Below, in pieces: positions 1 through 64,000 of a DNA stretch of 64,000 nucleotides (position 1 is the stretch's first letter; every line of letters starts with the position of its first letter). Origin of the DNA: Paraflavitalea pollutisoli (lineage in GTDB: Bacteria; Bacteroidota; Bacteroidia; Chitinophagales; Chitinophagaceae); the NCBI RefSeq assembly GCF_029360705.1, contig NZ_JARKMX010000008.1, positions 2,596,202 to 2,660,201 on the forward strand, written 5' to 3'. A program made the translations under genes and the position numbers. Below the pieces are notes generated by a model. It searched no databases. It was not told the DNA's origin and was given only the letters and a program-made list of their open reading frames with translations.

Positions 1-84
1 AAGGCAGATATACAGGTGACGGGGTTTAAGTCGATTTGGAAATAATGCCTCATAACGGTGGGAAGTTTTGTTGACGCACCCCCA

Positions 85-663
85 TCAACACTTCTTGATC
101 ACCAGCAAAGTGATTAAAATGACGAAAACAACGATTACCAGATAGTGTTGTTTGGATTCAAGTTTGGCAACGAGTTTCGAGTCTTCCGTCTTCACTGACG
201 GCTTAATGGGGCTGACTTGTTTTCTATTAGCAGCAATATGCTTAATCGCCAATCCGAGATTCTTCGAGTTGGCGAATTCGCTTTGTAGCTCACCAATCTC
301 GATCTCCATATCTTCTTTTTCCGCAGGATCATACATATACCCATATCCAAAAAGGTATAGAACGTGACCCTCCTCCGTAACGATACTGGCTTTCACCGAT
401 TCCGCGATACCAGCCAGGTCATAGTAAAGCCCAAACTCAAAAATTGGATTTGAATTTATATAGGCATCTTCAGCCGTTATCCACAGTAGCGGCCACCATT
501 CATTCGCCTCCTCCTTCCAAATTGTCAAGGTACTACGCCCATCTTCGCGTTCCAATCGAAGATCATCTCTTGTAGCAATAACCTGTTGCAACAATCCGAA
601 ATCGATACTTCCGGATGATGAAAAATCCTCATTATAACACGCGAGATGAATAGTATGAGCCAT
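85..663 (-). CDS. Hypothetical protein with C-terminal membrane anchor
   Basis: Encodes 192 residues. There is no N-terminal signal peptide. The first 160 residues look soluble and globular, with aromatic-rich stretches. One strongly hydrophobic segment at about residues 172-188 is followed by a short basic tail ending KKC, so this is probably a tail-anchored protein with its soluble part in the cytoplasm. I recognise no family. It heads a minus-strand group of small envelope-type genes (this one, 694-1257, 1323-1673, 1768-2208) with gaps of about 30-95 bp that may be co-transcribed. The ATG at 663 is the only sensible start. The tail-anchor reading is inference. Confidence 0.7.
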   Translation of the reverse strand: MAHTIHLACYNEDFSSSGSIDFGLLQQVIATRDDLRLEREDGRSTLTIWKEEANEWWPLLWITAEDAYINSNPIFEFGLYYDLAGIAESVKASIVTEEGHVLYLFGYGYMYDPAEKEDMEIEIGELQSEFANSKNLGLAIKHIAANRKQVSPIKPSVKTEDSKLVAKLESKQHYLVIVVFVILITLLVIKKC

Positions 664-693
664 ATAAACTTAATTACCAATCTGACTAACCAC

Positions 694-1257
694 CTATTTA
701 TTGAATGTAAAACTGCTTAATAACCTTTTTCGAACAGGATCACTGAGCGCTCTCCCATTGGTCATAAGTAGAACTGTTGTGTTGCCGCTTGAGAAATAGA
801 AGAATTCGCATTCACCCGCGGCCGCATGAAAACCAGTCTCCTTGCACGAGATGCCACAAATATTATTGTGACAAATCCCAGTCCAGCTACTACCTTTTAT
901 GTATTCAGCTTTTACAGAGTCGCGAACCCGGTCAGTTGTATAGTAACTCCCATCAACCTTTTTGTAACCATCCAACACCAATACAGAATCAAGGCTCAAT
1001 TTCTTTACCTCCAGCCTGAATACAATCCCTTCAAAACACTCTGCGTATTCTTTTCTTTCCGCGATAGAGACCGGCGTGCAGATCGAGCCCCCCTGCACTC
1101 TGCTGTAACTGATCGACCAGGAAGCGGGCATATCAAAAGAGAACCTATTTGCTTGATTTGTGTACTTTTTGAAGCTAATGCCCTGCCCAATGCACACATT
1201 GGCATCAACCAATAGCGCAACGAGTAGAATAGTAAGCACCAATTTTACATTTTTCAT
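694..1257 (-). CDS. Secreted hypothetical protein
   Basis: Encodes 187 residues from the ATG at 1257. The open frame continues to 1317, but the residues upstream look non-coding, whereas MKNVKLVLTILLVALLV is a clear signal peptide. The mature part is about 165 residues with six or more cysteines (for example the CHNNICGISC stretch), which suggests a disulfide-rich periplasmic or surface protein. No known domain is recognised. It lies between two other small membrane or secreted genes on the same strand, and its role is unknown. Confidence 0.65.
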   Translation of the reverse strand: MKNVKLVLTILLVALLVDANVCIGQGISFKKYTNQANRFSFDMPASWSISYSRVQGGSICTPVSIAERKEYAECFEGIVFRLEVKKLSLDSVLVLDGYKKVDGSYYTTDRVRDSVKAEYIKGSSWTGICHNNICGISCKETGFHAAAGECEFFYFSSGNTTVLLMTNGRALSDPVRKRLLSSFTFNK

Positions 1258-1322
1258 GAGTCGAACGTTACTACAAGTATCGAAAGCTGTACAACAAACC
1301 AAATCACTGCCTCGCATATGTG

Positions 1323-1673
1323 TTATCTATAAAGAATAAATCCCCTAACAATGGTCACGACACCCAAAACCATCACACCCCAAAACAAATAAAAGAATCC
1401 TGCACCTACATTAGTGGCCGACAGGTACGAAATCGCATTTAAAGCACTTCCACCAATCAAATAGCAACCTCCCATGATCAGGGAGTTCCTGAAACTCTTA
1501 CGATCTTCTCCCTCCTCCCGTATGTTTTCAATGACAGTTTCAATATAATAGGGCTCATGACCAAGCGCACTCAGATGTTCAACAATTTTACCGTCTGGCA
1601 CCTTGTCCTTTAGTAATGATCGAACATTCTCATGAATGGCCTCGATCTCCGAAGAAATAGCAGCATCAGACAT
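1323..1673 (-). CDS. Small membrane protein, hypothetical
   Basis: Encodes 116 residues from the ATG at 1673; an in-frame ATG at 1712 would add 13 residues. The N-terminal 65 residues are charged and helical, and two hydrophobic segments follow near the C-terminus. The soluble head resembles short helical regulatory modules found before membrane pairs in Bacteroidota proteins, but I cannot assign a family. It shares strand and spacing with its small-envelope neighbours. Confidence 0.6.
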   Translation of the reverse strand: MSDAAISSEIEAIHENVRSLLKDKVPDGKIVEHLSALGHEPYYIETVIENIREEGEDRKSFRNSLIMGGCYLIGGSALNAISYLSATNVGAGFFYLFWGVMVLGVVTIVRGFILYR

Positions 1674-1767
1674 ATCGTGTTGGTTTAGGGTTCCATTTAT
1701 ACAAATCCGCACACGTCATGCTACTCGCTGGCAAGCCGCATGCTCCAGGTCCTTTTAGAAGGCCTCA

Positions 1768-2208
1768 TCAATCCATCATCACTTTCGTATGGGGCAGTCT
1801 TTTCTTGAATTTTTCCTTAAGCTCCTGGGCATACGCCTCCGAAAAAAGATTGCTGAACAAGATCAATTCTTTCAGGTTGGTCAGTTGAAATATTTCCTCC
1901 GGCAGGGATGTCAGCCGACAACCCGCAAAGCTTAACTCCTTTAACTTTTTTAAGCTGCCAATCTCTTTAGGAATACTTTTGATATTATGATCAGACAAGT
2001 AGAGGATCTCCACATTTTGTAAAAGCCCGATAGACGCGGGAAGGCTATCCAGCATCAGACCCGACTGCGGGCCGTTGTGTTTCAATTTCTTCACCATGGC
2101 GGGGTCACTCAATGCCTCACTTAAAGTTTTACAGTCACTGCATTGACAGAATGAATAAAGGGAGCCGCTTAGCGCCACCAAAACAAATAGCAGTTTAAGC
2201 TTATACAT
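1768..2208 (-). CDS. Leucine-rich-repeat secreted protein
   Basis: Encodes 146 residues from the ATG at 2208. The frame stays open to 2253, but the signal peptide MYKLKLLFVLVALSGSLYSF fits this start. After a short cysteine-containing segment (QCSDC) there are about three leucine-rich repeats of about 23 residues at residues 55-125, of the LxxLxxLxLxxNxLxxLPxxI type. This is short for an LRR protein and is probably a small periplasmic or surface binding module. Its start is 222 bp from the divergently transcribed esterase-like gene at 2430. Confidence 0.75.
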   Translation of the reverse strand: MYKLKLLFVLVALSGSLYSFCQCSDCKTLSEALSDPAMVKKLKHNGPQSGLMLDSLPASIGLLQNVEILYLSDHNIKSIPKEIGSLKKLKELSFAGCRLTSLPEEIFQLTNLKELILFSNLFSEAYAQELKEKFKKRLPHTKVMMD

Positions 2209-2429
2209 TGCAATCCGTTTTGCTACAACATACAAAAACAACCGCATTTCCACAAGCCAAAGACAGCGCTTTCAACTTCAAACAAACCCAGTTTCCCTTT
2301 CGACGTAATCCCCTTTTTCTTCGACGTAATTGGCGCCCCTCTTTTTTGTCGCCCCAACCCCACCCCTTGCCGAACCGGCCTTTACTACCGGCTGGAGGCA
2401 CACTTTCTTTGCTGTACAAACTTACCACT

Positions 2430-3644
2430 ATGCGCACCTTACTCGTTAGCTTAATGATATTGCTTTCCCTGCCAGCCATTTGTCAGATAGTACCCACCTC
2501 AGCAATCACCACCATCGATCGCAAAGAAAAATACCTGGATAGTATCGTAAAGATGATTGGCGATAAACGCATCGTCGCCATCGGTGAAGATACCCATGGC
2601 ACCGGCGACTTCTATGATCTGCGGGCAGCCATCACACAGCGCCTCCTACGTGAGAAAGGGTTTAACATGGTCATACTCGAAAATCCCCATGAAGACATGC
2701 TGGCCATGCAGGAAAAGCTGTCCACCGAAAACCTCGACACGCTCATGCGGCAGCACTTGTTTGAGATCTACCAGTCGAAGGAGATGCGCAATTTCCTCTT
2801 CTGGTTCCGCAAACAAGCCATCAAACAGAAAAACCTGCGCCTGGCCGGTTGCGACGATAGCTACCGCGACATCCTTCCCCGATACATTCAACGTGCAGCT
2901 GCTCCCTATAACAATAAAGGCTTGAATAACCTCTGCGTGCAACTGCTTGAGCAAACAAAAGAAGGAACTCCTCAAACGCCCGCTCAATTCGTCATCAATT
3001 CCCACGTACTGCGCCAGATGGACTCTATTTGCATCGCCGGCAACTACAACGACGCCCGTTTAAAAGAATACATCTACCACGCTCAATCAGGGTACGAATA
3101 TGAAATGCGCACCTTAAAAAAGATCGTCACCTCGAGAGACGAGATCATGGGCGAGCGCATCAATTTCCACGCAGCTGACCCATCCGCCAAGATCATCGTA
3201 TGGGCACATAGCGCGCATATCGCCCGCTACGCCTGGCTGATGAAAGAAGTAGGTATGATGGGCGCCACCATCGTAAAACGCAATCCTAACGACTATTACT
3301 CCATCGGACTAAGCGGCGGTACCGGCACTTACTCCTACATTAATACGCGGTTCATCAATGTAGATCATACATTCAAGGACTCCCTGCTACACGCCAACCT
3401 CTACCCCATCGAAGCCAACTCCTGGAACCAGACCTTCAATGACGCACAACCAGCTGCCTACCTGATCGACTTTGCCAAACTGAGCGCTGCAGACCGCGCC
3501 GAATGGGCAAAACCACGGCCCATCAAAATGCTGGGCTACAACAAGGCTACTAAAACCGGCAATTATTATCCGGTAACACTTCCCAACATGTTCGACGCCC
3601 TAATCTTTTTGAAAGAGACACGCCATACCACCGCATTATTCTAA
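2430..3644 (+). CDS. Erythromycin esterase-like (EreA/ChaN-type) hydrolase, secreted
   Basis: Encodes 404 residues from the ATG at 2430. The frame is open from 2208, but MRTLLVSLMILLSLPAIC is a signal peptide and the upstream part is low-complexity. Erythromycin-esterase family signatures are present: an early GEDTHGT motif (about residues 48-54), a following E-NPHED region, and a late WAHSAHIA motif. In characterised Ere enzymes the first and last of these carry the catalytic His and Glu residues. Many environmental family members are not macrolide esterases, so substrate and any resistance role are open. A perfect 18-bp hairpin follows the stop codon. Confidence 0.85.
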   Translation: MRTLLVSLMILLSLPAICQIVPTSAITTIDRKEKYLDSIVKMIGDKRIVAIGEDTHGTGDFYDLRAAITQRLLREKGFNMVILENPHEDMLAMQEKLSTENLDTLMRQHLFEIYQSKEMRNFLFWFRKQAIKQKNLRLAGCDDSYRDILPRYIQRAAAPYNNKGLNNLCVQLLEQTKEGTPQTPAQFVINSHVLRQMDSICIAGNYNDARLKEYIYHAQSGYEYEMRTLKKIVTSRDEIMGERINFHAADPSAKIIVWAHSAHIARYAWLMKEVGMMGATIVKRNPNDYYSIGLSGGTGTYSYINTRFINVDHTFKDSLLHANLYPIEANSWNQTFNDAQPAAYLIDFAKLSAADRAEWAKPRPIKMLGYNKATKTGNYYPVTLPNMFDALIFLKETRHTTALF

Positions 3645-3650
3645 AAAAAA

Positions 3651-3694
3651 ACAGCCATAAAAAAGGGAGCGACGTTTCCCTTTTTTATGGCTGT
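3651..3694. terminator. Bidirectional intrinsic terminator
   Basis: Perfect 18-bp inverted repeat with an 8-nt loop (arms 3651-3668 and 3677-3694). The arms contain A6/T6 runs, so it can terminate both the esterase-like gene arriving from the left and the permease gene arriving from the right. Confidence 0.85.
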
Positions 3695-3709
3695 TATGCT
3701 CACCTCAAA

Positions 3710-6091
3710 TCACTCTGCCCTTAACGCACGAACAGGATTGGTCAGCGCTGCCTTGATGGCCTGCGTGCTCACCGTCACCAAGGCAATGATAACCGAGAGC
3801 ACACCCGCCAACGCAAAGATCCACCAGGCAATCGCAACCCGGTACTCGAAAGCCTGCAGCCAGTCATGCATCATCCACCACGCCACCGGAAAAGCTACCC
3901 CGCAGGCAATCACCACCAACCATACAAACTCACCCGATAACAAGCGCATTACCCCCAACGAAGAAGCACCCAGCACCTTGCGGATACCGACCTCCTTCAC
4001 CCGCCGTTGCGCCGAATGAGCTGCCAGGCCAAACAAACCCAGGCAAGAGATCACTATTGCTAACACGGCGAAGATGCCCGATGCCCGGCCAATCGCCGCC
4101 TCATTTTCCAGCCGGCTATTGAACACATCCTCTACATATCGAAATACCAGTGGATACGCCGCATTGTGCAGCTTCATCATATCTCCCATGATCTGACTCG
4201 CCTGCTCCGACTTACAGGATGGCTTGAAGCGCACATAGACCAATTGCGCCTTCTCCGGCGAAGTCAACAAAATAACCGGTCCCGGTTTTCCATACAGGTT
4301 ACCAAACACATAATCCTTTACCACCCCAATCACCGTAAGCGGCGTATACACACCATCCGCATTGCCACGCTGTGTCTCTATCACCTTCCCTACGGCCATA
4401 TCTCGCCCCATCAGCCTGGCCATCGTTTCATTGACCAGCACGTTTCGCTGGCCAGCAATACCAGCAGTAGAAAAATCCCTTCCAGCCACCAGTTGCATAC
4501 CAGAGGTAGCCAGGTAATCTGCACTCACCGTACGGTAGGCAACACTCACCTCCCGCGTAGCGTCTTTGCCCGCCCACCTAAACCGGCTGTCTGTATTCCC
4601 ACCTTTGATCGTTGCATGATCTGCAAGCGCCACATTCACCACCTGCCCTGAATTCAACAGGCTTTGTCTGATCACTTCAAAGGAACCGGCAATATTGTGC
4701 TGCATATCGATCTCTACCAGTTGTTCTTTATTAAAACCAAGCTCCCGGCTACGTACATGCTGCAACTGGCGGTACACGACGATCGTGCTGATGATGAATA
4801 CCACCGATACCGCATATTGCAACACGATCAACCCTTTACGCACCCACACCGCATTACCTGCTTTTACCTTCAACCCCTTCAGCACGGGCACCGGTTTAAA
4901 GGCTGACAGGTAAAATGCAGGATACATACCAGCCACCAGACCGCACACCAGCACCAAGCCCAACAAGCCCATCCCGTGCAGCGGTTCTTGTAGCCCCAGT
5001 GTCAGGTCTTTTCCCATCAGCCCGTTGAACCCCGGCAGGGCGAGCAGCATAATAACGATGGCCACACCTGCCGACAACGTGCTCATGAGCATGGCCTCAC
5101 CCACGAATTTCATGAACAGCGTCAACCTGCCTGCGCCAAGTACCTTGCGCACCCCTATTTCTTTGGCACGTTGCTGGCCTGCAGCAATAGCCAGGTTCAT
5201 AAAGTTGATACAGGCGATCAACAAAATGATCCAGGCAATGGTCGTCAACAGCCGCACTTGCTCTATGCGGCCACCGCCGGTTTGATGCCCCTCTTCAAAC
5301 TGATTGTACAAATGCCAGTCGGCCATGGCAAATAAAAAAGCATCACTTTGCTGACTATCATCTTTACCATGTATAAAATGCTGCAATTGCTGATTCACTG
5401 TCGCCAGGGCAATATGCGGCTTCAGCAATACATAGGTGTAAGGACCGTAACTGTTCCAACTAACCGGATCATGCTGTTGCGCATCGAAGGCGAAAGGTGC
5501 CAGCCATTCAAACTGCAAGGTGCTGTTGCCAGGCAGATCTTTCAACACACCGGTAATGATAAAATCATGCTCGTTGTTGAAACGCACGGTACGCCCAATG
5601 ACAGAACGTTCCTGTCCAAAGAACTTCCGGGCTGTAGCTTCAGTGATCACCAGCGAATGCAGCTCCTGGAGGGCTGTACGCGCATCCCCCTCGATAAAAG
5701 GAAGGGTAAACAGATCGAAGATAGCAGGATCGGCATACCGCCCGGCCGCATACAACGCCTGGTCGCCCGAACCGAAGAGCGCTTGTTTAGGCTGATCCGA
5801 TACCCGGACTGCTTTTTCAATGCCCGGCAATTCCTGCTCCAGGGCAGCCGCCAGCGGCCGGGGTGTGGAGCCCATCGTAAACACACGCCCGTCAAATGTT
5901 TTATTAATATTGACCTGGTACAAACGATCGTATCGGGTATGCATCTGATCGTACGATCGTTCATCTTCAACCCAAAGCAGGATCAGGCCGGCACAGGCGA
6001 TGCCAATGGCCAGTCCCATCATATTGAGCACGTGGAATGCCTTGTGCTTCCGCAGGTTGCGGAAGGCTGTTTTCAGGTGGATGCTGCGCAT
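3710..6091 (-). CDS. ABC transporter permease, MacB/FtsX type
   Basis: Encodes 793 residues from the ATG at 6091. The open frame runs to 6268, but the classic Bacteroidota start MRSIHLKTAFRNLRKHK begins here. Topology: one membrane segment at about residues 20-40, a periplasmic MacB_PCD domain (40-280), three membrane segments (285-430), a second periplasmic domain (450-660) and three C-terminal membrane segments. The cytoplasmic motif GVRKVLGA/GIRKVLGA occurs after each half, typical of the duplicated FtsX architecture. Such permeases take part in mechanotransmission or peptide/antibiotic efflux with a separate ATPase. No ATPase gene is adjacent, so the partner is elsewhere and the substrate is unknown. 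Confidence 0.9.
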   Translation of the reverse strand: MRSIHLKTAFRNLRKHKAFHVLNMMGLAIGIACAGLILLWVEDERSYDQMHTRYDRLYQVNINKTFDGRVFTMGSTPRPLAAALEQELPGIEKAVRVSDQPKQALFGSGDQALYAAGRYADPAIFDLFTLPFIEGDARTALQELHSLVITEATARKFFGQERSVIGRTVRFNNEHDFIITGVLKDLPGNSTLQFEWLAPFAFDAQQHDPVSWNSYGPYTYVLLKPHIALATVNQQLQHFIHGKDDSQQSDAFLFAMADWHLYNQFEEGHQTGGGRIEQVRLLTTIAWIILLIACINFMNLAIAAGQQRAKEIGVRKVLGAGRLTLFMKFVGEAMLMSTLSAGVAIVIMLLALPGFNGLMGKDLTLGLQEPLHGMGLLGLVLVCGLVAGMYPAFYLSAFKPVPVLKGLKVKAGNAVWVRKGLIVLQYAVSVVFIISTIVVYRQLQHVRSRELGFNKEQLVEIDMQHNIAGSFEVIRQSLLNSGQVVNVALADHATIKGGNTDSRFRWAGKDATREVSVAYRTVSADYLATSGMQLVAGRDFSTAGIAGQRNVLVNETMARLMGRDMAVGKVIETQRGNADGVYTPLTVIGVVKDYVFGNLYGKPGPVILLTSPEKAQLVYVRFKPSCKSEQASQIMGDMMKLHNAAYPLVFRYVEDVFNSRLENEAAIGRASGIFAVLAIVISCLGLFGLAAHSAQRRVKEVGIRKVLGASSLGVMRLLSGEFVWLVVIACGVAFPVAWWMMHDWLQAFEYRVAIAWWIFALAGVLSVIIALVTVSTQAIKAALTNPVRALRAE

Positions 6092-6220
6092 AGTAGTTGG
6101 TTGAATGGTGGATGAGTAGCAAAAAGACACACCGTCCGGACAAATGTTGCGCGGCCCGCAATGGATCGCCTTTTTACCAGGCAGTTGGCGGAAATTTTCA
6201 GCCAGTGGTGTCCTATTGGC

Positions 6221-7237
6221 ATGAAGCATCAACTCGTCGGCACGGGCAGACAGGCGTCTGTCCGGCACCGGAATTATACAGCGTACTGGTTGATCGTTGT
6301 TGGCTTGTTGCTTTTCCTGCCAACCAACGCTCAGTTAAAAGGCACCCACGTACTGGGGGATATGGGCCTTTCTGCCGGCACCCAGGCACCTCCATCTATA
6401 GCATCAGCAGTGGTATTCTACAACTACCATACATCTAAATTTGTAACCGGCGGCGGAAGTAAACTAACAGCAACATCCATCAACCTGTCGCTGGTGGGTC
6501 TGGGTGGAAGCATCGTAACCAACGCAAAAATACTCGGCGCCAATTACGGCGCGTCCCTACTGGTGGCTTTTGCGTCGAACAAAATAGAAGGCAACCTGAT
6601 CTCGACCAAATCGTCCCTGGCTTTTACTGACATATACGCACAACCCATACAGCTGGGGTGGAAAACCAAGCATGCCGACTTTATCGCAGGCTATGGCTTG
6701 TATATCCCCACCGGCAAATATGAGTTGGGCGGTGACGATAATGCAGGCCTCGGTATGTGGACCAATGAAATTTCTGCAGGCAGCACCGTACACTTCGACC
6801 CCAAAAAGGAATGGAGTTTTGCAGCCATGTTCTCCTATGCCCTCAACAGCAAAAAGAAAAACACAGGCGACAACAAAGTCCAGGCCGGTAATTTGCTCAC
6901 CATTGAAGGCGGAGCCGGTAAAACCTGGTACAAACCAGTAAAAGGAGTTCCCCTCCCCATGATCATCAATGCCGGTTTAGTATATTATATGCAATTCAAA
7001 ACCTCCAGCGATAAGATGACGTTCCCCGCCATCGGCAACAGCCAGTTTGACCTGGCCAACAAGGACCATGTTTATGGTCTCGGCGCAGAAGCCAATATTT
7101 TCATCCCCAAGATCAGGTCCAGCATCCTTGTGCGCTGGATCGGGGAAATGGGCGCCAGCAACCGCACACAAGGCAATTCCTTTTTTATTACGCTCGCCCC
7201 CTACACCAAATTCCTGGCGCCTAAAAAGACCAAATAA
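6221..7237 (+). CDS. Outer-membrane SphA/COG4313-like transporter
   Basis: Encodes 338 residues from the ATG at 6221. An alternative ATG at 6161 lacks a convincing N-terminus. A hydrophobic signal region ([17 protein letters not shown]) precedes a mature protein rich in alternating beta strands with conserved patches such as [10 protein letters not shown] and [11 protein letters not shown]. The strand pattern, the IPTGKY-type motif and the length fit the SphA/phenol-degradation outer-membrane protein family, beta-barrel proteins thought to take up hydrophobic compounds. The family assignment is from recognition and the substrate is unknown. It is divergent from the permease and 54 bp upstream of the UvrA-like gene. 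Confidence 0.75.
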
Positions 7238-7291
7238 TACACAGCGCCCCTCCAACACCTGCAAGGCATTCTCTTTGCTGTAAATTGCAGC

Positions 7292-9832
7292 ATGAAGCAG
7301 CCAAAGGACCAGCAGCCAACAGGAAGGGATGGATTTGTGCGCGTTCGCGGTGCCCGCGAACACAACCTGCAGAACATCGATGTAGATATTCCCCGCGATG
7401 CCCTGGTTGTATTTACGGGCGTATCCGGCTCCGGTAAATCATCGCTGGCCTTTGGTACGCTGTACGCAGAAGCACAGCGGCGCTACCTGGAATCCGTGTC
7501 ACCCTATGCCCGCCGACTGTTTCACCAGATGGAGGTACCTGAAGTTGATAGCATCGACGGCTTACCACCCGCCATCGCCCTGCAGCAACAACGGGGTGCT
7601 GCCACCACCCGCTCATCGGTTGGCAGCGTAACCACCCTATCCAACCTGATCAGGATGCTCTTTTCCCGGGCTGGTGATTACCCACCCGGTCAATCCATCT
7701 TATACGCAGAATCATTTTCACCCAATACGCCCGATGGTGCTTGTCCGAGGTGTCATGGCCTCGGCAGGCTTTATGAGGTAACCGAACAATCGATGGTGCC
7801 TGATCCTTCGCTCAGTATCCGCGAGCGGGCCGTCGCTGCCTGGCCGGTTGCCTGGCAGGGACAAAACCTGCGTGAGATACTCATGACGCTGGGTTATGAT
7901 GTAGACCTCCCCTGGAGGGAACTTCCGAAAAAAGACCGTGACTGGATACTTTTCACCGATGAACAACCCATCGTACCCGTATACTCAGGACTTACCGCCG
8001 AAGAAATGCAACGTGCTTACAAGCGGAAAGAGCCACCCAGCTATATGGGCACCTTCTCGAGTGCCAGGCGGCATGTGATGCACACTTTTGCCAATACGCA
8101 AAGCGCCCTCATGAAAAAAAGGGTGATGCAATACATGCTCAATATGGAATGTCCGCTTTGCCATGGCAAGCGACTGAAGCAGGAAGCTCTCAGCATTAAA
8201 TTTGCCGGCATGGACATCGCTGATATGGCGGCACTGCCCCTCAGCAAGCTGGCCGATATCTTTGCTCCCTACGCGCAAAGCAAGGAAGCTGTTCACGATA
8301 AACAACATGGCGAGCATCCCGAGAAAGACATCGTGATTCTCCGTATAGCGCAAGACCTCATGAACCGCCTGTCGGTATTGCTCGACCTCGGGTTAGGATA
8401 CCTGGCCCTGGAGCGAAGCACACCTACCCTCTCGCCGGGCGAGTTACAGCGGCTTCGGCTGGCCACACAAGTACAGTCCAATCTCTTTGGCGTCGTATAC
8501 GTACTTGATGAACCCTCTGCCGGTTTACACCCGGCAGATACAGAAGCATTGTTGGCAGCGCTGGACCGTTTGAAGAACTCCGGAAACTCCATTTTTGTGG
8601 TAGAGCATGAGCTGGAAGTGATCCGCAAAGCCGATTGGATCGTAGACGTAGGTCCTGCTGCCGGTGAAAAAGGGGGTCGCATATTATATAGCGGGCCGCT
8701 GGAAGGATTGGCCAAGGCCACGGAATCCCGTACCCGCAGCTATCTCTTTAGCGAACAGCAGTTGGTAACCAAAGAGCCACGAGAAGCTAAACACTGGTTG
8801 CAGTTAAGAGACATTACCCGCAATAACCTCGTCAAATTAGATATTGATCTACCACTCGGTCTATTCACCGCCATTACCGGCATATCCGGTTCTGGCAAAT
8901 CAAGCCTCATCAGCCAGGCACTCGTCGACCTGGTAGCCACTCACCTGGGGCATGAGGTTGACAACGACGAGCCCGATGCAGAGGAGTTAACAGACACGAC
9001 CATGCCAACAACCACCGGCAAGATCGCCGGTGGCCTCGAGCACATCAAACGATTGGTACGGGTTGACCAGAAACCCATTGGTCGCACACCACGCTCCAAC
9101 CTCGCCACGTATACCGGATTGTTTGACCAGGTACGTAAATTGTTTGCTGCTACCAAGATGGCGAAGGCACGCAAGTACGATGCAGGCCGCTTCTCCTTCA
9201 ACGTGGCCAAGGGTCGCTGTGAAACCTGTTCGGGCGAAGGTTTTGTGATGGTGGAATTGTTATTTCTCCCCAGCGTGTACTCGCCCTGCCCTACCTGCCA
9301 GGGCAAGCGCTACAATGCCAAGACACTGGAAGTACGCTATCGCGAGAAGAACATTGCCGATGTGCTGGCCATGACGGTAGAAGAAGCATTTCATTTCTTT
9401 GAAGACGAGCCGGCACTGAACCGGGCACTGAATATGGTAAGGGAAGTGGGATTGGGCTACCTGCGCCTGGGGCAAGCGGCAACAGAGTTATCCGGCGGCG
9501 AAGCACAGCGCATCAAACTGGCGACGGAACTACAACGTACGCAGCGAGGCAATACCTTGTATATATTGGACGAACCAACTACAGGACTCCACCCATCCGA
9601 TGTAGAAAAACTGATGGTGCAACTGAATAACCTGGTAGAGGCCGGCAACAGCGTGATGGTAGTTGAGCACGATATGCAATTGATCGCCCAGGCCGACTGG
9701 GTCATCGATATGGGGCCAGGCGCAGGCGACAAAGGGGGACAAGTAGTAGCTGCCGGCACACCTGCCAAAGTAGCGCAGTCAAAGAATAGCAGAACGGCGC
9801 CTTATTTAAAGGCGGCGCTTTCGCCCGCTTAA
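7292..9832 (+). CDS. UvrA2-like excinuclease ATPase paralogue (no UvrB-binding domain)
   Basis: Encodes 846 residues, about 100 fewer than canonical UvrA. Two ABC modules are visible: Walker [10 protein letters not shown] (about residues 43-51) with signature [11 protein letters not shown] (about 380), and GISGSGKSS (about 530) with [12 protein letters not shown] (about 732). Zinc-type motifs CPRCHG (about 150), CPLCHG (about 288) and a CETC...CPTC pair (644-672) are present. After [12 protein letters not shown] the protein jumps directly to the zinc segment, so the UvrB-interaction insert of classical UvrA is missing. This is the hallmark of UvrA2/DrrC-like proteins linked to DNA-intercalating drug tolerance. 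The exact role here is inferred. Confidence 0.9.
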
Positions 9833-9976
9833 CCACTGACCAGGCTAGCGTTTGATGCCGTAAAAGGTTTGCCTAGCTTGTCCCGCAAAAACGGTACATT
9901 ATACCCAAAAAGTAGGTAGGTCCTGCAAATCACTCCTCTTCAGCCATGTCAGGATCTAGGCCTATCTTTAGGGCAA

Positions 9977-10591
9977 ATGACGAAACACTTGTTGCCCGAT
10001 CAGTCGGCAGAACCTTTGTTGGATTATTTTGACCGTCTTATTCCGTTGAACCAACCGGAAAAGGAACTCGTGCTCGCCAGATTCCATCCCAGACTATTCA
10101 GAAAAAGGCAGTACGTGTTACAGGAGGGCAATACCTGCACACATTTTTACTTTGTATTAAGAGGCTGTCTGAGAATGTATAAGGTCGACGACAAAGGCAA
10201 TACCCATATTCTTCAATTCAGTGCCGAAAACAATTGGATAGCTGATATCGCCAGTTTCCATGGCACCCAACCATCGCTATTGAATATTGATGCCCTCGAA
10301 GACACGGTGGTATTTCAAATAAGCCGGGAAGATTTGATTTCACTGTATCTCAAAGCGCCAAAGTTTGACCGGATATTCCGTGTGCTCATAGAAAATAGCT
10401 ATGTCAGACTGCAGGAACGGTTGCTGCAAAATATTAGTTCCACCGCAGAAGAAAGATACCGCTCATTCCAAGAGATATACCCTCATCTTTTAGGCCGCCT
10501 TCCGCAGGTACAAATTGCGTCCTTCCTGGGTATAAGCGCAGAGTTTCTGAGCAGGCTGAGAAACCGGCGAACAAAAGCCGGCAACCCCTGA
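9977..10591 (+). CDS. Crp/Fnr family transcriptional regulator
   Basis: Encodes 204 residues. A cyclic-nucleotide-binding-type beta-roll (about residues 20-130) is followed by the dimerisation helix and a short C-terminal helix-turn-helix with recognition segment GISAEFLSRLRNRR. The Glu and Ser-Arg spacing in the recognition helix matches that of FNR, which reads TTGAT half sites. No N-terminal cysteine cluster is seen, so it is not a 4Fe-4S oxygen sensor; the ligand is unknown. An FNR-like palindrome lies just after the stop codon (10595-10608), in front of the reductase gene, which is its likely target. Confidence 0.88.
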   Translation: MTKHLLPDQSAEPLLDYFDRLIPLNQPEKELVLARFHPRLFRKRQYVLQEGNTCTHFYFVLRGCLRMYKVDDKGNTHILQFSAENNWIADIASFHGTQPSLLNIDALEDTVVFQISREDLISLYLKAPKFDRIFRVLIENSYVRLQERLLQNISSTAEERYRSFQEIYPHLLGRLPQVQIASFLGISAEFLSRLRNRRTKAGNP

Positions 10592-10594
10592 AAA

Positions 10595-10608
10595 CTTGAA
10601 CTACATCA
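10595..10608 (+). promoter_or_regulatory. FNR-like palindrome upstream of the reductase gene
   Basis: TTGAA-ctac-ATCAA, one mismatch from the FNR consensus TTGAT-N4-ATCAA. Its centre is 54.5 bp upstream of a TAAGTTTG element at 10656-10663 that fits the Bacteroidota -7 consensus TAnnTTTG. The adjacent upstream gene encodes a Crp/Fnr protein, so local control is plausible. Binding is inferred. Confidence 0.5.
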
Positions 10609-10655
10609 AGACTATTTCTTGAACCAGGTCATTGGAGTACCCTGCCCCGCGACCG

Positions 10656-10663
10656 TAAGTTTG
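10656..10663 (+). promoter_or_regulatory. Candidate -7 promoter element of the reductase gene
   Basis: TAAGTTTG is an exact TAnnTTTG match, 37 bp before the ATG at 10700. A convincing -33 TTTG is not visible, consistent with activator dependence. Confidence 0.45.
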
Positions 10664-10699
10664 CACTGATAATCAATCATTCAAACTAAAGAAATAGAC

Positions 10700-11353
10700 A
10701 TGTCAACCCAAAATGTAAAAGTAGCAGTCATCGGATTAGGAAATATAGGTGCGGCCGTTGCAACGAACCTGGTGAAAGGTAACAGAGCAATTATTGTTGC
10801 AGACCGCAACGAGCAAAAACGCAACGAACTCGCCGCCAAACTGGGAAGCCTGGCCACCCCGCTGGATATCCCACAGGCCATCGGGGCAGCCGATGTTATC
10901 GTATTGGCGGTATGGTTCGATGTTATCAAAGAACTGCTGAACACCTATAGCATGGCGCTGGAAGGCAAGATTATCGTTGATCCCTCCAATCCGATAGCTC
11001 CAGACGAAAAAGGCGGATTTAAAAAAATAATCGGTGAAAAAGAATCAGCCGGAGAGATCATTGCTAATTTGTTGCCCAAAGGTGCAAAATTAGCCAAAGC
11101 ATTGGGAACGCTGGGTGCAGGCTCCCTCTCCACTGCCGCATTTCAACAACCCGTACCCGCAGTCCTCTTTTATGCCACAGACGATACCAACATCAATGCG
11201 ACTATCGAAACACTCATACAGAACACGGGATTCGAACCATTGCGTGTGGGCGGCATAGATCAATCCATCCGTATCGAAGTTTTTGGTGAACTGCACGAGT
11301 TCGGCGCACTGGGTAAGGTCACTACCAAGGTCGAAGTGGCCGATAAGATCTAG
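10700..11353 (+). CDS. NADPH-dependent F420 reductase-like oxidoreductase
   Basis: Encodes 217 residues. The N-terminal Rossmann fold carries the dinucleotide motif GLGNIGAAVA (residues 12-21), and the ADRNEQKRNE segment after beta-2 suggests NADP(H). The middle part (VIVLAVWFDVIKELL, IIVDPSNP) matches the NADP-oxidoreductase, coenzyme F420-dependent family. Bacteroidota do not normally make F420, so the true substrate is probably another small carbonyl or flavin compound, as for the many bacterial homologues of unknown function. It follows the Crp/Fnr gene and its palindrome. Confidence 0.85.
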   Translation: MSTQNVKVAVIGLGNIGAAVATNLVKGNRAIIVADRNEQKRNELAAKLGSLATPLDIPQAIGAADVIVLAVWFDVIKELLNTYSMALEGKIIVDPSNPIAPDEKGGFKKIIGEKESAGEIIANLLPKGAKLAKALGTLGAGSLSTAAFQQPVPAVLFYATDDTNINATIETLIQNTGFEPLRVGGIDQSIRIEVFGELHEFGALGKVTTKVEVADKI

Positions 11354-11374
11354 TCACTCTTCAAATCATGATGT

Positions 11375-12049
11375 ATGAAAAAAGTTGTGTTTGTTTTATC
11401 CTTTTGCAGCTGCCTGCTTGGGGGACTGTTTGCACAAACGGTGAGGCTGGACAAAAGCAATCTGTTGCCCGTTGGTGCTATAGTACAGGCAACAATGCTG
11501 GATGGGAAGAATGTGGCAAAAGTCATCAAAGATTCTTCGGTGACGGGATTTGACGAACCAACTTTTGCCTTACTGAAGGGTGTCACGTTTAAGGACGGGA
11601 TAATCGAAGCCAGGGTACTCAGCAGACTATTGCCAAATGCACCAGCCATGGCCAGAGGATTTATCGGCATCGCCTTCCGGGTTTGTGATAGCGTTAATAA
11701 GTTCGAGTGTATCTACATACGCCCTACTAATGGAAGGGCCGATAACCAGCTTAGAAGAAACCGGTCTATTCAATATTTCTCCTATCCGGGTTATACATTC
11801 GAGCGGTTTAGAAAAGAGAACCCCGGCGAGTATGAGTCTTATGCAGACATGGGCCTCAATGAGTGGATATCGCTGAAGATCGTTGTCAAGGGCATGAAGG
11901 CACAGTTGTATCTGAACAATAGTAAACAGCCCGTGCTGATCGTGAACGACTTGAAACTGGGAGCGGATCTATCTGGCACAATTGGTTTGTGGGTTGACAT
12001 AGGCACTGAAGGTTATTTTTCTGACGTAAAGATCACCCGGCAGGATTAA
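11375..12049 (+). CDS. Secreted DUF1080/concanavalin-like domain protein
   Basis: Encodes 224 residues. It has a signal peptide (MKKVVFVLSFCSCLLGGLFAQ), then a beta-sandwich of the LamG/3-keto-disaccharide-hydrolase-like type. Supporting stretches are GIAFRVCDSVNKFECIYIRPTNGR, the SYADMGLNEWISLKIVVKG segment that precedes the inner sheet, and the C-terminal GTIGLWVDIGTEGYFSDVKI motif. Such proteins sit in the periplasm and bind or cleave sugars. Catalytic residues cannot be assigned. It starts 21 bp after the reductase gene and may be co-transcribed. Confidence 0.75.
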   Translation: MKKVVFVLSFCSCLLGGLFAQTVRLDKSNLLPVGAIVQATMLDGKNVAKVIKDSSVTGFDEPTFALLKGVTFKDGIIEARVLSRLLPNAPAMARGFIGIAFRVCDSVNKFECIYIRPTNGRADNQLRRNRSIQYFSYPGYTFERFRKENPGEYESYADMGLNEWISLKIVVKGMKAQLYLNNSKQPVLIVNDLKLGADLSGTIGLWVDIGTEGYFSDVKITRQD

Positions 12050-12213
12050 TACGCTTTTCTACCCATATTGTCACCCTCAGCCCTGCATTCTACATCCAGG
12101 CACGCAATTGGCAATTTCAGGAAAGGGCAGTCAATGGATTGCCCCGCCTTGTAACTCAATTCCCAACTGATGAGCCCCAACAACATCTACCACAACCCAA
12201 AGTATATTTGCCG

Positions 12214-13374
12214 CTACAGATACCGCAGCCAAGCCTTGCCTTTATTCTTTTCCTTATACGCACCATACCATGTACACAATGGATACAATACGATCACTAC
12301 CCCCACCCACACGAGATAGATTGCCCATAACGGCAAACCACTGCCCGACTTGGGCCGGCCGAAGTTGGACCCAAAGACCATATCCGCAGGGCCAAATCCC
12401 TGCGCCCATACCATCACAAAAAGCAGCAGGTGTATCAGGTAAAAATGAACGATGAAATAAAACAAGGGCACCTTTCCATAAACAGCCACTCGCTCCATCC
12501 ACGGGCGACTGGCTCCCTGCAAGGCTGCCAGCAACAAGCACAAAATACCCAGGAACAACAGGCAGAATTGTAGCGATGGCGGATACTTGGTGAGGTTGAT
12601 AAAGGAAAAGAATGTGAACAGGCTGCTCTTTTGTACAGCCCACGGTGCGCCATCACCGTACACGTTGATCAGCCGCAATACCAGGAACAATCCGATGGCC
12701 CCCACACCTGCCTGCCCAAAGAAACGACGCTGCCGCCCAGCTTCCCACCCAAATACCTTCCCCACCGCGTAGCCCACCAGCAAAACGCCCGTCCACGGAA
12801 TGGGAGCATAGCCAACGATAAACACGCGATCGCCCGGCAATGGAAAAGCCTGCGGGGCAAAGAACGGCATCAGGACTTGCGTGAACACCGATGCCTCACC
12901 AAACGGCACCAGCGGCGACAGGTTGTGCAGGAACACTATGGAGAGACCAATGATCGCAATCGTTCTTACCTGGAAACCGGCCAGCAATGCCAGCATCACC
13001 AACCCAAAGCCAATAGCAGCCACTACATTAAAGATGAAGACCTGAAAATGTACATCGAACCAAATACCAAAGTTGACCAGCGTCAGGTCTATCACGATCA
13101 GCCACAAACCTCGTTTCGCGAGAAAGCGCCTGGCAGCGGCTTTATCCGTGCTTCGTTGCAGGGATAGGAATGCCGAGACACCCGACAGGAACACAAACGT
13201 AGGCGCACATAAATGTGTCACCCAGCGGGTAAAGAACAACGCGGGGTCGGTCTTCGTAAGGTCTGTAGGCTGAAAGTCCATGGAGGTGGTATGCAACAGA
13301 TCCCTGACATGGTCCAGCGTCATGATCACCATTACAATACCACGCATAACATCGATCGTATAGATCCGTTTCAT
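12214..13374 (-). CDS. DUF1624 / heparan-alpha-glucosaminide N-acetyltransferase-like membrane protein
   Basis: Encodes 386 residues with about ten membrane helices. The N-terminus IDVMRGIVMVIMTLDHVRDLLH carries the DxxRG and MxLDH motifs of the DUF1624/HGSNAT family of membrane acyltransferases, and the WVTHLCAPTFVFLSG helix follows as expected. These enzymes move acyl groups across the inner membrane onto sugars. The acceptor here is unknown. The ATG overlaps the stop of the upstream DoxX-like gene by 4 bp (13371-13374), so the two genes are translationally coupled. Confidence 0.85.
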   Translation of the reverse strand: MKRIYTIDVMRGIVMVIMTLDHVRDLLHTTSMDFQPTDLTKTDPALFFTRWVTHLCAPTFVFLSGVSAFLSLQRSTDKAAARRFLAKRGLWLIVIDLTLVNFGIWFDVHFQVFIFNVVAAIGFGLVMLALLAGFQVRTIAIIGLSIVFLHNLSPLVPFGEASVFTQVLMPFFAPQAFPLPGDRVFIVGYAPIPWTGVLLVGYAVGKVFGWEAGRQRRFFGQAGVGAIGLFLVLRLINVYGDGAPWAVQKSSLFTFFSFINLTKYPPSLQFCLLFLGILCLLLAALQGASRPWMERVAVYGKVPLFYFIVHFYLIHLLLFVMVWAQGFGPADMVFGSNFGRPKSGSGLPLWAIYLVWVGVVIVLYPLCTWYGAYKEKNKGKAWLRYL

Positions 13375-14204
13375 AAAGGTTGTTTTAGTGATCGACCCCA
13401 GTTTTCAATATCGCTTACCCATTGTTGCCGGGGCATGGTGAAGGCAATCAGTAAGGCAACACCGGAAAAAGCCAGGGCATCAGCCGCACTGGCCGGGTAC
13501 TCGCCCCTGCGTGCTATGGGATCACCGATAGCACCCGGCACATGAATGATCCAGAACCACAAAAAGATCATGACCGACAGCAACAGCGCCACTACCCGCA
13601 ACCGAATGCCAAACCCTATGGTAATGCCTGCCCCAACGAGTAGTATCCCTGTGAAGTAGATCCAGAATAGCCTGTCCGAAAACCAGGCCGGCACAGCGTT
13701 TGGCATCAGCTCCGCATAGATGATATGCCCCATGCCAAACACCGTAATCGTAAACAGGAATAGCAAGTTGCCATACGGCACCAGTTTGTTCAGCAGCGCG
13801 TAGAACCTGTTATCCGACGCTCCCTCGGAAAAAGAGCCAGCCACCACGAAAGCGCCGCCACTCAAAGCCAACTCCTTAAACTGATTCACCCACAAGCCCA
13901 GGTGATAGATCTTGTTGGGCTCGGATATCAGTTGATACGTAAGCTGCGTGCTCAGGAACAAAAAAAGGAAAACAGCCCCTCCCAGTAAGGCTGCCTCCTT
14001 TCCCCGCCTACCAGTCAATATCGATAGGCCCGATGCGATCAGGTACCCGCCAAATAACCAGGCCCACAATGGCAGCCAGGGCAGGTATTGCTGATAGGGA
14101 GATACGAACACATTCCGGAAGCTGCTAAAATAACATTGCTGGATTCCGTACACGATCAGCGCCAGCGCATAAAATGCTCTACCCATTTTAATCAGATAAT
14201 TCAT
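13371..14204 (-). CDS. DoxX-like membrane protein
   Basis: Encodes 277 residues from the ATG at 14204. A GTG/ATG start up to 14237 is possible, but MNYLIKMGRAFYALALIVYGIQQC is the typical N-terminus. Seven to eight hydrophobic helices are arranged as two DoxX-like four-helix units, including GRAFYALALIVYGIQ and LLVGAGITIGFGIRLR. DoxX-type proteins are inner-membrane redox-associated components of unclear function. It is coupled to the DUF1624 gene downstream and divergent from the histidine kinase gene. Confidence 0.8.
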   Translation of the reverse strand: MNYLIKMGRAFYALALIVYGIQQCYFSSFRNVFVSPYQQYLPWLPLWAWLFGGYLIASGLSILTGRRGKEAALLGGAVFLFLFLSTQLTYQLISEPNKIYHLGLWVNQFKELALSGGAFVVAGSFSEGASDNRFYALLNKLVPYGNLLFLFTITVFGMGHIIYAELMPNAVPAWFSDRLFWIYFTGILLVGAGITIGFGIRLRVVALLLSVMIFLWFWIIHVPGAIGDPIARRGEYPASAADALAFSGVALLIAFTMPRQQWVSDIENWGRSLKQPL

Positions 14205-14405
14205 GGCTATACTTATGCCATCAAATGTATTGACCAAAATGAATGATCGCCGCTGTTATTCGGTCAACACCCGGTGAACCCGTCGATAGCAGTTTGTCTG
14301 AAAAGAACGGTGTTGGTCGAAAAGACACCTGGATCAACAAGACAAAAGCCCCCTGCCCCCTACAGGCTGTGCAATAATGCCTATGTTTGTTTACAAAAAG
14401 GGGAA

Positions 14406-15452
14406 GTGGATCGGTTACCAACAAAGCAGCAGCGGGAAATCATTTTCAACACGGCCTTCTGGACGGTCTACTTCCTGTATGAATGGTTTGGCCTGGCAGC
14501 CCTGTCGGGTCAATACAGGCTGTATTTCCTGAACGCGTGCATGGCCTTGCCTTTATCCTTCCTTGTGGCCTGGATCACCGTGCATGTGTTGATCAAAAAA
14601 TTCTACCTTCCCGGAAAGCACTGGCAGTTCTGGGTTTTGCAGATCTCCCTGTCACTCGTCCTGCTGTTGATCAGGCGGCATTTCAATTACTACGTGCTCT
14701 ATCCGCGGTATGCCCCTTTTGCCCAACAGGTACCCTTGTATTCGTTTGGGAAGATGATCGTCGAGATCTTCAATCTCTACGTCATCACGGGCGTATATGC
14801 GTTGTTTTATTTTGTCAAATCCTGGTACGAAGAGAAAGAGCGGGCACAAAACCTGTTGCAGGAGAAAACCATGGCCGAGCTGGAGTTGCTGAAATCGCAG
14901 GTGCAGCCGCATTTCATTTTCAATGCACTGAACAATATTTATGCTACCGCGCTGAAGACGAGCCCCGACACGGCCAAACTGGTGGCCCATCTTTCGAGCT
15001 TTTTGAATTACAACCTGTACGAGGCCCGGCAGGACTTTGTATCGTTGAATTCCGAGATCGCCTACCTGCGGCATTATATCGAGCTGCAAAAGAACCGGTA
15101 TGGCAACAAGCTCGATGCCTCCATCAATATATACGATGATTTGACCGATCTTTATATACCACCCCTCCTCCTGTTGCCCCTGATCGAGAACAGCTTTAAA
15201 CATGGCATTGCCAGCTCGATAGGCGAAGGCTGGATACGGGTAGACGTGGCACGGCAGCCGGGCAGTTTTTCGGTGAAGATTGAAAACAGTGTAGAGGAAA
15301 AGTCAACCACCACAGAGCCGCAGCCCGGCGGACTGGGCATCAGGAATGTGGAGAAACGACTGCAGCTGTTGTATCCCGACACCCATGAATTGAAGATCGT
15401 GGCCGAGCCGCATGCGTACCTGGTCATACTAAAAATTAAGACAGCCGGATGA
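14406..15452 (+). CDS. LytS/YehU-type sensor histidine kinase
   Basis: Encodes 348 residues if started at the GTG at 14406. An in-frame ATG at 14274 exists, but the added 44 residues look non-coding and overlap the divergent promoter region. Four membrane helices (about residues 10-130) are followed by a coiled linker, a His_kinase domain with QVQPHFIFNALNNI (phospho-acceptor His) and a HATPase with IENSFKHGI and GGLGIRNVEKRLQLLY. This is the standard Bacteroidota LytS family, with no recognisable periplasmic ligand domain. It overlaps the LytTR response regulator gene by 4 bp, so the pair forms one two-component system. Confidence 0.9.
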   Translation: MDRLPTKQQREIIFNTAFWTVYFLYEWFGLAALSGQYRLYFLNACMALPLSFLVAWITVHVLIKKFYLPGKHWQFWVLQISLSLVLLLIRRHFNYYVLYPRYAPFAQQVPLYSFGKMIVEIFNLYVITGVYALFYFVKSWYEEKERAQNLLQEKTMAELELLKSQVQPHFIFNALNNIYATALKTSPDTAKLVAHLSSFLNYNLYEARQDFVSLNSEIAYLRHYIELQKNRYGNKLDASINIYDDLTDLYIPPLLLLPLIENSFKHGIASSIGEGWIRVDVARQPGSFSVKIENSVEEKSTTTEPQPGGLGIRNVEKRLQLLYPDTHELKIVAEPHAYLVILKIKTAG

Positions 15453-16150
15453 TAACCTGTGTCATTATCGACGATGAGCAGCCAGCGCGGGAGTTGATCG
15501 CCTTACACCTGGCCAACCTCCAGGACTTCGAGGTGGTGGCTTCGTTTGACAATGCCCTGGACGGTTTCAGCTTTTTGCAGAAGCATACGGTCGACCTGTT
15601 GTTTCTCGATATCCAGATGCCGCGGCTCACGGGCCTGGAATTGATCCGCTCGCTGAAGGTATGCCCAAAAGTGATACTCACCACCGCCTACCGCGAATAT
15701 GCCGTGGAGGCCTTTGAGTTGGATGTGATGGACTACCTGGTGAAGCCGATCACGCAGGAGCGGTTCATGAAGGCCATCTCACGGTTCAATTATTACAACC
15801 ATGCGCCGGTTGAAAAGCCTGAGGCGCCCAACAGCTTTGATGCGGCGTATATCTTCCTGAAGGTTGGTAAAGGGCAGGTGAAGGTATATCTGCGGGACAT
15901 CCTTTATATCGAAGGGCTGAAGGACTTCACCAAGGTCCACACCACGCAGCGGGTGCTGGTGGCTTCGGAGCGCATCAGTTATATGGAAGACAAGCTGCCC
16001 GAGGGTAAGTTTGCCCGCATACATAAGTCCTTCCTCATCGCCCTGGACAAGATCGAGCGCATTCAGGCCGACCAGGTCATCATTGGTGGCACTCCGCTTC
16101 CTATCGGCCGGGTGTTCAAGAATGAGTTTATGAAGAAGGTGGTGGGGTGA
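15449..16150 (+). CDS. LytTR family response regulator
   Basis: Encodes 233 residues: receiver domain (1-118) with acidic pocket DDE at 8-10 and phospho-acceptor Asp54 (FLDIQMP), then a LytTR DNA-binding domain (about 135-233) with the ILYIEGLKDFTKVHT and FARIHKSFLIAL motifs. It is coupled to the kinase gene by an ATGA overlap at 15449-15452. The targets are not evident; the divergent DoxX/DUF1624 pair is a reasonable candidate by position. Confidence 0.93.
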   Translation: MITCVIIDDEQPARELIALHLANLQDFEVVASFDNALDGFSFLQKHTVDLLFLDIQMPRLTGLELIRSLKVCPKVILTTAYREYAVEAFELDVMDYLVKPITQERFMKAISRFNYYNHAPVEKPEAPNSFDAAYIFLKVGKGQVKVYLRDILYIEGLKDFTKVHTTQRVLVASERISYMEDKLPEGKFARIHKSFLIALDKIERIQADQVIIGGTPLPIGRVFKNEFMKKVVG

Positions 16151-16155
16151 CGCTT

Positions 16156-16821
16156 TTAATAGCCATAAACATCCGTGATTGCTGATATCTGTTGCTTCAA
16201 CAGGGAAGTGATTTTATAGATCGAAGTCGATAAATTATATGTATAATTGATGCTCTCAAACTTCACTCTTACGCTGCCATCCTCATTCCGGATAACACCA
16301 TCACAGAGGTCATCATTAAAGAAACCATTTGCGTGCCTACCTGCTTTCGTCAACACAACCAACCCGATGTATTGTGCATGTGATCCAAGCCATCGTACCA
16401 AGGTATCCCTCCCATCAATGGGGTATTTAACCATGCCAGGCAACAAGGTATCTGCAAAAATGGATCTAAAATTACTGCCTAAAAAATCAAATATTTGGAG
16501 TGAATCCTTTTTAGCAACAACCTTGTGAGTCGAAATCGGCCGATAGCCATCGCTGTATTCCGAAGTCAGCCGTTCGACTACAAGCATGCCGGTTTTTTTT
16601 GAAAAAATATAACTAATATCCTCCAGGACAGACGAATCAGAAATCATGCCGCTGCCGTAAAACGAATAGGGCCTATAAATAAGCACCGTATCTACGCCAG
16701 ACTTCAATAAGGACTGCGCAAACGTTTCGTCGACTGCGTTTACTCGCCGAGCCTGTGCCATTGAAGCTACGCAAACAAGTGTACATGCTAATATCGTGGC
16801 TGACTGAAGATAAAATTTCAT
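16156..16821 (-). CDS. Secreted hypothetical protein
   Basis: Encodes 221 residues from the ATG at 16821 (a codon at 16836 is possible but spoils the signal peptide). MKFYLQSATILACTLVCVASMAQA is a signal peptide. The mature domain is a mixed alpha/beta protein with no recognised family. It is convergent with the LytTR gene, only 5 bp between stops. Confidence 0.65.
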   Translation of the reverse strand: MKFYLQSATILACTLVCVASMAQARRVNAVDETFAQSLLKSGVDTVLIYRPYSFYGSGMISDSSVLEDISYIFSKKTGMLVVERLTSEYSDGYRPISTHKVVAKKDSLQIFDFLGSNFRSIFADTLLPGMVKYPIDGRDTLVRWLGSHAQYIGLVVLTKAGRHANGFFNDDLCDGVIRNEDGSVRVKFESINYTYNLSTSIYKITSLLKQQISAITDVYGY

Positions 16822-17182
16822 GATTATAGAAAACACTATATTACAACATTACAACCAAACGTCATAACCGAAATAATCCACTGGACATAGTACCTCCCCC
16901 CTCTGCTCCCCCACCCTCCTCTTATCCAGACTATGCGACACAAAGAGAATATACCGGCTCTCCCACTATCACTTTCCTACACATCATTTTTTATTCTCCG
17001 ACAGTACCACAATCTCCAACTGGGAACGTTTGCGTAAATAAAACAGCCCCTAAATAAACATTCGCAAAAGCAGACCACTAATTTTAAACGGCAAACACGA
17101 AGCAGAGGCATGTATTGGACTACTTACCACCAATACCAGGTCGAAAAAATAGTCAACGCCGTCTGGCTGAAAAGTATCGAAT
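16822..17182. other. Divergent intergenic region, no gene seen
   Basis: 361 bp between two divergent secreted-protein genes. A pyrimidine-rich tract lies at 16884-16925 on the plus strand. No exact TAnnTTTG element in a useful position and no hairpin or conserved RNA was found. Confidence 0.5.
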
Positions 17183-18472
17183 ATGAAAAAACTAACATTG
17201 CTTGCCTCGCTAATACTTACTGTGCTGCTCTTACAGGCACAAAAGCCTGTGCCCGTGAAACCCCGCGTATTGATCAGTACAGATATTGGAGGCACCGATC
17301 CAGACGATAACCAGTCGATGGCGCATTTGCTGATGTACAGCGACAAATTCACCATTGAGGGCCTGGTGTCTTCTCCTTCCTATGGTAGCGGAAGTACCGC
17401 AGAGATCTTCCGCATGATCGACCTGTACGAAAAAGACCTCCCCAAATTGCAGCAGCACCAGCCAGCTATGGCGCAGCCGGCTCAATTACGGTCTGTTACC
17501 AAACAGGGAAAGAAGGGTGCTGCACCTTATGTAGGTTACACAACGGCTACAGAGGGCTCCAACTGGATCATTAACTGTGCGAAGAAGAAAAGCAAGCAAC
17601 CTTTGTGGGTATTGGTGTGGGGCGGATTGGAAGATGTGGCGCAGGCCTTGCACGATGACCCGACCATCCAGCGTAATATAAAAGTGTACTGGATTGGTGG
17701 TCCCAATAAAAAATGGAGTGCCAATAGCTATGCCTATATCGTGAAGAACTTTCCGGGGCTTTGGTTTATCGAGGTCAACGCTTCCTATTATGGTTTCTTC
17801 TCGAAAACGGAGTACATCGACAGCGTCGATAATTCAGGCTACTACGATAAATATATAAAAGGGGCTGGCCACCTCGGGGCCGACTTTAAAAGCTACTACG
17901 ATGGCGTGGTGAAGATGGGCGATACGCCGTCGCTGCTGTACATGATGGATGGAGACCCCAATAACCCCGGGCGGGAAAGCTGGGGTGGCAGTTTTGAGCC
18001 ATTCAGTTACAGTCCACGGGTGGTGTATGATCGGGTAACCACTGCCAAAGACACGGTATCATATTGTACGATCGTAGAGTTTAACTTGAAAGGTCCGGCC
18101 ATTGAAATACCGGCCGACTCCATTTGTTTCTATATGGAAACAACGTACAAAAATGTGGTGCAGAAATGGGCGGGCTACTACCGGGGCAATGGCCAATATG
18201 CACTGCATTACATTCCCAAGCAGGCGGAGGTCGTCAACTATCGTATAGTATCCACCATACAGGGATTTGCCGCACAAACGGGTGTGTTGGTGGTCACCAA
18301 TGCCTGGCCAGGCAAGCGCCACGCTACCGATTACCAATTGGGCCGCAACTGGTATACCGATAAATCCGCTACAGCTTACTACGATGGTAAGATACAGGGA
18401 GGCAAAACGGTCTCCAAATGGCGCAACGAGGTTTTACTGGATTGGGCGAAGCGGCTGGCCTGGCTGAAGTAG
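17183..18472 (+). CDS. DUF1593 nucleoside-hydrolase-like secreted protein
   Basis: Encodes 429 residues with signal peptide MKKLTLLASLILTVLLLQAQ. The N-terminal STDIGGTDPDDNQSMAHLL block (about residues 32-50) is the DUF1593 variant of the Asp-rich calcium-binding motif of inosine-uridine nucleoside hydrolases; WVLVWGGLEDVAQAL and YWIGGPNKKWS are further family signatures. Homologues are often in polysaccharide utilisation loci and annotated as sugar-binding. An all-beta C-terminal domain begins at about residue 330. The substrate is unknown. It converges on the barrel gene with a 3-bp gap. Confidence 0.85.
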   Translation: MKKLTLLASLILTVLLLQAQKPVPVKPRVLISTDIGGTDPDDNQSMAHLLMYSDKFTIEGLVSSPSYGSGSTAEIFRMIDLYEKDLPKLQQHQPAMAQPAQLRSVTKQGKKGAAPYVGYTTATEGSNWIINCAKKKSKQPLWVLVWGGLEDVAQALHDDPTIQRNIKVYWIGGPNKKWSANSYAYIVKNFPGLWFIEVNASYYGFFSKTEYIDSVDNSGYYDKYIKGAGHLGADFKSYYDGVVKMGDTPSLLYMMDGDPNNPGRESWGGSFEPFSYSPRVVYDRVTTAKDTVSYCTIVEFNLKGPAIEIPADSICFYMETTYKNVVQKWAGYYRGNGQYALHYIPKQAEVVNYRIVSTIQGFAAQTGVLVVTNAWPGKRHATDYQLGRNWYTDKSATAYYDGKIQGGKTVSKWRNEVLLDWAKRLAWLK

Positions 18473-18475
18473 ACC

Positions 18476-20890
18476 TTACTTCCCCACCCTTCTCTTTTCC
18501 TCGCTATTGCTAGCCTTCTCGTTAATGTTACTGTTCTTTACTTTGTGCTGGAAATTATAGGCAATGGAGAATCGTACACCCCTACTCGTTTCATGGTAGT
18601 ACCGTTCTCTTAGTTCCGTTTGTTCAAACAACGTACTGGTACGGTCAAAGGCCGTATGGAAGACATCATTGACCGCGAAGGTGAACCTCCAGGATTGCCC
18701 CAGCCGTTTAGAAAGGAAACCATTCACAATTACCTGGTTTTTCACATAGGTATTATCGCTGTAAAAGGGCGCTACTTCAAACACGTCTACACCCGCCACC
18801 AGGCTCCACAACGGCTTGATGGTGGCAGCAGTGTTCATGCTGGCGGTCACATAGGCCGTTTGCTGATTGATCGGAAATCCAGCCACGCTCCCTTTGTACT
18901 GGACCAGGCCGGCGTACAGATCAAAAGAAGTCGTGAGACAGGGGAAAAATTCGGGGTTCAGCGACGATACAAAAGATACCACACGGGAATTGGAAAAATT
19001 GCCCTTCTGTACGTGCAACTTACCTTCTGGATCAACGATTGTTTGCGTTGATATCCGATTTCTCGTATCGCTATAGATGAGCTGGAAAATATGCCTGTTC
19101 TGCAAGGTATAGGTAATCTCGTTGCGATAGCGCCGGGAAGGCTGCAGGAATGGATCGCCGGTCAAGTATAGCCTGTCGGTGCTGTATATCTTGAACGGGT
19201 TCACATCAAAGAAAGAAGGCCGCTGCAGCTGACTCGTAAAAGCATAGCTCAATTGATGATCGGCATGGAGGGAATAAAAGACAAAGGCATTGGGAAAGAG
19301 GTTGGTGTAGCGGTTCTCCGTCGAGGCCGCATCATTTCTGTTCAGCGTTCGGGTTTGTTCCAGGCGCAGGCCCAGTTTATAGTGTAGCCGGCCGCTGACC
19401 TTGTGCACGAACGACCCATAGGCTGCATAGATATGCTCCCGGTACAGGAAAGCCTGACTTTCCTGTATATCGGGTTCATACCCCGAGCCATTCCAGTTAT
19501 CGAAGCTGATATCACCACTATTCCTGGTGCTGCCGTATTTGAGGCCCATATCCAGTTGAAACCGGCCTCGCTGCCAGGGGTAGATATAATCGACATTGGC
19601 CGTGTAATTCCATATAGACAGCGGCAGCATGTTCCTAAACCGGCTACGGAATAGCTCGCCAGTCCCTTCCGCTTGTTTGAAAAGGGTATTCAACTGACCG
19701 TCCCGGTGTTCTTTGAACCGATAGCCGGAGGTCTGAAACTTCAACGACTGCCCCGTACTATCGAGCCTGATCTTGTACAACAAATCGGCATTGACATACT
19801 TCGCCAACTCCGAGTTGCCACCGGTCGACCGGTTGATAGAGTCGATGGCGCCTGAGGCGGGAGACAGGAACCAGGTAGGCGCTATGGTAGTCCTGTCCAT
19901 ATCCCGCACAGAATAGTCTACGACAAAACCCAGTTGGCTGTTGCGGTTGAAAGCATAGTCCATTCCCAGGTTACCGGAGAGTGCTTTTTCCTTGGCTTCC
20001 CGGTCTACATGGATTTCCTGGTTACTCACAGTCGGGTTTGGGCGCTCGAAGGAATAATCATTGTACAGCTTTTGCCAGCTCAGGAAATGAGCGTTGGAGG
20101 CATTGACAAAGCCGTACAGGGTGAGTTTCTTTTGTTGATATTCTGCATTGGCGCTGAATGATTGGTTGTTGTAGGTTAGTTGGGTGGTGCTGAGTTGAAC
20201 CCCTCCCAGCCAGCCATCCGATACCGGTTTCTTGAGGATAATATTGATAATGCCGCCCCGGGTGTCGGCGTCATATTCGCTGGAGGGCGTGGTCAGGATT
20301 TCGATCTTGTCGACCGATTCAGCCGATATGCCTTTCAGGTAGGCAGCCTGCGCTTCGGCGGGCATTTTCAAGATCCTGCCATTCAATTGCACCATGACGC
20401 CAGACCCCGCCAATGCGATCGTACTGGGTTCTTTGACGGAGATCATGGGGGACTTTCCCAATACGTCCCAGGCATTGGCGGCACCGGCGATGCGCTTGGC
20501 AACGTTGACGACAAAGCGGTCGGTCTTCCGTTCAATGAGTGGTTTGCGGGCGGTGACGGCCACTGCTGTGAGACTTTTGTCCTGGGCAGCAAGCACGAAT
20601 TTGAGCTCCACATGCTTCGAAACAGTCAATAAAGTGTCTTGGGGAAGATAATTGATATGAGAGCTGCTGATGCGGTAGCTCCCGGCCATTGTATGGCTAA
20701 ATTGGACGCGTCCCTGCTTGTCGCTGAGTGCGGTTTTGACGAGCGCTGTATCTTTGAACAGGCTGACGGTGACAAATTCGATGGGATGGTGAAGGCTGTC
20801 CAATACCGTGACGCCAACAGTAAACTGGGCTTGCAGGTATTGACTCACGAGGGAGCACAGCAGCAGTACGGTTAGTTTGGGGCCAGGCAT
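18476..20890 (-). CDS. TonB-dependent-receptor-like outer membrane protein (OMP_b-brl_3)
   Basis: Encodes 804 residues. Signal peptide, then a carboxypeptidase-regulatory-like beta-sandwich (about residues 25-110), a plug-like domain (about 115-220, with GSGVMVQLNGRIL and EILTTPSSEYDADTRGGIINI) and a C-terminal beta-barrel of about 550 residues. This arrangement is the outer membrane beta-barrel family 3 of Bacteroidota. No TonB box or SusD partner is adjacent, so it is not a SusCD pair. The C-terminus ends in a basic tail (EEKRRVGK) beyond the last barrel strand. Cargo is unknown. Confidence 0.88.
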   Translation of the reverse strand: MPGPKLTVLLLCSLVSQYLQAQFTVGVTVLDSLHHPIEFVTVSLFKDTALVKTALSDKQGRVQFSHTMAGSYRISSSHINYLPQDTLLTVSKHVELKFVLAAQDKSLTAVAVTARKPLIERKTDRFVVNVAKRIAGAANAWDVLGKSPMISVKEPSTIALAGSGVMVQLNGRILKMPAEAQAAYLKGISAESVDKIEILTTPSSEYDADTRGGIINIILKKPVSDGWLGGVQLSTTQLTYNNQSFSANAEYQQKKLTLYGFVNASNAHFLSWQKLYNDYSFERPNPTVSNQEIHVDREAKEKALSGNLGMDYAFNRNSQLGFVVDYSVRDMDRTTIAPTWFLSPASGAIDSINRSTGGNSELAKYVNADLLYKIRLDSTGQSLKFQTSGYRFKEHRDGQLNTLFKQAEGTGELFRSRFRNMLPLSIWNYTANVDYIYPWQRGRFQLDMGLKYGSTRNSGDISFDNWNGSGYEPDIQESQAFLYREHIYAAYGSFVHKVSGRLHYKLGLRLEQTRTLNRNDAASTENRYTNLFPNAFVFYSLHADHQLSYAFTSQLQRPSFFDVNPFKIYSTDRLYLTGDPFLQPSRRYRNEITYTLQNRHIFQLIYSDTRNRISTQTIVDPEGKLHVQKGNFSNSRVVSFVSSLNPEFFPCLTTSFDLYAGLVQYKGSVAGFPINQQTAYVTASMNTAATIKPLWSLVAGVDVFEVAPFYSDNTYVKNQVIVNGFLSKRLGQSWRFTFAVNDVFHTAFDRTSTLFEQTELRERYYHETSRGVRFSIAYNFQHKVKNSNINEKASNSEEKRRVGK

Positions 20891-21200
20891 ATAATCCGAG
20901 TCTTGAAGGCCGCCTTGCTAGGTCAGGCCTTCCTTGTTTTTCAATCAGGAATAAAGTTTACACAATTACGGGTTCCCACAGCAATTCGGCTATTGATGCC
21001 GGGTACTGTTATGAACGCTAATTTAGGAGATGCTGTAGGAATGTCCAAAACAATCTGCCGCTGGGCGGGTGGCAATGAGTAAGTGTGCAGTTTGGGCGGG
21101 GAAGTGAGTAGATGAAGTAAGTTGGAGGCGAACTGGAACTAAACCAGTTCAGTTTTACCGGGATCGCCCCAAAATTTACAACCTGGATAACATTACCACA
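20891..21200. other. Intergenic region at the left edge of the AT-rich island
   Basis: 310 bp upstream of the barrel gene. It holds an inverted repeat GAAGGCC/GGCCTTC at about 20904-20931 and a second, GAACTGG/CCAGTTC, at about 21129-21149, the latter about 50 bp downstream of the 21201-21503 gene. Neither has a clear U-tract. No gene was found. Confidence 0.4.
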
Positions 21201-21503
21201 TTAAATACTTAAAAGAATGGCTGTCGCAAAATACACCGCAAAGAGGAGGAAGTCAATGACAGTTATGTTTCTCTCGTCGAAGATATCAGTCTTTCCGCCT
21301 CTTGTCGGAGCAACCAGCTCTCGCTTCTGCGTATTAACACTAACGATTCTTAAAACCTGGAACAACAGCAGCAAGATGATCGTATTTCGTAATGCGGTCG
21401 CCGCATGTCCCCGCACATTCTGCAATGCGGGATCATCCCTAAGTTGAAAATATCCAAACAAATGAGCTAACGCAATAAGAACCCAGACAAGATAAACCGT
21501 CAA
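21201..21503 (-). CDS. Small three-helix membrane protein, hypothetical
   Basis: Encodes 100 residues. Hydrophobic segments lie at about residues 3-20, 38-54 and 82-99. No ATG is available: the frame opens at 21542, and the only standard start is the TTG at 21503, preceded by AAGGAA. Either a true TTG start or a gene that has lost its 5' end is possible. The gene marks the point where composition turns AT-rich. I recognise no family. Confidence 0.5.
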   Translation of the reverse strand: MTVYLVWVLIALAHLFGYFQLRDDPALQNVRGHAATALRNTIILLLLFQVLRIVSVNTQKRELVAPTRGGKTDIFDERNITVIDFLLFAVYFATAILLSI

Positions 21504-21751
21504 ATTCCTTAAAGACTTGTAGTTAAGAAAATAAAGGAGTAGTTATGTTCCTAAAGTATAGAACAGCAGCAATGTTTTATTAGCCTCAGCACTGTTTTCG
21601 TATAAAAAGAAATAGACTTTACGCATCTATTTTCTATGCGATTATATATATTCGAGCGCAGTAGGACAAAATCCAATCAGCAATAGATTAGTAAGCTCAT
21701 TAAAAGCTTCAATGACGGAATCTACTAAAACTTCAAATAAAAACAATCTCA

Positions 21752-22618
21752 ATGCGCCCCGAATTTGCTTTTGAAATTGAAAATATCTTCAAATCATTCG
21801 AATCAGAAATTGATATACTAAGGCAATGCCCGCCTTCCAAACATACAGATATTCCATCAAGAGCAATTGTCATTAGCGCATACGCAAAAGCTTACGATTT
21901 TGTACGATACATGTGCCAAATGACCGACCTAAAACCATCGTTTTTTCAACTACCAATGCTAAGAGGCATCTGTGAAGACCTGATAGCAATATCTTATCTG
22001 ATAACACAGAGTAAGGCCAAACAAAACTACCTCATAGTTACGAAAAGACATGAGGAACTTAAACTTTCAACAAAAGCACAGGCCGGCTTCTTCAGCAAAT
22101 ACAATAAAGGGCAAATTGTAGCGCCCCCCCTTAATCATGGGGACATCCAGATTATTCTAGATGAATATAGAAGGGCAGGGCACGACTTCGAAAATGCAAA
22201 ACTCCCCAAGGTCTACACCATGGCAAAACGTGTAGGCCTAAAAGATTTGTACTCTTTCATATACCACTCAACTTCTAAAGCCGTTCACTTTGATATATTC
22301 ACTCTATTGTCAATGGGTTGGGGGAAATTAGATAAAAAAGAGAGAACAATTGAAGCAAATTACTCGCATGAACACGACTACAAACACTACTACTCGTTTG
22401 GAGTCTTCTATTCAACATACTTATTTATTTACGAGACCATAAAATTTGAGCCTTTTTTAGATTTACCACCTAAAATCAAAAAACAGTTATCCACGTTAGA
22501 AGAAGTGTACAAACAAATAGACTGGCCAGAATTAGTAACTTTTAGCCAATTGAATATCAAGCCGCCAAATACCTTAACAAAGGCTATTTTCCGTGTAATA
22601 AAAAATGAAATCCCCTAA
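21752..22618 (+). CDS. Hypothetical protein, DUF5677-like
   Basis: Encodes 288 residues, AT-rich coding sequence. The region around residues 68-82 (MLRGICEDLIAISYL) and a later motif at 171-180 (YHSTSKAVHF) match the pattern of DUF5677-type proteins: an arginine-glutamate helix followed by a Tyr-x-x-x-Ser...Val-His motif. That family is uncharacterised, all-helical, and frequent in variable genome regions. No membrane segment or signal peptide. The family call is from pattern only. It is flanked by other unknown helical proteins in the island. Confidence 0.7.
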   Translation: MRPEFAFEIENIFKSFESEIDILRQCPPSKHTDIPSRAIVISAYAKAYDFVRYMCQMTDLKPSFFQLPMLRGICEDLIAISYLITQSKAKQNYLIVTKRHEELKLSTKAQAGFFSKYNKGQIVAPPLNHGDIQIILDEYRRAGHDFENAKLPKVYTMAKRVGLKDLYSFIYHSTSKAVHFDIFTLLSMGWGKLDKKERTIEANYSHEHDYKHYYSFGVFYSTYLFIYETIKFEPFLDLPPKIKKQLSTLEEVYKQIDWPELVTFSQLNIKPPNTLTKAIFRVIKNEIP

Positions 22619-22693
22619 CAACTTGGGCAAATTTTACATTCTCGTACACAAACTACAAATTCAACAAATGCAGCTGCCCAAGAACAAGTCAAT

Positions 22694-23509
22694 TTAGTGT
22701 GAATAATTATTCTTATCCAAAGACTCCAATGATTGCATAAACTTTCTTGCCAAATTATCCATCTTCCCCAAATGCGCTTGCTCATCAGGGATCATTACTC
22801 CTAGCCCATTGCTTGACTGGAAAGTATCAAATATCATTTTTGTCATACATAGCACTATAACTGTCTGAATAAAAAGGGGGTAAAACTTAAGCAACTCGTC
22901 ACAATCCTTCCTAAAATTTTCTCTTGTCAGCACTAGCCTTTTATTCTCAGAATGAAACTCAAATCCAGCAGGCTTGGGAACTTTTAATGGAAATCCGTCA
23001 TAGTGCTTCACGCAATTGCAAATCCAATTCACCCTATTAGTGATATAAAACCTTCTCCAATCTTTAAACTTAAATCCATACTTATCATTTACCCATTTAT
23101 CAACCGACACGTCCTTATTAAGCAAATCGAAAAATAGATATTCAGGCACCTTCAATAAATCCTCCATAAATGCTTCTAACTTATGAAACAACCCAACATA
23201 AGCCAACCTAATAACATCATGTAAGGTTTCTTCGAACGCAATTTCCTTCTCATTCAAAAACTCTTTATACCTTGAAGCTCTAACATCCTGCCTTGCCAAT
23301 ACTATTGTTTTATTTACCACAGGTATAAACTGGTTACAAATCAAATCCCTATAAGATGAAATATCAGATACACGGAACATAATCATATTAAACATCTTCT
23401 TTCCATCTTCGGTATCTTGCAATAATTTAAAACTTGGAACCTTTAAAAATTCAGATACTAAACTTTCCACCAATTTATCAAATCCATTGACAGTCTTTTT
23501 TTGACTCAT
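22694..23509 (-). CDS. Hypothetical HEPN-like protein
   Basis: Encodes 271 residues, AT-rich. The segment RLAYVGLFHKLEAFMEDLL (about residues 101-119) followed by RVNWICNCVKHYDGF (159-173) has the helix-plus-Arg/Asn...Lys-His layout of HEPN-superfamily proteins (compare the MAE_28990 and RiboL-PSP groups), in which the polar residues and the His form an RNase-type active site. The canonical R-x4-6-H is not exact here (Arg159 to His169), so catalytic activity is uncertain. It lies 27 bp downstream of the 23537-24571 gene and is probably co-transcribed with it. Confidence 0.7.
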   Translation of the reverse strand: MSQKKTVNGFDKLVESLVSEFLKVPSFKLLQDTEDGKKMFNMIMFRVSDISSYRDLICNQFIPVVNKTIVLARQDVRASRYKEFLNEKEIAFEETLHDVIRLAYVGLFHKLEAFMEDLLKVPEYLFFDLLNKDVSVDKWVNDKYGFKFKDWRRFYITNRVNWICNCVKHYDGFPLKVPKPAGFEFHSENKRLVLTRENFRKDCDELLKFYPLFIQTVIVLCMTKMIFDTFQSSNGLGVMIPDEQAHLGKMDNLARKFMQSLESLDKNNYSH

Positions 23510-23536
23510 AAAATAAATTTTTAGAGTTAAAATATG

Positions 23537-24571
23537 CTATTGTAGCGAATAGGGACGGAAACACTTTTTACAAATCAACAGTTCGGCCTCGAAGTAAAGA
23601 TCCATATCGTATTTATCTACAGAGTTGATATGGTTACAACAATCGCATTTGTGTTTCAATAACTTTCTGATTTTTCTGCCTACTGATAACCTCTCTTTGT
23701 CCTTATTCCAATTGGATTGATTTAACCATTGAATAATTCCAAAGAATCGTTTTATACTCCTAGAGTTAAAGGCATGTTGCTGCTGATCTGTTTTCAAATA
23801 CAAAGCGTAAATACAATCAACTACGCTACAGGTGTAGATTAACAAGTAAGGCATAACAAAATAAAAATGCTTCCACTGAGAATCCATGTCATTTTCGTTA
23901 GAAAAAACAAAATTGAGGTTACGCATTTCAGTTGCATAACCATTGCCATTAGTCACGATGTGTAGAGCTCTCTGGGATTCGCCATATATACCAGCATGAC
24001 TCTCGCCGTCATACCTAAGTTTATACAATAAATCCGAACTGTACAATTCAGAATTTATCTTAAATACGGAATCGTTAATTATTGTTTTAATATCAGATTT
24101 TCTGTTTCTAAAATCAACCGGATCATATTTCTCATCACCCTTTCGGTCATAATAGAATTCATCTATGAACTTATCACTTTCAGTTAATAACCGCTCTAAA
24201 ATTAGCAACTCGTCTGTAAACGGCTTACGTAAAAGCGCATATGCCACCGTCAATTTCCCTCTCTTAGCCGCGCTAATTGATTCGTATACAAAATTTGCAA
24301 GATCGGCAATAACTCCAGAGGCAATTCTCTTAATAAGCACTTCTCTAACAACAACTTTGTCTCCATTGCGAACGAGAAAATCAAGGACACTTTCACGACT
24401 GACATCAAATTCATCCATTAATAAGTGATCTAACTCAACCTCTCCAAACGACTTAAAAAGATCATCTTTAATAATAGCTACTAGTTGGTCATAAATATGA
24501 GCTGACGTATTATTAATCGGTCGGTACTTACGCGGAAGTGGGACCCTTGCACCCTTTTCTATATATAACAT
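23537..24571 (-). CDS. Hypothetical helical protein with C-terminal zinc-ribbon-like motif
   Basis: Encodes 344 residues. The central part has a helix AYALLRKPFTDELLILERLL (about 110-129) and a later LRYDGESHAGIYG (185-197), resembling the DUF5677 arrangement also seen in the 21752 gene. The C-terminus has Cys309, Cys311, Cys312 and then Cys334, Cys337, suggesting a zinc-ribbon for nucleic-acid or protein contact. Function is unknown. The ATG at 24571 is followed upstream by a 260-bp regulatory region shared with the divergent hicA. Confidence 0.65.
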   Translation of the reverse strand: MLYIEKGARVPLPRKYRPINNTSAHIYDQLVAIIKDDLFKSFGEVELDHLLMDEFDVSRESVLDFLVRNGDKVVVREVLIKRIASGVIADLANFVYESISAAKRGKLTVAYALLRKPFTDELLILERLLTESDKFIDEFYYDRKGDEKYDPVDFRNRKSDIKTIINDSVFKINSELYSSDLLYKLRYDGESHAGIYGESQRALHIVTNGNGYATEMRNLNFVFSNENDMDSQWKHFYFVMPYLLIYTCSVVDCIYALYLKTDQQQHAFNSRSIKRFFGIIQWLNQSNWNKDKERLSVGRKIRKLLKHKCDCCNHINSVDKYDMDLYFEAELLICKKCFRPYSLQ

Positions 24572-24605
24572 ATTGAAAAACGCGTTTTTACAAAGATAAA
24601 ATAAA

Positions 24606-24638
24606 TTTGGAAATTAGGTTGCATTTTTGCTACCTTTG
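24606..24638 (+). promoter_or_regulatory. hicA promoter (-33 TTTG, -7 TACCTTTG)
   Basis: TTTG at 24606-24609 and TACCTTTG at 24631-24638, 21-bp spacer: an excellent Bacteroidota sigma-ABfr promoter. It is followed at 24643-24651 by GTTCTTTGA, a boxA-like sequence close to the expected transcription start. Confidence 0.7.
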
Positions 24639-24644
24639 TAAAGT

Positions 24645-24828
24645 TCTTTGATATTCATCCGACGGCAAGGTAAAATATGGACATTCCTACTTATGGAATA
24701 CCCATACGGTTAGGAAGTCTGGGATAACGCTAACTCCCGGATTATACAACCGCATACCTCCTTCAACAAAGGAGGTTGATCTGAGCCTGATTTATCAGGC
24801 CACTTTTAATACCAAAAATCGTCTTACT
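24645..24828 (+). promoter_or_regulatory. Structured leader RNA of hicA
   Basis: About 180 nt without an ORF between the promoter and hicA. Four consecutive hairpins are visible: 24676-24706 (TATGG/CCATA and ATTCC/GGAAT separated by symmetric AC bulges), 24719-24740 (CTGGGA/TCCCGG), 24756-24776 (ACCTCCTT/AAGGAGGT, 8 bp) and 24785-24800 (GCCTGA/TCAGGC). The third pairs a perfect Shine-Dalgarno sequence with a perfect anti-Shine-Dalgarno, but lies 52 nt before the hicA ATG. It could be a regulatory leader or a separate small RNA. No known family is recognised. Confidence 0.5.
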
Positions 24829-25017
24829 ATGACTTTCAAACAAGTAGTAAAGCGTCTTAGAGACGCTGGATGGAGAATCAAGAATCAAGAAGGCGGTCAT
24901 GTCCACATGACTCACGAAAAGATTCCAGGCAAGGTCACGATTCCGCGACACGGAAAAAAGGACCTAAAGCCAGGTACATTGAGTGCCATTGCCAAGCATG
25001 CAAGACTAAAATTTTAG
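24829..25017 (+). CDS. hicA: HicA family mRNA interferase toxin
   Basis: Encodes 62 residues, the usual HicA length. The dsRBD-like fold is seen as MTFKQVVKRLRDAGWR, then EGGHVHMTH with the expected catalytic His24, then KVTIPRHGKKDLKPGTLSAIAKHA. HicA cleaves mRNA independently of ribosomes and is neutralised by HicB. The stop codon lies inside a 32-bp perfect palindrome (24996-25027). No strong ribosome-binding site precedes the ATG. Confidence 0.92.
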   Translation: MTFKQVVKRLRDAGWRIKNQEGGHVHMTHEKIPGKVTIPRHGKKDLKPGTLSAIAKHARLKF

Positions 25018-25027
25018 TCTTGCATGC
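24996..25027. repeat. 32-bp perfect palindrome across the hicA stop codon
   Basis: Each 16-nt arm (24996-25011 and 25012-25027) is the exact reverse complement of the other. It encodes the C-terminal residues of HicA plus the stop. Immediately after, GCCC-AAT-GGGC (25024-25034 region) followed by TTTT forms a mini-terminator-like element before hicB. In RNA this could reduce or process hicB read-through; in DNA it could bind the HicB antitoxin. Confidence 0.75.
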
Positions 25028-25069
25028 CCAATGGGCTTTTATATCTACCCTTTAAAATTTGGAAAAGAT

Positions 25070-25450
25070 ATGAAAAAGTTAACCTTAATTATCGAAAAGG
25101 CCGACACCGGTTTTTTAGGGCGCATCAACTACGAAAATAATTTGGTGATTGATGAAGCAGAGTCGCTCGAAGATCTTGAAAAAAACTTTAGAAAGCTTTT
25201 AAAAAAATACCACGGCATTGATCCAAAGGAGCTAAAATTTGAATTCAAGTATGACTTATCAGCCTTATTTGAACAATTTAGTTATCTAAAAATATCAAAT
25301 GTAGCCTCCTTAGCGGGAATTAATGCAAGCTTGCTGCGCTCGTACGTCAGCGGAGTAAAACATGCATCTGAACTTCAAGCAAAAAAAATCGAAATGACCA
25401 TTCATAAGCTTGGTAAAGACCTCTTGTCAGTTCATGTATATGGCAAATAG
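25070..25450 (+). CDS. hicB: HicB family antitoxin
   Basis: Encodes 126 residues from the ATG at 25070 with GGAAAA just upstream; the frame opens at 25031 without a better start. The N-terminal half (KKLTLIIEKADTGFLGRI...EAESLEDLEKNFRKLLKKY) is the partial RNase-H-like HicB fold, and the C-terminal half (ISNVASLAGINASLLRSYVSGVKHAS) is a helix-turn-helix. HicB binds HicA and represses the operon through the HTH. It lies 52 bp after hicA. Confidence 0.9.
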   Translation: MKKLTLIIEKADTGFLGRINYENNLVIDEAESLEDLEKNFRKLLKKYHGIDPKELKFEFKYDLSALFEQFSYLKISNVASLAGINASLLRSYVSGVKHASELQAKKIEMTIHKLGKDLLSVHVYGK

Positions 25451-25477
25451 TCAAATTGAATCAATCGATTAAAAATT

Positions 25478-26419
25478 ATGCTTTTCCTCCAAATACTTAA
25501 TGAAATAACCGTAGCTCTGCAACCCGAATTTGACCGCTTGCACCTCGACGCATGGAGTAATCAAACTCACACTGGCGACCTATTATTGGTATCAGAAAAC
25601 GGCTTTTACCACGAAGAAGTTCACAAATGGAACAATCTCCCCAAAAAACAAAGTCCTTATGTAATTGGTCCAGGTGTTGAGGGCCACTCTGAACGGGCGC
25701 ATAATGATTTTATTGGAACCTACCTCAAACGAAATTTATCAGAGGAAAACAATAAAGAATATTTAGAAAGAATAAAGTATACTGCCGACTTTAATCCAGA
25801 AAGAGATATTCTCCTAAAAGAAGATGAATATTTAGTCCAACAAGAGATGCTAATCTACCAAAAGATTTGGGAGATGGACTCTTTCATAAAGAAATTTTAC
25901 CAATTAACAAGGCTGGTTTTAGGAGATCCATACGAGTGGCACTTTAAAATCAAACAAAGCACTCAGAACACAGACAAAGGCCTTAAAAGGTCAGCAATCC
26001 TTACAAAACTTGTTCAAGATCGATTAAAACCATACTATCCAGTAATATCAAATATAATACAAGATAGCTACATCAGTCAAATAAGAAACTCGATTGCACA
26101 TTCTAGGTATTCAATCCATGGACGCTTTATTCATCTTAACAATCATATAGAGGGAGATGCCCACTCACAATTACAAGTACTTTCTTTCGAAGAATGGTCA
26201 AATATCATTCACAATACCATTGTGCTTTACACTCAAATAAACCGACTCCTTAATAAAGTTGATCAGATTTATTGGGAAATGGCGAGAAAGACAGATGAAA
26301 AAGTTGAAGTTCGTATTAACAGAAAAGACCCGAGGAGTTCAACTGAATATCATCTCTTAAAAAGAAGGTCAGAAATAGGAGGATGGTACTGGGCATCAAA
26401 TGACGAAACTTTAAATTAG
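25478..26419 (+). CDS. Hypothetical HEPN-domain protein
   Basis: Encodes 313 residues, AT-rich. An exact HEPN motif R-N-x3-H is present at residues 203-208 in the helical segment YISQIRNSIAHSRYSIHG; this motif forms the RNase active site of many toxin, abortive-infection and CRISPR-effector proteins. The N-terminal 110 residues are of unknown type. It starts 27 bp after hicB in the same direction and may be in the same transcript, which would make it an extra effector attached to the toxin-antitoxin pair. Activity is inferred only from the motif. Confidence 0.75.
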   Translation: MLFLQILNEITVALQPEFDRLHLDAWSNQTHTGDLLLVSENGFYHEEVHKWNNLPKKQSPYVIGPGVEGHSERAHNDFIGTYLKRNLSEENNKEYLERIKYTADFNPERDILLKEDEYLVQQEMLIYQKIWEMDSFIKKFYQLTRLVLGDPYEWHFKIKQSTQNTDKGLKRSAILTKLVQDRLKPYYPVISNIIQDSYISQIRNSIAHSRYSIHGRFIHLNNHIEGDAHSQLQVLSFEEWSNIIHNTIVLYTQINRLLNKVDQIYWEMARKTDEKVEVRINRKDPRSSTEYHLLKRRSEIGGWYWASNDETLN

Positions 26420-26831
26420 GAAAAATATGAAAGCCCAATCCCTTCCCCATCTAACATTTGCAATCCTTCATAGTCATTAATAGGAATAACAGAATTTCAT
26501 CCAGGGGCACCAATAAACCACCTTAATCCTCTTCATCCAACAAAGGCAATTCTCGGAACCCCAATAAGCCCATATACCCCTATACCTAACTGCAATTCTT
26601 TTTGCATTTACTTTACAACAACTACTTTTCGCTAAAGCGCACTCCAATACAATCAAAAAGCCCGCCTTAAACAAGACGGGCGCTCCCATTCATATGCGTT
26701 AACCATTAAACCTTATCCTATGCAATAACCTACGGTACACGGAAACACTTAGATTTAACAGGCCGATAAAAATAATCACCTAGCCGCCTGACCGGATAAG
26801 AGCATATACTGGCCGCATCCGGAATGCACGA
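26420..26831. other. Intergenic region at the right edge of the AT-rich island
   Basis: About 410 bp between two convergent genes (25478-26419 and 26832-27491). It contains the intrinsic terminator at 26655-26682. A 70-codon minus-strand frame (26477-26689) overlaps that terminator and has no coding character. Nothing else was found. Confidence 0.5.
26655..26682 (-). terminator. Intrinsic terminator of the RteC-linked cluster
   Basis: GCCCG-stem hairpin (one C/A mismatch in an 8-bp stem) with a T5 run on the minus strand, 150 bp downstream of the 26832-27491 stop codon. Confidence 0.6.
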
Positions 26832-27491
26832 CTACCGGTCGCCCAGTCGGCCGTTCTTACCCACTACCATACCCGATAGCCGTCGCGCCTGTACAAAATC
26901 CGGCAACTGATCCAGGGGAGCCAGGAAAGCCCTATTTTCGGGCAGCACATCCGAAAAGCGCACCACCTTTACCCGCTCGATGCACAAGGCGTAGATCCGC
27001 TCCCCCAGCAGGTTGAATACCGCATGGTCGACCAGGCTCGTCACATCGGCGGTCTCCGAAGGATCAATATCGACGAAAACGCAAAACTCCTTCCGTTCAT
27101 TCATTGGCTGCCGCACATCAAACCAAAGGTGCTGCGGCCTAATGCCCAACAGATCTAACTCGCTCTCGATACCATCCTCTAATGGCGCCGGCGGTACCAG
27201 GGCAATAATCTCCCACCCTGCCCGGCGCGGAGCCTTACTAACCAGCCGGTCTGCAGCCCGGAACGACTTTATTCGTTCGTCCGCCGTTACCACCAGCTTA
27301 CAGCGCTTCTTCATGCCTCCCTCATCAAAGAACAGCAACGGCCGCAGAAAACGGTCATACGCCGTCAAATGCGCCTCCAGCTCCATCAACCAATACCCTC
27401 TATCCATCGTCGTAAGGGATTCGAAATTTTGGAAGTATTCCTGGTGCCGCTCAAACCAGTTCCAGAAGTGCAATGATTTGATCTGACTCAT
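26832..27491 (-). CDS. Hypothetical protein of the RteC-linked cluster
   Basis: Encodes 219 residues from the ATG at 27491, preceded by CAAGGTACT. The frame opens further up, but that part overlaps a terminator. Features: an aromatic N-terminus (LHFWNWFERHQEYFQNF) and a mid-region WEIIALVPPAPLEDGIESELDLLGI, then a strand-rich C-terminal half with FCVFVDIDPS. No signal peptide or membrane segment. This is an uncharacterised Bacteroidota-type protein; I assign no function. It is the last gene of the minus-strand cluster. Confidence 0.7.
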   Translation of the reverse strand: MSQIKSLHFWNWFERHQEYFQNFESLTTMDRGYWLMELEAHLTAYDRFLRPLLFFDEGGMKKRCKLVVTADERIKSFRAADRLVSKAPRRAGWEIIALVPPAPLEDGIESELDLLGIRPQHLWFDVRQPMNERKEFCVFVDIDPSETADVTSLVDHAVFNLLGERIYALCIERVKVVRFSDVLPENRAFLAPLDQLPDFVQARRLSGMVVGKNGRLGDR

Positions 27492-27523
27492 AGTACCTTG
27501 TTTTTTATATAAGCAACCTCGAT

Positions 27524-27553
27524 CTAAAAAAAGAGGCACCCAGATCGGGCGCC
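27524..27553 (-). terminator. Intrinsic terminator after the holin-like gene
   Basis: Stem GGCGCCC/GGGTGCC (one G-T pair) with a 5-nt loop, followed on the minus strand by TC and T7. It lies 14 bp after the 27567-27782 stop codon. Confidence 0.7.
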
Positions 27554-27566
27554 CCCGTTAACTTAC

Positions 27567-27782
27567 CTACTCTTCTTCGTTCAGCACAGCCGTCTGGCTC
27601 ACCGCTCCCATCACACTACCGGCTACGGCTACATAGCCGGCGAGGGTATTGACTGCCTCGGGCAGTTCTATGGGTGCTGCGAGTAAGGCACCACTGGCAG
27701 CAGCCAGCGCGACGCCCAGGGTACGCAACAATTTGAAGAATTTTGGCGTTTTGCCTGTTACACGATTTACGATGTTGCTCAT
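27567..27782 (-). CDS. Holin-like small membrane protein
   Basis: Encodes 71 residues: basic N-terminus (NRVTGKTPKFFKLLRTLG), hydrophobic segment about 22-40 rich in Ala, a short PIELPEAV turn and a second hydrophobic stretch about 46-63, then an acidic tail. This two-helix layout resembles small holin-like peptides found beside phage-derived or domesticated clusters in Bacteroidota. The resemblance is pattern-level; it could also be a generic membrane peptide. It has its own terminator directly downstream. Confidence 0.65.
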   Translation of the reverse strand: MSNIVNRVTGKTPKFFKLLRTLGVALAAASGALLAAPIELPEAVNTLAGYVAVAGSVMGAVSQTAVLNEEE

Positions 27783-28225
27783 TGTTGATAATTGAATGGT
27801 GAATAAAAATTGCTACTGACCATTGCCTGGATACAGATCGGCATGGAGGCAGGCGCTCATGATCACCTGCTGTCCTTTGCCTTCATTTTCAAATTGGCTC
27901 GTTAGCATATTTCTCTCCGGTTTGCTCGCCCCTCTCCTGCCTTATGTCCCTGTACACAGAACCCGGCTGATGAGTGGGTGTAAGAACAACCGTCCAATCG
28001 ACGATCCGCCTGATAGCGGGACATGGCGGTACCCTTACACCCCTGGGCGAGCCTTTGGGTGTTGCGCGACGTGTGGTCCACGATGTTTGTTGGCTGATAT
28101 GGGGCCGCTGTAGTATCAGCGACCTGGTTTCCTATAGAAGGAGGATAGCCGCAACGGCGTGCCTGTGCGCCCTAACTTCGACTATTCACCGCACCGGAGG
28201 GAGAGCATAACATAACTACCTACGA
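27783..28225. other. Gap with two tiny overlapping minus-strand frames
   Basis: 443 bp between cluster genes. On the minus strand two short frames are notable: 27902-28024 (40 codons, AAGGG upstream of its ATG) and 27813-27908 (31 codons, GGAGAG 5 nt before its ATG). They overlap by a few bases as in translational coupling. Neither peptide is hydrophobic nor recognised, so they are not called as genes. Confidence 0.35.
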
Positions 28226-28906
28226 CTATGGTTGATCTACCGCCACGATGGTGGCTGCATTCGAACGGCCCGTCTTCAGCGGATAGTATTGCCCGTTCGT
28301 TTGCTGGGTAAACTCTACGCACAGCGCCACAAATACAGTATCCGGGCTGTTGGGCGGAAAGTCGAGCACCAGGTTGGCGGCAGCCGTCGGCAGCTGATCC
28401 CAGGGCAAATGACCCGTTTCGGCCCGCATGAAAGACGAATCGCCCGTGTTAAAATTGATGGCGGAGGCACCGGCTACGATCTTGTAGTGCGTGGTGCCTT
28501 TAGCGGCCTGAACCATCGTCTTTGGAACAAAAGAAGGGATCGCGACGGTAGCCTTGCCAGTGACCCTGTCAATGGTGACCGGACAGCGAACATAGAGCGT
28601 ATCACGGATACCAGCCCTCCCGTTGAAGTTGAAGTTCTTGAACTGCAAGTGATCGCCGTTGGCGACGCTGCGCTCACCCCGGTTGCTGACGCCGTCGGTA
28701 GATAATACCCGTTTACAGACTGTGAGCAATCGTGCCTGGGTGATCTTGTCTTTCGCATAAACGGTTACGTCGCGGAAAATAGAGCGCAACAGGTAAGCGG
28801 CTTTGCCCGCTGCTGCAAATTCCGCGGCATTTTCGCGGGTGCGCTCAAAATTGGGGTCAGTCGCCATTCTTTCGGCGCTGACACCTTTGGGTTCTTCATT
28901 AGCCAT
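28226..28906 (-). CDS. Conserved hypothetical protein of the RteC-linked cluster
   Basis: Encodes 226 residues from the ATG at 28906. The N-terminus (SAERMATDPNFERTRENAAEFAAAGKAAYLLR) has the pattern of an uncharacterised Bacteroidota family beginning about here, in which a TREN-x-EF-x-xAGKA-x-LLR stretch is conserved; this recollection is the reason for the start choice. The C-terminal half is strand-rich. The same frame is open back to 29227, with an ATG at 29206, so a form 100 residues longer is possible. Function is unknown. Confidence 0.65.
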   Translation of the reverse strand: MANEEPKGVSAERMATDPNFERTRENAAEFAAAGKAAYLLRSIFRDVTVYAKDKITQARLLTVCKRVLSTDGVSNRGERSVANGDHLQFKNFNFNGRAGIRDTLYVRCPVTIDRVTGKATVAIPSFVPKTMVQAAKGTTHYKIVAGASAINFNTGDSSFMRAETGHLPWDQLPTAAANLVLDFPPNSPDTVFVALCVEFTQQTNGQYYPLKTGRSNAATIVAVDQP

Positions 28907-29206
28907 GATGTTTCGTTTTTTACGTGATGGAAATAATTGATCGACCAAGAACTTTAATTCGGTATAGTAGTGAACGAAGGGCAGCAAGGCGTCTTGCTGG
29001 ATTCGTGCGGACTGGTAGTCGGTAAACATGCCACTGTTCTGGCACTGCTCTGGCACTGTTCTGCCACTGCACTGTAAGGGGTTGGATTGCCAGGGCATAT
29101 CCAGAACATCGGCAGGCAACAGCCAGGCCAGTAACCTGCCAGTGTCGCTGAACAGCGGTGTCATCGCGTTACTTTGCATGCCGGGTATGTTTGCTGTTAT
29201 TGTCAT
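28907..29206 (-). other. Open upstream extension of the 28226 gene containing 11-bp iterons
   Basis: The frame of the 28226-28906 gene has no stop here and has an ATG at 29206. The encoded 100 residues (for example PLFSDTGRLLAWLLPADVL) could be a genuine N-terminal region or an untranslated leader. The 44-bp, 11-bp-period repeat at 29031-29074 lies inside; because 11 is not a multiple of three, the repeat is not kept at protein level. Confidence 0.35.
29031..29074. repeat. Four 11-bp tandem iterons
   Basis: Units start at 29031, 29042, 29053 and 29064 with consensus sCACTGyTCTG. The period is one helical turn, so repeated binding sites would lie on one face of the DNA, about 125 bp upstream of the 28906 start. 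Confidence 0.65.
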
Positions 29207-29264
29207 ATCAATCAATTTTGATAACACAAAGCTGCGGCATCTACGGCGATCGATTAGTTTACAT

Positions 29265-29280
29265 ACCGTTTATAAACGGT
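29265..29280. promoter_or_regulatory. Palindromic operator, copy 1
   Basis: ACCGTTTATAAACGGT, a perfect 16-bp palindrome, 59 bp upstream of the ATG at 29206. Its 14-bp core recurs at 29382-29395. On the plus strand TATTTTTG (29285-29292) follows directly, so a promoter in that direction would have the palindrome in its spacer. Confidence 0.6.
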
Positions 29281-29303
29281 CGACTATTTTTGCAACAAGG
29301 CAT

Positions 29304-29332
29304 AAAAAAAACGCCCGAAAATCGAGCGTTTT
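29304..29332 (-). terminator. Intrinsic terminator after the 29412 gene
   Basis: AAAACGC/GCGTTTT stem extended by CGA/TCG across one mismatch, with a T8 run on the minus strand. It lies 80 bp past the 29412-30290 stop codon and between the two palindrome copies. Confidence 0.7.
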
Positions 29333-29381
29333 AGTTGACTTTGCGAAGTTTTCAATGCTTTACGCAGTTTCTGGGCCAAAA

Positions 29382-29395
29382 CCGTTTATAAACGG
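29382..29395. promoter_or_regulatory. Palindromic operator, copy 2
   Basis: CCGTTTATAAACGG, identical to the 14-bp core of copy 1, 17 bp past the 29412 stop codon. The two copies frame a 103-bp segment holding the terminator. Confidence 0.55.
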
Positions 29396-29411
29396 AGTTA
29401 CATTTTCGCAC

Positions 29412-30290
29412 TCACGACAAGTTTGCTGGCTTACCCAACACCTCGTCCAGCATGTCGTCGGTGATAAAAAGGACATCGAGTATGTAAACAAGGGCGTCCT
29501 CGTCTGCTCCCGGACGCCATTCCACGAATGCCTTCGCCACCTCTACATGGAACACTTTCTGATTTACATAATTGGAAAGCGGCCGGATAATGCAACCCGT
29601 ATATGTACCAAGTGTAGCCTCATGAGCCTGCGATAAGCGCTCCGTTTTTGCTGTCACCAGTTCGGCATCAAACGTGGACAGATAAACAGCGGAAAGCGAT
29701 CTAAAATCCCTAAAGCTTCCTAAATCGATTTTCACGTTTAAACAAAACCAATGGAAAATTTTTTCTCCATCCCATATATTATCGCCCTCGCCCATAGCAC
29801 CTGCCATCTCTATCATAAACACCAACTGCGTAAACTCTGCAAGCCCAGCATGCCAGGTCATTTTCATAAACCATCTATCAGCGGCAGGCATGCTAATAAA
29901 CCTATTCGATGGCTCTACCGGCATCATTGTTTTGGTAGATAAACCAAGGCTATTGAAAAGCTCTACTGTTTGCCCCAATCCGTCCGTTTCTGTATCCAGG
30001 GGAATGCCCGCTTCATCCAACGCATTGATCACATTAAGTTCCTCCTTTACCACTTTTTTTCCCATAGCCATCAAGGCATCCGGATCGCATTGATCCTGCA
30101 AGGCCAACCGCATCGTTCTAAAATCGGGATAGGGCGAAATATCGAAACCACCCGCTCGCACCATATTTTCTCCTATATCGTCTACATCTCCCATAATCTT
30201 AGCCATGGCGAGTGCCACGGTTACAAAATCAACTTGGGTGCCGGTAAAGCGTAACGGCTCCCGGTCGGGCTGCTCTCTATTTTCCTGCAT
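29412..30290 (-). CDS. Hypothetical protein of the RteC-linked cluster
   Basis: Encodes 292 residues, soluble and largely helical, with acidic stretches. Stretches with some character include DVDDIGENMVRAGGFDISPYPDFRTMRLAL near the N-terminus and VFHVEVAKAFVEWRPGADEDALVYILDVLF near the C-terminus. I do not recognise a family. It is 30 bp downstream of the RteC-family gene and very probably co-transcribed with it, then followed by its own terminator. Confidence 0.7.
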   Translation of the reverse strand: MQENREQPDREPLRFTGTQVDFVTVALAMAKIMGDVDDIGENMVRAGGFDISPYPDFRTMRLALQDQCDPDALMAMGKKVVKEELNVINALDEAGIPLDTETDGLGQTVELFNSLGLSTKTMMPVEPSNRFISMPAADRWFMKMTWHAGLAEFTQLVFMIEMAGAMGEGDNIWDGEKIFHWFCLNVKIDLGSFRDFRSLSAVYLSTFDAELVTAKTERLSQAHEATLGTYTGCIIRPLSNYVNQKVFHVEVAKAFVEWRPGADEDALVYILDVLFITDDMLDEVLGKPANLS

Positions 30291-30320
30291 AAAAAAATGT
30301 TTTAACTGTTTATAATAAGA

Positions 30321-31157
30321 TTAGAAGTCCTTTGAGTCCAGGAAGCGGTTGAATCCATCTAGCAGGTCTTTGATAGGCCGGTCTGGCTCTTGCTGACCAA
30401 TCAGGCGGTTAATGGTCTGCCGGTGATTACGCAGGTCCACACCCCATTGTTTGCCCAGGTGCTGCATAACACCATTACGGGAAGCCTGGCCATGGTTAAA
30501 AGAGTTGACCTCACACATAGCATACCCCAGGGCGGTCGCCAGGGTTACACTACCGGTATACACGATGACATCAACGCCTACCGGAGTTCGCTTTGCCACC
30601 ACAAGATCCTCATCACCAGACAGTCTTCGGCCAATGTATTGGCTATACATTTCAGCCGCCAACAGCTCGGCGAGTTGCCCGTCACAAAGGGTACTAAAAC
30701 GTTCATCGAAATGCCCGGTGCCAGCATGCAGCAACCAATGCTCATGGCCGCGTACAAACCAGGCCTCGTCCAGGTGTACTGCACCCGATTGGCAATATTC
30801 CCATAAAGACCGGTACTGATCGAAGACATGTTCGATGTATGTCATTTCTTTCATCAACCTTTGCTCCTGGTTCCATATACCTTTCCATCCACCCAGGTCT
30901 AATTGCAATACACGCTGGTAATACCTGTACCGGGCCGCAACCTGCGGCTTAGCCTGTTTGAAAAAATAGATCTCGCTTAGTTGGTCGGGAAAGCCTTTCT
31001 GGACAACGTCGTGCCGCCATGAGCAAAGTAGATCATGACACAATCGAATACATATTTTCAGCCGCCTGACGAGGTCAACCTCTTTTCGCTCGACCTCCGC
31101 CAGCCTGTTCAGGAGAGATTGAAGCTGCTGTTCAATCAATGCTACGGAATTTGACAT
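30321..31157 (-). CDS. RteC-family protein
   Basis: Encodes 278 residues. Two hallmark regions of RteC are present: EIYFFKQAKPQVAARYRYYQRVLQLDL (about 62-88), matching the FFK-x-x-KP...YY pattern, and the C-terminal VYTGSVTLATALGYAMCEVNSFNHGQASRNGVMQHLGKQWGVDL (about 195-238), corresponding to the WTGSKTALVELIYAL...FNNG...FGVDL region. In CTnDOT, RteC activates excision genes. Here no integrase, excisionase or transfer gene is visible. It heads the minus-strand cluster, upstream of a 355-bp promoter region. Confidence 0.78.
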   Translation of the reverse strand: MSNSVALIEQQLQSLLNRLAEVERKEVDLVRRLKICIRLCHDLLCSWRHDVVQKGFPDQLSEIYFFKQAKPQVAARYRYYQRVLQLDLGGWKGIWNQEQRLMKEMTYIEHVFDQYRSLWEYCQSGAVHLDEAWFVRGHEHWLLHAGTGHFDERFSTLCDGQLAELLAAEMYSQYIGRRLSGDEDLVVAKRTPVGVDVIVYTGSVTLATALGYAMCEVNSFNHGQASRNGVMQHLGKQWGVDLRNHRQTINRLIGQQEPDRPIKDLLDGFNRFLDSKDF

Positions 31158-31512
31158 TGGTTAGGTTTTAATTCAGTAAAAAGCCGTTAACAGGCTCGAT
31201 TCATGCTACTAATGATCGTCTTTTACAACCCACATGTGCAGGATACATCCCGGAGAGAGCAAATCAGCTGATGACCAAATGTAGCGACCAGACAATATTC
31301 AAAAACTTACAAAATCGTAAGAAATGTATTATCGTACTGCATTTAATACCCGAATCGGATCAATTCTGCGTGTATATTAAACCGTTCTCACTAGTCCTGC
31401 TATCCGAAGAAAGTATGCTGTTTGATTATTTTACCTATTTTAGTAAAGCTCCAACCGACATACGCTTACCAGGATCAAAACCAACCTTTATTCACCCAAA
31501 AACAAAAAAATT
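31158..31512. other. Divergent promoter region between RteC-like and Crp genes
   Basis: 355 bp, AT-rich towards the Crp gene. It contains a 10-bp palindrome ATCAGCTGAT at about 31263-31272 and a TATTTTAG element at 31436-31443 (one mismatch from TAnnTTTG) for the Crp gene. The plus-strand 94-codon frame here (31271-31555) lacks coding character and is not called. Confidence 0.4.
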
Positions 31513-32106
31513 ATGGAACAATTGTTGGCATTCCTGCATCTCATCAAACCTATGAGCTCCGAACTGGAACAAGACCTGAGAAGTATCATCAAACACCGGA
31601 CGGTTAAAAAAGGAGAGTACATTTTAAAGGCGGGGAATGTTTGCAAAGAAATGTGCTTTATCACCAAAGGCCTGCTACGTTGTTTCATTGAAAAAGACGG
31701 TAAAGAGATTGTAACCTGGTTGCTGAAGGAAGGGGATGTAGCCACAGCGGTAGTAAGTTTTCACGATGAAACGCGCAGTGACGAATACATCCAGGCACTG
31801 GAAGACTCGGAAATGTATTACATCCTCAAAGATGAGTTGGAGGAGATCTATGAAAAGCATATGGAATTCAACTATCATGGCCGGAAGCTGACCATCATGT
31901 ACCAATTGGAAGGCAGGAAACAATATAATATCATGCTTTCTCTGTCGGCGCAGGAACGTTACGAACTGCTGGAAAAGACAAAACCCGACCTGATTACGCG
32001 CGTACCGGCAAAGCAACTCGCATCCTATCTCCGCATTACGGAACCTTACCTAAGCAATATTAAAAGTCAAAGGAAGTTGGAAACGAAGCAATCTCCCAAA
32101 GAATAA
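31513..32106 (+). CDS. Crp/Fnr family transcriptional regulator
   Basis: Encodes 197 residues. A cNMP-binding beta-roll (about 20-125; GEYILKAGNVCKEMCFITKGLLRCF) is followed by a dimerisation helix and a short HTH at the C-terminus (KQLASYLRITEPYLSNIKSQRK). No Fe-S cysteines. The recognition helix differs from FNR (LSN instead of I-S-R), so it likely reads another site. It stands alone with its own terminator (32158-32185). Confidence 0.88.
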   Translation: MEQLLAFLHLIKPMSSELEQDLRSIIKHRTVKKGEYILKAGNVCKEMCFITKGLLRCFIEKDGKEIVTWLLKEGDVATAVVSFHDETRSDEYIQALEDSEMYYILKDELEEIYEKHMEFNYHGRKLTIMYQLEGRKQYNIMLSLSAQERYELLEKTKPDLITRVPAKQLASYLRITEPYLSNIKSQRKLETKQSPKE

Positions 32107-32157
32107 CAGATAATAGGGCCATGCGCCCTTGCTTGCTTTGGCAGTTAAATATAAAGG

Positions 32158-32185
32158 CCTACCCAATTTTCGGGTAGGATTTTTT
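32158..32185 (+). terminator. Intrinsic terminator of the Crp-family gene
   Basis: CCTACCC/GGGTAGG 7-bp stem with a 7-nt loop followed by A and T6, 52 bp after the stop codon. Confidence 0.85.
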
Positions 32186-32459
32186 GACATCGGTTGAATT
32201 TAAAAGCTATCTTATATCGTCGTTTCCCCAATTATTTTCACGTCTCTTTTGACCTTTTTACTTAACTTGCCAGGAAATGGCCAATAGCACCTCCGGTCAT
32301 CAGTGATAAAGCAGCAGCATAGCGCAGGTGACAAGACGCGCCTGACGAATTTCTCCCGGTAAAATTAAAGCTCCAGGTACATGAGCAATCGTGTATCAAC
32401 TTGTACTGTGAATACCATAGCATAGTACGATCAGGAATCGAATAGCCTTAAGCAAACGA

Positions 32460-32694
32460 TAGTGGCTGGCCGGCGGCTAACTGCTGCCGTAAAACCAGCC
32501 TTGCTTGACGATGAAGTATTATGAAGTACGGCTAACATTGTCATTTAGCCTTTTAAAGCGCCTGCGCGGGCGCTGGTTCAAATCTGCCATGCAACTGACC
32601 GTCGCCCGGCGGCCCTTTTCGGGCATAGTATAGGGTATGGACTGGTGGTTATGAAAGATTTTCACTGAAAGCCGGCAGTTTGCCGGCTTTTTTT
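32460..32694 (+). ncRNA. Candidate structured small RNA ending in an intrinsic terminator
   Basis: No ORF is present, but a long composite hairpin at 32464-32500 (GGCTGG/CCAGCC outer stem, CGGCGGC/GCTGCCG inner stem) and GC-rich pairing segments around 32558-32615 are followed by a strong plus-strand terminator at 32668-32694. A terminator more than 550 bp from the Crp gene, which already has its own, implies a separate transcript. The 5' end and promoter are not identifiable, so the left boundary is a guess. Confidence 0.35.
32668..32694 (+). terminator. Intrinsic terminator without an upstream ORF
   Basis: AAAGCCGGCA/TGCCGGCTTT-type stem with a very short loop followed by T7 on the plus strand only; the opposite side lacks a T-run. 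Confidence 0.8.
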
Positions 32695-33091
32695 GGTGTT
32701 ACAGACAAGTATACCTGTACGAAAAGCAACGCTTTACGCAAATAATTTGTAAGTTGCCAATGTCATATTGCTATGACCGGCATTGTCATTGACAAATGGG
32801 AATTGTTTGTCTTTGCTTTGAGAACGGCTGCTGTTCTTTATGGGCGCATCACATCCAGGCAGGATGAATAAACCGGCCAAGTGTTCAAACGCCGCTGAGG
32901 TATCACACTTCAGCATGATGCGGGATGAGTACAAAGCAAATATAGGTCAAATATGACACCTAGCAAATCTTTTTATAACATTTTGTAACATTCTGAAGTC
33001 GAAGGCTAAAATATTAGAGGGATTAGTTGTTCAGATTGTCGCGATCGTCGGCAATAGAGCTAGTGCCTATGATATACTTAAAAGAACTAGC
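32695..33091. other. Intergenic stretch before the 33092 gene
   Basis: About 400 bp. The last 135 bp (from 32957) are open in the frame of the 33092 gene and read like protein (LEGLVVQIVAIVGNRASAYDIL), but without an ATG/GTG/TTG start. A minus-strand 66-codon frame (32734-32934) has no support. Confidence 0.4.
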
Positions 33092-33502
33092 ATGACCTAC
33101 AGCCGCCTAATGAAGGACGAGGTTAAATATGAGAAATCTATCGACGTTTTAATCGCGAAAGCAGAAAATTGGCTGAGGCAAAACGAAGCTTCTAACCAGG
33201 TAGTCAACGAAACGCCAGACAACTACGGAGGTAAATCTCCCATATCCGGAGACAGCCCCCCTACCCTAACCGAACGTGTCAACTATCTCGAAAATGGATT
33301 CATCAGGTTTGAAAATGTGCTATTAGCACTTGCAGAATTTGAACTAAGCGACAAATCCCCAGCCGCCAAGTTAGCGCTTGCTAATAAACTTAAGGCCGAG
33401 GGGCTTGGCAATATAGCGACCCAGGAACCGCCGAAAAAGACGCCTAAAAAAAGGGCAAGCAGCAGCGAAAAGAAACCACCACATGAACCGACCCGTGACT
33501 AA
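33092..33502 (+). CDS. Hypothetical protein, possibly 5'-extended or truncated
   Basis: Encodes 136 residues from the ATG at 33092. The first 45 residues are helical (MTYSRLMKDEVKYEKSIDVLIAKAENWL), followed by a Ser/Pro/Gly-rich linker, another helix and a Lys-rich C-terminal tail (KKTPKKRASSSEKKP) that could bind nucleic acid. The upstream frame is open for 45 further codons with protein-like character; a CTG at 32993 is the only near-cognate start with sense. It overlaps the stop of the convergent XRE gene by 4 bp. No family is recognised. Confidence 0.6.
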   Translation: MTYSRLMKDEVKYEKSIDVLIAKAENWLRQNEASNQVVNETPDNYGGKSPISGDSPPTLTERVNYLENGFIRFENVLLALAEFELSDKSPAAKLALANKLKAEGLGNIATQEPPKKTPKKRASSSEKKPPHEPTRD

Positions 33503-33750
33503 TTTTCCTCTGGCAACTGGCCATCATAATTAAATAGCTCCACCAACTCCACCTTCAACACCCCAGCAATCTTTACGATGGTTTGAAACTCTACATTAAC
33601 CATCCCGTTTTCAATTTTGCTCAAAGTACTGTTGGAAATTCCAATCTCTCGCTCTATTCCTTGTAAAGTGAATCCCCTGTGTTTCCGTAATTGATGAATG
33701 CGTTGGCCAAATCGCATTAATTCCAAGGTCAATTTTTCTGGAAAAGACAT
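33499..33750 (-). CDS. XRE-family helix-turn-helix regulator
   Basis: Encodes 83 residues, a single Cro/C1-type HTH: FGQRIHQLRKHRGFTLQGIEREIGISNSTLSKIENGMVNVEFQTIVKIAGVL (about residues 14-65), with the usual SxLSKIE recognition helix. No effector domain is attached. A 20-bp perfect palindrome 30 bp upstream of its ATG (33780-33799) is a likely autoregulatory operator. It could pair with the convergent 33092 gene or the 33933 gene. Confidence 0.88.
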   Translation of the reverse strand: MSFPEKLTLELMRFGQRIHQLRKHRGFTLQGIEREIGISNSTLSKIENGMVNVEFQTIVKIAGVLKVELVELFNYDGQLPEEN

Positions 33751-33779
33751 GAATATGAAACTTTTTATTAAGAAAATAC

Positions 33780-33799
33780 TTCGGTTTTATAAAACCGAA
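33780..33799. promoter_or_regulatory. Perfect 20-bp palindrome upstream of the XRE gene
   Basis: Arms TTCGGTTTTA and TAAAACCGAA with no spacer, 30-49 bp before the XRE ATG at 33750 and 134 bp before the 33933 ATG. The position between divergent genes fits a shared operator. Confidence 0.6.
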
Positions 33800-33932
33800 C
33801 CTATTTACCTACCGTATATAATAATACATCTAAATATACAACTATGCATCCATCTTAATCATTTCCCCAAAACCAAGGCAGCATCAACTTTAAGCACATA
33901 AATAAAATCTGTTTACCTCGAAAAAGTACAAT

Positions 33933-34220
33933 ATGAAAAGAACAAAAAAACTTATGACCGACAACAACACAATTCTAAGGCTCACGGAGGAACAACAATC
34001 AGCACCGAATGAAGTGATCGAAGAATTCTTCACCAACTATCACCTGGCCGATGTTCGTGCATTGCTTTGGAACTGGCTAACCGCCGGCCTCACCAACGAC
34101 AGCCATTTCCGCGATGGCCGGTCGCGCAGCAACCTCATCTTTCTGTACGAACAAATGGAAGCATTCACGGAAGCCAGTTTCCTGCTGCGTCGCCAAAAGG
34201 GTAAAACCAGACATCGATAA
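33933..34220 (+). CDS. Conserved small hypothetical protein
   Basis: Encodes 95 residues (88 from an internal ATG at 33954). The core VIEEFFTNYHLADVRALLWNWLTAGLTNDSHFRDGRSRSNLIFLYEQMEAFTEASFLL is a compact helical domain. I have the impression of a common uncharacterised Bacteroidota family with the pattern FFxxYxLxDVRxxLWxWLxxGL...RSNLIFxYExLExLxEA. Function is unknown. It is divergent from the XRE gene across the palindrome. Confidence 0.7.
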   Translation: MKRTKKLMTDNNTILRLTEEQQSAPNEVIEEFFTNYHLADVRALLWNWLTAGLTNDSHFRDGRSRSNLIFLYEQMEAFTEASFLLRRQKGKTRHR

Positions 34221-34445
34221 CCAGCTACTACACGCACAGAAAACAACTCCCCTTGTTTTTTATTCCAATTAGCCAGCCTACCCCTTAGTTTCTTTGTTCG
34301 ATTTACCTGATACCCTAATCCGATCAAAATAATCAGCATCCCTAATTCTACTTGGGCCTATACACCTCAATCCTTACATTTAACAAGCTAATTAAACGTT
34401 ATACCTTCTCCCCTTCCTTACAGGCATAACGCCTAAATAACTATT

Positions 34446-34862
34446 ATGACTTGCAGATTCATTGTGATTTACCTCTCGCTGCTGACTACCCAAATCGTGC
34501 ATGCACAAATCATTTCGGAAAAACTAATTTTCAAAGATCCCAATGACTCACTATACTCGGAGTATTATAAACTTCGGTTTAACAGAGAAGGCCAATACTG
34601 TTTTGAAATAAAAAGGAATGGCCAGATGTACTATTTAACCAATACCGATACGATTGGCAGGTGTAAATTCATCGGCTCAGCTTACGGAAATGGCGGAGTT
34701 AGATGGAGAAACGGCAACTATTATTGCAGGTTCCTGGACGTCGAAATTTCCATTCCGTTAAGGGACAAGGAGGGCAACTTTCTTAAGCCAGACAAAGAAA
34801 AATCGATCAAGCAAGTGGAGGAATCTGAATTCTATAAAATGATCGCGTCTCTACCAGGCTAG
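34446..34862 (+). CDS. Secreted hypothetical protein
   Basis: Encodes 138 residues with an N-terminal signal peptide (MTCRFIVIYLSLLTTQIVHAQ). The mature part is beta-rich (YCFEIKRNGQMYYLTNTDTIG, GGVRWRNGNYYCRFLDVEI) and ends in a charged helix. No family is recognised. The region before it (34221-34445) holds no gene. Confidence 0.6.
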   Translation: MTCRFIVIYLSLLTTQIVHAQIISEKLIFKDPNDSLYSEYYKLRFNREGQYCFEIKRNGQMYYLTNTDTIGRCKFIGSAYGNGGVRWRNGNYYCRFLDVEISIPLRDKEGNFLKPDKEKSIKQVEESEFYKMIASLPG

Positions 34863-34921
34863 CAACAATACCTACAGACACAATTATTTGATAAACAATT
34901 CATTAAATACTCAAACACAGG

Positions 34922-34964
34922 CATTTCTGCAAATCTAACATTTTGTGTTAGATTTGCAGAAATG
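34922..34964 (+). promoter_or_regulatory. 19-bp perfect inverted repeat enclosing the ATPase start codon
   Basis: Arms 34922-34940 and 34946-34964 are exact reverse complements separated by TTTTG. The ATG of the DUF4143 ATPase (34962-34964) is the last codon of the right arm, so in RNA the start codon and the whole initiation region would be paired; as DNA it is a strong dyad operator. Confidence 0.8.
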
Positions 34965-36158
34965 ATTCCACGCAGACTTGAAGCCCGTGTAAAAGAAGCC
35001 CTATTGAGAAGCCCATCTGTTGCCCTAATGGGGCCACGCCAGGTAGGCAAAACAACTATTGCACTGAATATTGCAGAAACTATCCCATCCATTTATCTGG
35101 ACCTTGAGAATCGGAGAGATTTGCAGAAAGTCCAGGATATTGAAACATTTCACGCTGAAAACAGGGATAAGTTAATTATCATGGATGAAGTTCAGCGACT
35201 GCCTGAAATATTTACTTCATTACGAGGAATTATTGATATGGAACGTCGGAAAGGTAACAAAACCGGACAGTTCCTGTTTCTTGGTTCAGCCTCCATCGAT
35301 CTCTTACAACAATCCAGCGAATCACTGGCAGGACGTATTGCATACCTTGAACTACATTCCATCGATGCACTGGAGTTCGCCGACAAAAGTGTAGAAAATG
35401 TAAATACACTTTGGGTGCGAGGTGGATTTCCAGAAAGCTTGCTGGCAGATACGGATCAAAATAGTTTGGACTGGCGATACGATTTCATTAGAACTTACCT
35501 GGAACGTGATATACCACAATTAGGACCAAGGATTCCAGCAGAAACGCTGGAACGGTTTTGGACAATGCTGGCGCACACACAAGGAAGTACTTTAAATGCG
35601 GCCCACCTTGGTCGCAACCTTGATGTATCATCACCGACTATTACACGCTACATTGATTTAATGATAGATCTACTGCTGGTTCGTCGCCTTAAGCCATGGA
35701 CAGTCAATGCAGGGAAACGCCTTATCAAATCGCCTAAGATTTATGTACGCGACAGTGGCTTAACGCATGCATTGCTGAATATTCCAGATTATAATAGTTT
35801 GTTGGGGCACCCTATTGTAGGAAAAAGCTGGGAAGGGTTCGTTATCGAAAATATTATGTCAGTGGTTCCTCCAAGGGTACAACCATACTTTTATGGAACT
35901 GCTGGTGGAGATGAAATAGACCTTGTTTTAGAATATCCAGGCGGCGAAAAATGGGCTATTGAAATTAAGCGAAGCTCATCACCAGCTGTTTCAAAAGGAT
36001 TCTATGTTGGATGTGAAGATATAAAAGCGGACAGGCGATTTGTAGTTTATTCAGGGGCTGACAAGTTTTCGATGGGTGAAAACGTTACTGCCATCTCCTT
36101 ACCAGGCTTAATGCAACAGCTATCTGAACATACTTCAGGACAGGCCGTAAAACCCTAG
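34962..36158 (+). CDS. AAA ATPase with DUF4143 domain
   Basis: Encodes 398 residues. Walker A GPRQVGKTT (residues 24-32) and Walker B LIIMDEVQRL (about 69-78) mark an AAA_14-type ATPase; the sensor-like FLFLGSAS follows. The C-terminal DUF4143 domain (about 180-345) includes GKSWEGFVIENI and a PD-(D/E)xK-like core, EIDLVL...WAIEIKRS, suggesting a nuclease-related fold. The family is widespread, highly mobile and functionally unclear; toxin-antitoxin-like or defence roles have been suggested. It is more AT-rich than the genes around it and starts in a hairpin, features of lateral acquisition. Confidence 0.9.
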   Translation: MIPRRLEARVKEALLRSPSVALMGPRQVGKTTIALNIAETIPSIYLDLENRRDLQKVQDIETFHAENRDKLIIMDEVQRLPEIFTSLRGIIDMERRKGNKTGQFLFLGSASIDLLQQSSESLAGRIAYLELHSIDALEFADKSVENVNTLWVRGGFPESLLADTDQNSLDWRYDFIRTYLERDIPQLGPRIPAETLERFWTMLAHTQGSTLNAAHLGRNLDVSSPTITRYIDLMIDLLLVRRLKPWTVNAGKRLIKSPKIYVRDSGLTHALLNIPDYNSLLGHPIVGKSWEGFVIENIMSVVPPRVQPYFYGTAGGDEIDLVLEYPGGEKWAIEIKRSSSPAVSKGFYVGCEDIKADRRFVVYSGADKFSMGENVTAISLPGLMQQLSEHTSGQAVKP

Positions 36159-36167
36159 CACCGCCTC

Positions 36168-36638
36168 TTACCCAGGAATCACCTCCACCACCCTCTTCCG
36201 GCTCAACCGGATCTTGCTCCGCCGGGGAATGATGGGGTCAAACCGCTCCGGGATCAGGTAAATGATGAGTAAGACAGACAAGGGCCACAGACCGTTCAGC
36301 AGGGCGTCGCGCCAGAAGGTGGAAGGACGGTCAACACGGGCATCGGAAGGATGGCCGGGCTGGTAGCGCACCGGCACCGCGTCGCCCTCTTTATAGGGCA
36401 GGCTGGCCGACTCATTAAACTGTATGGAATCCTTACCCACTGTAAACAGCACCACCAGGTGATTGCTGATCGATCCATTCACCTCCAGCGTATGCCCCGT
36501 AAACCAGACCTGCCCCGTAGTGACCGTCGTCCTGGCAAGCCATATCATTTTCCAGATAAAGGTCGGCAGCAGGCACAGCACAGCCAGCAATAAAAAGAAG
36601 GTATTTCGGGTGAACGTCACGGCAGGTGATATAGACAA
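36168..36638 (-). CDS. DUF3592 membrane protein
   Basis: Encodes 156 residues. A membrane helix at about 12-32, then an extracytoplasmic beta domain (TTGQVWFTGHTLEVNGSISNHLVVLFTVGKDSIQF...GDAVPVRYQPGHPSDARVD), then a second helix at about 110-125 and a basic cytoplasmic tail. The VxYxPxxPxxARVD motif after the beta domain is typical of DUF3592. Function is unknown. It converges on the ATPase gene with a 9-bp gap. Confidence 0.8.
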   Translation of the reverse strand: MSISPAVTFTRNTFFLLLAVLCLLPTFIWKMIWLARTTVTTGQVWFTGHTLEVNGSISNHLVVLFTVGKDSIQFNESASLPYKEGDAVPVRYQPGHPSDARVDRPSTFWRDALLNGLWPLSVLLIIYLIPERFDPIIPRRSKIRLSRKRVVEVIPG

Positions 36639-36899
36639 GGTTAATCAATTTGCCAGTAACAGCAATATAAACCTTTTTAACTATTGCCTTCAGTAATAGA
36701 TTGTTAATCGTTGCCATGACATCCCTATCTATTATTGTCGTTAACCGCCATCGGTCAGGCCATTTTATCTAAACGCCCGAAACCATACAAAAAAACCTTT
36801 CAAATTAACTTTAAAAACTATAGTAATCAAAGACTTATAATACTTAGACCATAAATCCACATGTTTGCTATTTGCGTAAATAGAGTTAATTTGATCTCA

Positions 36900-37138
36900 A
36901 TGCCAACATTACTATCTGTAAATGGCTACGGTTTTTCTTTTACAGCAACGAAAATCATGAACCGATACATGTACATATTTCTAAAGGAAATGCTAATGGA
37001 AAGGTCTGGCTTGAACCGTCTTTATCAGTTGAATACTTAATTGGCTTTAGCAATGCCGAGGAAAGAACAATTATAGAAACTATAAAGACAAACCTTGAAT
37101 CCTTTAAAAAGAAATGGAATGAACACTTCTCAAAGTAA
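36900..37138 (+). pseudogene. DUF4160-family gene broken by a 1-bp frameshift
   Basis: From the ATG at 36900 the frame reads MPTLLSVNGY, then from 36932 the correct continuation is in the +2 frame: FFFYSNENHEPIHVHISK, NANGKVWLEPSLSVEYL and so on, ending at the TAA at 37136-37138. This is the DUF4160 family pattern (NGYRFFFYSNENHEPxHVH). Inserting one base before the GG at 36930-36931 restores an Arg codon and a continuous gene of about 79 residues. It overlaps the ATG of the DUF2442 gene (37119), the usual operon partner. A sequencing error would give the same picture. Confidence 0.8.
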
Positions 37139-37442
37139 ACAGTTTGACGTCATCGATCACCTGATCTTTTCTGAAGGTCTTCGCTTACAGGCAGTAGACA
37201 TACAACCTGACTTGGATTTGATGACGATATACCTAAACACAAAAGCCACATTAAGCCATCAACTATCTTCATCCAAACTATTAAAAGGTGCAGATAGATC
37301 TAAGTTGATGAAATATGAATTGATAGGCGGTGGTACAGGAATTCATTGGCCCTTATTAGATGAAGACTTAAGCCTTAAAGGATTTCTGGAAGATGAACTG
37401 CGAAAGGTTGTCAAAAGGAGAAATCAACCCTTAGCGGCCTAA
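37119..37442 (+). CDS. DUF2442-family protein
   Basis: Encodes 107 residues from the ATG at 37119; a start at 37095 is possible but would lie further inside the upstream gene. The C-terminal part (KYELIGGGTGIHWPLLDEDLSLKGFLEDEL) carries the diagnostic GxGIHWPxLDEDLSxxGFL motif of DUF2442. DUF4160-DUF2442 pairs are common in variable regions and have the size and overlap of toxin-antitoxin operons, though this is not established. Here the DUF2442 frame is intact while its partner is frameshifted. Confidence 0.88.
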   Translation: MNTSQSKQFDVIDHLIFSEGLRLQAVDIQPDLDLMTIYLNTKATLSHQLSSSKLLKGADRSKLMKYELIGGGTGIHWPLLDEDLSLKGFLEDELRKVVKRRNQPLAA

Positions 37443-37470
37443 AGCTTCTTTAGATTAAACAGTTTTAAGT

Positions 37471-37497
37471 CTTCAGTTTTGCTGAAAGCTTTTTTTA
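37471..37497 (+). terminator. Probable terminator after the DUF2442 gene
   Basis: Small TTCAG/CTGAA hairpin followed by AGC and T7, 30 bp after the stop codon; short stem, so moderate support. Confidence 0.45.
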
Positions 37498-37532
37498 TTC
37501 CGGGGACTTTGCATTATACTTTCGCTTATTCG

Positions 37533-38210
37533 TCAAAACTCCTCCCTCACCACCTTCTCCCTGGGCGCACCCAGCTCCAGCAAAGTAGCTTCCAGCCCCA
37601 GCACCATCGGGTCGGGACCGCAGAGGTAAAAATACTGGTCAAACGTGGAGAGCTTTTCTTTGAGGTAGTCCGCATCTATTTTGCGGTTATCGTACTGCAC
37701 ACTGGCCTCCTGTGAGAGTGTATTGATAAAGCGATCGCCCAGCATTTGGGTAAACTCATCTTTGAGGATAATATCGCGCTCCGTACGATTGGAGAAGATC
37801 AGCTGATTGCCATCGAGCTGGTTCGTTTTGTGCAACTGACGCAAGATGGCGATAAAGGGCGTGATCCCCGCCCCGCCCGCTATGAACGTGCCAGGCCCTT
37901 TGTAATGAATCGCACCCCACACATCATGCAGTAACAGCTCATCGCCTTCCGCCAGCTTGCCCAGCTCATTGGTGACGCCTTCGTGATCGGTATAGATCTT
38001 AATGGTAAACTCCAGCGTAGGCCATTCGTTCAGGCTGGTAAAGGTAAACGGACGGCGTTCGTTTTCCCATTCGGGGGCATTGATGCTGATCTCCGTGGCC
38101 TGACCAGGTGTAAACTTATAACCCTCAGGTTTCTCCAGCGTAAACCGGCGCACATTGTGCGTAACGAATTCCGCTTTTAGTATCTTGACGATATGCTCTT
38201 CTGCTGCCAT
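37533..38210 (-). CDS. Flavodoxin/ferredoxin reductase-like FAD-NAD(P) oxidoreductase
   Basis: Encodes 225 residues. The FAD-binding beta-barrel carries RPFTFTS (about 53-59, the RxYS/T-type FAD motif), and the NAD(P) domain carries GGAGITPFIAILR (about 112-124) and YLCGPDPMV (about 193-201). There is no 2Fe-2S domain, so it resembles the short flavodoxin-reductase type. The electron partner is unknown. A TATATTTG element (38256-38263, minus strand) lies 46 bp upstream of the ATG. Downstream of the histidine kinase gene on the same strand. Confidence 0.85.
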   Translation of the reverse strand: MAAEEHIVKILKAEFVTHNVRRFTLEKPEGYKFTPGQATEISINAPEWENERRPFTFTSLNEWPTLEFTIKIYTDHEGVTNELGKLAEGDELLLHDVWGAIHYKGPGTFIAGGAGITPFIAILRQLHKTNQLDGNQLIFSNRTERDIILKDEFTQMLGDRFINTLSQEASVQYDNRKIDADYLKEKLSTFDQYFYLCGPDPMVLGLEATLLELGAPREKVVREEF

Positions 38211-38269
38211 GGGTATGAATTTACAGGATGGTATTGGTAAAGCGTGTTAATGTTACAAATATAGCCGGA

Positions 38270-39115
38270 CTAGGCCGTCGCATAGTTGTACATTTCACTG
38301 CTTTCCATGGCGGTATTCCGGCTTTCTACCCGCTTGAGCGGCACATCGATATAAACGGTAGTTCCTTCACCCGGCGTGCTGTGAATGATCAGCTTGCCCT
38401 GCACAGCAGCCAGTCGCTTGTCCATATTCCCCAACCCCAGCCCCTTCTCGGTTCCATTGAACAATTTGGGTCCGGGCAGAAATCCCTTCCCGTTGTCGCT
38501 GACCGTGATCTGCAGGTTCTGCGGTAAACAGTGCAGATTGATTTCGATGTGCGTGGCTCCCGCATGCTTAACGATATTGTTGAGCAATTCCTGTACGACC
38601 CTAAACAATACCAGTTCCGTTTCGGGCGAAGCTTTCACCCAGTTTTTACAAATATCCAGGTGCGTGGTATACAACCCGGTCTTCTCTAAAAAGTGTAGTT
38701 GATTTTGTATGCAGGCCGTCAAACCCGCCTCGCTGATAAAATCCGTGTTCAGCGATTTGGCAATATAACGCAGGTCCTGGATCGCCTTGGTGATCAACGC
38801 CTGCGATTCGTGCAGCTTATTTTGCGTTTCCTCCGGCTTACCCAGATCGATGGAGTGCATGTTGAGTTTGACAAATGTTAAGGCTTGTCCGATGTTGTCG
38901 TGGATCTCCTGGCTGATGTGCTGAAAGGTTTGTTCCTGCAGTTCGAGTTGCGTTTTTAGCAGCTGCGCCTCCCGCTCGGCTACCTGAACCGGTGGATCGC
39001 CGGTGCGCAAACGTATCCTCCTGCGATACGTTGAAAGCAGGTAAATAGAGGCTGTCACACTGGTAACAAGCAGTGTTGCGGCAAGCAACAATTCGGTAAT
39101 GTTGTTGGCGGGCAT
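38270..39115 (-). CDS. NarL-class sensor histidine kinase
   Basis: Encodes 281 residues: one N-terminal membrane helix (about 8-30), a coiled linker, a HisKA_3-type dimerisation domain with QEIHDNIGQALT (phospho-acceptor His72) and a HATPase with ELLNNIVKHAGA, DNGKGF and GLGLGNMDKRL. It lacks a sensing domain. No response regulator is adjacent, so it is an orphan in this window. Its 3' end is 59 bp before the reductase gene start. Confidence 0.9.
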   Translation of the reverse strand: MPANNITELLLAATLLVTSVTASIYLLSTYRRRIRLRTGDPPVQVAEREAQLLKTQLELQEQTFQHISQEIHDNIGQALTFVKLNMHSIDLGKPEETQNKLHESQALITKAIQDLRYIAKSLNTDFISEAGLTACIQNQLHFLEKTGLYTTHLDICKNWVKASPETELVLFRVVQELLNNIVKHAGATHIEINLHCLPQNLQITVSDNGKGFLPGPKLFNGTEKGLGLGNMDKRLAAVQGKLIIHSTPGEGTTVYIDVPLKRVESRNTAMESSEMYNYATA

Positions 39116-39411
39116 AGGCGTTTAATAGTTAAGCACTCTTTTTGTGTTTAACAGATCCCATGTAAAAAATCAAGGTTGGGCCGTGTACGGGCAAGGCAGC
39201 TATGTTTTCGCAGGAACGATGGAAAAAAGGAGGTAGATACTAATACAGTGCGGCAGAAATTCTGGTACTAATTTAGGTTATATAGTGATATGTGCAAACG
39301 TATAACCACGGTTTTTACGCTCCGATGATCGTATTTCATGAATAAATACCCAGTTAGGTGCAGTTTACCGCAATTAAATGATTTTAGTCAACGAGCGCGT
39401 GAACCTTTTGT
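39116..39411. other. Intergenic region between kinase and molybdoenzyme genes
   Basis: 296 bp. An imperfect FNR-like sequence ATGAT-ttta-GTCAA lies at 39378-39391, but no correctly spaced -7 element for the kinase gene was found. No gene seen. Confidence 0.35.
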
Positions 39412-40104
39412 TCAACTATAACGGTCATTACGCCACGGATAAGCTGTACTCGAATAACCACGCTCTTCCCAAAAACCAAGCACGTTGTGGGTTAGGAACT
39501 CAATCCGGCTCACCCACTTTGACCCCTTCCAGGCATATAGTTGGGGTGTGATCACGCGAACCGGCCCTCCGTGCTCCTTTGGCAGCGGTTTTCCTTCTAC
39601 GGTATGTACCAGCAACACATCGGGTTTCAAGGCTTCTTCCAACGCAATATTCGTCGTATACTCATCGTACCCGTAACAAAGTATATGTGTAGCGGTCTCT
39701 TTCGGTTGTACCAGGGCTGCCAGATCGATGAGGCGTACGCCCCGCCAGTTCATATTTAATTTGGACCAGGTAGTAACACAATGAAAATCCGACGTATCGT
39801 CTGTTTGTGGCAAGGCCATAAACTCCTCCCAATTGAGGGTTACCGGATGCTCCACCGCCCCGTCGAGGGTCAGGCGCCAATCGGCCAGGGCGATATCGGG
39901 CTGTACGCCCAGGTCGAGTACGGGCCATTTATGGGTCAACACCTGCCCCACCGGCACCACGGGCATACCGTGTCGATTGGGATTACCAGACCCCAGGGGC
40001 CTGTTATCGGCCATGGAAGGCGTCGCCTTCATTTGCTCTTCGAAGCGGGCCTTCAGTTTCATGCGCGCTTCCACCACCTTCTTCATTTTGCCGGATTCTT
40101 CCAT
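39412..40104 (-). CDS. YedY/MsrP-like molybdopterin-dependent oxidoreductase
   Basis: Encodes 230 residues from the ATG at 40104 (frame open to 40167 without better start). Sulfite-oxidase-type Moco domain: LTLDGAVEHPVTLNWEEFMALP, DFHCVTTWSKLNMNWRGVRL with the Mo-ligand cysteine, and KEHGGPVRVITPQLYAWKGSKWVSRIEF. The N-terminus is helical and charged with no twin-arginine signal, so unlike E. coli MsrP it appears cytoplasmic or exported otherwise. No haem-membrane partner (MsrQ-like) is adjacent. Substrate is unknown. Confidence 0.88.
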   Translation of the reverse strand: MEESGKMKKVVEARMKLKARFEEQMKATPSMADNRPLGSGNPNRHGMPVVPVGQVLTHKWPVLDLGVQPDIALADWRLTLDGAVEHPVTLNWEEFMALPQTDDTSDFHCVTTWSKLNMNWRGVRLIDLAALVQPKETATHILCYGYDEYTTNIALEEALKPDVLLVHTVEGKPLPKEHGGPVRVITPQLYAWKGSKWVSRIEFLTHNVLGFWEERGYSSTAYPWRNDRYS

Positions 40105-40194
40105 GGTCAATGATTTTATTGAATATAACCCATTTCTGCCGACAGGCAATTCCTTGTTGACCAGCAACCCGTGATTCTACGACAGAAACGATGA

Positions 40195-40375
40195 AGGATA
40201 CAAGGCATCGAGGGGAAGAAAGGCAATCCCGACATACGTCGGGACAAAAAGGCATCTAGACAACCAGGCATAAAGGCAACGGAGGGAAAGGCATAAAAGG
40301 CAACTAGGCACAGAGGCAACTAGGCATCGAGGAGGAAGAAAGGCAGGGAGGCAGCAAGGCATCGAGGCAAGGAAC
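40195..40375. repeat. AGGCA repeat array A
   Basis: About 17 degenerate 8-9 bp units of the form AGGCAwCk, separated by A/G-rich spacers, on the plus strand between the 40376 gene and the molybdoenzyme gene. It contains the hairpin module TCCCGA-CATACG-TCGGGA at about 40226-40243. Related arrays are at 53616, 59166 and 62956. Confidence 0.8.
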
Positions 40376-40606
40376 TTAAAAATCATCCTCCCGCTTGGGC
40401 TGGGGATTCTTGTGCGCACGCAACTCCAACAGATGCAAAACTGGTATCGCGATAATAGACAATACGATCATGATCACATACGCCGTGCGGCGCGTAGCAT
40501 GGTGCTGGAACTTCTGAACAGGTATATACGAATAGCCCATCAACATCGTAAATGTGATCAGCAATGCAATAAAGATCCCTTTAAGAACCCGGTAAGTGGT
40601 CGCCAT
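40376..40606 (-). CDS. Small two-helix membrane protein
   Basis: Encodes 76 residues from the ATG at 40606 (the longer frame to 40669 overlaps a terminator). Two hydrophobic helices (about 8-26 and 43-62) and a short charged tail. No family recognised. Its 3' end abuts repeat array A. Confidence 0.55.
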   Translation of the reverse strand: MATTYRVLKGIFIALLITFTMLMGYSYIPVQKFQHHATRRTAYVIMIVLSIIAIPVLHLLELRAHKNPQPKREDDF

Positions 40607-40647
40607 AATCAGAGTGCCCTGCGTAAGTTGGTACGCAAAAATACAAA

Positions 40648-40675
40648 AAGCGGGTGGTAACCATACCACCCGCTT
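40648..40675 (-). terminator. Intrinsic terminator of the cytochrome-like gene
   Basis: Perfect 12-bp stem AAGCGGGTGGTA/TACCACCCGCTT, 4-nt loop, followed by T-rich sequence on the minus strand. Confidence 0.85.
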
Positions 40676-40697
40676 CTAAACGCCCGATAGAGGCTAA

Positions 40698-42170
40698 TTA
40701 TTTCTTCGGCGCAATATCCTTGATCAAATTGCCCTGTATCGACCACGCGAAGTCAAGCTGGATCATATCCTTGAACATAGGCGAATTCATACTAATGTAT
40801 TGATCCGTCGAGTAACCGATGAGACTTAACTCTGTCGCCAGGCTATGACAGCTCATACAATTGGTTTGCACACCCACTGCCCTGCCAGGAATCAGCTTGC
40901 TGCTGATGTTGAACGACGAGTCGCCACCAATAGGCCCTACCCCGGCGAACTCCGCCTCGAGATACGGATTGTATCCGATCATCGGGATCACCCCCGTATT
41001 GGTACCGCCATTGATCGGCTGGTTGGGCAATACCATCGCATAAGCACTGGTTGCCTGGTAATTGGCCGCTGCCCCTTTGATCTGGCTTGGCTTCAGGCTT
41101 TGTGCCAGGGCCGAACTGGGCGAATACACTGCATTACCCGGCGCCCAATAAAAAGATTGCCAGGTCCAGTTACTGATCTCCTTCGTCGCTACGTGCATCG
41201 CCACCAGGATCGCCACCTGCCCCGCTTGGGCAGTATTCAACCCCTCCGACCCCTGCGACGCATTCATATAAGCTGCCATGGCCGAATCGAGCCGGAAATG
41301 AATAAACTCCCTGGCATTGACGATCGCGCCCTGTATATCTTTCGATGACATGCTCACCGGCGTCACCTGCTTACCGGCAGGCTGACTGTTGCGCAAATCG
41401 ACGTACACACAGGTAGGCCAGGAAGTAGGCGCCCAGGGTATCTGCGCACCACCGGGAGGCGGTCCGCTCCAGATCGGCAACTGGATCAGGCTATCCGTAC
41501 CCTGCCCTACATAATACGTCGGCTTGATGGTGATGGCTTTTTGCGGGAAAGGCGGGATAGTACCGATGCCCCCTTTCACTTTGTATTTATCGACCACCGA
41601 CATTTTGAGGATCTGGTTGCTAAGGGCATAACAGGCCGCATTGGGATCATAGGCCACCGTGACCCAAAAGAGTGCCGAATCATTGACTGGCCTGCCGGCA
41701 GCTAATTTGGATGCCAGCATCAAACGCGCCGTTTTGCCGCCATGCTCTGCCTGGTGCGGGAAATGCAATTGCGCACGCGTGGTTTTGGTAGCCCCACAAG
41801 CACTATCGCCGTTCTGGATCATCGTCCGGATATCTGTAATACCCAGCCAGGTTTCAAATACCCGCAACGAATCGCCCTGGTATACCTGGCCCGATTGTGC
41901 GGTAAGTCCGGCCCAGATACCCCACACATGGTTGTACACGCTGGCAGAATCGTAGTTGTTGGGAAAATTCTTGTTGTTGAGCCAACTGTAGATGACGTTG
42001 GAATCTTCGGGAAAATTGAAACCGGGAACTATAGAAGGCAGTTCTACCGGTGTGATGCTGCTTTCACCGACCTCCGGCGTTGCAGGTGTTGGTTTTGGAT
42101 TACACAAGGTTGCCAGTACAACAACGCCTGTTAACACCACGCCGGTGATGAGCGCTTTTCGAATTCTCAT
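40698..42170 (-). CDS. Exported monohaem cytochrome-like protein
   Basis: Encodes 490 residues from the ATG at 42170 (MRIRKALITGVVLTGVVVLATLC, signal or lipoprotein-like N-terminus). A single CxxCH haem motif (TNCMSCHSLA) lies near the C-terminus, at about residue 440. The rest lacks a known catalytic domain; cysteines at DSACGATK and AACYAL are conserved-looking. The protein resembles uncharacterised cytochrome c proteins of Bacteroidota. It is on the same strand as, and upstream of, the molybdoenzyme region, but with a terminator between. Confidence 0.8.
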   Translation of the reverse strand: MRIRKALITGVVLTGVVVLATLCNPKPTPATPEVGESSITPVELPSIVPGFNFPEDSNVIYSWLNNKNFPNNYDSASVYNHVWGIWAGLTAQSGQVYQGDSLRVFETWLGITDIRTMIQNGDSACGATKTTRAQLHFPHQAEHGGKTARLMLASKLAAGRPVNDSALFWVTVAYDPNAACYALSNQILKMSVVDKYKVKGGIGTIPPFPQKAITIKPTYYVGQGTDSLIQLPIWSGPPPGGAQIPWAPTSWPTCVYVDLRNSQPAGKQVTPVSMSSKDIQGAIVNAREFIHFRLDSAMAAYMNASQGSEGLNTAQAGQVAILVAMHVATKEISNWTWQSFYWAPGNAVYSPSSALAQSLKPSQIKGAAANYQATSAYAMVLPNQPINGGTNTGVIPMIGYNPYLEAEFAGVGPIGGDSSFNISSKLIPGRAVGVQTNCMSCHSLATELSLIGYSTDQYISMNSPMFKDMIQLDFAWSIQGNLIKDIAPKK

Positions 42171-42399
42171 TTGCTTTGGTTTTTGGTAAAATGGATCCTG
42201 GACGATGAACAGCTTTGAAATTAGACACATTCACCGAAGCCATCAAATTCCATTAATTACCAACATACGTGCATTACCGTTTGCAACAACATCAACGGTT
42301 GCAATTGACCGAATTAAGCGCAAGAAAAGTAGTTCTACGGATTATTTTGCAGCATATCTTACCAATGAGGACATAAATCTTGGCCATTAATTTTTAGAA

Positions 42400-43551
42400 C
42401 TATTTTTTCTTCCCCCACCGTTGTTTTACATACGCATAGGCTTTACGCTCGTCAGCGTCCAATGGAATGGCCGTCTTCAGGTATTGCGTGTAATATTTGC
42501 GGGCCAATGCTTCGTTCTTTAAAGACACTTCACAGATGCGTCCGCAATTATACAAAGCCAGCGGACTTTTATACAGATAGTACGCCGTGTCATACGCCGC
42601 TACTGCTTTCTTGAACTGCTTCGTAGCTTCAAAGTTTTCGCCATAGGCGAAGTAATACATTTCGCCGGTTTTGGAGATGGCTTTCTCCAGGCAGGCATCC
42701 AGCAACTCATTGCTGCGGTCATACTGCTTCAATTTCGCAAAAGACTTGGCCGCATAATAATACACCGCTTCCACTTCGATACCTGCCCGCATTACATATT
42801 CACATACACGCACACTTTCTTCATATCGTTGCAGGTTGTAATAAGAAAGGATCAACTTGTTGATGGGTCCCAGGTTGAGCTCAGACAAACGGATCAAGGC
42901 CTCTCCCGGTTTGAGTACAGCGTTGTAATCTTTGTTTTCATACGCACTGCGCACCCGCGACCGCAATACCGACATATTATTGGAATCACGCGTAAGCCCT
43001 ACCTCCAGCAAGCTATCCGCTTGCGCATAATCCTTTACATCGATCAACACTTCCGCCAGGGCCACCAGGTTCCGAAAGTCGCCCGGGGCCAACGCATAGG
43101 CATTGTGCAGGTACACCAATGCTGTATCCTTTCCTTTTTTGCGGCTAAACAACTCACCCAGCCCACGGTGGTAATTGGCTACCCGTGGCTGCAGTCGAAT
43201 GAGCCGGGCATAATACTCCATCGCCAGGTCCGGTTCACGGTTATAGAAGATGGTAGCGAGGTAATGATTGGCCGTTACATTGAGTGAGTCGTTGGAGAAC
43301 ATTTTGAGGTAAACGGTCTTCGCATCCCGTACATTGTCATTCATGTAATACGCATACCCCAGGTAACGCAACGCCGCCTGGTTGGTAGAATCGGCCTCCA
43401 CCAGGGGCTGCAGGTATTGGATCGCTTCGTCAAACTGCTGTTCCTGGAAATAGTCCTGCACCTTGTTCTTATCGATGGCCGTAGATTGGGCGCTGGCAAA
43501 TGACTGACACAGGAGAATACTACCTGCAGTTAGTAGTGTACTGATCTTCAT
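42400..43551 (-). CDS. Secreted tetratricopeptide-repeat protein
   Basis: Encodes 383 residues from the ATG at 43551; the frame to 43677 is not coding-like. Signal peptide MKISTLLTAGSILLCQSFASAQ, then eight to nine TPR units over residues 30-360 (for example AALRYLGYAYYMNDNVRDAKTVYLKMF and ALALYNCGRICEVSLKNEALARKYY). It is probably a periplasmic scaffold. It is divergent from the thiamine-regulated operon across 158 bp. Confidence 0.85.
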   Translation of the reverse strand: MKISTLLTAGSILLCQSFASAQSTAIDKNKVQDYFQEQQFDEAIQYLQPLVEADSTNQAALRYLGYAYYMNDNVRDAKTVYLKMFSNDSLNVTANHYLATIFYNREPDLAMEYYARLIRLQPRVANYHRGLGELFSRKKGKDTALVYLHNAYALAPGDFRNLVALAEVLIDVKDYAQADSLLEVGLTRDSNNMSVLRSRVRSAYENKDYNAVLKPGEALIRLSELNLGPINKLILSYYNLQRYEESVRVCEYVMRAGIEVEAVYYYAAKSFAKLKQYDRSNELLDACLEKAISKTGEMYYFAYGENFEATKQFKKAVAAYDTAYYLYKSPLALYNCGRICEVSLKNEALARKYYTQYLKTAIPLDADERKAYAYVKQRWGKKK

Positions 43552-43691
43552 GGTTGAGCTGGTTTTTGCTGATTGCACGGGCCACCACCCAGCCGCCGTG
43601 GCCCAGGTGCACCCGGTTGCTGAGATGCAGCACTGAGTTTTTTCCATACAAGCGGGCCTATTTTTTTCGGGCCGCACCGGATCGAATGATT

Positions 43692-43699
43692 TATCTTTG
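43692..43699 (+). promoter_or_regulatory. -7 promoter element of the TPP-riboswitch operon
   Basis: TATCTTTG, an exact TAnnTTTG match, about 10 bp before the first base of the riboswitch aptamer. Confidence 0.65.
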
Positions 43700-43708
43700 C
43701 GGCTTACA

Positions 43709-43840
43709 ACTCAAGGGGTGCCTTGTGCCGCCACAACGCGACACTGACAAACAGGCTGAGATTATACCCATTGAAAGCAGCAAACTTGTCAACAGCAACT
43801 GCTTTCAAACACCTGATCCGGATAATACCGGCGTAGGGAC
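43709..43840 (+). promoter_or_regulatory. TPP (THI element) riboswitch
   Basis: All conserved blocks are present in order: GGGGTGCC (43715-43722), CTGAGATTATACCC (43756-43769, pyrimidine-sensing arm), a variable hairpin, then ACCTGATCCGGATAATACC (43811-43829) and GGCGTAGGGA (43830-43839, pyrophosphate arm). It senses thiamine pyrophosphate and represses the downstream transporter operon. About 80 nt separate it from the ATG at 43921; a small GCAGG/CCTGC hairpin there may be part of the expression platform. Confidence 0.95.
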
Positions 43841-43920
43841 GAGGAATAATACTTTTCCGGCGCAGGTCGCCTGCTGCTTCCTTTGGGCTTGTACTTCATC
43901 AGCTTAATTGTATTTAACGT

Positions 43921-44553
43921 ATGGATGTTTCTGCATGGTTCTCGCTGTTGGGCGAGCAATTGGCCACTCAGCCCTTTATTCAATGGGTGGCGCTGGGCCT
44001 GGGGGTATCGGAAGTATTGTTTGCCCGCGCCAACAAGATCTGGCTTTACCCTACCGGCATTGCCGCTACCGGATTGTCGATCTTTATCCTGTTTGAGGCG
44101 GGATTGTATGCCGAGTGTTTATTAAACCTATATTACATCGTGATGAGCGTGTACGGCTGGTGGTACTGGATCAAAAAGAAGAACGAGCCGCCTGTGCCCA
44201 TTACCCGCAGCAACCGGCAGGATTGGATCACGGTGTTGCTGATCGTTGTAGTTGGTTTTGCGGTACTGGCCTGGTGCCTGCACCAGTTTACGCCTTCTAC
44301 AGTACCCTACTGGGATGCCTGGGTAAGCGCTACCGCCTGGGCTGGTATGTGGTTACTGGCCAAGAGAAAGATTGAGAACTGGATCCTGCTGAATATATCC
44401 AACGCTTTCGCGATACCATTACTGCTGCACAAAGACCTGCCTTTATATGCAGTGCTGACCTTATTCCTTTTTATCGTAGCCATTTTTGGTTACATCAAAT
44501 GGAACAAAATCCTCCAATCAGAAGAACCTTTCGACAGGTTTGCCGTCGAATAA
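43921..44553 (+). CDS. pnuT: PnuT-type thiamine transporter (PnuC family)
   Basis: Encodes 210 residues, about seven membrane helices, with the PnuC-family pattern (ILLNISNAFAIPLLLHKDLPLYAVLTLFLFIVAIFGYIKW at the C-terminus and YYIVMSVYGWWYWIKK in the middle). PnuC homologues under a TPP riboswitch carry thiamine and are called PnuT; in the absence of the riboswitch nicotinamide riboside would be the default. The riboswitch makes thiamine the likely substrate. A 6-bp gap separates it from the next gene. Confidence 0.9.
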   Translation: MDVSAWFSLLGEQLATQPFIQWVALGLGVSEVLFARANKIWLYPTGIAATGLSIFILFEAGLYAECLLNLYYIVMSVYGWWYWIKKKNEPPVPITRSNRQDWITVLLIVVVGFAVLAWCLHQFTPSTVPYWDAWVSATAWAGMWLLAKRKIENWILLNISNAFAIPLLLHKDLPLYAVLTLFLFIVAIFGYIKWNKILQSEEPFDRFAVE

Positions 44554-44559
44554 TGAACT

Positions 44560-45678
44560 ATGGGTGCTTTGTCAACGATTCATCATCCTTCGGACGTGAT
44601 CGATCCGGTCCTGTACAGTACGTTGAGAGAATATGCGGCCGATGCAGAACTGATCGGTCGCCTGCATGATGAGCAATTACACATCATCTACCAGCAAAAA
44701 TGGTTCAACCTGTTTGTGCCGCAACAATATGGTGGGCTCGGCCTCTCGCTGCCCGAAGCCCTGCGCATTGAAGAGGCGCTGGCCTGGACGGATGGCAGTG
44801 TGGGCTGGACGGTCACCCTCTGCAGCGGGGCAAACTGGTTTGTAGGTTTCCTGGCACCATCTGCGGCAGCTTCGCTTTATGGCAACCGCAAGGTATGCCT
44901 GGCTGGCAGTGGCAAACCTTCTGGCATTGCCCAGGTCACCGATTCGGGCTACCTGGTCAATGGTCAGTGGAACTATGCCACCGGGGCCTTACACGCCACT
45001 GCGTATACCACTAATTGCCTCATCCAAAAGAATGGTGAGCAGTTGCTCGACGCCAATGGCCACCCACTCTACAAATCGTTTTGGTTTTACCCCAGCGAAG
45101 TAACCATCCACAAGAACTGGCATACGATCGGCATGATCGCCACTTCCAGCACCGGCTTCTCCATCAAAGATGTACATGTTCCCTTCGAGCGCAGCTTTGT
45201 GCTGGAGCCCGGCAAGGCCGTATTGCCCGATCCCGTATTCCATTTCCCCTTCCTGCAGTTTGCCGAAGTAACGCTGGCCGTGAATTTTGCCGGTATGGCT
45301 GCACGCTTTCTCGACCTGACGCAAGATATTTTTGAAGAAAGACAAAAGCATCCAAATACACGGCAGGAAGTAGCGCCCCCCTTCGAGTCGATGCTGCGGC
45401 AAGCGCAACGGCTACTCCGCGACGCCCGGAAACGTTTTTACCAAGCGGTCGACCAATCCTGGCAATCGATGGTATCGTCGCAGTCCGTATCCGACGAATT
45501 GCTGCAGGCGATGAGCACGACCAGCCGGGCGTTGGCTGCCATCTCCCGCGAGCAAGTGGATGGTTTGTATCCCTATTGCGGCATGGCAGCGGCCGATCCA
45601 TCCACACCTATCAACCGGGTATGGCGCGATCTGCATACCGCTTCACAACATGCCTTGCTCAACTATCCGCTGGAGTAA
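44560..45678 (+). CDS. Acyl-CoA dehydrogenase-fold flavoprotein (monooxygenase-like)
   Basis: Encodes 372 residues. The N-terminal helical domain (FVPQQYGGLGLSLPEALRIEEALAWTDGSVGWTVTLCSG), the beta domain (YLVNGQWNYATGALHAT) and the C-terminal helical domain ending INRVWRDLHTASQHALLNYP fit the group-D flavin monooxygenase/acyl-CoA-dehydrogenase fold (HpaB/DszC-like), where the RDLHTASQH motif is at the flavin site. The catalytic Glu of acyl-CoA dehydrogenases is not apparent. It follows the thiamine transporter by 6 bp and so is TPP-regulated, which suggests use on thiamine-related compounds. Confidence 0.82.
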   Translation: MGALSTIHHPSDVIDPVLYSTLREYAADAELIGRLHDEQLHIIYQQKWFNLFVPQQYGGLGLSLPEALRIEEALAWTDGSVGWTVTLCSGANWFVGFLAPSAAASLYGNRKVCLAGSGKPSGIAQVTDSGYLVNGQWNYATGALHATAYTTNCLIQKNGEQLLDANGHPLYKSFWFYPSEVTIHKNWHTIGMIATSSTGFSIKDVHVPFERSFVLEPGKAVLPDPVFHFPFLQFAEVTLAVNFAGMAARFLDLTQDIFEERQKHPNTRQEVAPPFESMLRQAQRLLRDARKRFYQAVDQSWQSMVSSQSVSDELLQAMSTTSRALAAISREQVDGLYPYCGMAAADPSTPINRVWRDLHTASQHALLNYPLE

Positions 45679-45696
45679 GTGCTGGGTGTTATCTAC

Positions 45697-46629
45697 TTAG
45701 GGGCGGGCACGACCCGCAGATGGCCCATTGGGCAATTTTAGCTTATTGTCTTCGCGGTATTGCTTCAGCACTGCTCCTGCTTCTTTGGGGCGATCGGTGC
45801 TCAGGATATCGGCCCCATTGCTGATGTACTCCGCGTACATTTTATCGCCACGCGCAGTAGCCTGGCGGTCGAGGTTGCCCATGGTACCGAGAATACACTG
45901 GATCTTGCGACCATGCAACAAGTTGTACAGGCTCGAGTCGGGCTGCGATACACCTACAAAGGCGACCATCTTTTCATCGGGTATCCCTTTATCGTGGAGG
46001 CGTTGCAACTCCTGTGCATTCCGAATGGTGACAGATAATAGCAGGTCGGGGGCCAGCTTGTGGACTTCGTCGGCCTGATCGGCGTTGTACGTAATGATGA
46101 CATTGCCCGCCTCTGCTTTGGCACGGCGCACTGCGTCGATCACGCGGGCGAAAGGCACGCCCCGTTTTACATCGAGCGTATAGATCACTTTGCCCCTGCC
46201 CCAGTTCAGCACCTCATCGAGTGATGGAATTCGAAAGGCAGTAAGATTCCCTTCATTGTCTTTCAGGTACAGTTGCTTTAATTCTTCCCAGGTATAGTCT
46301 TCCACTTTGCCTTTACCGGTAGTGGTACGGTCGAGGGTATTGTCGTGCATCATCATCAACACCGAGTCTTTACTCAACGCGATATCACATTCTACGATCA
46401 GCGGCTGATCGTTGAGGCTGTTGCTGAAGGTTTCAACAGCATTCTCCGGAAACCCTTTGGCCGGGCCACCGCGGTGTGCGCTAACCAGTGGTACCCTTGA
46501 TGGGCTATACGACAAAAACCGCTGTAGCTCTGCCACATTGCGGAAGGAAAGATAGTTGGCCGACTGTTGTGCACCTGCCCCCAGGGAGCATGCCAACAAC
46601 AGCAGCCAGGTAGATAATTGTCTTTTCAT
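45697..46629 (-). CDS. Glycerophosphodiester phosphodiesterase
   Basis: Encodes 310 residues with a signal peptide (MKRQLSTWLLLLACSLGAGAQ). The GDPD TIM-barrel is marked by SAHRGGPAKGFPENAVETF (catalytic His-Arg and Glu-Asn), VECDIALSKDSVLMMMHDNTLDRTTTGKG and the C-terminal GADILSTDRP. It hydrolyses glycerophosphodiesters in the periplasm, releasing glycerol-3-phosphate. It lies downstream of the GH43 gene behind a hairpin. Confidence 0.92.
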   Translation of the reverse strand: MKRQLSTWLLLLACSLGAGAQQSANYLSFRNVAELQRFLSYSPSRVPLVSAHRGGPAKGFPENAVETFSNSLNDQPLIVECDIALSKDSVLMMMHDNTLDRTTTGKGKVEDYTWEELKQLYLKDNEGNLTAFRIPSLDEVLNWGRGKVIYTLDVKRGVPFARVIDAVRRAKAEAGNVIITYNADQADEVHKLAPDLLLSVTIRNAQELQRLHDKGIPDEKMVAFVGVSQPDSSLYNLLHGRKIQCILGTMGNLDRQATARGDKMYAEYISNGADILSTDRPKEAGAVLKQYREDNKLKLPNGPSAGRARP

Positions 46630-46633
46630 ACTA

Positions 46634-46674
46634 AAATATACAACGACCTGGCTGATCGCTCAAACAGGTCGTTG
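46634..46674 (-). terminator. Probable terminator of the GH130-GH43 operon
   Basis: Perfect 10-bp inverted repeat CAACGACCTG/CAGGTCGTTG (46641-46650, 46665-46674) with a 14-nt loop followed on the minus strand by TATATTTTAG, between the GH43 stop and the phosphodiesterase start. Confidence 0.5.
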
Positions 46675-46777
46675 GGGTGATTAAGATAACTTTTTGCTGT
46701 AGGTATTGGTAGAGGCCGGATTCAGCGATTTTACTCATACGTAACAATAAGACGCCATATGACGGATGAACCTGCTC

Positions 46778-48352
46778 TCAATCCTGGTAAACTAGGCTGA
46801 AATCAGCAAATACGGCCGGTTCCGTAGCATTGCCGCGCTGCAAGAGACCCGGCCGGGGGCTTCTGTCCCAGGGTGGCAGGTGGCGACCATCGTAATACGA
46901 TTGATTGCTGGCACTGAGTTCCTGCCAGTCGCCGGGTTTGAGGCTGTAGTAAAAGCGAACCTGGTAGCCGTTTTCCACCTTCATACGCAGCTGGATAGTG
47001 GCCTGGAGTACATTGGCCTGGGCCAGTATTGTACGCTTGTTGTCTTTGGTTTCCCATACCTGAACCGTATCACCGGCGATCCCGATGCCGACCGCCTGGT
47101 TAGCATCGCCATAAAGCGTGAGACCTTTCAAGGCAGCATTCTTATTGATCACCTGGGTGGTCATTTCGTAGTTGCCGGATACCGGGCGAACGGTCAGCGC
47201 GGTGCCGGTGACATTATCGGCGGTGGGCTTGCCAGACAGGTATAGGCTGCCTTTTTTGATGGTAGTGGCGGGAACCGTATGCCTGAAATCCCACTGCCAG
47301 TACAGGGGCAGTTTACTGCCTTTGAATTCATCCCGCACATCGCGACCGATGGTTTGTGCCTTCGCTGCCGCAGGGAGTGCGTTTGTCACGGAGGGGGAAT
47401 TGCCCTGGTTGAAGAAGGGCCAGCCTGTGTATTCCTTCCATTTCAGCACATCAAGCATTCCTTGCCGCCCTGTAAATACATTGTCTTTTTGGCTGAAGGC
47501 ATGGTAGAGGTAGTACCACGTATCGGGGGCCGTTTGTACGAAGGTGCCATGACCGGGGCATTTCCAGGTATCATTTTGGGTAAGTATAGGATTGCCTTCG
47601 AAGTTGGTATAAGGTCCTTCGATCTTCTCTGCGCGGGCTACCCGCACATTATAACTACAACCTACTCCACAGCAGCCACCGGCAGAATAAAAGAGGTAAT
47701 AGTGATTATTCCATTTCAGGTGCACCTGCCCTTCCATGCCTTTTCGGTCGTCATCGCGCAGCAGGGTAAAATAGTCGCCGTCACGCTTCAGGCCATCGGG
47801 CGTGAGTTTGCAACCTAGTATTTCAATCGGGCGCTTATCGAGGCCATAAGCCTTGAAGGTCATGTACAGCGTACCCTTGTCATTGAGAATATAGGCATCG
47901 ATGGCTTCCTTGCCATGCTCGATGATGATACCGTGATCGGTGAATCCTTTCAAAGGATCTTTGGTTGTAGCCACCGCGATGAACGACTGGTTATCAGACT
48001 TTCTACGGGCTACATAGTATACATAGAAAGTATTGTTGTGGTAGTACAACTCCGGCGCCCAGAAGGAAGCCGAAGCCCACTCGGGTGTTTTGTTGAATAC
48101 ATAACCTACCTGTTTCCAGTTGACGAGGTCTTTGGACGTGAAGAGCGGAAAATGCGGCGCCCACTCCGAAGACGTGCCCGTGGCATAATAGGTATCGCCG
48201 ACCTTGATAACGGAGGGATCGGCAAAATCGCCGGGGATCACGGCATTGGCATAGGTAGTCATGGCAGGTGACTTGGCAGGTTGCGCCACGGTAGCCAAAC
48301 TCATGAACGAGGCCACGAGAATGGCAGTTATATGAATAATAGCTTTTGTCAT
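46778..48352 (-). CDS. Glycoside hydrolase family 43
   Basis: Encodes 524 residues with a signal peptide. The five-bladed beta-propeller of GH43 starts with DFADPSVIKVGDTYYATGTS (catalytic Asp in DPSVI) and continues with FWAPELYYHNNTFYVYYVARRK and CPGHGTFVQT; a C-terminal beta-sandwich with YNSL-type concanavalin fold (about 340-520) is present. GH43 enzymes are mostly arabinan/xylan-active. It overlaps the GH130 gene by 4 bp, so the two act together. Confidence 0.9.
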   Translation of the reverse strand: MTKAIIHITAILVASFMSLATVAQPAKSPAMTTYANAVIPGDFADPSVIKVGDTYYATGTSSEWAPHFPLFTSKDLVNWKQVGYVFNKTPEWASASFWAPELYYHNNTFYVYYVARRKSDNQSFIAVATTKDPLKGFTDHGIIIEHGKEAIDAYILNDKGTLYMTFKAYGLDKRPIEILGCKLTPDGLKRDGDYFTLLRDDDRKGMEGQVHLKWNNHYYLFYSAGGCCGVGCSYNVRVARAEKIEGPYTNFEGNPILTQNDTWKCPGHGTFVQTAPDTWYYLYHAFSQKDNVFTGRQGMLDVLKWKEYTGWPFFNQGNSPSVTNALPAAAKAQTIGRDVRDEFKGSKLPLYWQWDFRHTVPATTIKKGSLYLSGKPTADNVTGTALTVRPVSGNYEMTTQVINKNAALKGLTLYGDANQAVGIGIAGDTVQVWETKDNKRTILAQANVLQATIQLRMKVENGYQVRFYYSLKPGDWQELSASNQSYYDGRHLPPWDRSPRPGLLQRGNATEPAVFADFSLVYQD

Positions 48353-49473
48353 TTTACGGATTGTTTGGGGTCATATACAGCGACTGCCACGCGTGAATCG
48401 GCGCAGCCGTAATACAGGAACCATTGCTTTTTATAATATACCAGTCCCTCAATGAACACGGTACCGGAAGGGTACTGCCCACTTTTTTCGAAAGGCTCCG
48501 AAGGTATGAGGAAAGGTTTATCGAGGCGGGCCTTTACGGTGAAGGGATCTTTGGCATCGAGCAATACCTGCCCGGCACAATACGAATTGGGGGTATAAGC
48601 CGGGTCCGATTTCTCACCTCTACCGTTCTTACCATTGTACAGTAGGATGATGCCCTCTTTGGTCAATACGGCGGGCGGACCACATTCGGTGAGGTCGCTG
48701 TCGAAATAACCCCTTCTTGTTTTGATCACCGGCTTCAGGTTGCCCCCTTCATCCACCACTGGCGTCCAGTTGATAAGATCATCGGAGGTGGCCATATTCA
48801 CCTGGTACTCGCCCCAGAAGATCTGGTATTTGCCATTGAGTTTGGTGATCACAAGACGTCCGTTCTTCAGCGTGGTCAGCAGGGAGGCCGATTTGCTGGG
48901 CACATCGAAATATTTACCCCCATACTTCTTGAAGGCAGGACCATGCTTGGTCCAGTTGACGAGATCGCGGGAGGTGGCAACACCAATACGCGGCACCTTG
49001 CGGTTCCACTGCGTATACAGCATCACGTACAATCCATCTTCCGTCACCGCGATGCGGGGATCCTCGCAACCGCCGGGCCATTCAAATTCTTTCTGGCTAT
49101 CATCGGCGGGATATAATACCGGTGTGGGCCGGCGGGTAAAGTGCAGTCCATCGGCCGTAGCGGCGAGGCCAAGCCTGGAGGTGCGGAAACCGATGCCGAT
49201 GCCGTATTTATCTTCTGCACGGTACAGCACATACAGGCTATCACCTTTGGCGATGGCGGCAGGATTGAAGGTATCATTGGATTCCCAATCGACGGGCTTG
49301 CCGTTCATGGGGCAGTTGAATCGACTGTTGCTATCGGGAGCGATGACGGGATTTACGTTTTGTGGCCGCACGAAAGGCCCCAGGGGCCAGGTGGGTTGTT
49401 GCGCCTGCACGGCGGTCAATGTGATCAGAGCGGCAGCCAGGCATACTATTCTTTGAACAACGGGCAATCGCAT
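48349..49473 (-). CDS. GH130-family glycosidase/phosphorylase-like
   Basis: Encodes 374 residues with a signal peptide (RIVCLAAALITLTAVQAQ). The GH130 pattern NPVIAPDSNSRF...FNPAAIAKGDSLYVLYRAED...WPGGCEDPRIAVTEDGLYVMLYTQ is present, with the catalytic Asp expected in CEDPR. The family includes mannoside phosphorylases and hydrolases, so either activity is possible; the signal peptide makes hydrolysis in the periplasm more likely. It is translationally coupled (ATGA) to the GH43 gene. Confidence 0.9.
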   Translation of the reverse strand: MRLPVVQRIVCLAAALITLTAVQAQQPTWPLGPFVRPQNVNPVIAPDSNSRFNCPMNGKPVDWESNDTFNPAAIAKGDSLYVLYRAEDKYGIGIGFRTSRLGLAATADGLHFTRRPTPVLYPADDSQKEFEWPGGCEDPRIAVTEDGLYVMLYTQWNRKVPRIGVATSRDLVNWTKHGPAFKKYGGKYFDVPSKSASLLTTLKNGRLVITKLNGKYQIFWGEYQVNMATSDDLINWTPVVDEGGNLKPVIKTRRGYFDSDLTECGPPAVLTKEGIILLYNGKNGRGEKSDPAYTPNSYCAGQVLLDAKDPFTVKARLDKPFLIPSEPFEKSGQYPSGTVFIEGLVYYKKQWFLYYGCADSRVAVAVYDPKQSVK

Positions 49474-49556
49474 AGCAAGGTTTTGTGTGGCAGGAATGAG
49501 TTGCGGCCCAAAATAACATATTTAACCGATTGAATGGCAAGGTTTGGGTGACGATG

Positions 49557-49570
49557 CTGATTAAAATCAG
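49557..49570 (+). promoter_or_regulatory. FNR-like palindrome upstream of the 49627 gene
   Basis: CTGAT-taaa-ATCAG, perfectly palindromic. Its centre is 52.5 bp upstream of TAGTTTTG (49616-49623), an exact TAnnTTTG element. The same layout precedes ccoI, ccoS and the universal stress gene. Confidence 0.7.
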
Positions 49571-49626
49571 GGACTGGGGATGCGCAGGTCATGTAAGCCG
49601 GGAAAAAGGAGGGGTAGTTTTGGGGT

Positions 49627-50016
49627 ATGACACTTCATATCCACCAGGAGCGGCTGATCAGCGATATCCAACAAGAGTTCAATGACTGCTACCCTTTTTT
49701 AAAGATTGAACTGTTTGGTACTCCGTTGAAATACCAGCATACGGCGCCATTGGGTAGTAAATTACCGCGTCAATTGCCGTTAAAATCATTCGCCCAACAA
49801 GTGCCCGAAGGCAAGATCCAGGTGGAGGAAACGATGAGTGTACATCAACTGGAAGAATTGTTTCAGGCGGTGTTTGGTCTCAACCTGCAGGTATTCCGCA
49901 AGAGCGGCAACCTGTGGCTGGAAACGACGGTGACCGATAGCTGGACACTGAAGCAGCAGAATGAATATGGCCGGGAGCTGGAAGAAGTGCGCATGGCGGG
50001 CGGACGGGGGCGCTAA
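49627..50016 (+). CDS. Conserved hypothetical, likely microaerobic regulon
   Basis: Encodes 129 residues, soluble, with alpha/beta pattern: an N-terminal helix plus strands (ISDIQQEFNDCYPFLKIELFG), then EETMSVHQLEELFQAVFGLNLQVFRKSGNLWLETT. No family recognised with confidence. The -7 element lies only 3 bp before its ATG, which implies a leaderless or near-leaderless transcript. It is convergent with the hybrid regulator gene (stops overlap by 4 bp), and its FNR-like site links it to respiration genes. Confidence 0.75.
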   Translation: MTLHIHQERLISDIQQEFNDCYPFLKIELFGTPLKYQHTAPLGSKLPRQLPLKSFAQQVPEGKIQVEETMSVHQLEELFQAVFGLNLQVFRKSGNLWLETTVTDSWTLKQQNEYGRELEEVRMAGGRGR

Positions 50017-51071
50017 TACAGTAAGTTCTTCAACTTCTCCATATCGGCAATACTGATCTTGCCGTCTTTGATCGCGATGAGCTTCTCTGCTTTGAAGTCG
50101 CTGAGTGTACGGATCAGTGATTCGGTGGCCGTACCTACATAATGCGCAATGTCTTCGCGGGATATATTGATGGCCGCTTTTTCGCCATTTTCTTTGTTGA
50201 ATTTGAGGTGGATATCTATCAATGCCTTTGCTACCCGCTTACGCAATGATCCATAAGCCAAGCTCAGCAAACGTTCTTCTTTGTCCTGCACATTCTGAGC
50301 GATGAGCTTGATGAAGCGGCTGGCGATATTGATATCGTTGTACACCGATTGCAGGAATTCTTCTTTCGGGATCTGTACCACTTCTGCTTCTTCCAGTACC
50401 TCTGCCGTATCCTCATACGATTTATTCTCCAGCAAGGGCAGATAGCCAATAAAATCACCTACGGCATAGAGATTCGTGATGTATTCCTTACCATCCTCAT
50501 GCTGCCGCACCGCCTTCACCTTGCCACTCTTCAGGTAAAACAGGTATTTGGGGCGCTTGCCTTCCGCATACAGCGTAGTTTTCTTCGCCAGGTCGAGGGT
50601 TTCGTAGTTGTCGAGCTGCATATTGATCAGTCCGCTGCTGCTGAGGTCGGTGATCATGGCGGAGGCGCCTTTCTCATCGGAAGTATATTTCCGCTGCAGC
50701 ACATCCGACTTCTTCAGCCTGATCTCGATGGCATTGAGCAATTCGATATCATCGAAAGGTTTGGTGATATAGTCATCGGCGCCCATTTCCATGCCTTTGC
50801 GGAAATCGCCCCGTTCGGTTTTGGCAGTCAGGAAGATAAAGGGAATATGTTCTGTATCGGCATTTTTACGCAGGAGGTGCAACACGCCGTACCCATCGAG
50901 TTCGGGCATCATGATGTCGCAAACGATGAGGTCGGGCTTTTCGCGCATGGCCGTCTCCACCCCTCTTTTACCGTTGGGCGCCGTGAGTGTACGATACCCT
51001 GCGAGGGATAAGATCTCGGCAATATTCTCTCTGATATCGTCATGGTCGTCTATGATCAGCAGGGTATACAT
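50013..51071 (-). CDS. Response regulator-Crp/Fnr hybrid transcription factor
   Basis: Encodes 352 residues from the ATG at 51071 (frame open to 51260 but noncoding-like). Order: CheY-type receiver (1-120) with phospho-acceptor Asp52 (VCDIMMP), cNMP-binding-type beta-roll (about 150-260), dimer helix and a Crp-type HTH (INISREDIAHYVGTATESLIRTLSDFKAE), whose recognition helix keeps the Glu and Arg that read TGA/TCA in Crp and FNR. It is divergent from ccoI across a 147-bp region containing an FNR-like site. A receiver fused to a Crp module suggests control by a histidine kinase rather than by Fe-S chemistry; the PAS kinase at 60463 is a candidate. Confidence 0.9.
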   Translation of the reverse strand: MYTLLIIDDHDDIRENIAEILSLAGYRTLTAPNGKRGVETAMREKPDLIVCDIMMPELDGYGVLHLLRKNADTEHIPFIFLTAKTERGDFRKGMEMGADDYITKPFDDIELLNAIEIRLKKSDVLQRKYTSDEKGASAMITDLSSSGLINMQLDNYETLDLAKKTTLYAEGKRPKYLFYLKSGKVKAVRQHEDGKEYITNLYAVGDFIGYLPLLENKSYEDTAEVLEEAEVVQIPKEEFLQSVYNDINIASRFIKLIAQNVQDKEERLLSLAYGSLRKRVAKALIDIHLKFNKENGEKAAINISREDIAHYVGTATESLIRTLSDFKAEKLIAIKDGKISIADMEKLKNLLY

Positions 51072-51131
51072 GGGCGATCTGTTTGTTTTCGTGCACAATA
51101 GTAATGACTTTCTGGAATAAACTGCGCTGTT

Positions 51132-51145
51132 TTGATGAGAATCAG
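51132..51145 (+). promoter_or_regulatory. FNR-like palindrome upstream of ccoI
   Basis: TTGAT-gaga-ATCAG, 9 of 10 matches to TTGAT-N4-ATCAA, between the divergent hybrid regulator and ccoI genes. Its centre is 51.5 bp upstream of TACTTTAG (51190-51197), one mismatch from TAnnTTTG. Confidence 0.7.
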
Positions 51146-51218
51146 CCTTTGTGCTGATGTAGGTCACCATGCCGCAACGCCCTGGCCGGTACTTTAGCTC
51201 GTCTATTTTATCGTTTGT

Positions 51219-53615
51219 ATGGCTACATCTACCCAAGACCAGGCGTTGACCTGCGCCCATTGTGGCGAGGATTGTCCGGATAACAAGATCCGGCTGGAGT
51301 CGGCCGTATTTTGTTGCAGCGGCTGCCAGACCGTGTATCAGTTATTGAACCAGGTAGGTCTCTGCGACTATTACCAGCTCAATCAACAACCGGGATCGAG
51401 CCAGCGCATACCGGTGCGCAAGGATAAATTCTCCTTTCTCGACGATGCCGGCATTGCGCAACAACTTGTCAGCTTTCAGAACGACACGCAAACACGGGTC
51501 AGTTTTTATCTGCCCCATATACATTGCAGCAGCTGCCTGTACCTGCTGGAAAACCTGCGTAAAATGCAGGACGGCATCTTATCTTCCCGCGTTGATTTTA
51601 CCCGCAAAGAGGTCACTATAGCATTCGATCACCGGCGTGTATCGTTGCGCCGTGTGGCAGAATTGCTGACAGCAACGGGCTATGAACCTTATATCAGCTT
51701 ATCCTCCATGAAGGGCGTGAAGCCGGGGGTAGACCGGTCGCTGATCTACCGGCTGGGCATAGCAGGTTTTTGCTTTGCCAATATCATGCTGATGAGCTTT
51801 CCCGAATACCTGGGCCTGGAACGTGCCGAGCGCTCCCTGCAAGGCATGTTTCGCCTGCTGAACTTCGTACTGGCGCTCCCCGTATTCTTCTATAGCGCCT
51901 TTCCCTTTTTTGAGTCGGGCTGGAAGGGACTGCGGCACCGCTTCCTCAATATCGATGCCCCCATTGCGCTGGCCGTGCTCATCACTTTTGGGCGCAGTGT
52001 GTATGAGGTGATCTCAGGTACAGGCGCCGGTTATTTCGATTCGATGTCGGGCATTGTATTTTTTATGCTGGCGGGCAAGGTGATGCAAGACAAGACCTAC
52101 CGGCAACTGTCCTTCGACCGGGATTATACGTCCTGGTTCCCGGTAGCCGTGTCTGTAATTAAAGACGAAGTGGAAACGCCGGTAGCCCTGCCGGATATCA
52201 AGGCGGGCGACACCTTACTCATACACCATGGAGAACTGATACCTGCCGATGGCATCCTGACGCGTGGGCAAGGATTGATCGACTATAGTTTCGTGACGGG
52301 CGAATCGGCGCCAGTGGTTCGTGAGATGGGCGAGCTGGTATATGCGGGTGGCCGTCAGCAAGGCGCCAATATGGAATTACTCGTTACGCGGGAAGTGGCC
52401 CAAAGCTACCTGACGCAGCTGTGGAACCGTGAGGCTCAGCACACCAAAACAGATAAGGACAAAGATTCTTTCGTACACCTGTTGAGTCAATATTTTACCT
52501 GGGTGGTGTTTGGCATCGCCGCCGTGACCGCTACCTTCTGGGCATTCAAAGACCCATCGGTGATCTGGAATGCCGTGACGGCCATCCTGATCGTGGCCTG
52601 CCCTTGTGCCTTGCTGCTGTCGGGCACCTTCACCAATGGCAATATCCTGCGCATACTGGGTCGCAACCGTTTTTACCTGCGGGATGCACAGGCCATCGAA
52701 GACATTGCCGACATCAACCATATTGTATTTGACAAGACGGGCACGCTGACAGCGGCCCAGGAAATGGAGATACATTTTGAAGGGGCTTCCCTCACTGCCC
52801 ACCAGGAAATGCTGGTGAGTATACTGGCCTCGCAAAGTCAACACCCACTCACCCGATCACTGGCAGCACAACTGCCGCGTAAGGCGGGATTGGAAGTAAC
52901 GCAGTTTCGCGAACTGACCGGCCGTGGCATAGAAGGTTATATAGAGGGGGTGCACCTGCGGCTGGGTTCGCGGGCATTTGCCGGCAATGGCAGCAATCAA
53001 TTGCTGGGTGGCAGCCGGGTGTATGTCACCTTCGATGGGCGGCTGGCGGGCTCTTACGTGTTTACCCACCATTACCGCGCAGGCATTCAACCACTGATCG
53101 ATCAATTGCGATCTAGGTATTCTCTGTCGCTGCTGAGTGGCGACAATAGCAGCGAGGAAAGCAACCTGCGCAATATGCTGGGCCCGTATGCCGACCTGCG
53201 CTTTCAGCAGCAACCACCAGACAAACTACACTATATCGAGGAACTGCAAACCCGCCGTAAGCGGGTGATGATGATCGGTGACGGCCTCAATGACGCGGGC
53301 GCCTTGCAGCAAAGTGATGTGGGCATTGCGCTGGCAGAGAATACCAATCATTTTACACCGGCGAGTGATGCGATCCTCGAGGCGCGTCAACTGCCTTTGC
53401 TGAACCGCTTCATCAGGCTGTGCCGCGCCAACCGCCGGATCATTCTGGCGAGCTTTTGCCTGTCGATTCTTTACAATGTGATCGGAGTCTTCTTTGCGGT
53501 GCAGGGACATCTATCGCCCATGATCGCAGCCATCCTGATGCCATCAAGCAGTTTGAGCATATTGCTGATCACGTATGGCAGCAGTCAGTTGGCGGCGCGG
53601 AGGCTGAAGTTGTGA
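51219..53615 (+). CDS. ccoI: CcoI/FixI copper-translocating P-type ATPase
   Basis: Encodes 798 residues. The N-terminus has a zinc-ribbon-like CAHCGEDCPDNKI...CCSGCQTVY (about residues 11-40), then an HMA domain with HCSSC (about 102). The membrane region contains the CPC motif (IVACPCALLLSG, about 463-473), then the phosphorylation motif DKTGTLT (about 507-513) and GDGLNDAGAL (about 686). CcoI supplies copper for cytochrome cbb3 oxidase assembly. It leads the ccoI-ccoS-ccoNO-ccoQ-ccoP unit, though a second promoter seems to precede ccoS. Confidence 0.95.
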   Translation: MATSTQDQALTCAHCGEDCPDNKIRLESAVFCCSGCQTVYQLLNQVGLCDYYQLNQQPGSSQRIPVRKDKFSFLDDAGIAQQLVSFQNDTQTRVSFYLPHIHCSSCLYLLENLRKMQDGILSSRVDFTRKEVTIAFDHRRVSLRRVAELLTATGYEPYISLSSMKGVKPGVDRSLIYRLGIAGFCFANIMLMSFPEYLGLERAERSLQGMFRLLNFVLALPVFFYSAFPFFESGWKGLRHRFLNIDAPIALAVLITFGRSVYEVISGTGAGYFDSMSGIVFFMLAGKVMQDKTYRQLSFDRDYTSWFPVAVSVIKDEVETPVALPDIKAGDTLLIHHGELIPADGILTRGQGLIDYSFVTGESAPVVREMGELVYAGGRQQGANMELLVTREVAQSYLTQLWNREAQHTKTDKDKDSFVHLLSQYFTWVVFGIAAVTATFWAFKDPSVIWNAVTAILIVACPCALLLSGTFTNGNILRILGRNRFYLRDAQAIEDIADINHIVFDKTGTLTAAQEMEIHFEGASLTAHQEMLVSILASQSQHPLTRSLAAQLPRKAGLEVTQFRELTGRGIEGYIEGVHLRLGSRAFAGNGSNQLLGGSRVYVTFDGRLAGSYVFTHHYRAGIQPLIDQLRSRYSLSLLSGDNSSEESNLRNMLGPYADLRFQQQPPDKLHYIEELQTRRKRVMMIGDGLNDAGALQQSDVGIALAENTNHFTPASDAILEARQLPLLNRFIRLCRANRRIILASFCLSILYNVIGVFFAVQGHLSPMIAAILMPSSSLSILLITYGSSQLAARRLKL

Positions 53616-53716
53616 AGAAAGGCAACAAGGCAGCAAGGCATCGAGGCAACTGAGGAAAGGCAGGAAGAGAAGGCAACGAGGCAACAAGGCACAAAGGCAA
53701 CGAGGGGGAAAAGGCA
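53616..53716. repeat. AGGCA repeat array B
   Basis: About 11 degenerate AGGCA-type units of 8-9 bp directly after the ccoI stop codon, running into the terminator at 53709. Same family as arrays at 40195, 59166 and 62956. Confidence 0.75.
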
Positions 53717-53745
53717 GGCTCTTTCGGGCCCGCCTTTTCTTTTTT
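53709..53745 (+). terminator. Intrinsic terminator of ccoI
   Basis: AAAAGGC/GCCTTTT stem extended by GGC/GCC across one A/C mismatch, then C and T6. The left arm overlaps the last unit of repeat array B. Confidence 0.75.
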
Positions 53746-53779
53746 AATGCGGGCAACTGTTAAAGCACATGACATACAC

Positions 53780-53793
53780 CTGACAAATATCAG
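53780..53793 (+). promoter_or_regulatory. FNR-like palindrome upstream of ccoS
   Basis: CTGAC-aaat-ATCAG. Its centre is 51.5 bp upstream of TACTTTTG (53838-53845), an exact TAnnTTTG. This is the promoter expected for ccoS-ccoNO-ccoQ-ccoP, since ccoI has its own terminator. Confidence 0.65.
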
Positions 53794-53865
53794 TTTCTAC
53801 CATAAGGTAAGTCATCCTCATTCCTTTGGTCGCGGGATACTTTTGAGGCGTCAACCTTCTTACTT

Positions 53866-54018
53866 ATGACAGTGATCATTCTCTTACTAGGTGTCAGTAT
53901 TTCCGTGTCGGCCATCTTCCTGGCAGGCTTTATCTGGAGTGTCCGCCACAAACAATACGACGACGAGTTTTCACCACCTGTACGCATCTTATTTGATGAC
54001 AAACCCAAAGAAGTATAA
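53866..54018 (+). CDS. ccoS: CcoS cytochrome cbb3 oxidase maturation protein
   Basis: Encodes 50 residues. One membrane helix near the N-terminus (VIILLLGVSISVSAIFLAGFIWSV) is followed by the typical RHKQYDDEFSPPVRILFDD motif, in which the QYDD(x)2-P-RIL pattern is diagnostic of CcoS. It is needed for assembly of cbb3 oxidase with copper and haem. It starts 21 bp after the -7 element and ends 3 bp before ccoNO. Confidence 0.9.
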   Translation: MTVIILLLGVSISVSAIFLAGFIWSVRHKQYDDEFSPPVRILFDDKPKEV

Positions 54019-54021
54019 ATC

Positions 54022-56211
54022 ATGATCGCGACTGAAAACATGGCTGTTCCCGAACAGCGAACTACTGCCCCTGCCCTACCGGTAGACAAATTCTCTTATG
54101 ACAACACAACCGTTAAATGGTTTGCCTATGCAGTGCTGTTCTGGAGCATTGTGGGCATGCTGGCAGGACTCTGGGCATCTATTTCTCTTTTCTACCCCGG
54201 CATCAACCTGGGATTACCTGCCACCACCTTTGGCCGTATGCGTCCGGTACATACCAATGCCGTGATCTTCGCCTTTGTCGGCAACGGTATCTTCATGGGT
54301 GTATATTATTCTTTACAAAGGCTGTGTAAGGCCCGGATGTTCAGCGATACGCTGAGCAAGATCCATTTCTGGGGCTGGCAGCTGATCATCGTAGCCGGCG
54401 CGCTGACCTTATGGGCCGGCTTTACGACCGGTAAAGAATATGCCGAACTGGAATGGCCCATCGACATCGCGATCACCCTGGTATGGGTACTCTTTGGCAT
54501 CAACATCTTCGGTACGATCATCAAACGCCGCGAAAGTCACCTGTACGTTGCGATCTGGTTCTATATCGCTACCTGGGTTACCGTCGCGATGCTGCACATC
54601 GTCAACTCTTTCGAATTACCCGTTTCTATCCTGAAAAGTTATAGCTGGTATGCCGGTGTACAGGATGCGCTGGTGCAATGGTGGTATGGCCACAATGCGG
54701 TGGCTTTCTTCCTCACCACGCCCTACCTTGGACTGATGTATTATTTTCTGCCGAAGGCGGCTAACCGGCCCGTCTATTCTTACCGGCTTTCGATCATTCA
54801 CTTCTGGGCCCTGATCTTTATCTATATCTGGGCGGGACCTCACCACCTGTTGTATACCTCCCTGCCCGACTGGGCACAATCACTCGGGGTAGTATTCTCC
54901 GTGATGCTGATCGCGCCCAGCTGGGGTGGCATGCTGAACGGATTGTTCACGCTCCGTGGCGCCTGGGACAAGGTACGCGAAGAACCTGTGCTGAAGTTCC
55001 TGGTGGTAGCCATCACCTGTTACGGTATGGCCACTTTTGAAGGTCCCATGCTGAGCCTGAAGAATGTCAATGCCATCTCGCACTTCACCGACTGGACGAT
55101 TGCGCACGTACACGTGGGCGCCCTGGGCTGGAATGGTTTCTTGACCTTCGGCGTGTTGTACTGGATCATCCCGAAGATGTGGAATACACCGCTCTACTCG
55201 AAAAAACTGGCGGGCACCCACTTCTGGATCGGCACCATCGGTATCGTACTGTACGCAATCCCTCTGTACTGGGCCGGCTTTGCGCAAAGCATGATGTGGA
55301 AGAACTTTACCGAAGAAGGTCAGTTGAAGTTTCAGTTCCTGGAGACCGTTACCCACGTGATCCCCCTATACATCACCCGCAGCATCGGTGGGGCACTGTA
55401 TATCGCCGGTGCATTCATCATGGTATACAACCTGCGTAAGACCATTAAGCAGGGTTCTTTCATCGCCAATGAGGCCGCAGAAGCAGCGCCCCTGGCCAAA
55501 GAAGTGGTTACCCACGGTAAACAACACTGGCATCGCTGGATTGAAAAACGCCCCATGCAAATGCTTGTATTCAGCCTGATCGCCGTCGCCATCGGTGGCA
55601 TCCTGGAGATGGTGCCCACCTTCCTTGTGAAGTCGAATGTGCCCTCGCTGAGTAGTGTAAAACCGTATACGCCGCTGGAACTGCATGGCCGCGACATCTA
55701 TATCCGCGAAGGCTGTTATACCTGCCATTCGCAAATGGTACGTCCTTTCCGGGATGAGGTAGCGCGGTATGGCGAATACTCCAAGGCTGGTGAGTTTGTA
55801 TACGATCACCCCTTTCAGTGGGGTTCCAAACGCACCGGTCCCGATCTGGCACGCCTCGGCGGCAAGTATCCCGACAGCTGGCACTACAACCACATGCTCG
55901 ACCCGCAGAGTATGTCGCCTGGCTCGATCATGCCTACCTATGGCTGGCTGCTCGACGACAAGATCGATACGGCCCGTACGGCTCCGATGATCCGTGCGAT
56001 GCAGACACTCGGGGTGCCTTATCCCGCAGGCTATGATCAGCAAGCCAACAGAGACCTGCTGCTGCAGGCCGACGAGATCAAACTGAGCCTGGCCGGTGAC
56101 AAGATCAAAACCAACAACCAGCAGGAGATCATCGCGCTGATCGCTTACCTGCAACGGCTGGGCAAAGACATCAAGGCTATGCCGAAGGAAGCAACCGCCG
56201 GCAATGAATAA
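54022..56211 (+). CDS. ccoNO: Fused cbb3 cytochrome oxidase subunits I and II (CcoN-CcoO)
   Basis: Encodes 729 residues. The CcoN half (1-475) has about 12 membrane helices and the haem and copper ligand histidines in RPVHTNAV, WWYGHNAVAFF, AGPHHLLYTSLP and HFTDWTIAHVHVGALGWNG. The CcoO half carries CYTCH (565-569) and the axial Met in SPGSIMPTYGW. The NO fusion is the usual Bacteroidota form. It is the high-affinity terminal oxidase catalytic core. ATG at 54022 is 3 bp from the ccoS stop. Confidence 0.96.
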   Translation: MIATENMAVPEQRTTAPALPVDKFSYDNTTVKWFAYAVLFWSIVGMLAGLWASISLFYPGINLGLPATTFGRMRPVHTNAVIFAFVGNGIFMGVYYSLQRLCKARMFSDTLSKIHFWGWQLIIVAGALTLWAGFTTGKEYAELEWPIDIAITLVWVLFGINIFGTIIKRRESHLYVAIWFYIATWVTVAMLHIVNSFELPVSILKSYSWYAGVQDALVQWWYGHNAVAFFLTTPYLGLMYYFLPKAANRPVYSYRLSIIHFWALIFIYIWAGPHHLLYTSLPDWAQSLGVVFSVMLIAPSWGGMLNGLFTLRGAWDKVREEPVLKFLVVAITCYGMATFEGPMLSLKNVNAISHFTDWTIAHVHVGALGWNGFLTFGVLYWIIPKMWNTPLYSKKLAGTHFWIGTIGIVLYAIPLYWAGFAQSMMWKNFTEEGQLKFQFLETVTHVIPLYITRSIGGALYIAGAFIMVYNLRKTIKQGSFIANEAAEAAPLAKEVVTHGKQHWHRWIEKRPMQMLVFSLIAVAIGGILEMVPTFLVKSNVPSLSSVKPYTPLELHGRDIYIREGCYTCHSQMVRPFRDEVARYGEYSKAGEFVYDHPFQWGSKRTGPDLARLGGKYPDSWHYNHMLDPQSMSPGSIMPTYGWLLDDKIDTARTAPMIRAMQTLGVPYPAGYDQQANRDLLLQADEIKLSLAGDKIKTNNQQEIIALIAYLQRLGKDIKAMPKEATAGNE

Positions 56212-56241
56212 CCACCTTACTCACCATAATTCACCACGATC

Positions 56242-56409
56242 ATGAAATTCATACACTATATCGAGAAGATCAGCGGGGTCAGCATTTACGGACTAAGCTC
56301 GTTCCTGATCTTCGGCATCTTCTTCCTGCTGATGCTGACCTGGGCCCTCAAAGCCGACAAAAAGATGATCGACGAGATCAGCCGTATCCCTCTTGACCAA
56401 TCTCTATAA
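56242..56409 (+). CDS. ccoQ: CcoQ-like small subunit
   Basis: Encodes 55 residues (too short to be prominent). One membrane helix (SGVSIYGLSSFLIFGIFFLLMLTWAL) followed by KADKKMIDEISRIPLD, the pattern of Bacteroidota CcoQ. It sits 30 bp after ccoNO and 9 bp before ccoP in the same operon. Confidence 0.8.
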   Translation: MKFIHYIEKISGVSIYGLSSFLIFGIFFLLMLTWALKADKKMIDEISRIPLDQSL

Positions 56410-56418
56410 CTACCGATC

Positions 56419-57636
56419 ATGAGCAAATCATCCATACAACCCGAACGCTTCCGAATGTACCGTAGTATGCGCAAATCTTTTCTGCTGGCAGGTAGCCTGC
56501 TGAGTGCTCCGGCCTTGTGGGCCCAGGCTCCTGTGCCCTCTTCGATCAACGACCCCTTCGTCGTCATCATGATCATCATCATGGCGGTGCTGGCCCTGCT
56601 CATTGCCCTGCTGGCTTATGTGGTGCTGGGCAGTGCGGAGATCTTCCGCGACAAGCAAAAGCAGGAAGAGGCCCTGGCCCCCGAAGGGGTGGTACCCACC
56701 AATGGCGTGGAGTCTGTTCAAAAAAAAAGTCAGGGTGCGGGTCCTGTGCTGTCTGTCGTTGCGCTGCTGATGCTGGCCCTGCCAGTCATGGCGCAGGACA
56801 CTGAAGTAACTACCGCCGCGGTGAATGGCTATCGGTTATCGGACACGGCTTTTTATACCATGACGAGTGTGATCTTCCTGGAGCTGGTCGTGATCGGGGT
56901 ATTGCTGTACAACCTCAATATTCTGCTGGGCATCCGCCGCAAGAAGAAGCTGGCTGCCATTGCTGCAAAACCCACCGTAAGTTGGTGGGACAAGATGAAC
57001 AAGTTTAAACCCGTAGAGCAGGAATCGGACATCGACCTCGGCCACGACTACGACGGTATCCGCGAGCTCGACAATCGCCTTCCACCCTGGTGGCTCTATG
57101 GGTTCTATGTGTGCGTGCTCTTTGCCATCGTGTACCTGTGGCGCTACCATGTATCGCACAGCGCGCCCTCCAGCCTGCAGGAGTATGAAATGGCCGTGCG
57201 GGAAGCGGAAGTCAAGAAAGCCGCCTTTCTCGCCAAAGCCGCGAACAATGTTGACGAGCATTCGGTGAAACTGTTGACTGCCGTCAGTGACCTGGATGCC
57301 GGGCAGAAAACATTCGTATCACTTTGTGCCGCCTGTCATGGTAAAGCCGGCGAAGGCGTAGTAGGACCTAACCTGACCGATGGTTACTGGTTACATGGTG
57401 GCAGCATCAACGATATTTTCAAGACCATTAAATACGGTGTACCGGAAAAAGGAATGAAGAGCTGGAAAGATGATTTTTCTCCGGTACAGATCGCACAACT
57501 CGCCAGCTATATTCATTCGCTGGCCGGCACCAATCCGCCGAACGGCAAAGCACCACAAGGTGAACTGTACCAAGCAGCTGGTGTGGATACCACAGGAGAT
57601 GCGCCAGCGACGGATAGTGCAACAGCGGTAAAATAG
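56419..57636 (+). CDS. ccoP: CcoP-type diheme-subunit homologue, monohaem, with N-terminal extension
   Basis: Encodes 405 residues. The N-terminus is a signal-like segment (SFLLAGSLLSAPALWAQ) and one helix (VVIMIIIMAVLALLIALLAY), then a second signal-like segment (VVALLMLALPVMAQ), another helix (VIFLELVVIGVLLYNLNILLG), the CcoP motif ELDNRLPPWWLYGFYVCVLFAIVYL and a single haem-binding CAACH (about 303). Classical CcoP has two CxxCH motifs; here only one is present. It transfers electrons to CcoO. The tandem signal-like parts suggest fusion or duplication at the N-terminus. Confidence 0.92.
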   Translation: MSKSSIQPERFRMYRSMRKSFLLAGSLLSAPALWAQAPVPSSINDPFVVIMIIIMAVLALLIALLAYVVLGSAEIFRDKQKQEEALAPEGVVPTNGVESVQKKSQGAGPVLSVVALLMLALPVMAQDTEVTTAAVNGYRLSDTAFYTMTSVIFLELVVIGVLLYNLNILLGIRRKKKLAAIAAKPTVSWWDKMNKFKPVEQESDIDLGHDYDGIRELDNRLPPWWLYGFYVCVLFAIVYLWRYHVSHSAPSSLQEYEMAVREAEVKKAAFLAKAANNVDEHSVKLLTAVSDLDAGQKTFVSLCAACHGKAGEGVVGPNLTDGYWLHGGSINDIFKTIKYGVPEKGMKSWKDDFSPVQIAQLASYIHSLAGTNPPNGKAPQGELYQAAGVDTTGDAPATDSATAVK

Positions 57637-57747
57637 GTTCAACAAAACCACTGTCAGACGCACGCCAGGATCGTAGGGTCACATGAGAAAAATACAGCAG
57701 CAGATCGTGTACCAGGATCATAGGGTTTCATTGTATTAAGTATTCTT

Positions 57748-59166
57748 ATGCCAACAGCAGATAACATAACAATGAGGGATGCATCGGACGAAAGTTTCCG
57801 GGACCGGATCGCTACCGTAGATGCGAAAGGAAAGCGGAAGTGGGTATTTGCGCAGCAGCCCAAAGGGCGTTTGTATCGCTGGCGTACGCTGGTCAGCTGG
57901 GTTTTCTTTGCGTTGTTCATCGGTCTACCCTTTATCCATATCGATGGCAGGCCCTTGTTCCTCTTCAATATCCCCCAGGCCCGCTTTATCATTTTCGGCA
58001 AAGTATTCTGGCCCCAGGATTTCTTCATCTTCGGGCTCACGACGGTGACCTTTGTCATCTTCGTTGTGCTGTTTACTGCTGCCTTTGGGCGACTGTTCTG
58101 TGGGTGGGTTTGTCCGCAGACCATCTTCATGGAGATGGTGTTTCGCCGGCTCGAATACCTGATCGAAGGCAGTGCTGCTTACCAGAAGCTGCAACAGGGC
58201 AAACCCTGGACTACTGAAAGAATTGTACGCCGTACCGGCAAACACATAGCTTTCTATATCCTGTCGTTTATCATCGCAAACCTCTTCCTCGCCTATATCA
58301 TTGGCATCAAAGAATTGTATAAGATCGTTATCGAACCGGTGAGTCAGCATATTGGCGCCCTGTTTTCCCTTGCCCTGTTCTCAGGCGTATTCTATGCGGT
58401 GTACGCGTTCTTCCGTGAGCAAGCTTGTACCGTGGTTTGTCCTTATGGAAGACTGCAGGGCGTGTTGCTGGACAAGAACTCAATGGTGGTGGCCTACGAC
58501 TACAAACGTGGTGAACCCCGTGGCAAGTTGAAGAAAAAGCCCATCCTCGACACCGGCGACTGCATCGACTGTTTTCAATGCGTGAAGGTGTGCCCTACTG
58601 CTATCGATATCCGCAACGGGACGCAGATGGAGTGTGTGGGATGTACCGCCTGTATCGATGCGTGTAATGCCATGATGACCGCGGTGGGCAAACCAGAAGG
58701 ACTGATCCGGTATGCCTCCGAGAACGGCATTGCGAAGAAAGAGCCTTTACACTATACCACCCGGATGAAACTGTATACCGGTCTGCTGGCGGTGCTGGTA
58801 GTATTGCTCACCATTCTACTCATGACCCGCAAAGACATCGATACCACCATTATGCGTACGCCTGGTATGCTGTACCAGGAGCGCGGCACCGACAGTGTAT
58901 CGAACCTTTACAATATCAAGGTGGCGAATAAAACGACCACCACCTTCCCACTACGTTTGGTATTGGAAGATGTGCCCGGCCATATCGAAGTGATTGGTGG
59001 TCACGCAATCACCGTGAAAAAGGAAGATGAGGGATCCGGCTCTTTCTTCGTGGTATTGCCATTGAAGGCAATCAAGGAACGCAAGCAGTCTATCCGTATC
59101 GGGCTGTATGAGGGGGATCGGAAGATCGACGTGGTGAAGACGAATTTTCTGGGGCCTGTGGAGTAG
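57748..59166 (+). CDS. ccoG: CcoG/FixG cytochrome oxidase accessory protein
   Basis: Encodes 472 residues: an N-terminal basic segment, about five membrane helices, two 4Fe-4S motifs (CIDCFQCVKVCP from residue 272 and CVGCTACIDAC about 295-305), and a C-terminal FixG Ig-like domain (about 380-472). A GWVCPQT motif in the membrane part is typical. CcoG reduces or delivers copper during cbb3 assembly. A 111-bp gap follows ccoP; no FNR-like site was found there, so read-through from ccoP is likely. Confidence 0.95.
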   Translation: MPTADNITMRDASDESFRDRIATVDAKGKRKWVFAQQPKGRLYRWRTLVSWVFFALFIGLPFIHIDGRPLFLFNIPQARFIIFGKVFWPQDFFIFGLTTVTFVIFVVLFTAAFGRLFCGWVCPQTIFMEMVFRRLEYLIEGSAAYQKLQQGKPWTTERIVRRTGKHIAFYILSFIIANLFLAYIIGIKELYKIVIEPVSQHIGALFSLALFSGVFYAVYAFFREQACTVVCPYGRLQGVLLDKNSMVVAYDYKRGEPRGKLKKKPILDTGDCIDCFQCVKVCPTAIDIRNGTQMECVGCTACIDACNAMMTAVGKPEGLIRYASENGIAKKEPLHYTTRMKLYTGLLAVLVVLLTILLMTRKDIDTTIMRTPGMLYQERGTDSVSNLYNIKVANKTTTTFPLRLVLEDVPGHIEVIGGHAITVKKEDEGSGSFFVVLPLKAIKERKQSIRIGLYEGDRKIDVVKTNFLGPVE

Positions 59167-59261
59167 AAAGGCAACAAGGCATCAAGGCAACGAGGAAAGG
59201 CGTGAAGGCGGAGGAGAGGCATCGAGGCACATAGGCAATCCCGCCATGCGGCGGGACAGGC
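59166..59261. repeat. AGGCA repeat array C
   Basis: About 9 AGGCA-type units after the ccoG stop codon, with the hairpin module TCCCGC-CATGCG-GCGGGA at about 59238-59255, which pairs by compensatory changes relative to array A. Same family as arrays A, B and D. Confidence 0.75.
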
Positions 59262-59322
59262 TATAAAAGAACAACAGCGTGGTAATGAGGGACAGGATTG
59301 TCATACAATTAAATCTACCGTT

Positions 59323-59760
59323 ATGAATTGGGGTAACAAATTATTACTGGTGTTTGCAGGTTTTGGCAGCTTCATGGGTTTTATGGTGTACCGCTGTATG
59401 CAGTCGCCGGTGAACCTGGTTGCTAAAGAATACTACCGTGACGAACTGGCCTATCAACAAGTGATCGACGGCAAGGCACTCGCGCGGCAACTCAGCAGCG
59501 AAGTGCAGGTGCAGCAATCTACCGACTCTATCCGCATTCAACTACCTGCAGAAATGAAAGCACAGGCCATCAAAGGACAGGTATTGTTTTATTGTGCCGC
59601 GGACTCCCGCAAAGACCGCCACTTCGACCTGCAGCCCGATGACGCTGCCCTGCAACGCCTACCCAACAAACTGGTATTACCCGGTCAGTATATGGTTAAA
59701 GTAGACTGGCTGGTGGGTGATGCCCGTTATTACTCCGAAACTCCCTTCACTGTTCAGTAA
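59323..59760 (+). CDS. ccoH: CcoH/FixH-like protein
   Basis: Encodes 145 residues: an N-terminal helix (LLLVFAGFGSFMGFMVYRCMQ), then YYRDELAYQQVIDGKALARQLSSE, then a periplasmic beta domain. The CMQSPVNLVAKEYYRDELAYQ stretch is the FixH hallmark. CcoH takes part in cbb3 assembly and stability. It ends 1 bp before the next gene's ATG. Confidence 0.9.
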   Translation: MNWGNKLLLVFAGFGSFMGFMVYRCMQSPVNLVAKEYYRDELAYQQVIDGKALARQLSSEVQVQQSTDSIRIQLPAEMKAQAIKGQVLFYCAADSRKDRHFDLQPDDAALQRLPNKLVLPGQYMVKVDWLVGDARYYSETPFTVQ

Positions 59761-59761
59761 T

Positions 59762-60466
59762 ATGTGGCCCATCTTTACCAGTGGTGTTGTTTTGGGTCTC
59801 TTCAGCAGCCTGCATTGTGTTGGCATGTGCGGGCCGCTGGTCATGGCTTTACCGCTTGCCGGGCAATCAACCCGGCGGCGGCTTTTATCCATGACCTTGT
59901 ACCATGGTGGCCGGCTACTCACCTACTCGCTGCTTGGACTTGCCTTTGGACTGGCAGGCCGTCGCCTGCAACTGGCGGGGTGGCAACAGGGTTTCTCCAT
60001 CGGTCTGGGCATCCTGCTGCTGGCAGCCTGCCTGTTCTCCCTGGTACATCATCAACTGGCCTCCTTCGCACCTATTGCTGCTTTTCAACGCCTGGTCACG
60101 CAATTGAACATACGCCTGTGGCAGGCACCTAAACGTTATGGATTCCTGTTGCTGGGTATGGCCAATGGCCTGCTGCCCTGCGGCCTCGTGTACCTGGCAG
60201 TAGCAGCAGCACTCACCACCGGACATGTCGGCATGAGCAGCCTGTTTATGGCTTGCTTTGGCCTGGGTACCCTGCCCGCCCTGTTGGCCGTCGGCTACGG
60301 TGGTATACGACTTAACCTTCATTGGCGCACGCGCTTCCGGAAAGCCGTGCCTGTTGTAATGATGACGATGGGTATTTTATTAATCCTTCGCGGGCTGGAC
60401 CTCAACATTCCTTTTATCAGTCCCCCCTTGCCGCAGGTGCCTACCAACAGCGCTTCCTGCCACTAG
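59762..60466 (+). CDS. Sulfite exporter TauE/SafE-family protein (COG2836)
   Basis: Encodes 234 residues from the ATG at 59762; a start at 59717 would overlap ccoH. Six membrane helices, with the metal-like motif SLHCVGMCGPLVMALP at the N-terminus and LGMANGLLPCGLVYLAVAAALTTG in the middle. COG2836 proteins near cbb3 genes are thought to move or bind copper/thiols for oxidase assembly. It is 1 bp from ccoH. The stop overlaps that of the convergent kinase gene by 4 bp. Confidence 0.88.
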   Translation: MWPIFTSGVVLGLFSSLHCVGMCGPLVMALPLAGQSTRRRLLSMTLYHGGRLLTYSLLGLAFGLAGRRLQLAGWQQGFSIGLGILLLAACLFSLVHHQLASFAPIAAFQRLVTQLNIRLWQAPKRYGFLLLGMANGLLPCGLVYLAVAAALTTGHVGMSSLFMACFGLGTLPALLAVGYGGIRLNLHWRTRFRKAVPVVMMTMGILLILRGLDLNIPFISPPLPQVPTNSASCH

Positions 60467-62019
60467 AGCGCTAATGCTTTCAAGCCTACTGTAACGGTGG
60501 TGCCCCTGTCGAGCTCACTTTGCAGCGCGATGTCACCTTCCAGCAATTCTACATACCGCTTTACGATGTGCAGGCCGAGTCCTGTGCCTTCGATATTGGT
60601 TACATTGCGCGCGCGGAAGAACGTGGTGAACAAATGCTGCTGGTCTTCCTCGGCGATGCCCATGCCCTGGTCTTTGACGGAGAGGGTCAGTTGATCGCCT
60701 TCGATGTGCACGGTGAGTACAATTGTGGCACCTTCACCAGAGAACTTGATGGCGTTGCTGATGAGGTTGATGAGTATGTTGCGCAGCAGGCGGTTGTCGG
60801 TGGTGAATTCGTTGGGGCCTTCGCAGATCGTTTGTATCTGCTGTCCGGGTTTGAGGATGAGGTTCATCTCATCCACCACCTCGGCCAGGAACTCGCGCAC
60901 GGCGAAGCGGACGGGATCGGCTTTGATACGCCCTTCTTCGAGCTTGCCCAGGGAGAGGAAATCTTCGAGTAGTACGTTGAGGTGCTTGACGGAATCACGG
61001 ATACGGCGGATATGTTTATCGCGCTTCTCCTGGTCTTCTGTCTGTGTGTATTTGCCGATCAGCGCAGCTGACGACAATACGGTGCTGAGCGGTGTGCGGA
61101 ACTCGTGCGAGGCCATGGAGACAAAGCGGGACTTGATCTCATTCAACTCCTTCTCTTTGTTGAGGGCTTCACTCAGTTCTCCTTGTGATCGCTCCAGTTC
61201 CTGCAGGGCTTCGCGGAGGATGAGGGTACGGTCTTCTACCTTGGTTTCCAGTTCAGCGTTGAGCTTGCGCATATCGGCCGTGATCTGTTCGAGTTGTGCT
61301 TTCTGCTCGAGCAATTCCGTTTCTGCTTGCTTGCGCGCGGTGATGTCGACGATAAAGGCGATCACGAAGAACTGATCGCTCTGCTGGTAGTGACTGAGAC
61401 TGACCTCTACGGGAAATTCGCGCCCGCTGCGTGTTCTGGCAAAGAGGTCACGGCCATGGCCCATGGAGCGATTGGAGGGTTTCTTGTAGAAGCCTTCCCG
61501 GTCTTTGTTGTGCCTGCCATGGAAACGGGCGGGTATGAGGGTTTCGATCGGCTTGCCCAGCAGCTCTTCCTTATCATATTCAAACAAAGCGGTGGCGGCG
61601 GGATTGATGAGCACGATCTCGCCTTTGCTGTTGGTGAGCACGATGCCTTCGGTGGCATGTTCGAACAGGGCATTGACCTGCCGCTCGTCGGACTCGATGG
61701 AGCGGTATAATTTCTTGACGTACAGGACTGCCAGGGTGGTGATGATCACGATCACGCTGCTGAAAAGGTGCTGCATCATGATCTGCTGCGTGTTCATACT
61801 TTCGTGGGGATAGAAGAACGAAAGGATGATGAGCACGATGGCTACCATACCCGCGATGCGGGTATAGCGGTCATTTTTGAGGAATACGGTAAGCAGTACA
61901 GCTATGACGAGACCGCTGTCGTAAAAGCTAACCCCAGGGTTGAGGTATTGCAGTACGGCCGTGGTGATCGTAACTATCATGCAAAACAGCAATACATTCA
62001 GCGGCTTTTCAGTAAACAT
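60463..62019 (-). CDS. PAS-domain sensor histidine kinase
   Basis: Encodes 518 residues: about five membrane helices (1-125), a PAS domain (about 135-250; NALFEHATEGIVLTNSKGEIVLINPAATALF and GREFPVEVSLSHY), a coiled-coil (255-300), HisKA with SMASHEFRTPLST (about 315) and HATPase (INLISNAIKFSGEGA, DQGMGIAEEDQQHLFTTFFRA, GTGLGLHIVKRYVEL). It is a hybrid-free kinase with no receiver. Its location in the cbb3 locus makes the receiver-Crp hybrid at 50013 a candidate partner (inference). Confidence 0.92.
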   Translation of the reverse strand: MFTEKPLNVLLFCMIVTITTAVLQYLNPGVSFYDSGLVIAVLLTVFLKNDRYTRIAGMVAIVLIILSFFYPHESMNTQQIMMQHLFSSVIVIITTLAVLYVKKLYRSIESDERQVNALFEHATEGIVLTNSKGEIVLINPAATALFEYDKEELLGKPIETLIPARFHGRHNKDREGFYKKPSNRSMGHGRDLFARTRSGREFPVEVSLSHYQQSDQFFVIAFIVDITARKQAETELLEQKAQLEQITADMRKLNAELETKVEDRTLILREALQELERSQGELSEALNKEKELNEIKSRFVSMASHEFRTPLSTVLSSAALIGKYTQTEDQEKRDKHIRRIRDSVKHLNVLLEDFLSLGKLEEGRIKADPVRFAVREFLAEVVDEMNLILKPGQQIQTICEGPNEFTTDNRLLRNILINLISNAIKFSGEGATIVLTVHIEGDQLTLSVKDQGMGIAEEDQQHLFTTFFRARNVTNIEGTGLGLHIVKRYVELLEGDIALQSELDRGTTVTVGLKALAL

Positions 62020-62070
62020 ATCCGGTGATCCCTCTATTTTGGCGGGAAATTAAGACAAACTGCGGAGGTA

Positions 62071-62346
62071 TTACTCGATCAGCACAATATGGTCGTAGGC
62101 GGTAAGCGTGCCTGCTTCTACAAATTCCACATCTCCCCCCGCTTTCAAGACCTTTTCCATCACATCGTCCAGCACTTCCTGGCTGATGAATACGTGTTCT
62201 TCTTCGATCAATAACAGCTGCGCCCGGCGATGGGTGGCGGTATTGTACACCGCCTTGATGCCTACTGATAATTTTCCCTGCAAGTGTGCGTCGTTCAATT
62301 GCTGCAGCGTTTGGTATTTGTTCCGGCTTGCCATTTTGGAGTCCAT
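62071..62346 (-). CDS. Short C-terminal baeRF-like domain protein
   Basis: Encodes 91 residues. The sequence TLQQLNDAHLQGKLSVGIKAVYNTATHRRAQLLLIEEEHVF...VMEKVLKAGGDVEFVEAGTLTAYDHIVLIE matches the final domain of longer Bacteroidota proteins related to eRF1 domain 3 (baeRF type), about a quarter of the usual length. Only about 190 bp separate it from the 62534 gene, with no remnant of the missing N-terminus, so either a stand-alone domain or an old truncation. A TATTTTTG element (62396-62403, minus strand) lies 50 bp upstream. Confidence 0.6.
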   Translation of the reverse strand: MDSKMASRNKYQTLQQLNDAHLQGKLSVGIKAVYNTATHRRAQLLLIEEEHVFISQEVLDDVMEKVLKAGGDVEFVEAGTLTAYDHIVLIE

Positions 62347-62426
62347 GCAACGTATGTATTTAATAAATATCTCTAGGGCCTGATGGCCGGTGCAACAAAA
62401 ATAGCCGGGTGGCTGGTGGCACGGTT

Positions 62427-62440
62427 ATGACATTCATCAA
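62427..62440 (+). promoter_or_regulatory. FNR-like palindrome between 62346 and 62534 genes
   Basis: ATGAC-attc-ATCAA (two mismatches from TTGAT-N4-ATCAA). Its centre is 51.5 bp upstream of TACAAGTG (62485-62492), a weak -7 element for the 62534 gene, and 30.5 bp from TATTTTTG for the divergent gene. Confidence 0.45.
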
Positions 62441-62533
62441 GGCGATTTATGATCGTGCTCATATTCATCAATCGGTAGCCACACTACAAGTGGTTGTTTA
62501 TCCGTTTCTTTTAAAGACTTAAAGCCTTCCGAC

Positions 62534-62956
62534 GTGTACAATCCATTATTCCAGGACCAGGCCAAAAAACCTGCTCTCAAGCAAATCCGGGAAGCATTGG
62601 GCCCCACCTACGTGCTGTGGCTCGACATCAGGCAGTACGTGTTTCAAAACCGTCCGGGGGCCGAGCAGGTCTTGTATTTCTACAGCAAGGTGGGTTGGCA
62701 TATCCGGTTGCGCTATCACAATCGGGTGATCATCTACTGCATTCCCAAAGACGAATACTTTTACGTGCTGGTCGTACTGGGTGATAAGGCCGTAGAGGAG
62801 GCGATGGAGAGCAGTATTTCGGAGGAAATGAAGGTGATATTACAAGGTGCCGCGCCTCATACCGAAGGTCGAAGTTGCTACATCGAGGTAAGGAACGAAT
62901 GCCCGGTCAAGGATATCAAGAAGCTGCTGGCGATCAAGTTGTTTTTGAAGCATTGA
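62534..62956 (+). CDS. DUF3788-like protein
   Basis: Encodes 140 residues from a GTG start at 62534 (VYNPLFQDQAKKPALKQIREALGPTYVLWLDIRQYVFQ); no ATG is near. The pattern LxEALGxxYxLWxxxxxYV...YSKxxGWxLRxRxKxRVIIYxxPxxxxF with an acidic and cysteine-containing C-terminus (SCYIEVRNECPVKDIKKLLAIKL) fits DUF3788, a small Bacteroidota/Firmicutes family of unknown function. Its FNR-like site suggests a microaerobic role. Repeat array D follows the stop. Confidence 0.75.
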   Translation: MYNPLFQDQAKKPALKQIREALGPTYVLWLDIRQYVFQNRPGAEQVLYFYSKVGWHIRLRYHNRVIIYCIPKDEYFYVLVVLGDKAVEEAMESSISEEMKVILQGAAPHTEGRSCYIEVRNECPVKDIKKLLAIKLFLKH

Positions 62957-63055
62957 GGAAAGGCACCAAGGCAAAAAGGCATAGAGGCAACGTAGGGAAT
63001 ATAGGAAGAGAAAGCAGAACAACATCGAGGCTTACCGCCGGAGCGCATAAGCCTT
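62956..63055. repeat. AGGCA repeat array D
   Basis: About five AGGCA-type units after the 62534 gene, then A/G-rich sequence and an inverted repeat AGGCTTA/TAAGCCT (about 63028-63054). Fourth and shortest copy of the family. Confidence 0.65.
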
Positions 63056-63081
63056 GTTGCTGGTGCATGTTCGCAAACGCA

Positions 63082-63564
63082 CTAATTATCCGCCGCCTCG
63101 GGTCCTTTGCTACCCTTGTTGTTCTCAAAGCGGCCCGACTTTTCGTGCAGGCGAATACGGAATACCACTCCTTTTATAGTATTGAGGTCTGTAGGGGGAA
63201 AAGGCCATTGTGGCGACAGGTGGGTCATCTGGCTACTGAAAAAAGGCAACTCCCGCTCTACAAGTTTCTTCAAAGCTGTTTTGCGCGGCACCTCTTCCAT
63301 CAATTCTTCGTAGGTACCCCAGGCAATCACGCTCTGCCAGTTGGCCATATCATGAAAACGGTCTACTTCAAAGCATACGGCAGGATTCTTACGCATCATC
63401 TCCACTTTCAAGCCTTCATCGGCCCGGCAATAAATGTATTCGCCATCGTAGGCATAACTGATGGGCACCACGTAGGTCTTATTATCTGCATGACAGCCTA
63501 TTCTTCCTACCAGTTGCGTACTAAGCAGTGCCTCTATTTCCTGTACCTGTAGATATCCGAGCAT
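63082..63564 (-). CDS. Pyridoxamine 5'-phosphate oxidase-like FMN-binding protein
   Basis: Encodes 160 residues. Split-barrel pattern: EIEALLSTQLVGRIGCHADNKTYVVPISYAYDGEYIYCRADEGLKVEMMRKNPAVCFEVDRFHDMANWQSVIAWGTYEEL, typical of the PNPOx/nitroimidazole-resistance (NimA-like) clade that binds FMN. Substrate unknown. It is divergent from the universal stress gene (131-bp gap). Confidence 0.88.
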   Translation of the reverse strand: MLGYLQVQEIEALLSTQLVGRIGCHADNKTYVVPISYAYDGEYIYCRADEGLKVEMMRKNPAVCFEVDRFHDMANWQSVIAWGTYEELMEEVPRKTALKKLVERELPFFSSQMTHLSPQWPFPPTDLNTIKGVVFRIRLHEKSGRFENNKGSKGPEAADN

Positions 63565-63611
63565 ATAATTGGTATTTGTTTACAATTTCGATGTTTACCA
63601 ATGGAGAATCG

Positions 63612-63625
63612 TTAACAGGAATCAG
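63612..63625 (+). promoter_or_regulatory. FNR-like palindrome upstream of the universal stress gene
   Basis: TTAAC-agga-ATCAG, one mismatch from the yTGAy-N4-ATCAG form at ccoS. Its centre is 52.5 bp upstream of TACATTTG (63671-63678), an exact TAnnTTTG. An overlapping hairpin ATCAGGC/GCCTGAT follows at 63621-63638. Confidence 0.6.
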
Positions 63626-63694
63626 GCGTAAGCCTGATGTTTCTCAGTGCAATTGTCGTTCCAGCCTGCTTACATTTGTATAAAATCAGCCGTC

Positions 63695-64000
63695 ATGAAA
63701 ACGCTGTTCATCACCACCGATTTCACCAATGCTTCGCACAATGCGCTGACTTATGGTATCTCTATGGCCAGGGCGCTGGGTGCACGCATCGTGCTATTTC
63801 ATGCCTACCAGATCCAGGTCATGGCTGGTGTAGACACAGCTGTCGCAGTACCGGAAGTCGACACCCGTGCGTCAGTACTGGACAGGTTGTCGCAACACCT
63901 GCGGGCGTTGGGCGATTGCGGTGTACAGATTGACTTGCTGACTGGTGAAGGACAAGCCTCGCGCACCATCCTACAGGTAGCGAAAGAACAACAGGCCGAC
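63695..64000 (+). CDS. Universal stress protein, 5' part (cut by window end)
   Basis: At least 102 residues from the ATG at 63695. The N-terminus MKTLFITTDFTNASHNALTYGISMARALGARIVLFHAYQ is the UspA-type strand-helix with the ATP-region start, and a further domain follows. Bacteroidota USPs often have two domains, so about 170-190 residues may be missing. The promoter carries an FNR-like site like those of the oxidase genes. Confidence 0.9.
   Translation, partial: MKTLFITTDFTNASHNALTYGISMARALGARIVLFHAYQIQVMAGVDTAVAVPEVDTRASVLDRLSQHLRALGDCGVQIDLLTGEGQASRTILQVAKEQQAD

Follow-up and report, generated by a model that had tools for sequence, protein, structure and literature searches.

Paired CRP/FNR-type sites at a fixed distance from the -7 box precede cbb3 oxidase and stress-protein genes in Paraflavitalea pollutisoli and point to a receiver-CRP response regulator as candidate binder

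The window, a stretch of 64,000 nucleotides of the Paraflavitalea pollutisoli genome analysed here at full length, holds a cluster of cbb3 oxidase genes together with a response regulator that joins a receiver to a CRP-type output (receiver-CRP) and a PAS histidine kinase. Five tandem promoters with a PWM score of at least 15 lie in it, beginning at 49557, 51132, 53780 and 63612 on the plus strand and at 62462 on the minus strand. The features are as follows.

49557..49570, plus strand: site 1 of the g129 promoter, CTGATTAAAATCAG, PWM score 32.9
49579..49592, plus strand: site 2 of the g129 promoter, of which the downstream half GTCAT alone is kept (from sequence and PWM)
49615..49622, plus strand: -7 box of g129, TAGTTTTG, first T at 49615
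49627..50016, plus strand: g129, a small protein, often the convergent neighbour of a receiver-CRP gene
50013..51071, minus strand: receiver-CRP response regulator (Response_reg, cNMP_binding and HTH_Crp_2 by Pfam), the proposed binder
51132..51145, plus strand: site 1 of the ccoI promoter, TTGATGAGAATCAG, PWM score 32.3
51154..51167, plus strand: site 2 of the ccoI promoter, complete, CTGATGTAGGTCAC
51190..51197, plus strand: -7 box of ccoI, TACTTTAG, one mismatch to TAnnTTTG
51219..53615, plus strand: ccoI, P-type ATPase (Pfam)
53780..53793, plus strand: site 1 of the ccoS-ccoNO promoter, CTGACAAATATCAG, PWM score 44.2
53802..53815, plus strand: site 2 of the ccoS-ccoNO promoter, ATAAGGTAAGTCAT, downstream half kept
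53838..53845, plus strand: -7 box of ccoS-ccoNO, TACTTTTG
53866..54018, plus strand: ccoS (FixS; Pfam)
54022..56211, plus strand: fused ccoN-ccoO (Pfam)
56419: ccoP (Pfam)
57748: ccoG (Pfam)
59323: ccoH (Pfam)
60463..62019, minus strand: PAS histidine kinase (Pfam), its PAS domain resembling FixL and DosP
62449..62462, minus strand: site 1 of the promoter before a short ORF and the kinase, ATGAGCACGATCAT, PWM score 22.8
62427..62440, minus strand: site 2 of the kinase promoter, TTGATGAATGTCAT, 22 bp from site 1
62396..62403, minus strand: -7 box of the kinase promoter, TATTTTTG, gap 45
63612..63647, plus strand: tandem sites TTAACAGGAATCAG and CTGATGTTTCTCAG, PWM score 20.6
63671..63678, plus strand: -7 box TACATTTG before a Usp-like gene that continues past the window end

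The original prediction described three palindromes of the form yTGAy-N4-ATCAG, each taken as a single FNR-like site followed at a constant distance (51.5-52.5 bp from its centre) by a -7 box. All three are present, at 49557, 51132 and 53780, and the distance from palindrome centre to first T of the box is 51.5 bp in every case, tighter than had been stated; the boxes are TAnnTTTG-like in all three, that of ccoI being one mismatch off. The fixed spacing of that description stands and its single site does not, a second full or half site being found 22 bp downstream of the first. Among these three promoters the second site is complete only in ccoI, while g129 and ccoS keep the downstream half. 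The promoters before the kinase and before the Usp-like gene were both absent from the earlier account; the latter gene matches NCBIfam UspE at E 2e-9, under the curated cut-off.

The arrangement is more than chance. A search of the 8.76-Mb genome for TGAYN4ATCA-N31..60-TAnnTTTG gave 16 matches, five at gap 45, a spacing that becomes gap 44 when the count starts from ...ATCAG instead of ...ATCA. Of the five, two are promoters noted earlier, two stand before Usp-like genes (L015 and L016, named by eye), and one (L021) lies inside a long ORF and was taken as a chance match rather than a promoter. Across 244 genomes of the family, CTGAYN4RTCAG-gap-TAnnTTTG was found in 11, 55, 8 and 2 rows at gaps 43, 44, 45 and 46, a total of 76 rows in 60 genomes, against 48 rows for the twelve control gaps 47-58 together, about four per gap; sister-genome repeats occur among both peak and control rows, which are thus not fully independent. 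These spacing controls took the place of a backward-read control, which was discarded as an unfair null. With 39 tandem promoters of other genomes as its training set, a PWM reached a score of at least 15 five times in the 64-kb window and never in 400 kb of evenly chosen background from the same genome, where a single match reached 12, and in 518 kb of reversed sequence no match reached 12. In 20 shuffled versions of the window (two-base blocks, one strand per version), the top score was 15.8 once and below 10 in the other 19. The promoter layout is real, stronger and larger than first noted.

The genes behind the sites extend beyond the oxidase. When proteins downstream of the family gap-44 sites were compared by BLAST with those of the window, 12 were ccoNO, 2 ccoI, 2 g129 and 1 PNPOx-like; the gap-44 gene of one further genome (G160) encodes another P-type ATPase with a weak match to ccoI, and the kinase gene stands behind one gap-45 family site. 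This naming covered 67 of the 76 family rows, nine being without a locus, and hemN, Usp-like, Hsp20 and other genes in the family list were assigned by eye. Two further stretches of the window's own genome (C15), both picked because a pattern scan had already matched there, hold nine PWM promoters in 38.5 kb and three in 16 kb. The longer stretch encodes a second pair of PAS kinase and receiver-CRP, a Usp-like protein (Pfam Usp at the cut-off), Hsp20, PPDK, a cation ATPase and a phosphorylase-like protein, and the shorter one acetyl-CoA hydrolase and hemN; additional Usp-like genes in these stretches were recognized by eye from their N-termini. The layout therefore does mark cbb3 genes, as originally proposed, and is broader than that proposal, standing also before the FixL-like kinase, Usp-like, hemN, Hsp20 and other genes.

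The gene at 49627, g129, had been predicted to belong to the regulon from its promoter, and comparative data support its membership. Homologues (E 1e-8) occur in 97 of the 244 family genomes, 92 of which also have the receiver-CRP protein. Thirty matches with loci, out of those 97 genomes, were examined, the window's own included: 20 have a tandem promoter (score at least 12) within about 220 bp upstream and 10 do not, and 21 lie within 300 bp of a receiver-CRP gene among the 26 listed receiver-CRP matches, all 21 tail to tail. The protein itself has no Pfam or NCBIfam match at E 0.001, and its AlphaFold model (mean pLDDT 85) has no PDB match at that threshold, the best being ubiquitin chains at E 0.02 with an rmsd near 15.

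Several lines of evidence bear on the identity of the regulator. The protein of 50013-51071 matches PF00027, PF13545 and PF00325 above cut-off and has a receiver (PF00072, E 4.5e-29); the phospho-Asp and conserved Lys are present in 22 of 22 receiver-CRP rows. The palindromic TGA-N6-TCA at a fixed distance from the promoter core, a mark of CRP/FNR superfamily regulons, is present as well, and the tests made place the window system in that superfamily and among the two-component systems. Cysteines are absent from the CRP part of the window protein and number 0 to 3 in its 21 relatives, so the 50013-51071 protein is not an Fe-S FNR. The FNR-like character implied by the original proposal thus applies to DNA recognition and not to an Fe-S FNR as regulator. 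Across the family, a receiver-CRP (E 1e-60) was found in 174 of 244 genomes when the best 8 candidates per genome were scored; such searches scored best candidates only (8, at most 11 or at most 42 per search), and some absences may be misses. The strict motif occurs in 44 of these 174 genomes and in 1 of the 70 where no receiver-CRP was found, which leaves 130 receiver-CRP genomes without a strict-pattern match. The association of gap-44 rows with the receiver-CRP has a one-sided Fisher p of 9e-7, uncorrected for kinship, compared with p 0.10 for the control-gap rows (47-58), where 36 of 45 genomes have the protein. These counts show the co-occurrence with the regulator; the layout, its conservation and its gene set are likewise shown. 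A case for autoregulation of the receiver-CRP gene is weak, the divergent strand having a one-mismatch -7 box at another distance.

An Fe-S protein of FNR type that lacks a receiver could instead be the real binder, with the receiver-CRP gene linked to these loci for other reasons. Near ccoI in several named loci there are FNR-like proteins whose clustered, FNR-like cysteines are seen by eye and whose recognition helix is nearly the same as that of many receiver-CRP proteins (GTATES-IRLLSEF versus GTATESLIRTLSDF). Of 80 named cco loci, 50 were chosen for the receiver-CRP search and 49 covered (all but L057). A tandem above the 99th percentile of the local null was found in 22 of 39 genomes with a receiver-CRP, in 4 of 10 where none was found and in 8 of 30 further loci left unjudged; a locus here counts as the best of up to three upstream stretches and the null as single stretches, and one locus (L022) shares its promoters with a genome (G162) of the PWM training rows. 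The four tandems without a found receiver-CRP (L026, L060, L062 and L092) are variants of the form ATGAT-N4-ATCAT or CTGAC-N4-GTCAT, and they indicate that the geometry is independent of the receiver; on these grounds the receiver domain was rejected as the source of the 22-bp tandem. The window's own genome also encodes an FNR-like protein with clustered cysteines (L196). Against this, the helix of L196 is different, the cco-linked FNR type has no match in the genome at E 1e-50, and the strict motif follows the receiver-CRP: genomes with the receiver-CRP alone have it in 36 of 145 cases and those with both proteins in 8 of 29, compared with 0 of 34 for the FNR type alone and 1 of 36 where neither was found. 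The FNR type itself has no association with the strict motif (8 of 45 match genomes versus 55 of 199 others, p 0.19). We therefore regard an Fe-S FNR as an unlikely binder in this system. Most simply, the layout is open to both kinds of regulator and is used by the receiver-CRP in this genome, and the comparative sequence evidence makes this neighbouring response regulator the likely binder rather than an Fe-S FNR. A link between helix type (Ile versus Ser) and the outer base of the site is weak, with three Ser-type promoters readable; at site 1 the outer half-site base is C or A in 51 of 62 half-sites (31 listed promoters, the ccoS and ccoNO rows being partly the same promoter).

The second element is visible in the aligned family promoters. 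With the C of CTGAY as position 1 of the count, 42 of the 55 gap-44 rows have TCA at position 33, against five rows at the next best position, and 21 have TGA at position 24, against two at the next best; both halves are present in only 15 of the 55. When 395 genomes of the phylum were scanned for tandem sites with any spacer of 4 to 14 and no use of the -7 box, 105 rows were obtained. Of these, 50 are from the window's class (98 genomes), with spacer 9 in 34 and spacer 10 in 5, and 55 are from other classes, with spacer 9 in 4 and spacer 11 in 18, eight of which are one recurrent sequence. When 37 of the 39 rows of the window's class with spacer 9 or 10 were taken into an offset count, a -7 box with at most one mismatch stood 23 bp after site 2 in 12 of the 37, against two at the next best offset; the box is exact in three, and 25 have no such box there. 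The gap-44 alignment and the -7-free scan give the same spacing, so that the layout is found from either end. As read from these alignments, the second element is a TGA-N6-TCA site, often half kept, exactly 22 bp after the first.

The location of the sites relative to the start of transcription follows from the box. In the accessible part of a study of Flavobacterium psychrophilum, the sigma-A box TAnnTTTG is placed at -12 to -5 (PMC9723704). Such a placement would put the two site centres at about -63.5 and -41.5 and would make the A of the g129 ATG (49627) +1, giving a leaderless message. For CRP and FNR of E. coli, -41.5 is the classical class II position. An ATG opening an ORF of at least 100 codons lies exactly 4 nt after the -7 box in seven family promoters, that of g129 in the window among them, compared with at most two at any other distance up to 39, as would be expected if these messages are leaderless with A at +1. 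A rival reading makes the upstream palindrome the sole binding site and assigns GTCA at positions 32-35 to the core promoter, with no second dimer bound. The TCA half of site 2 lies near -37, beside the expected -33 element, its conservation greatly exceeds that of the TGA half (42 versus 21 of 55), and among the three promoters noted earlier both halves occur in ccoI only. A core promoter element, however, does not account well for the TGA at position 24, the strongest TGA peak in the spacer, nor for the peak at spacer 9 among full tandems found with no -7 box required, and the -33 box of Bacteroides is described, in the accessible text of PMC7366714, as TTTG at variable spacing, not as GTCA at fixed spacing. 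Binding at the upstream palindrome alone is in our view quite unlikely, and paired sites are the better description.

The PAS histidine kinase is the candidate sensor. Its PAS domain finds FixL (2cmn) tied with 10jx as best PDB match (E 2.6e-9), then more FixL and DosP; 10jx is not known to be a heme protein. The positions of the FixL heme-ligand His (residue 170) and Arg (190), both with known roles in FixL, are conserved in the window kinase; among 21 readable kinases the first is His in all 21, and the second is Arg in 12, the window's included, and Leu, Met, Phe or Ile in nine. The PAS domain probably binds heme. In 20 of 21 named cco loci the kinase gene adjoins the receiver-CRP gene on the same strand; the exception, L022, is arranged like the window, with the kinase gene at the opposite end of the cco cluster.

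Taken together, we consider it likely that the palindromes are the upstream members of paired CRP/FNR-type sites and that the receiver-CRP and the FixL-like kinase form a switch that acts at low oxygen. In the mechanism that we infer, which comprises binding, phosphorylation, heme, oxygen control and cooperativity, low oxygen would lead the kinase of 60463-62019, with its probably heme-binding PAS domain, to phosphorylate the receiver-CRP of 50013-51071, which together with its paralogue is the likely binder in this genome. The phosphorylated protein would then occupy the promoter as two adjacent dimers; the two sites are 22 bp apart, or two helical turns, which would place both dimers on the same face of the DNA, site 1 (-63.5) in a class I-like and site 2 (-41.5) in a class II-like position. 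The bound dimers could recruit sigma-A RNA polymerase to the genes of the cbb3 oxidase and of its copper and heme supply, with stress-protein and survival genes as other targets and the kinase itself as a presumptive target providing positive feedback. That the paired sites repress, or respond to redox, NO or another signal in place of oxygen, is very unlikely: signal and sign are unreadable from sequence and the FixL Arg position is occupied by other residues in the nine kinases mentioned, but sites placed near -63.5 and -41.5 are suited to activation, the genes are those of low-oxygen regulons, and the cbb3 oxidase of F. psychrophilum is strongly raised under oxygen limitation according to the accessible part of PMC9723704.

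The proposed low-oxygen switch resembles several known systems without being identical to any of them. FixL-FixJ-FixK of rhizobia and its fixNOQP target likewise combine a FixL-like PAS kinase, a receiver and a CRP/FNR-type binder before cbb3 genes; in the window, unlike in that cascade, receiver and CRP output are in one protein and the FixJ step is absent, and the site is usually CTGAY-N4-RTCAG, paired, and set in a Bacteroidia sigma-A promoter. FNR of E. coli and Anr of Pseudomonas share with it the TGA-N6-TCA motif, a site near -41.5 and cbb3, hemN and stress-protein targets, whereas the window regulator is without Fe-S cysteines, the outer half-site base is mostly C or A, and a second site or half-site usually lies 22 bp away. 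DevR/DosR of Mycobacterium tuberculosis is also a response regulator with closely packed sites, and its targets, like those proposed here, include Usp and Hsp20. Its primary and secondary sites lie close together, with an overlap between the proximal one and the -35 element, and are bound cooperatively, as reported in the accessible part of PMC3029386. DevR/DosR differs in its NarL-family output and unrelated motif, the window output being of Crp type, and the similarity would be one of working and not of kinship. In the part available of an anammox-reactor study, CRP/FNR homologues of Ignavibacteria, Flavobacteriales and Saprospiraceae are assigned to carbon sensing by MalR (PMC8510549). Literature searches found no description of the layout or of a receiver-CRP regulon, which is weak evidence, subscription journals being mostly outside their coverage.

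A wider reading, which we offer tentatively and at somewhat less than even odds, is that the layout marks a Bacteroidia-wide hypoxia and dormancy regulon in which a fusion of a FixJ-like receiver with a FixK-like activator took over an older FNR layout. The DNA site, recognition helix and spacing would have been kept while the Fe-S sensor was swapped for a heme kinase, and the two dimers 22 bp apart at -63.5 and -41.5 would act as a cooperative unit, similar to that of DosR and unrelated to it. If this is true, a lineage can exchange its oxygen sensor and yet retain the architecture of its promoters, and the phylum's unusual sigma-A promoters (TAnnTTTG) would gain a promoter of fixed geometry for the study of their activators. 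The results provide a testable regulon whose promoter element spans a defined 66 bp, for which a sensor-regulator pair is proposed and targets are listed throughout a large bacterial class. The high-affinity oxidase and the stress-survival genes of these bacteria share one layout, and they are probably switched on together by an oxygen-responsive two-component system.

Start codons lie close to the -7 box in part of the regulon. Among the family promoters with a gap of 43 to 46 nt before the TAnnTTTG box, seven place the ATG exactly 4 nt past it, one of them in the window:

49615-49629: -7 box and ATG of gene 49627, 4 nt apart

This short distance suggests that some messages inside the regulon are leaderless.

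Another tandem promoter occupies an intergenic position:

63612-63647: tandem sites between the minus-strand gene 63082-63564 and the Usp-like gene

By eye, the product of the minus-strand gene resembles a PNPOx-type flavoprotein. Judged from sequence, this tandem could serve both genes, and hence both directions; the window sequence contains no good -7 box for it on the minus strand.

At L012 (C10:362068-362143 of the same assembly), a CTGAY-N4-RTCAG-like palindrome stands about 55 nt from TAnnTTTG with ATGACA direct repeats between them. Downstream lies a hemA-like gene (by eye), with a ferrochelatase-like gene divergent from it. The same arrangement occurs among the family control matches with gaps of 47-58 nt (e.g., G094:C1:1752407, G036:C23:503643 and G117:C63:18388). 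The palindrome at this gap, together with the repeats, is possibly a second promoter architecture.

Chitinophagaceae matches to the receiver-CRP protein fall into two groups, at approximately 57-100% versus 48-56% identity to the window protein. Both occur together in some genomes, which suggests that they are old paralogues. In loci L038, L042, L046, L049, L052, L058, L059 and L080, from Pedobacter, Mucilaginibacter and others, the recognition helix of the receiver-CRP protein contains ETVSR. In all three readable ccoI sites of ETVSR-type loci the outer base is T or G, not C or A.

One further region lies elsewhere in the window's own genome:

C15:138001-176500: stretch dense in tandem promoters (L262, L263)

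Here a kinase is paired with a receiver-CRP protein for a second time, numerous stress and fermentation genes are present, and the stretch resembles a dormancy island.
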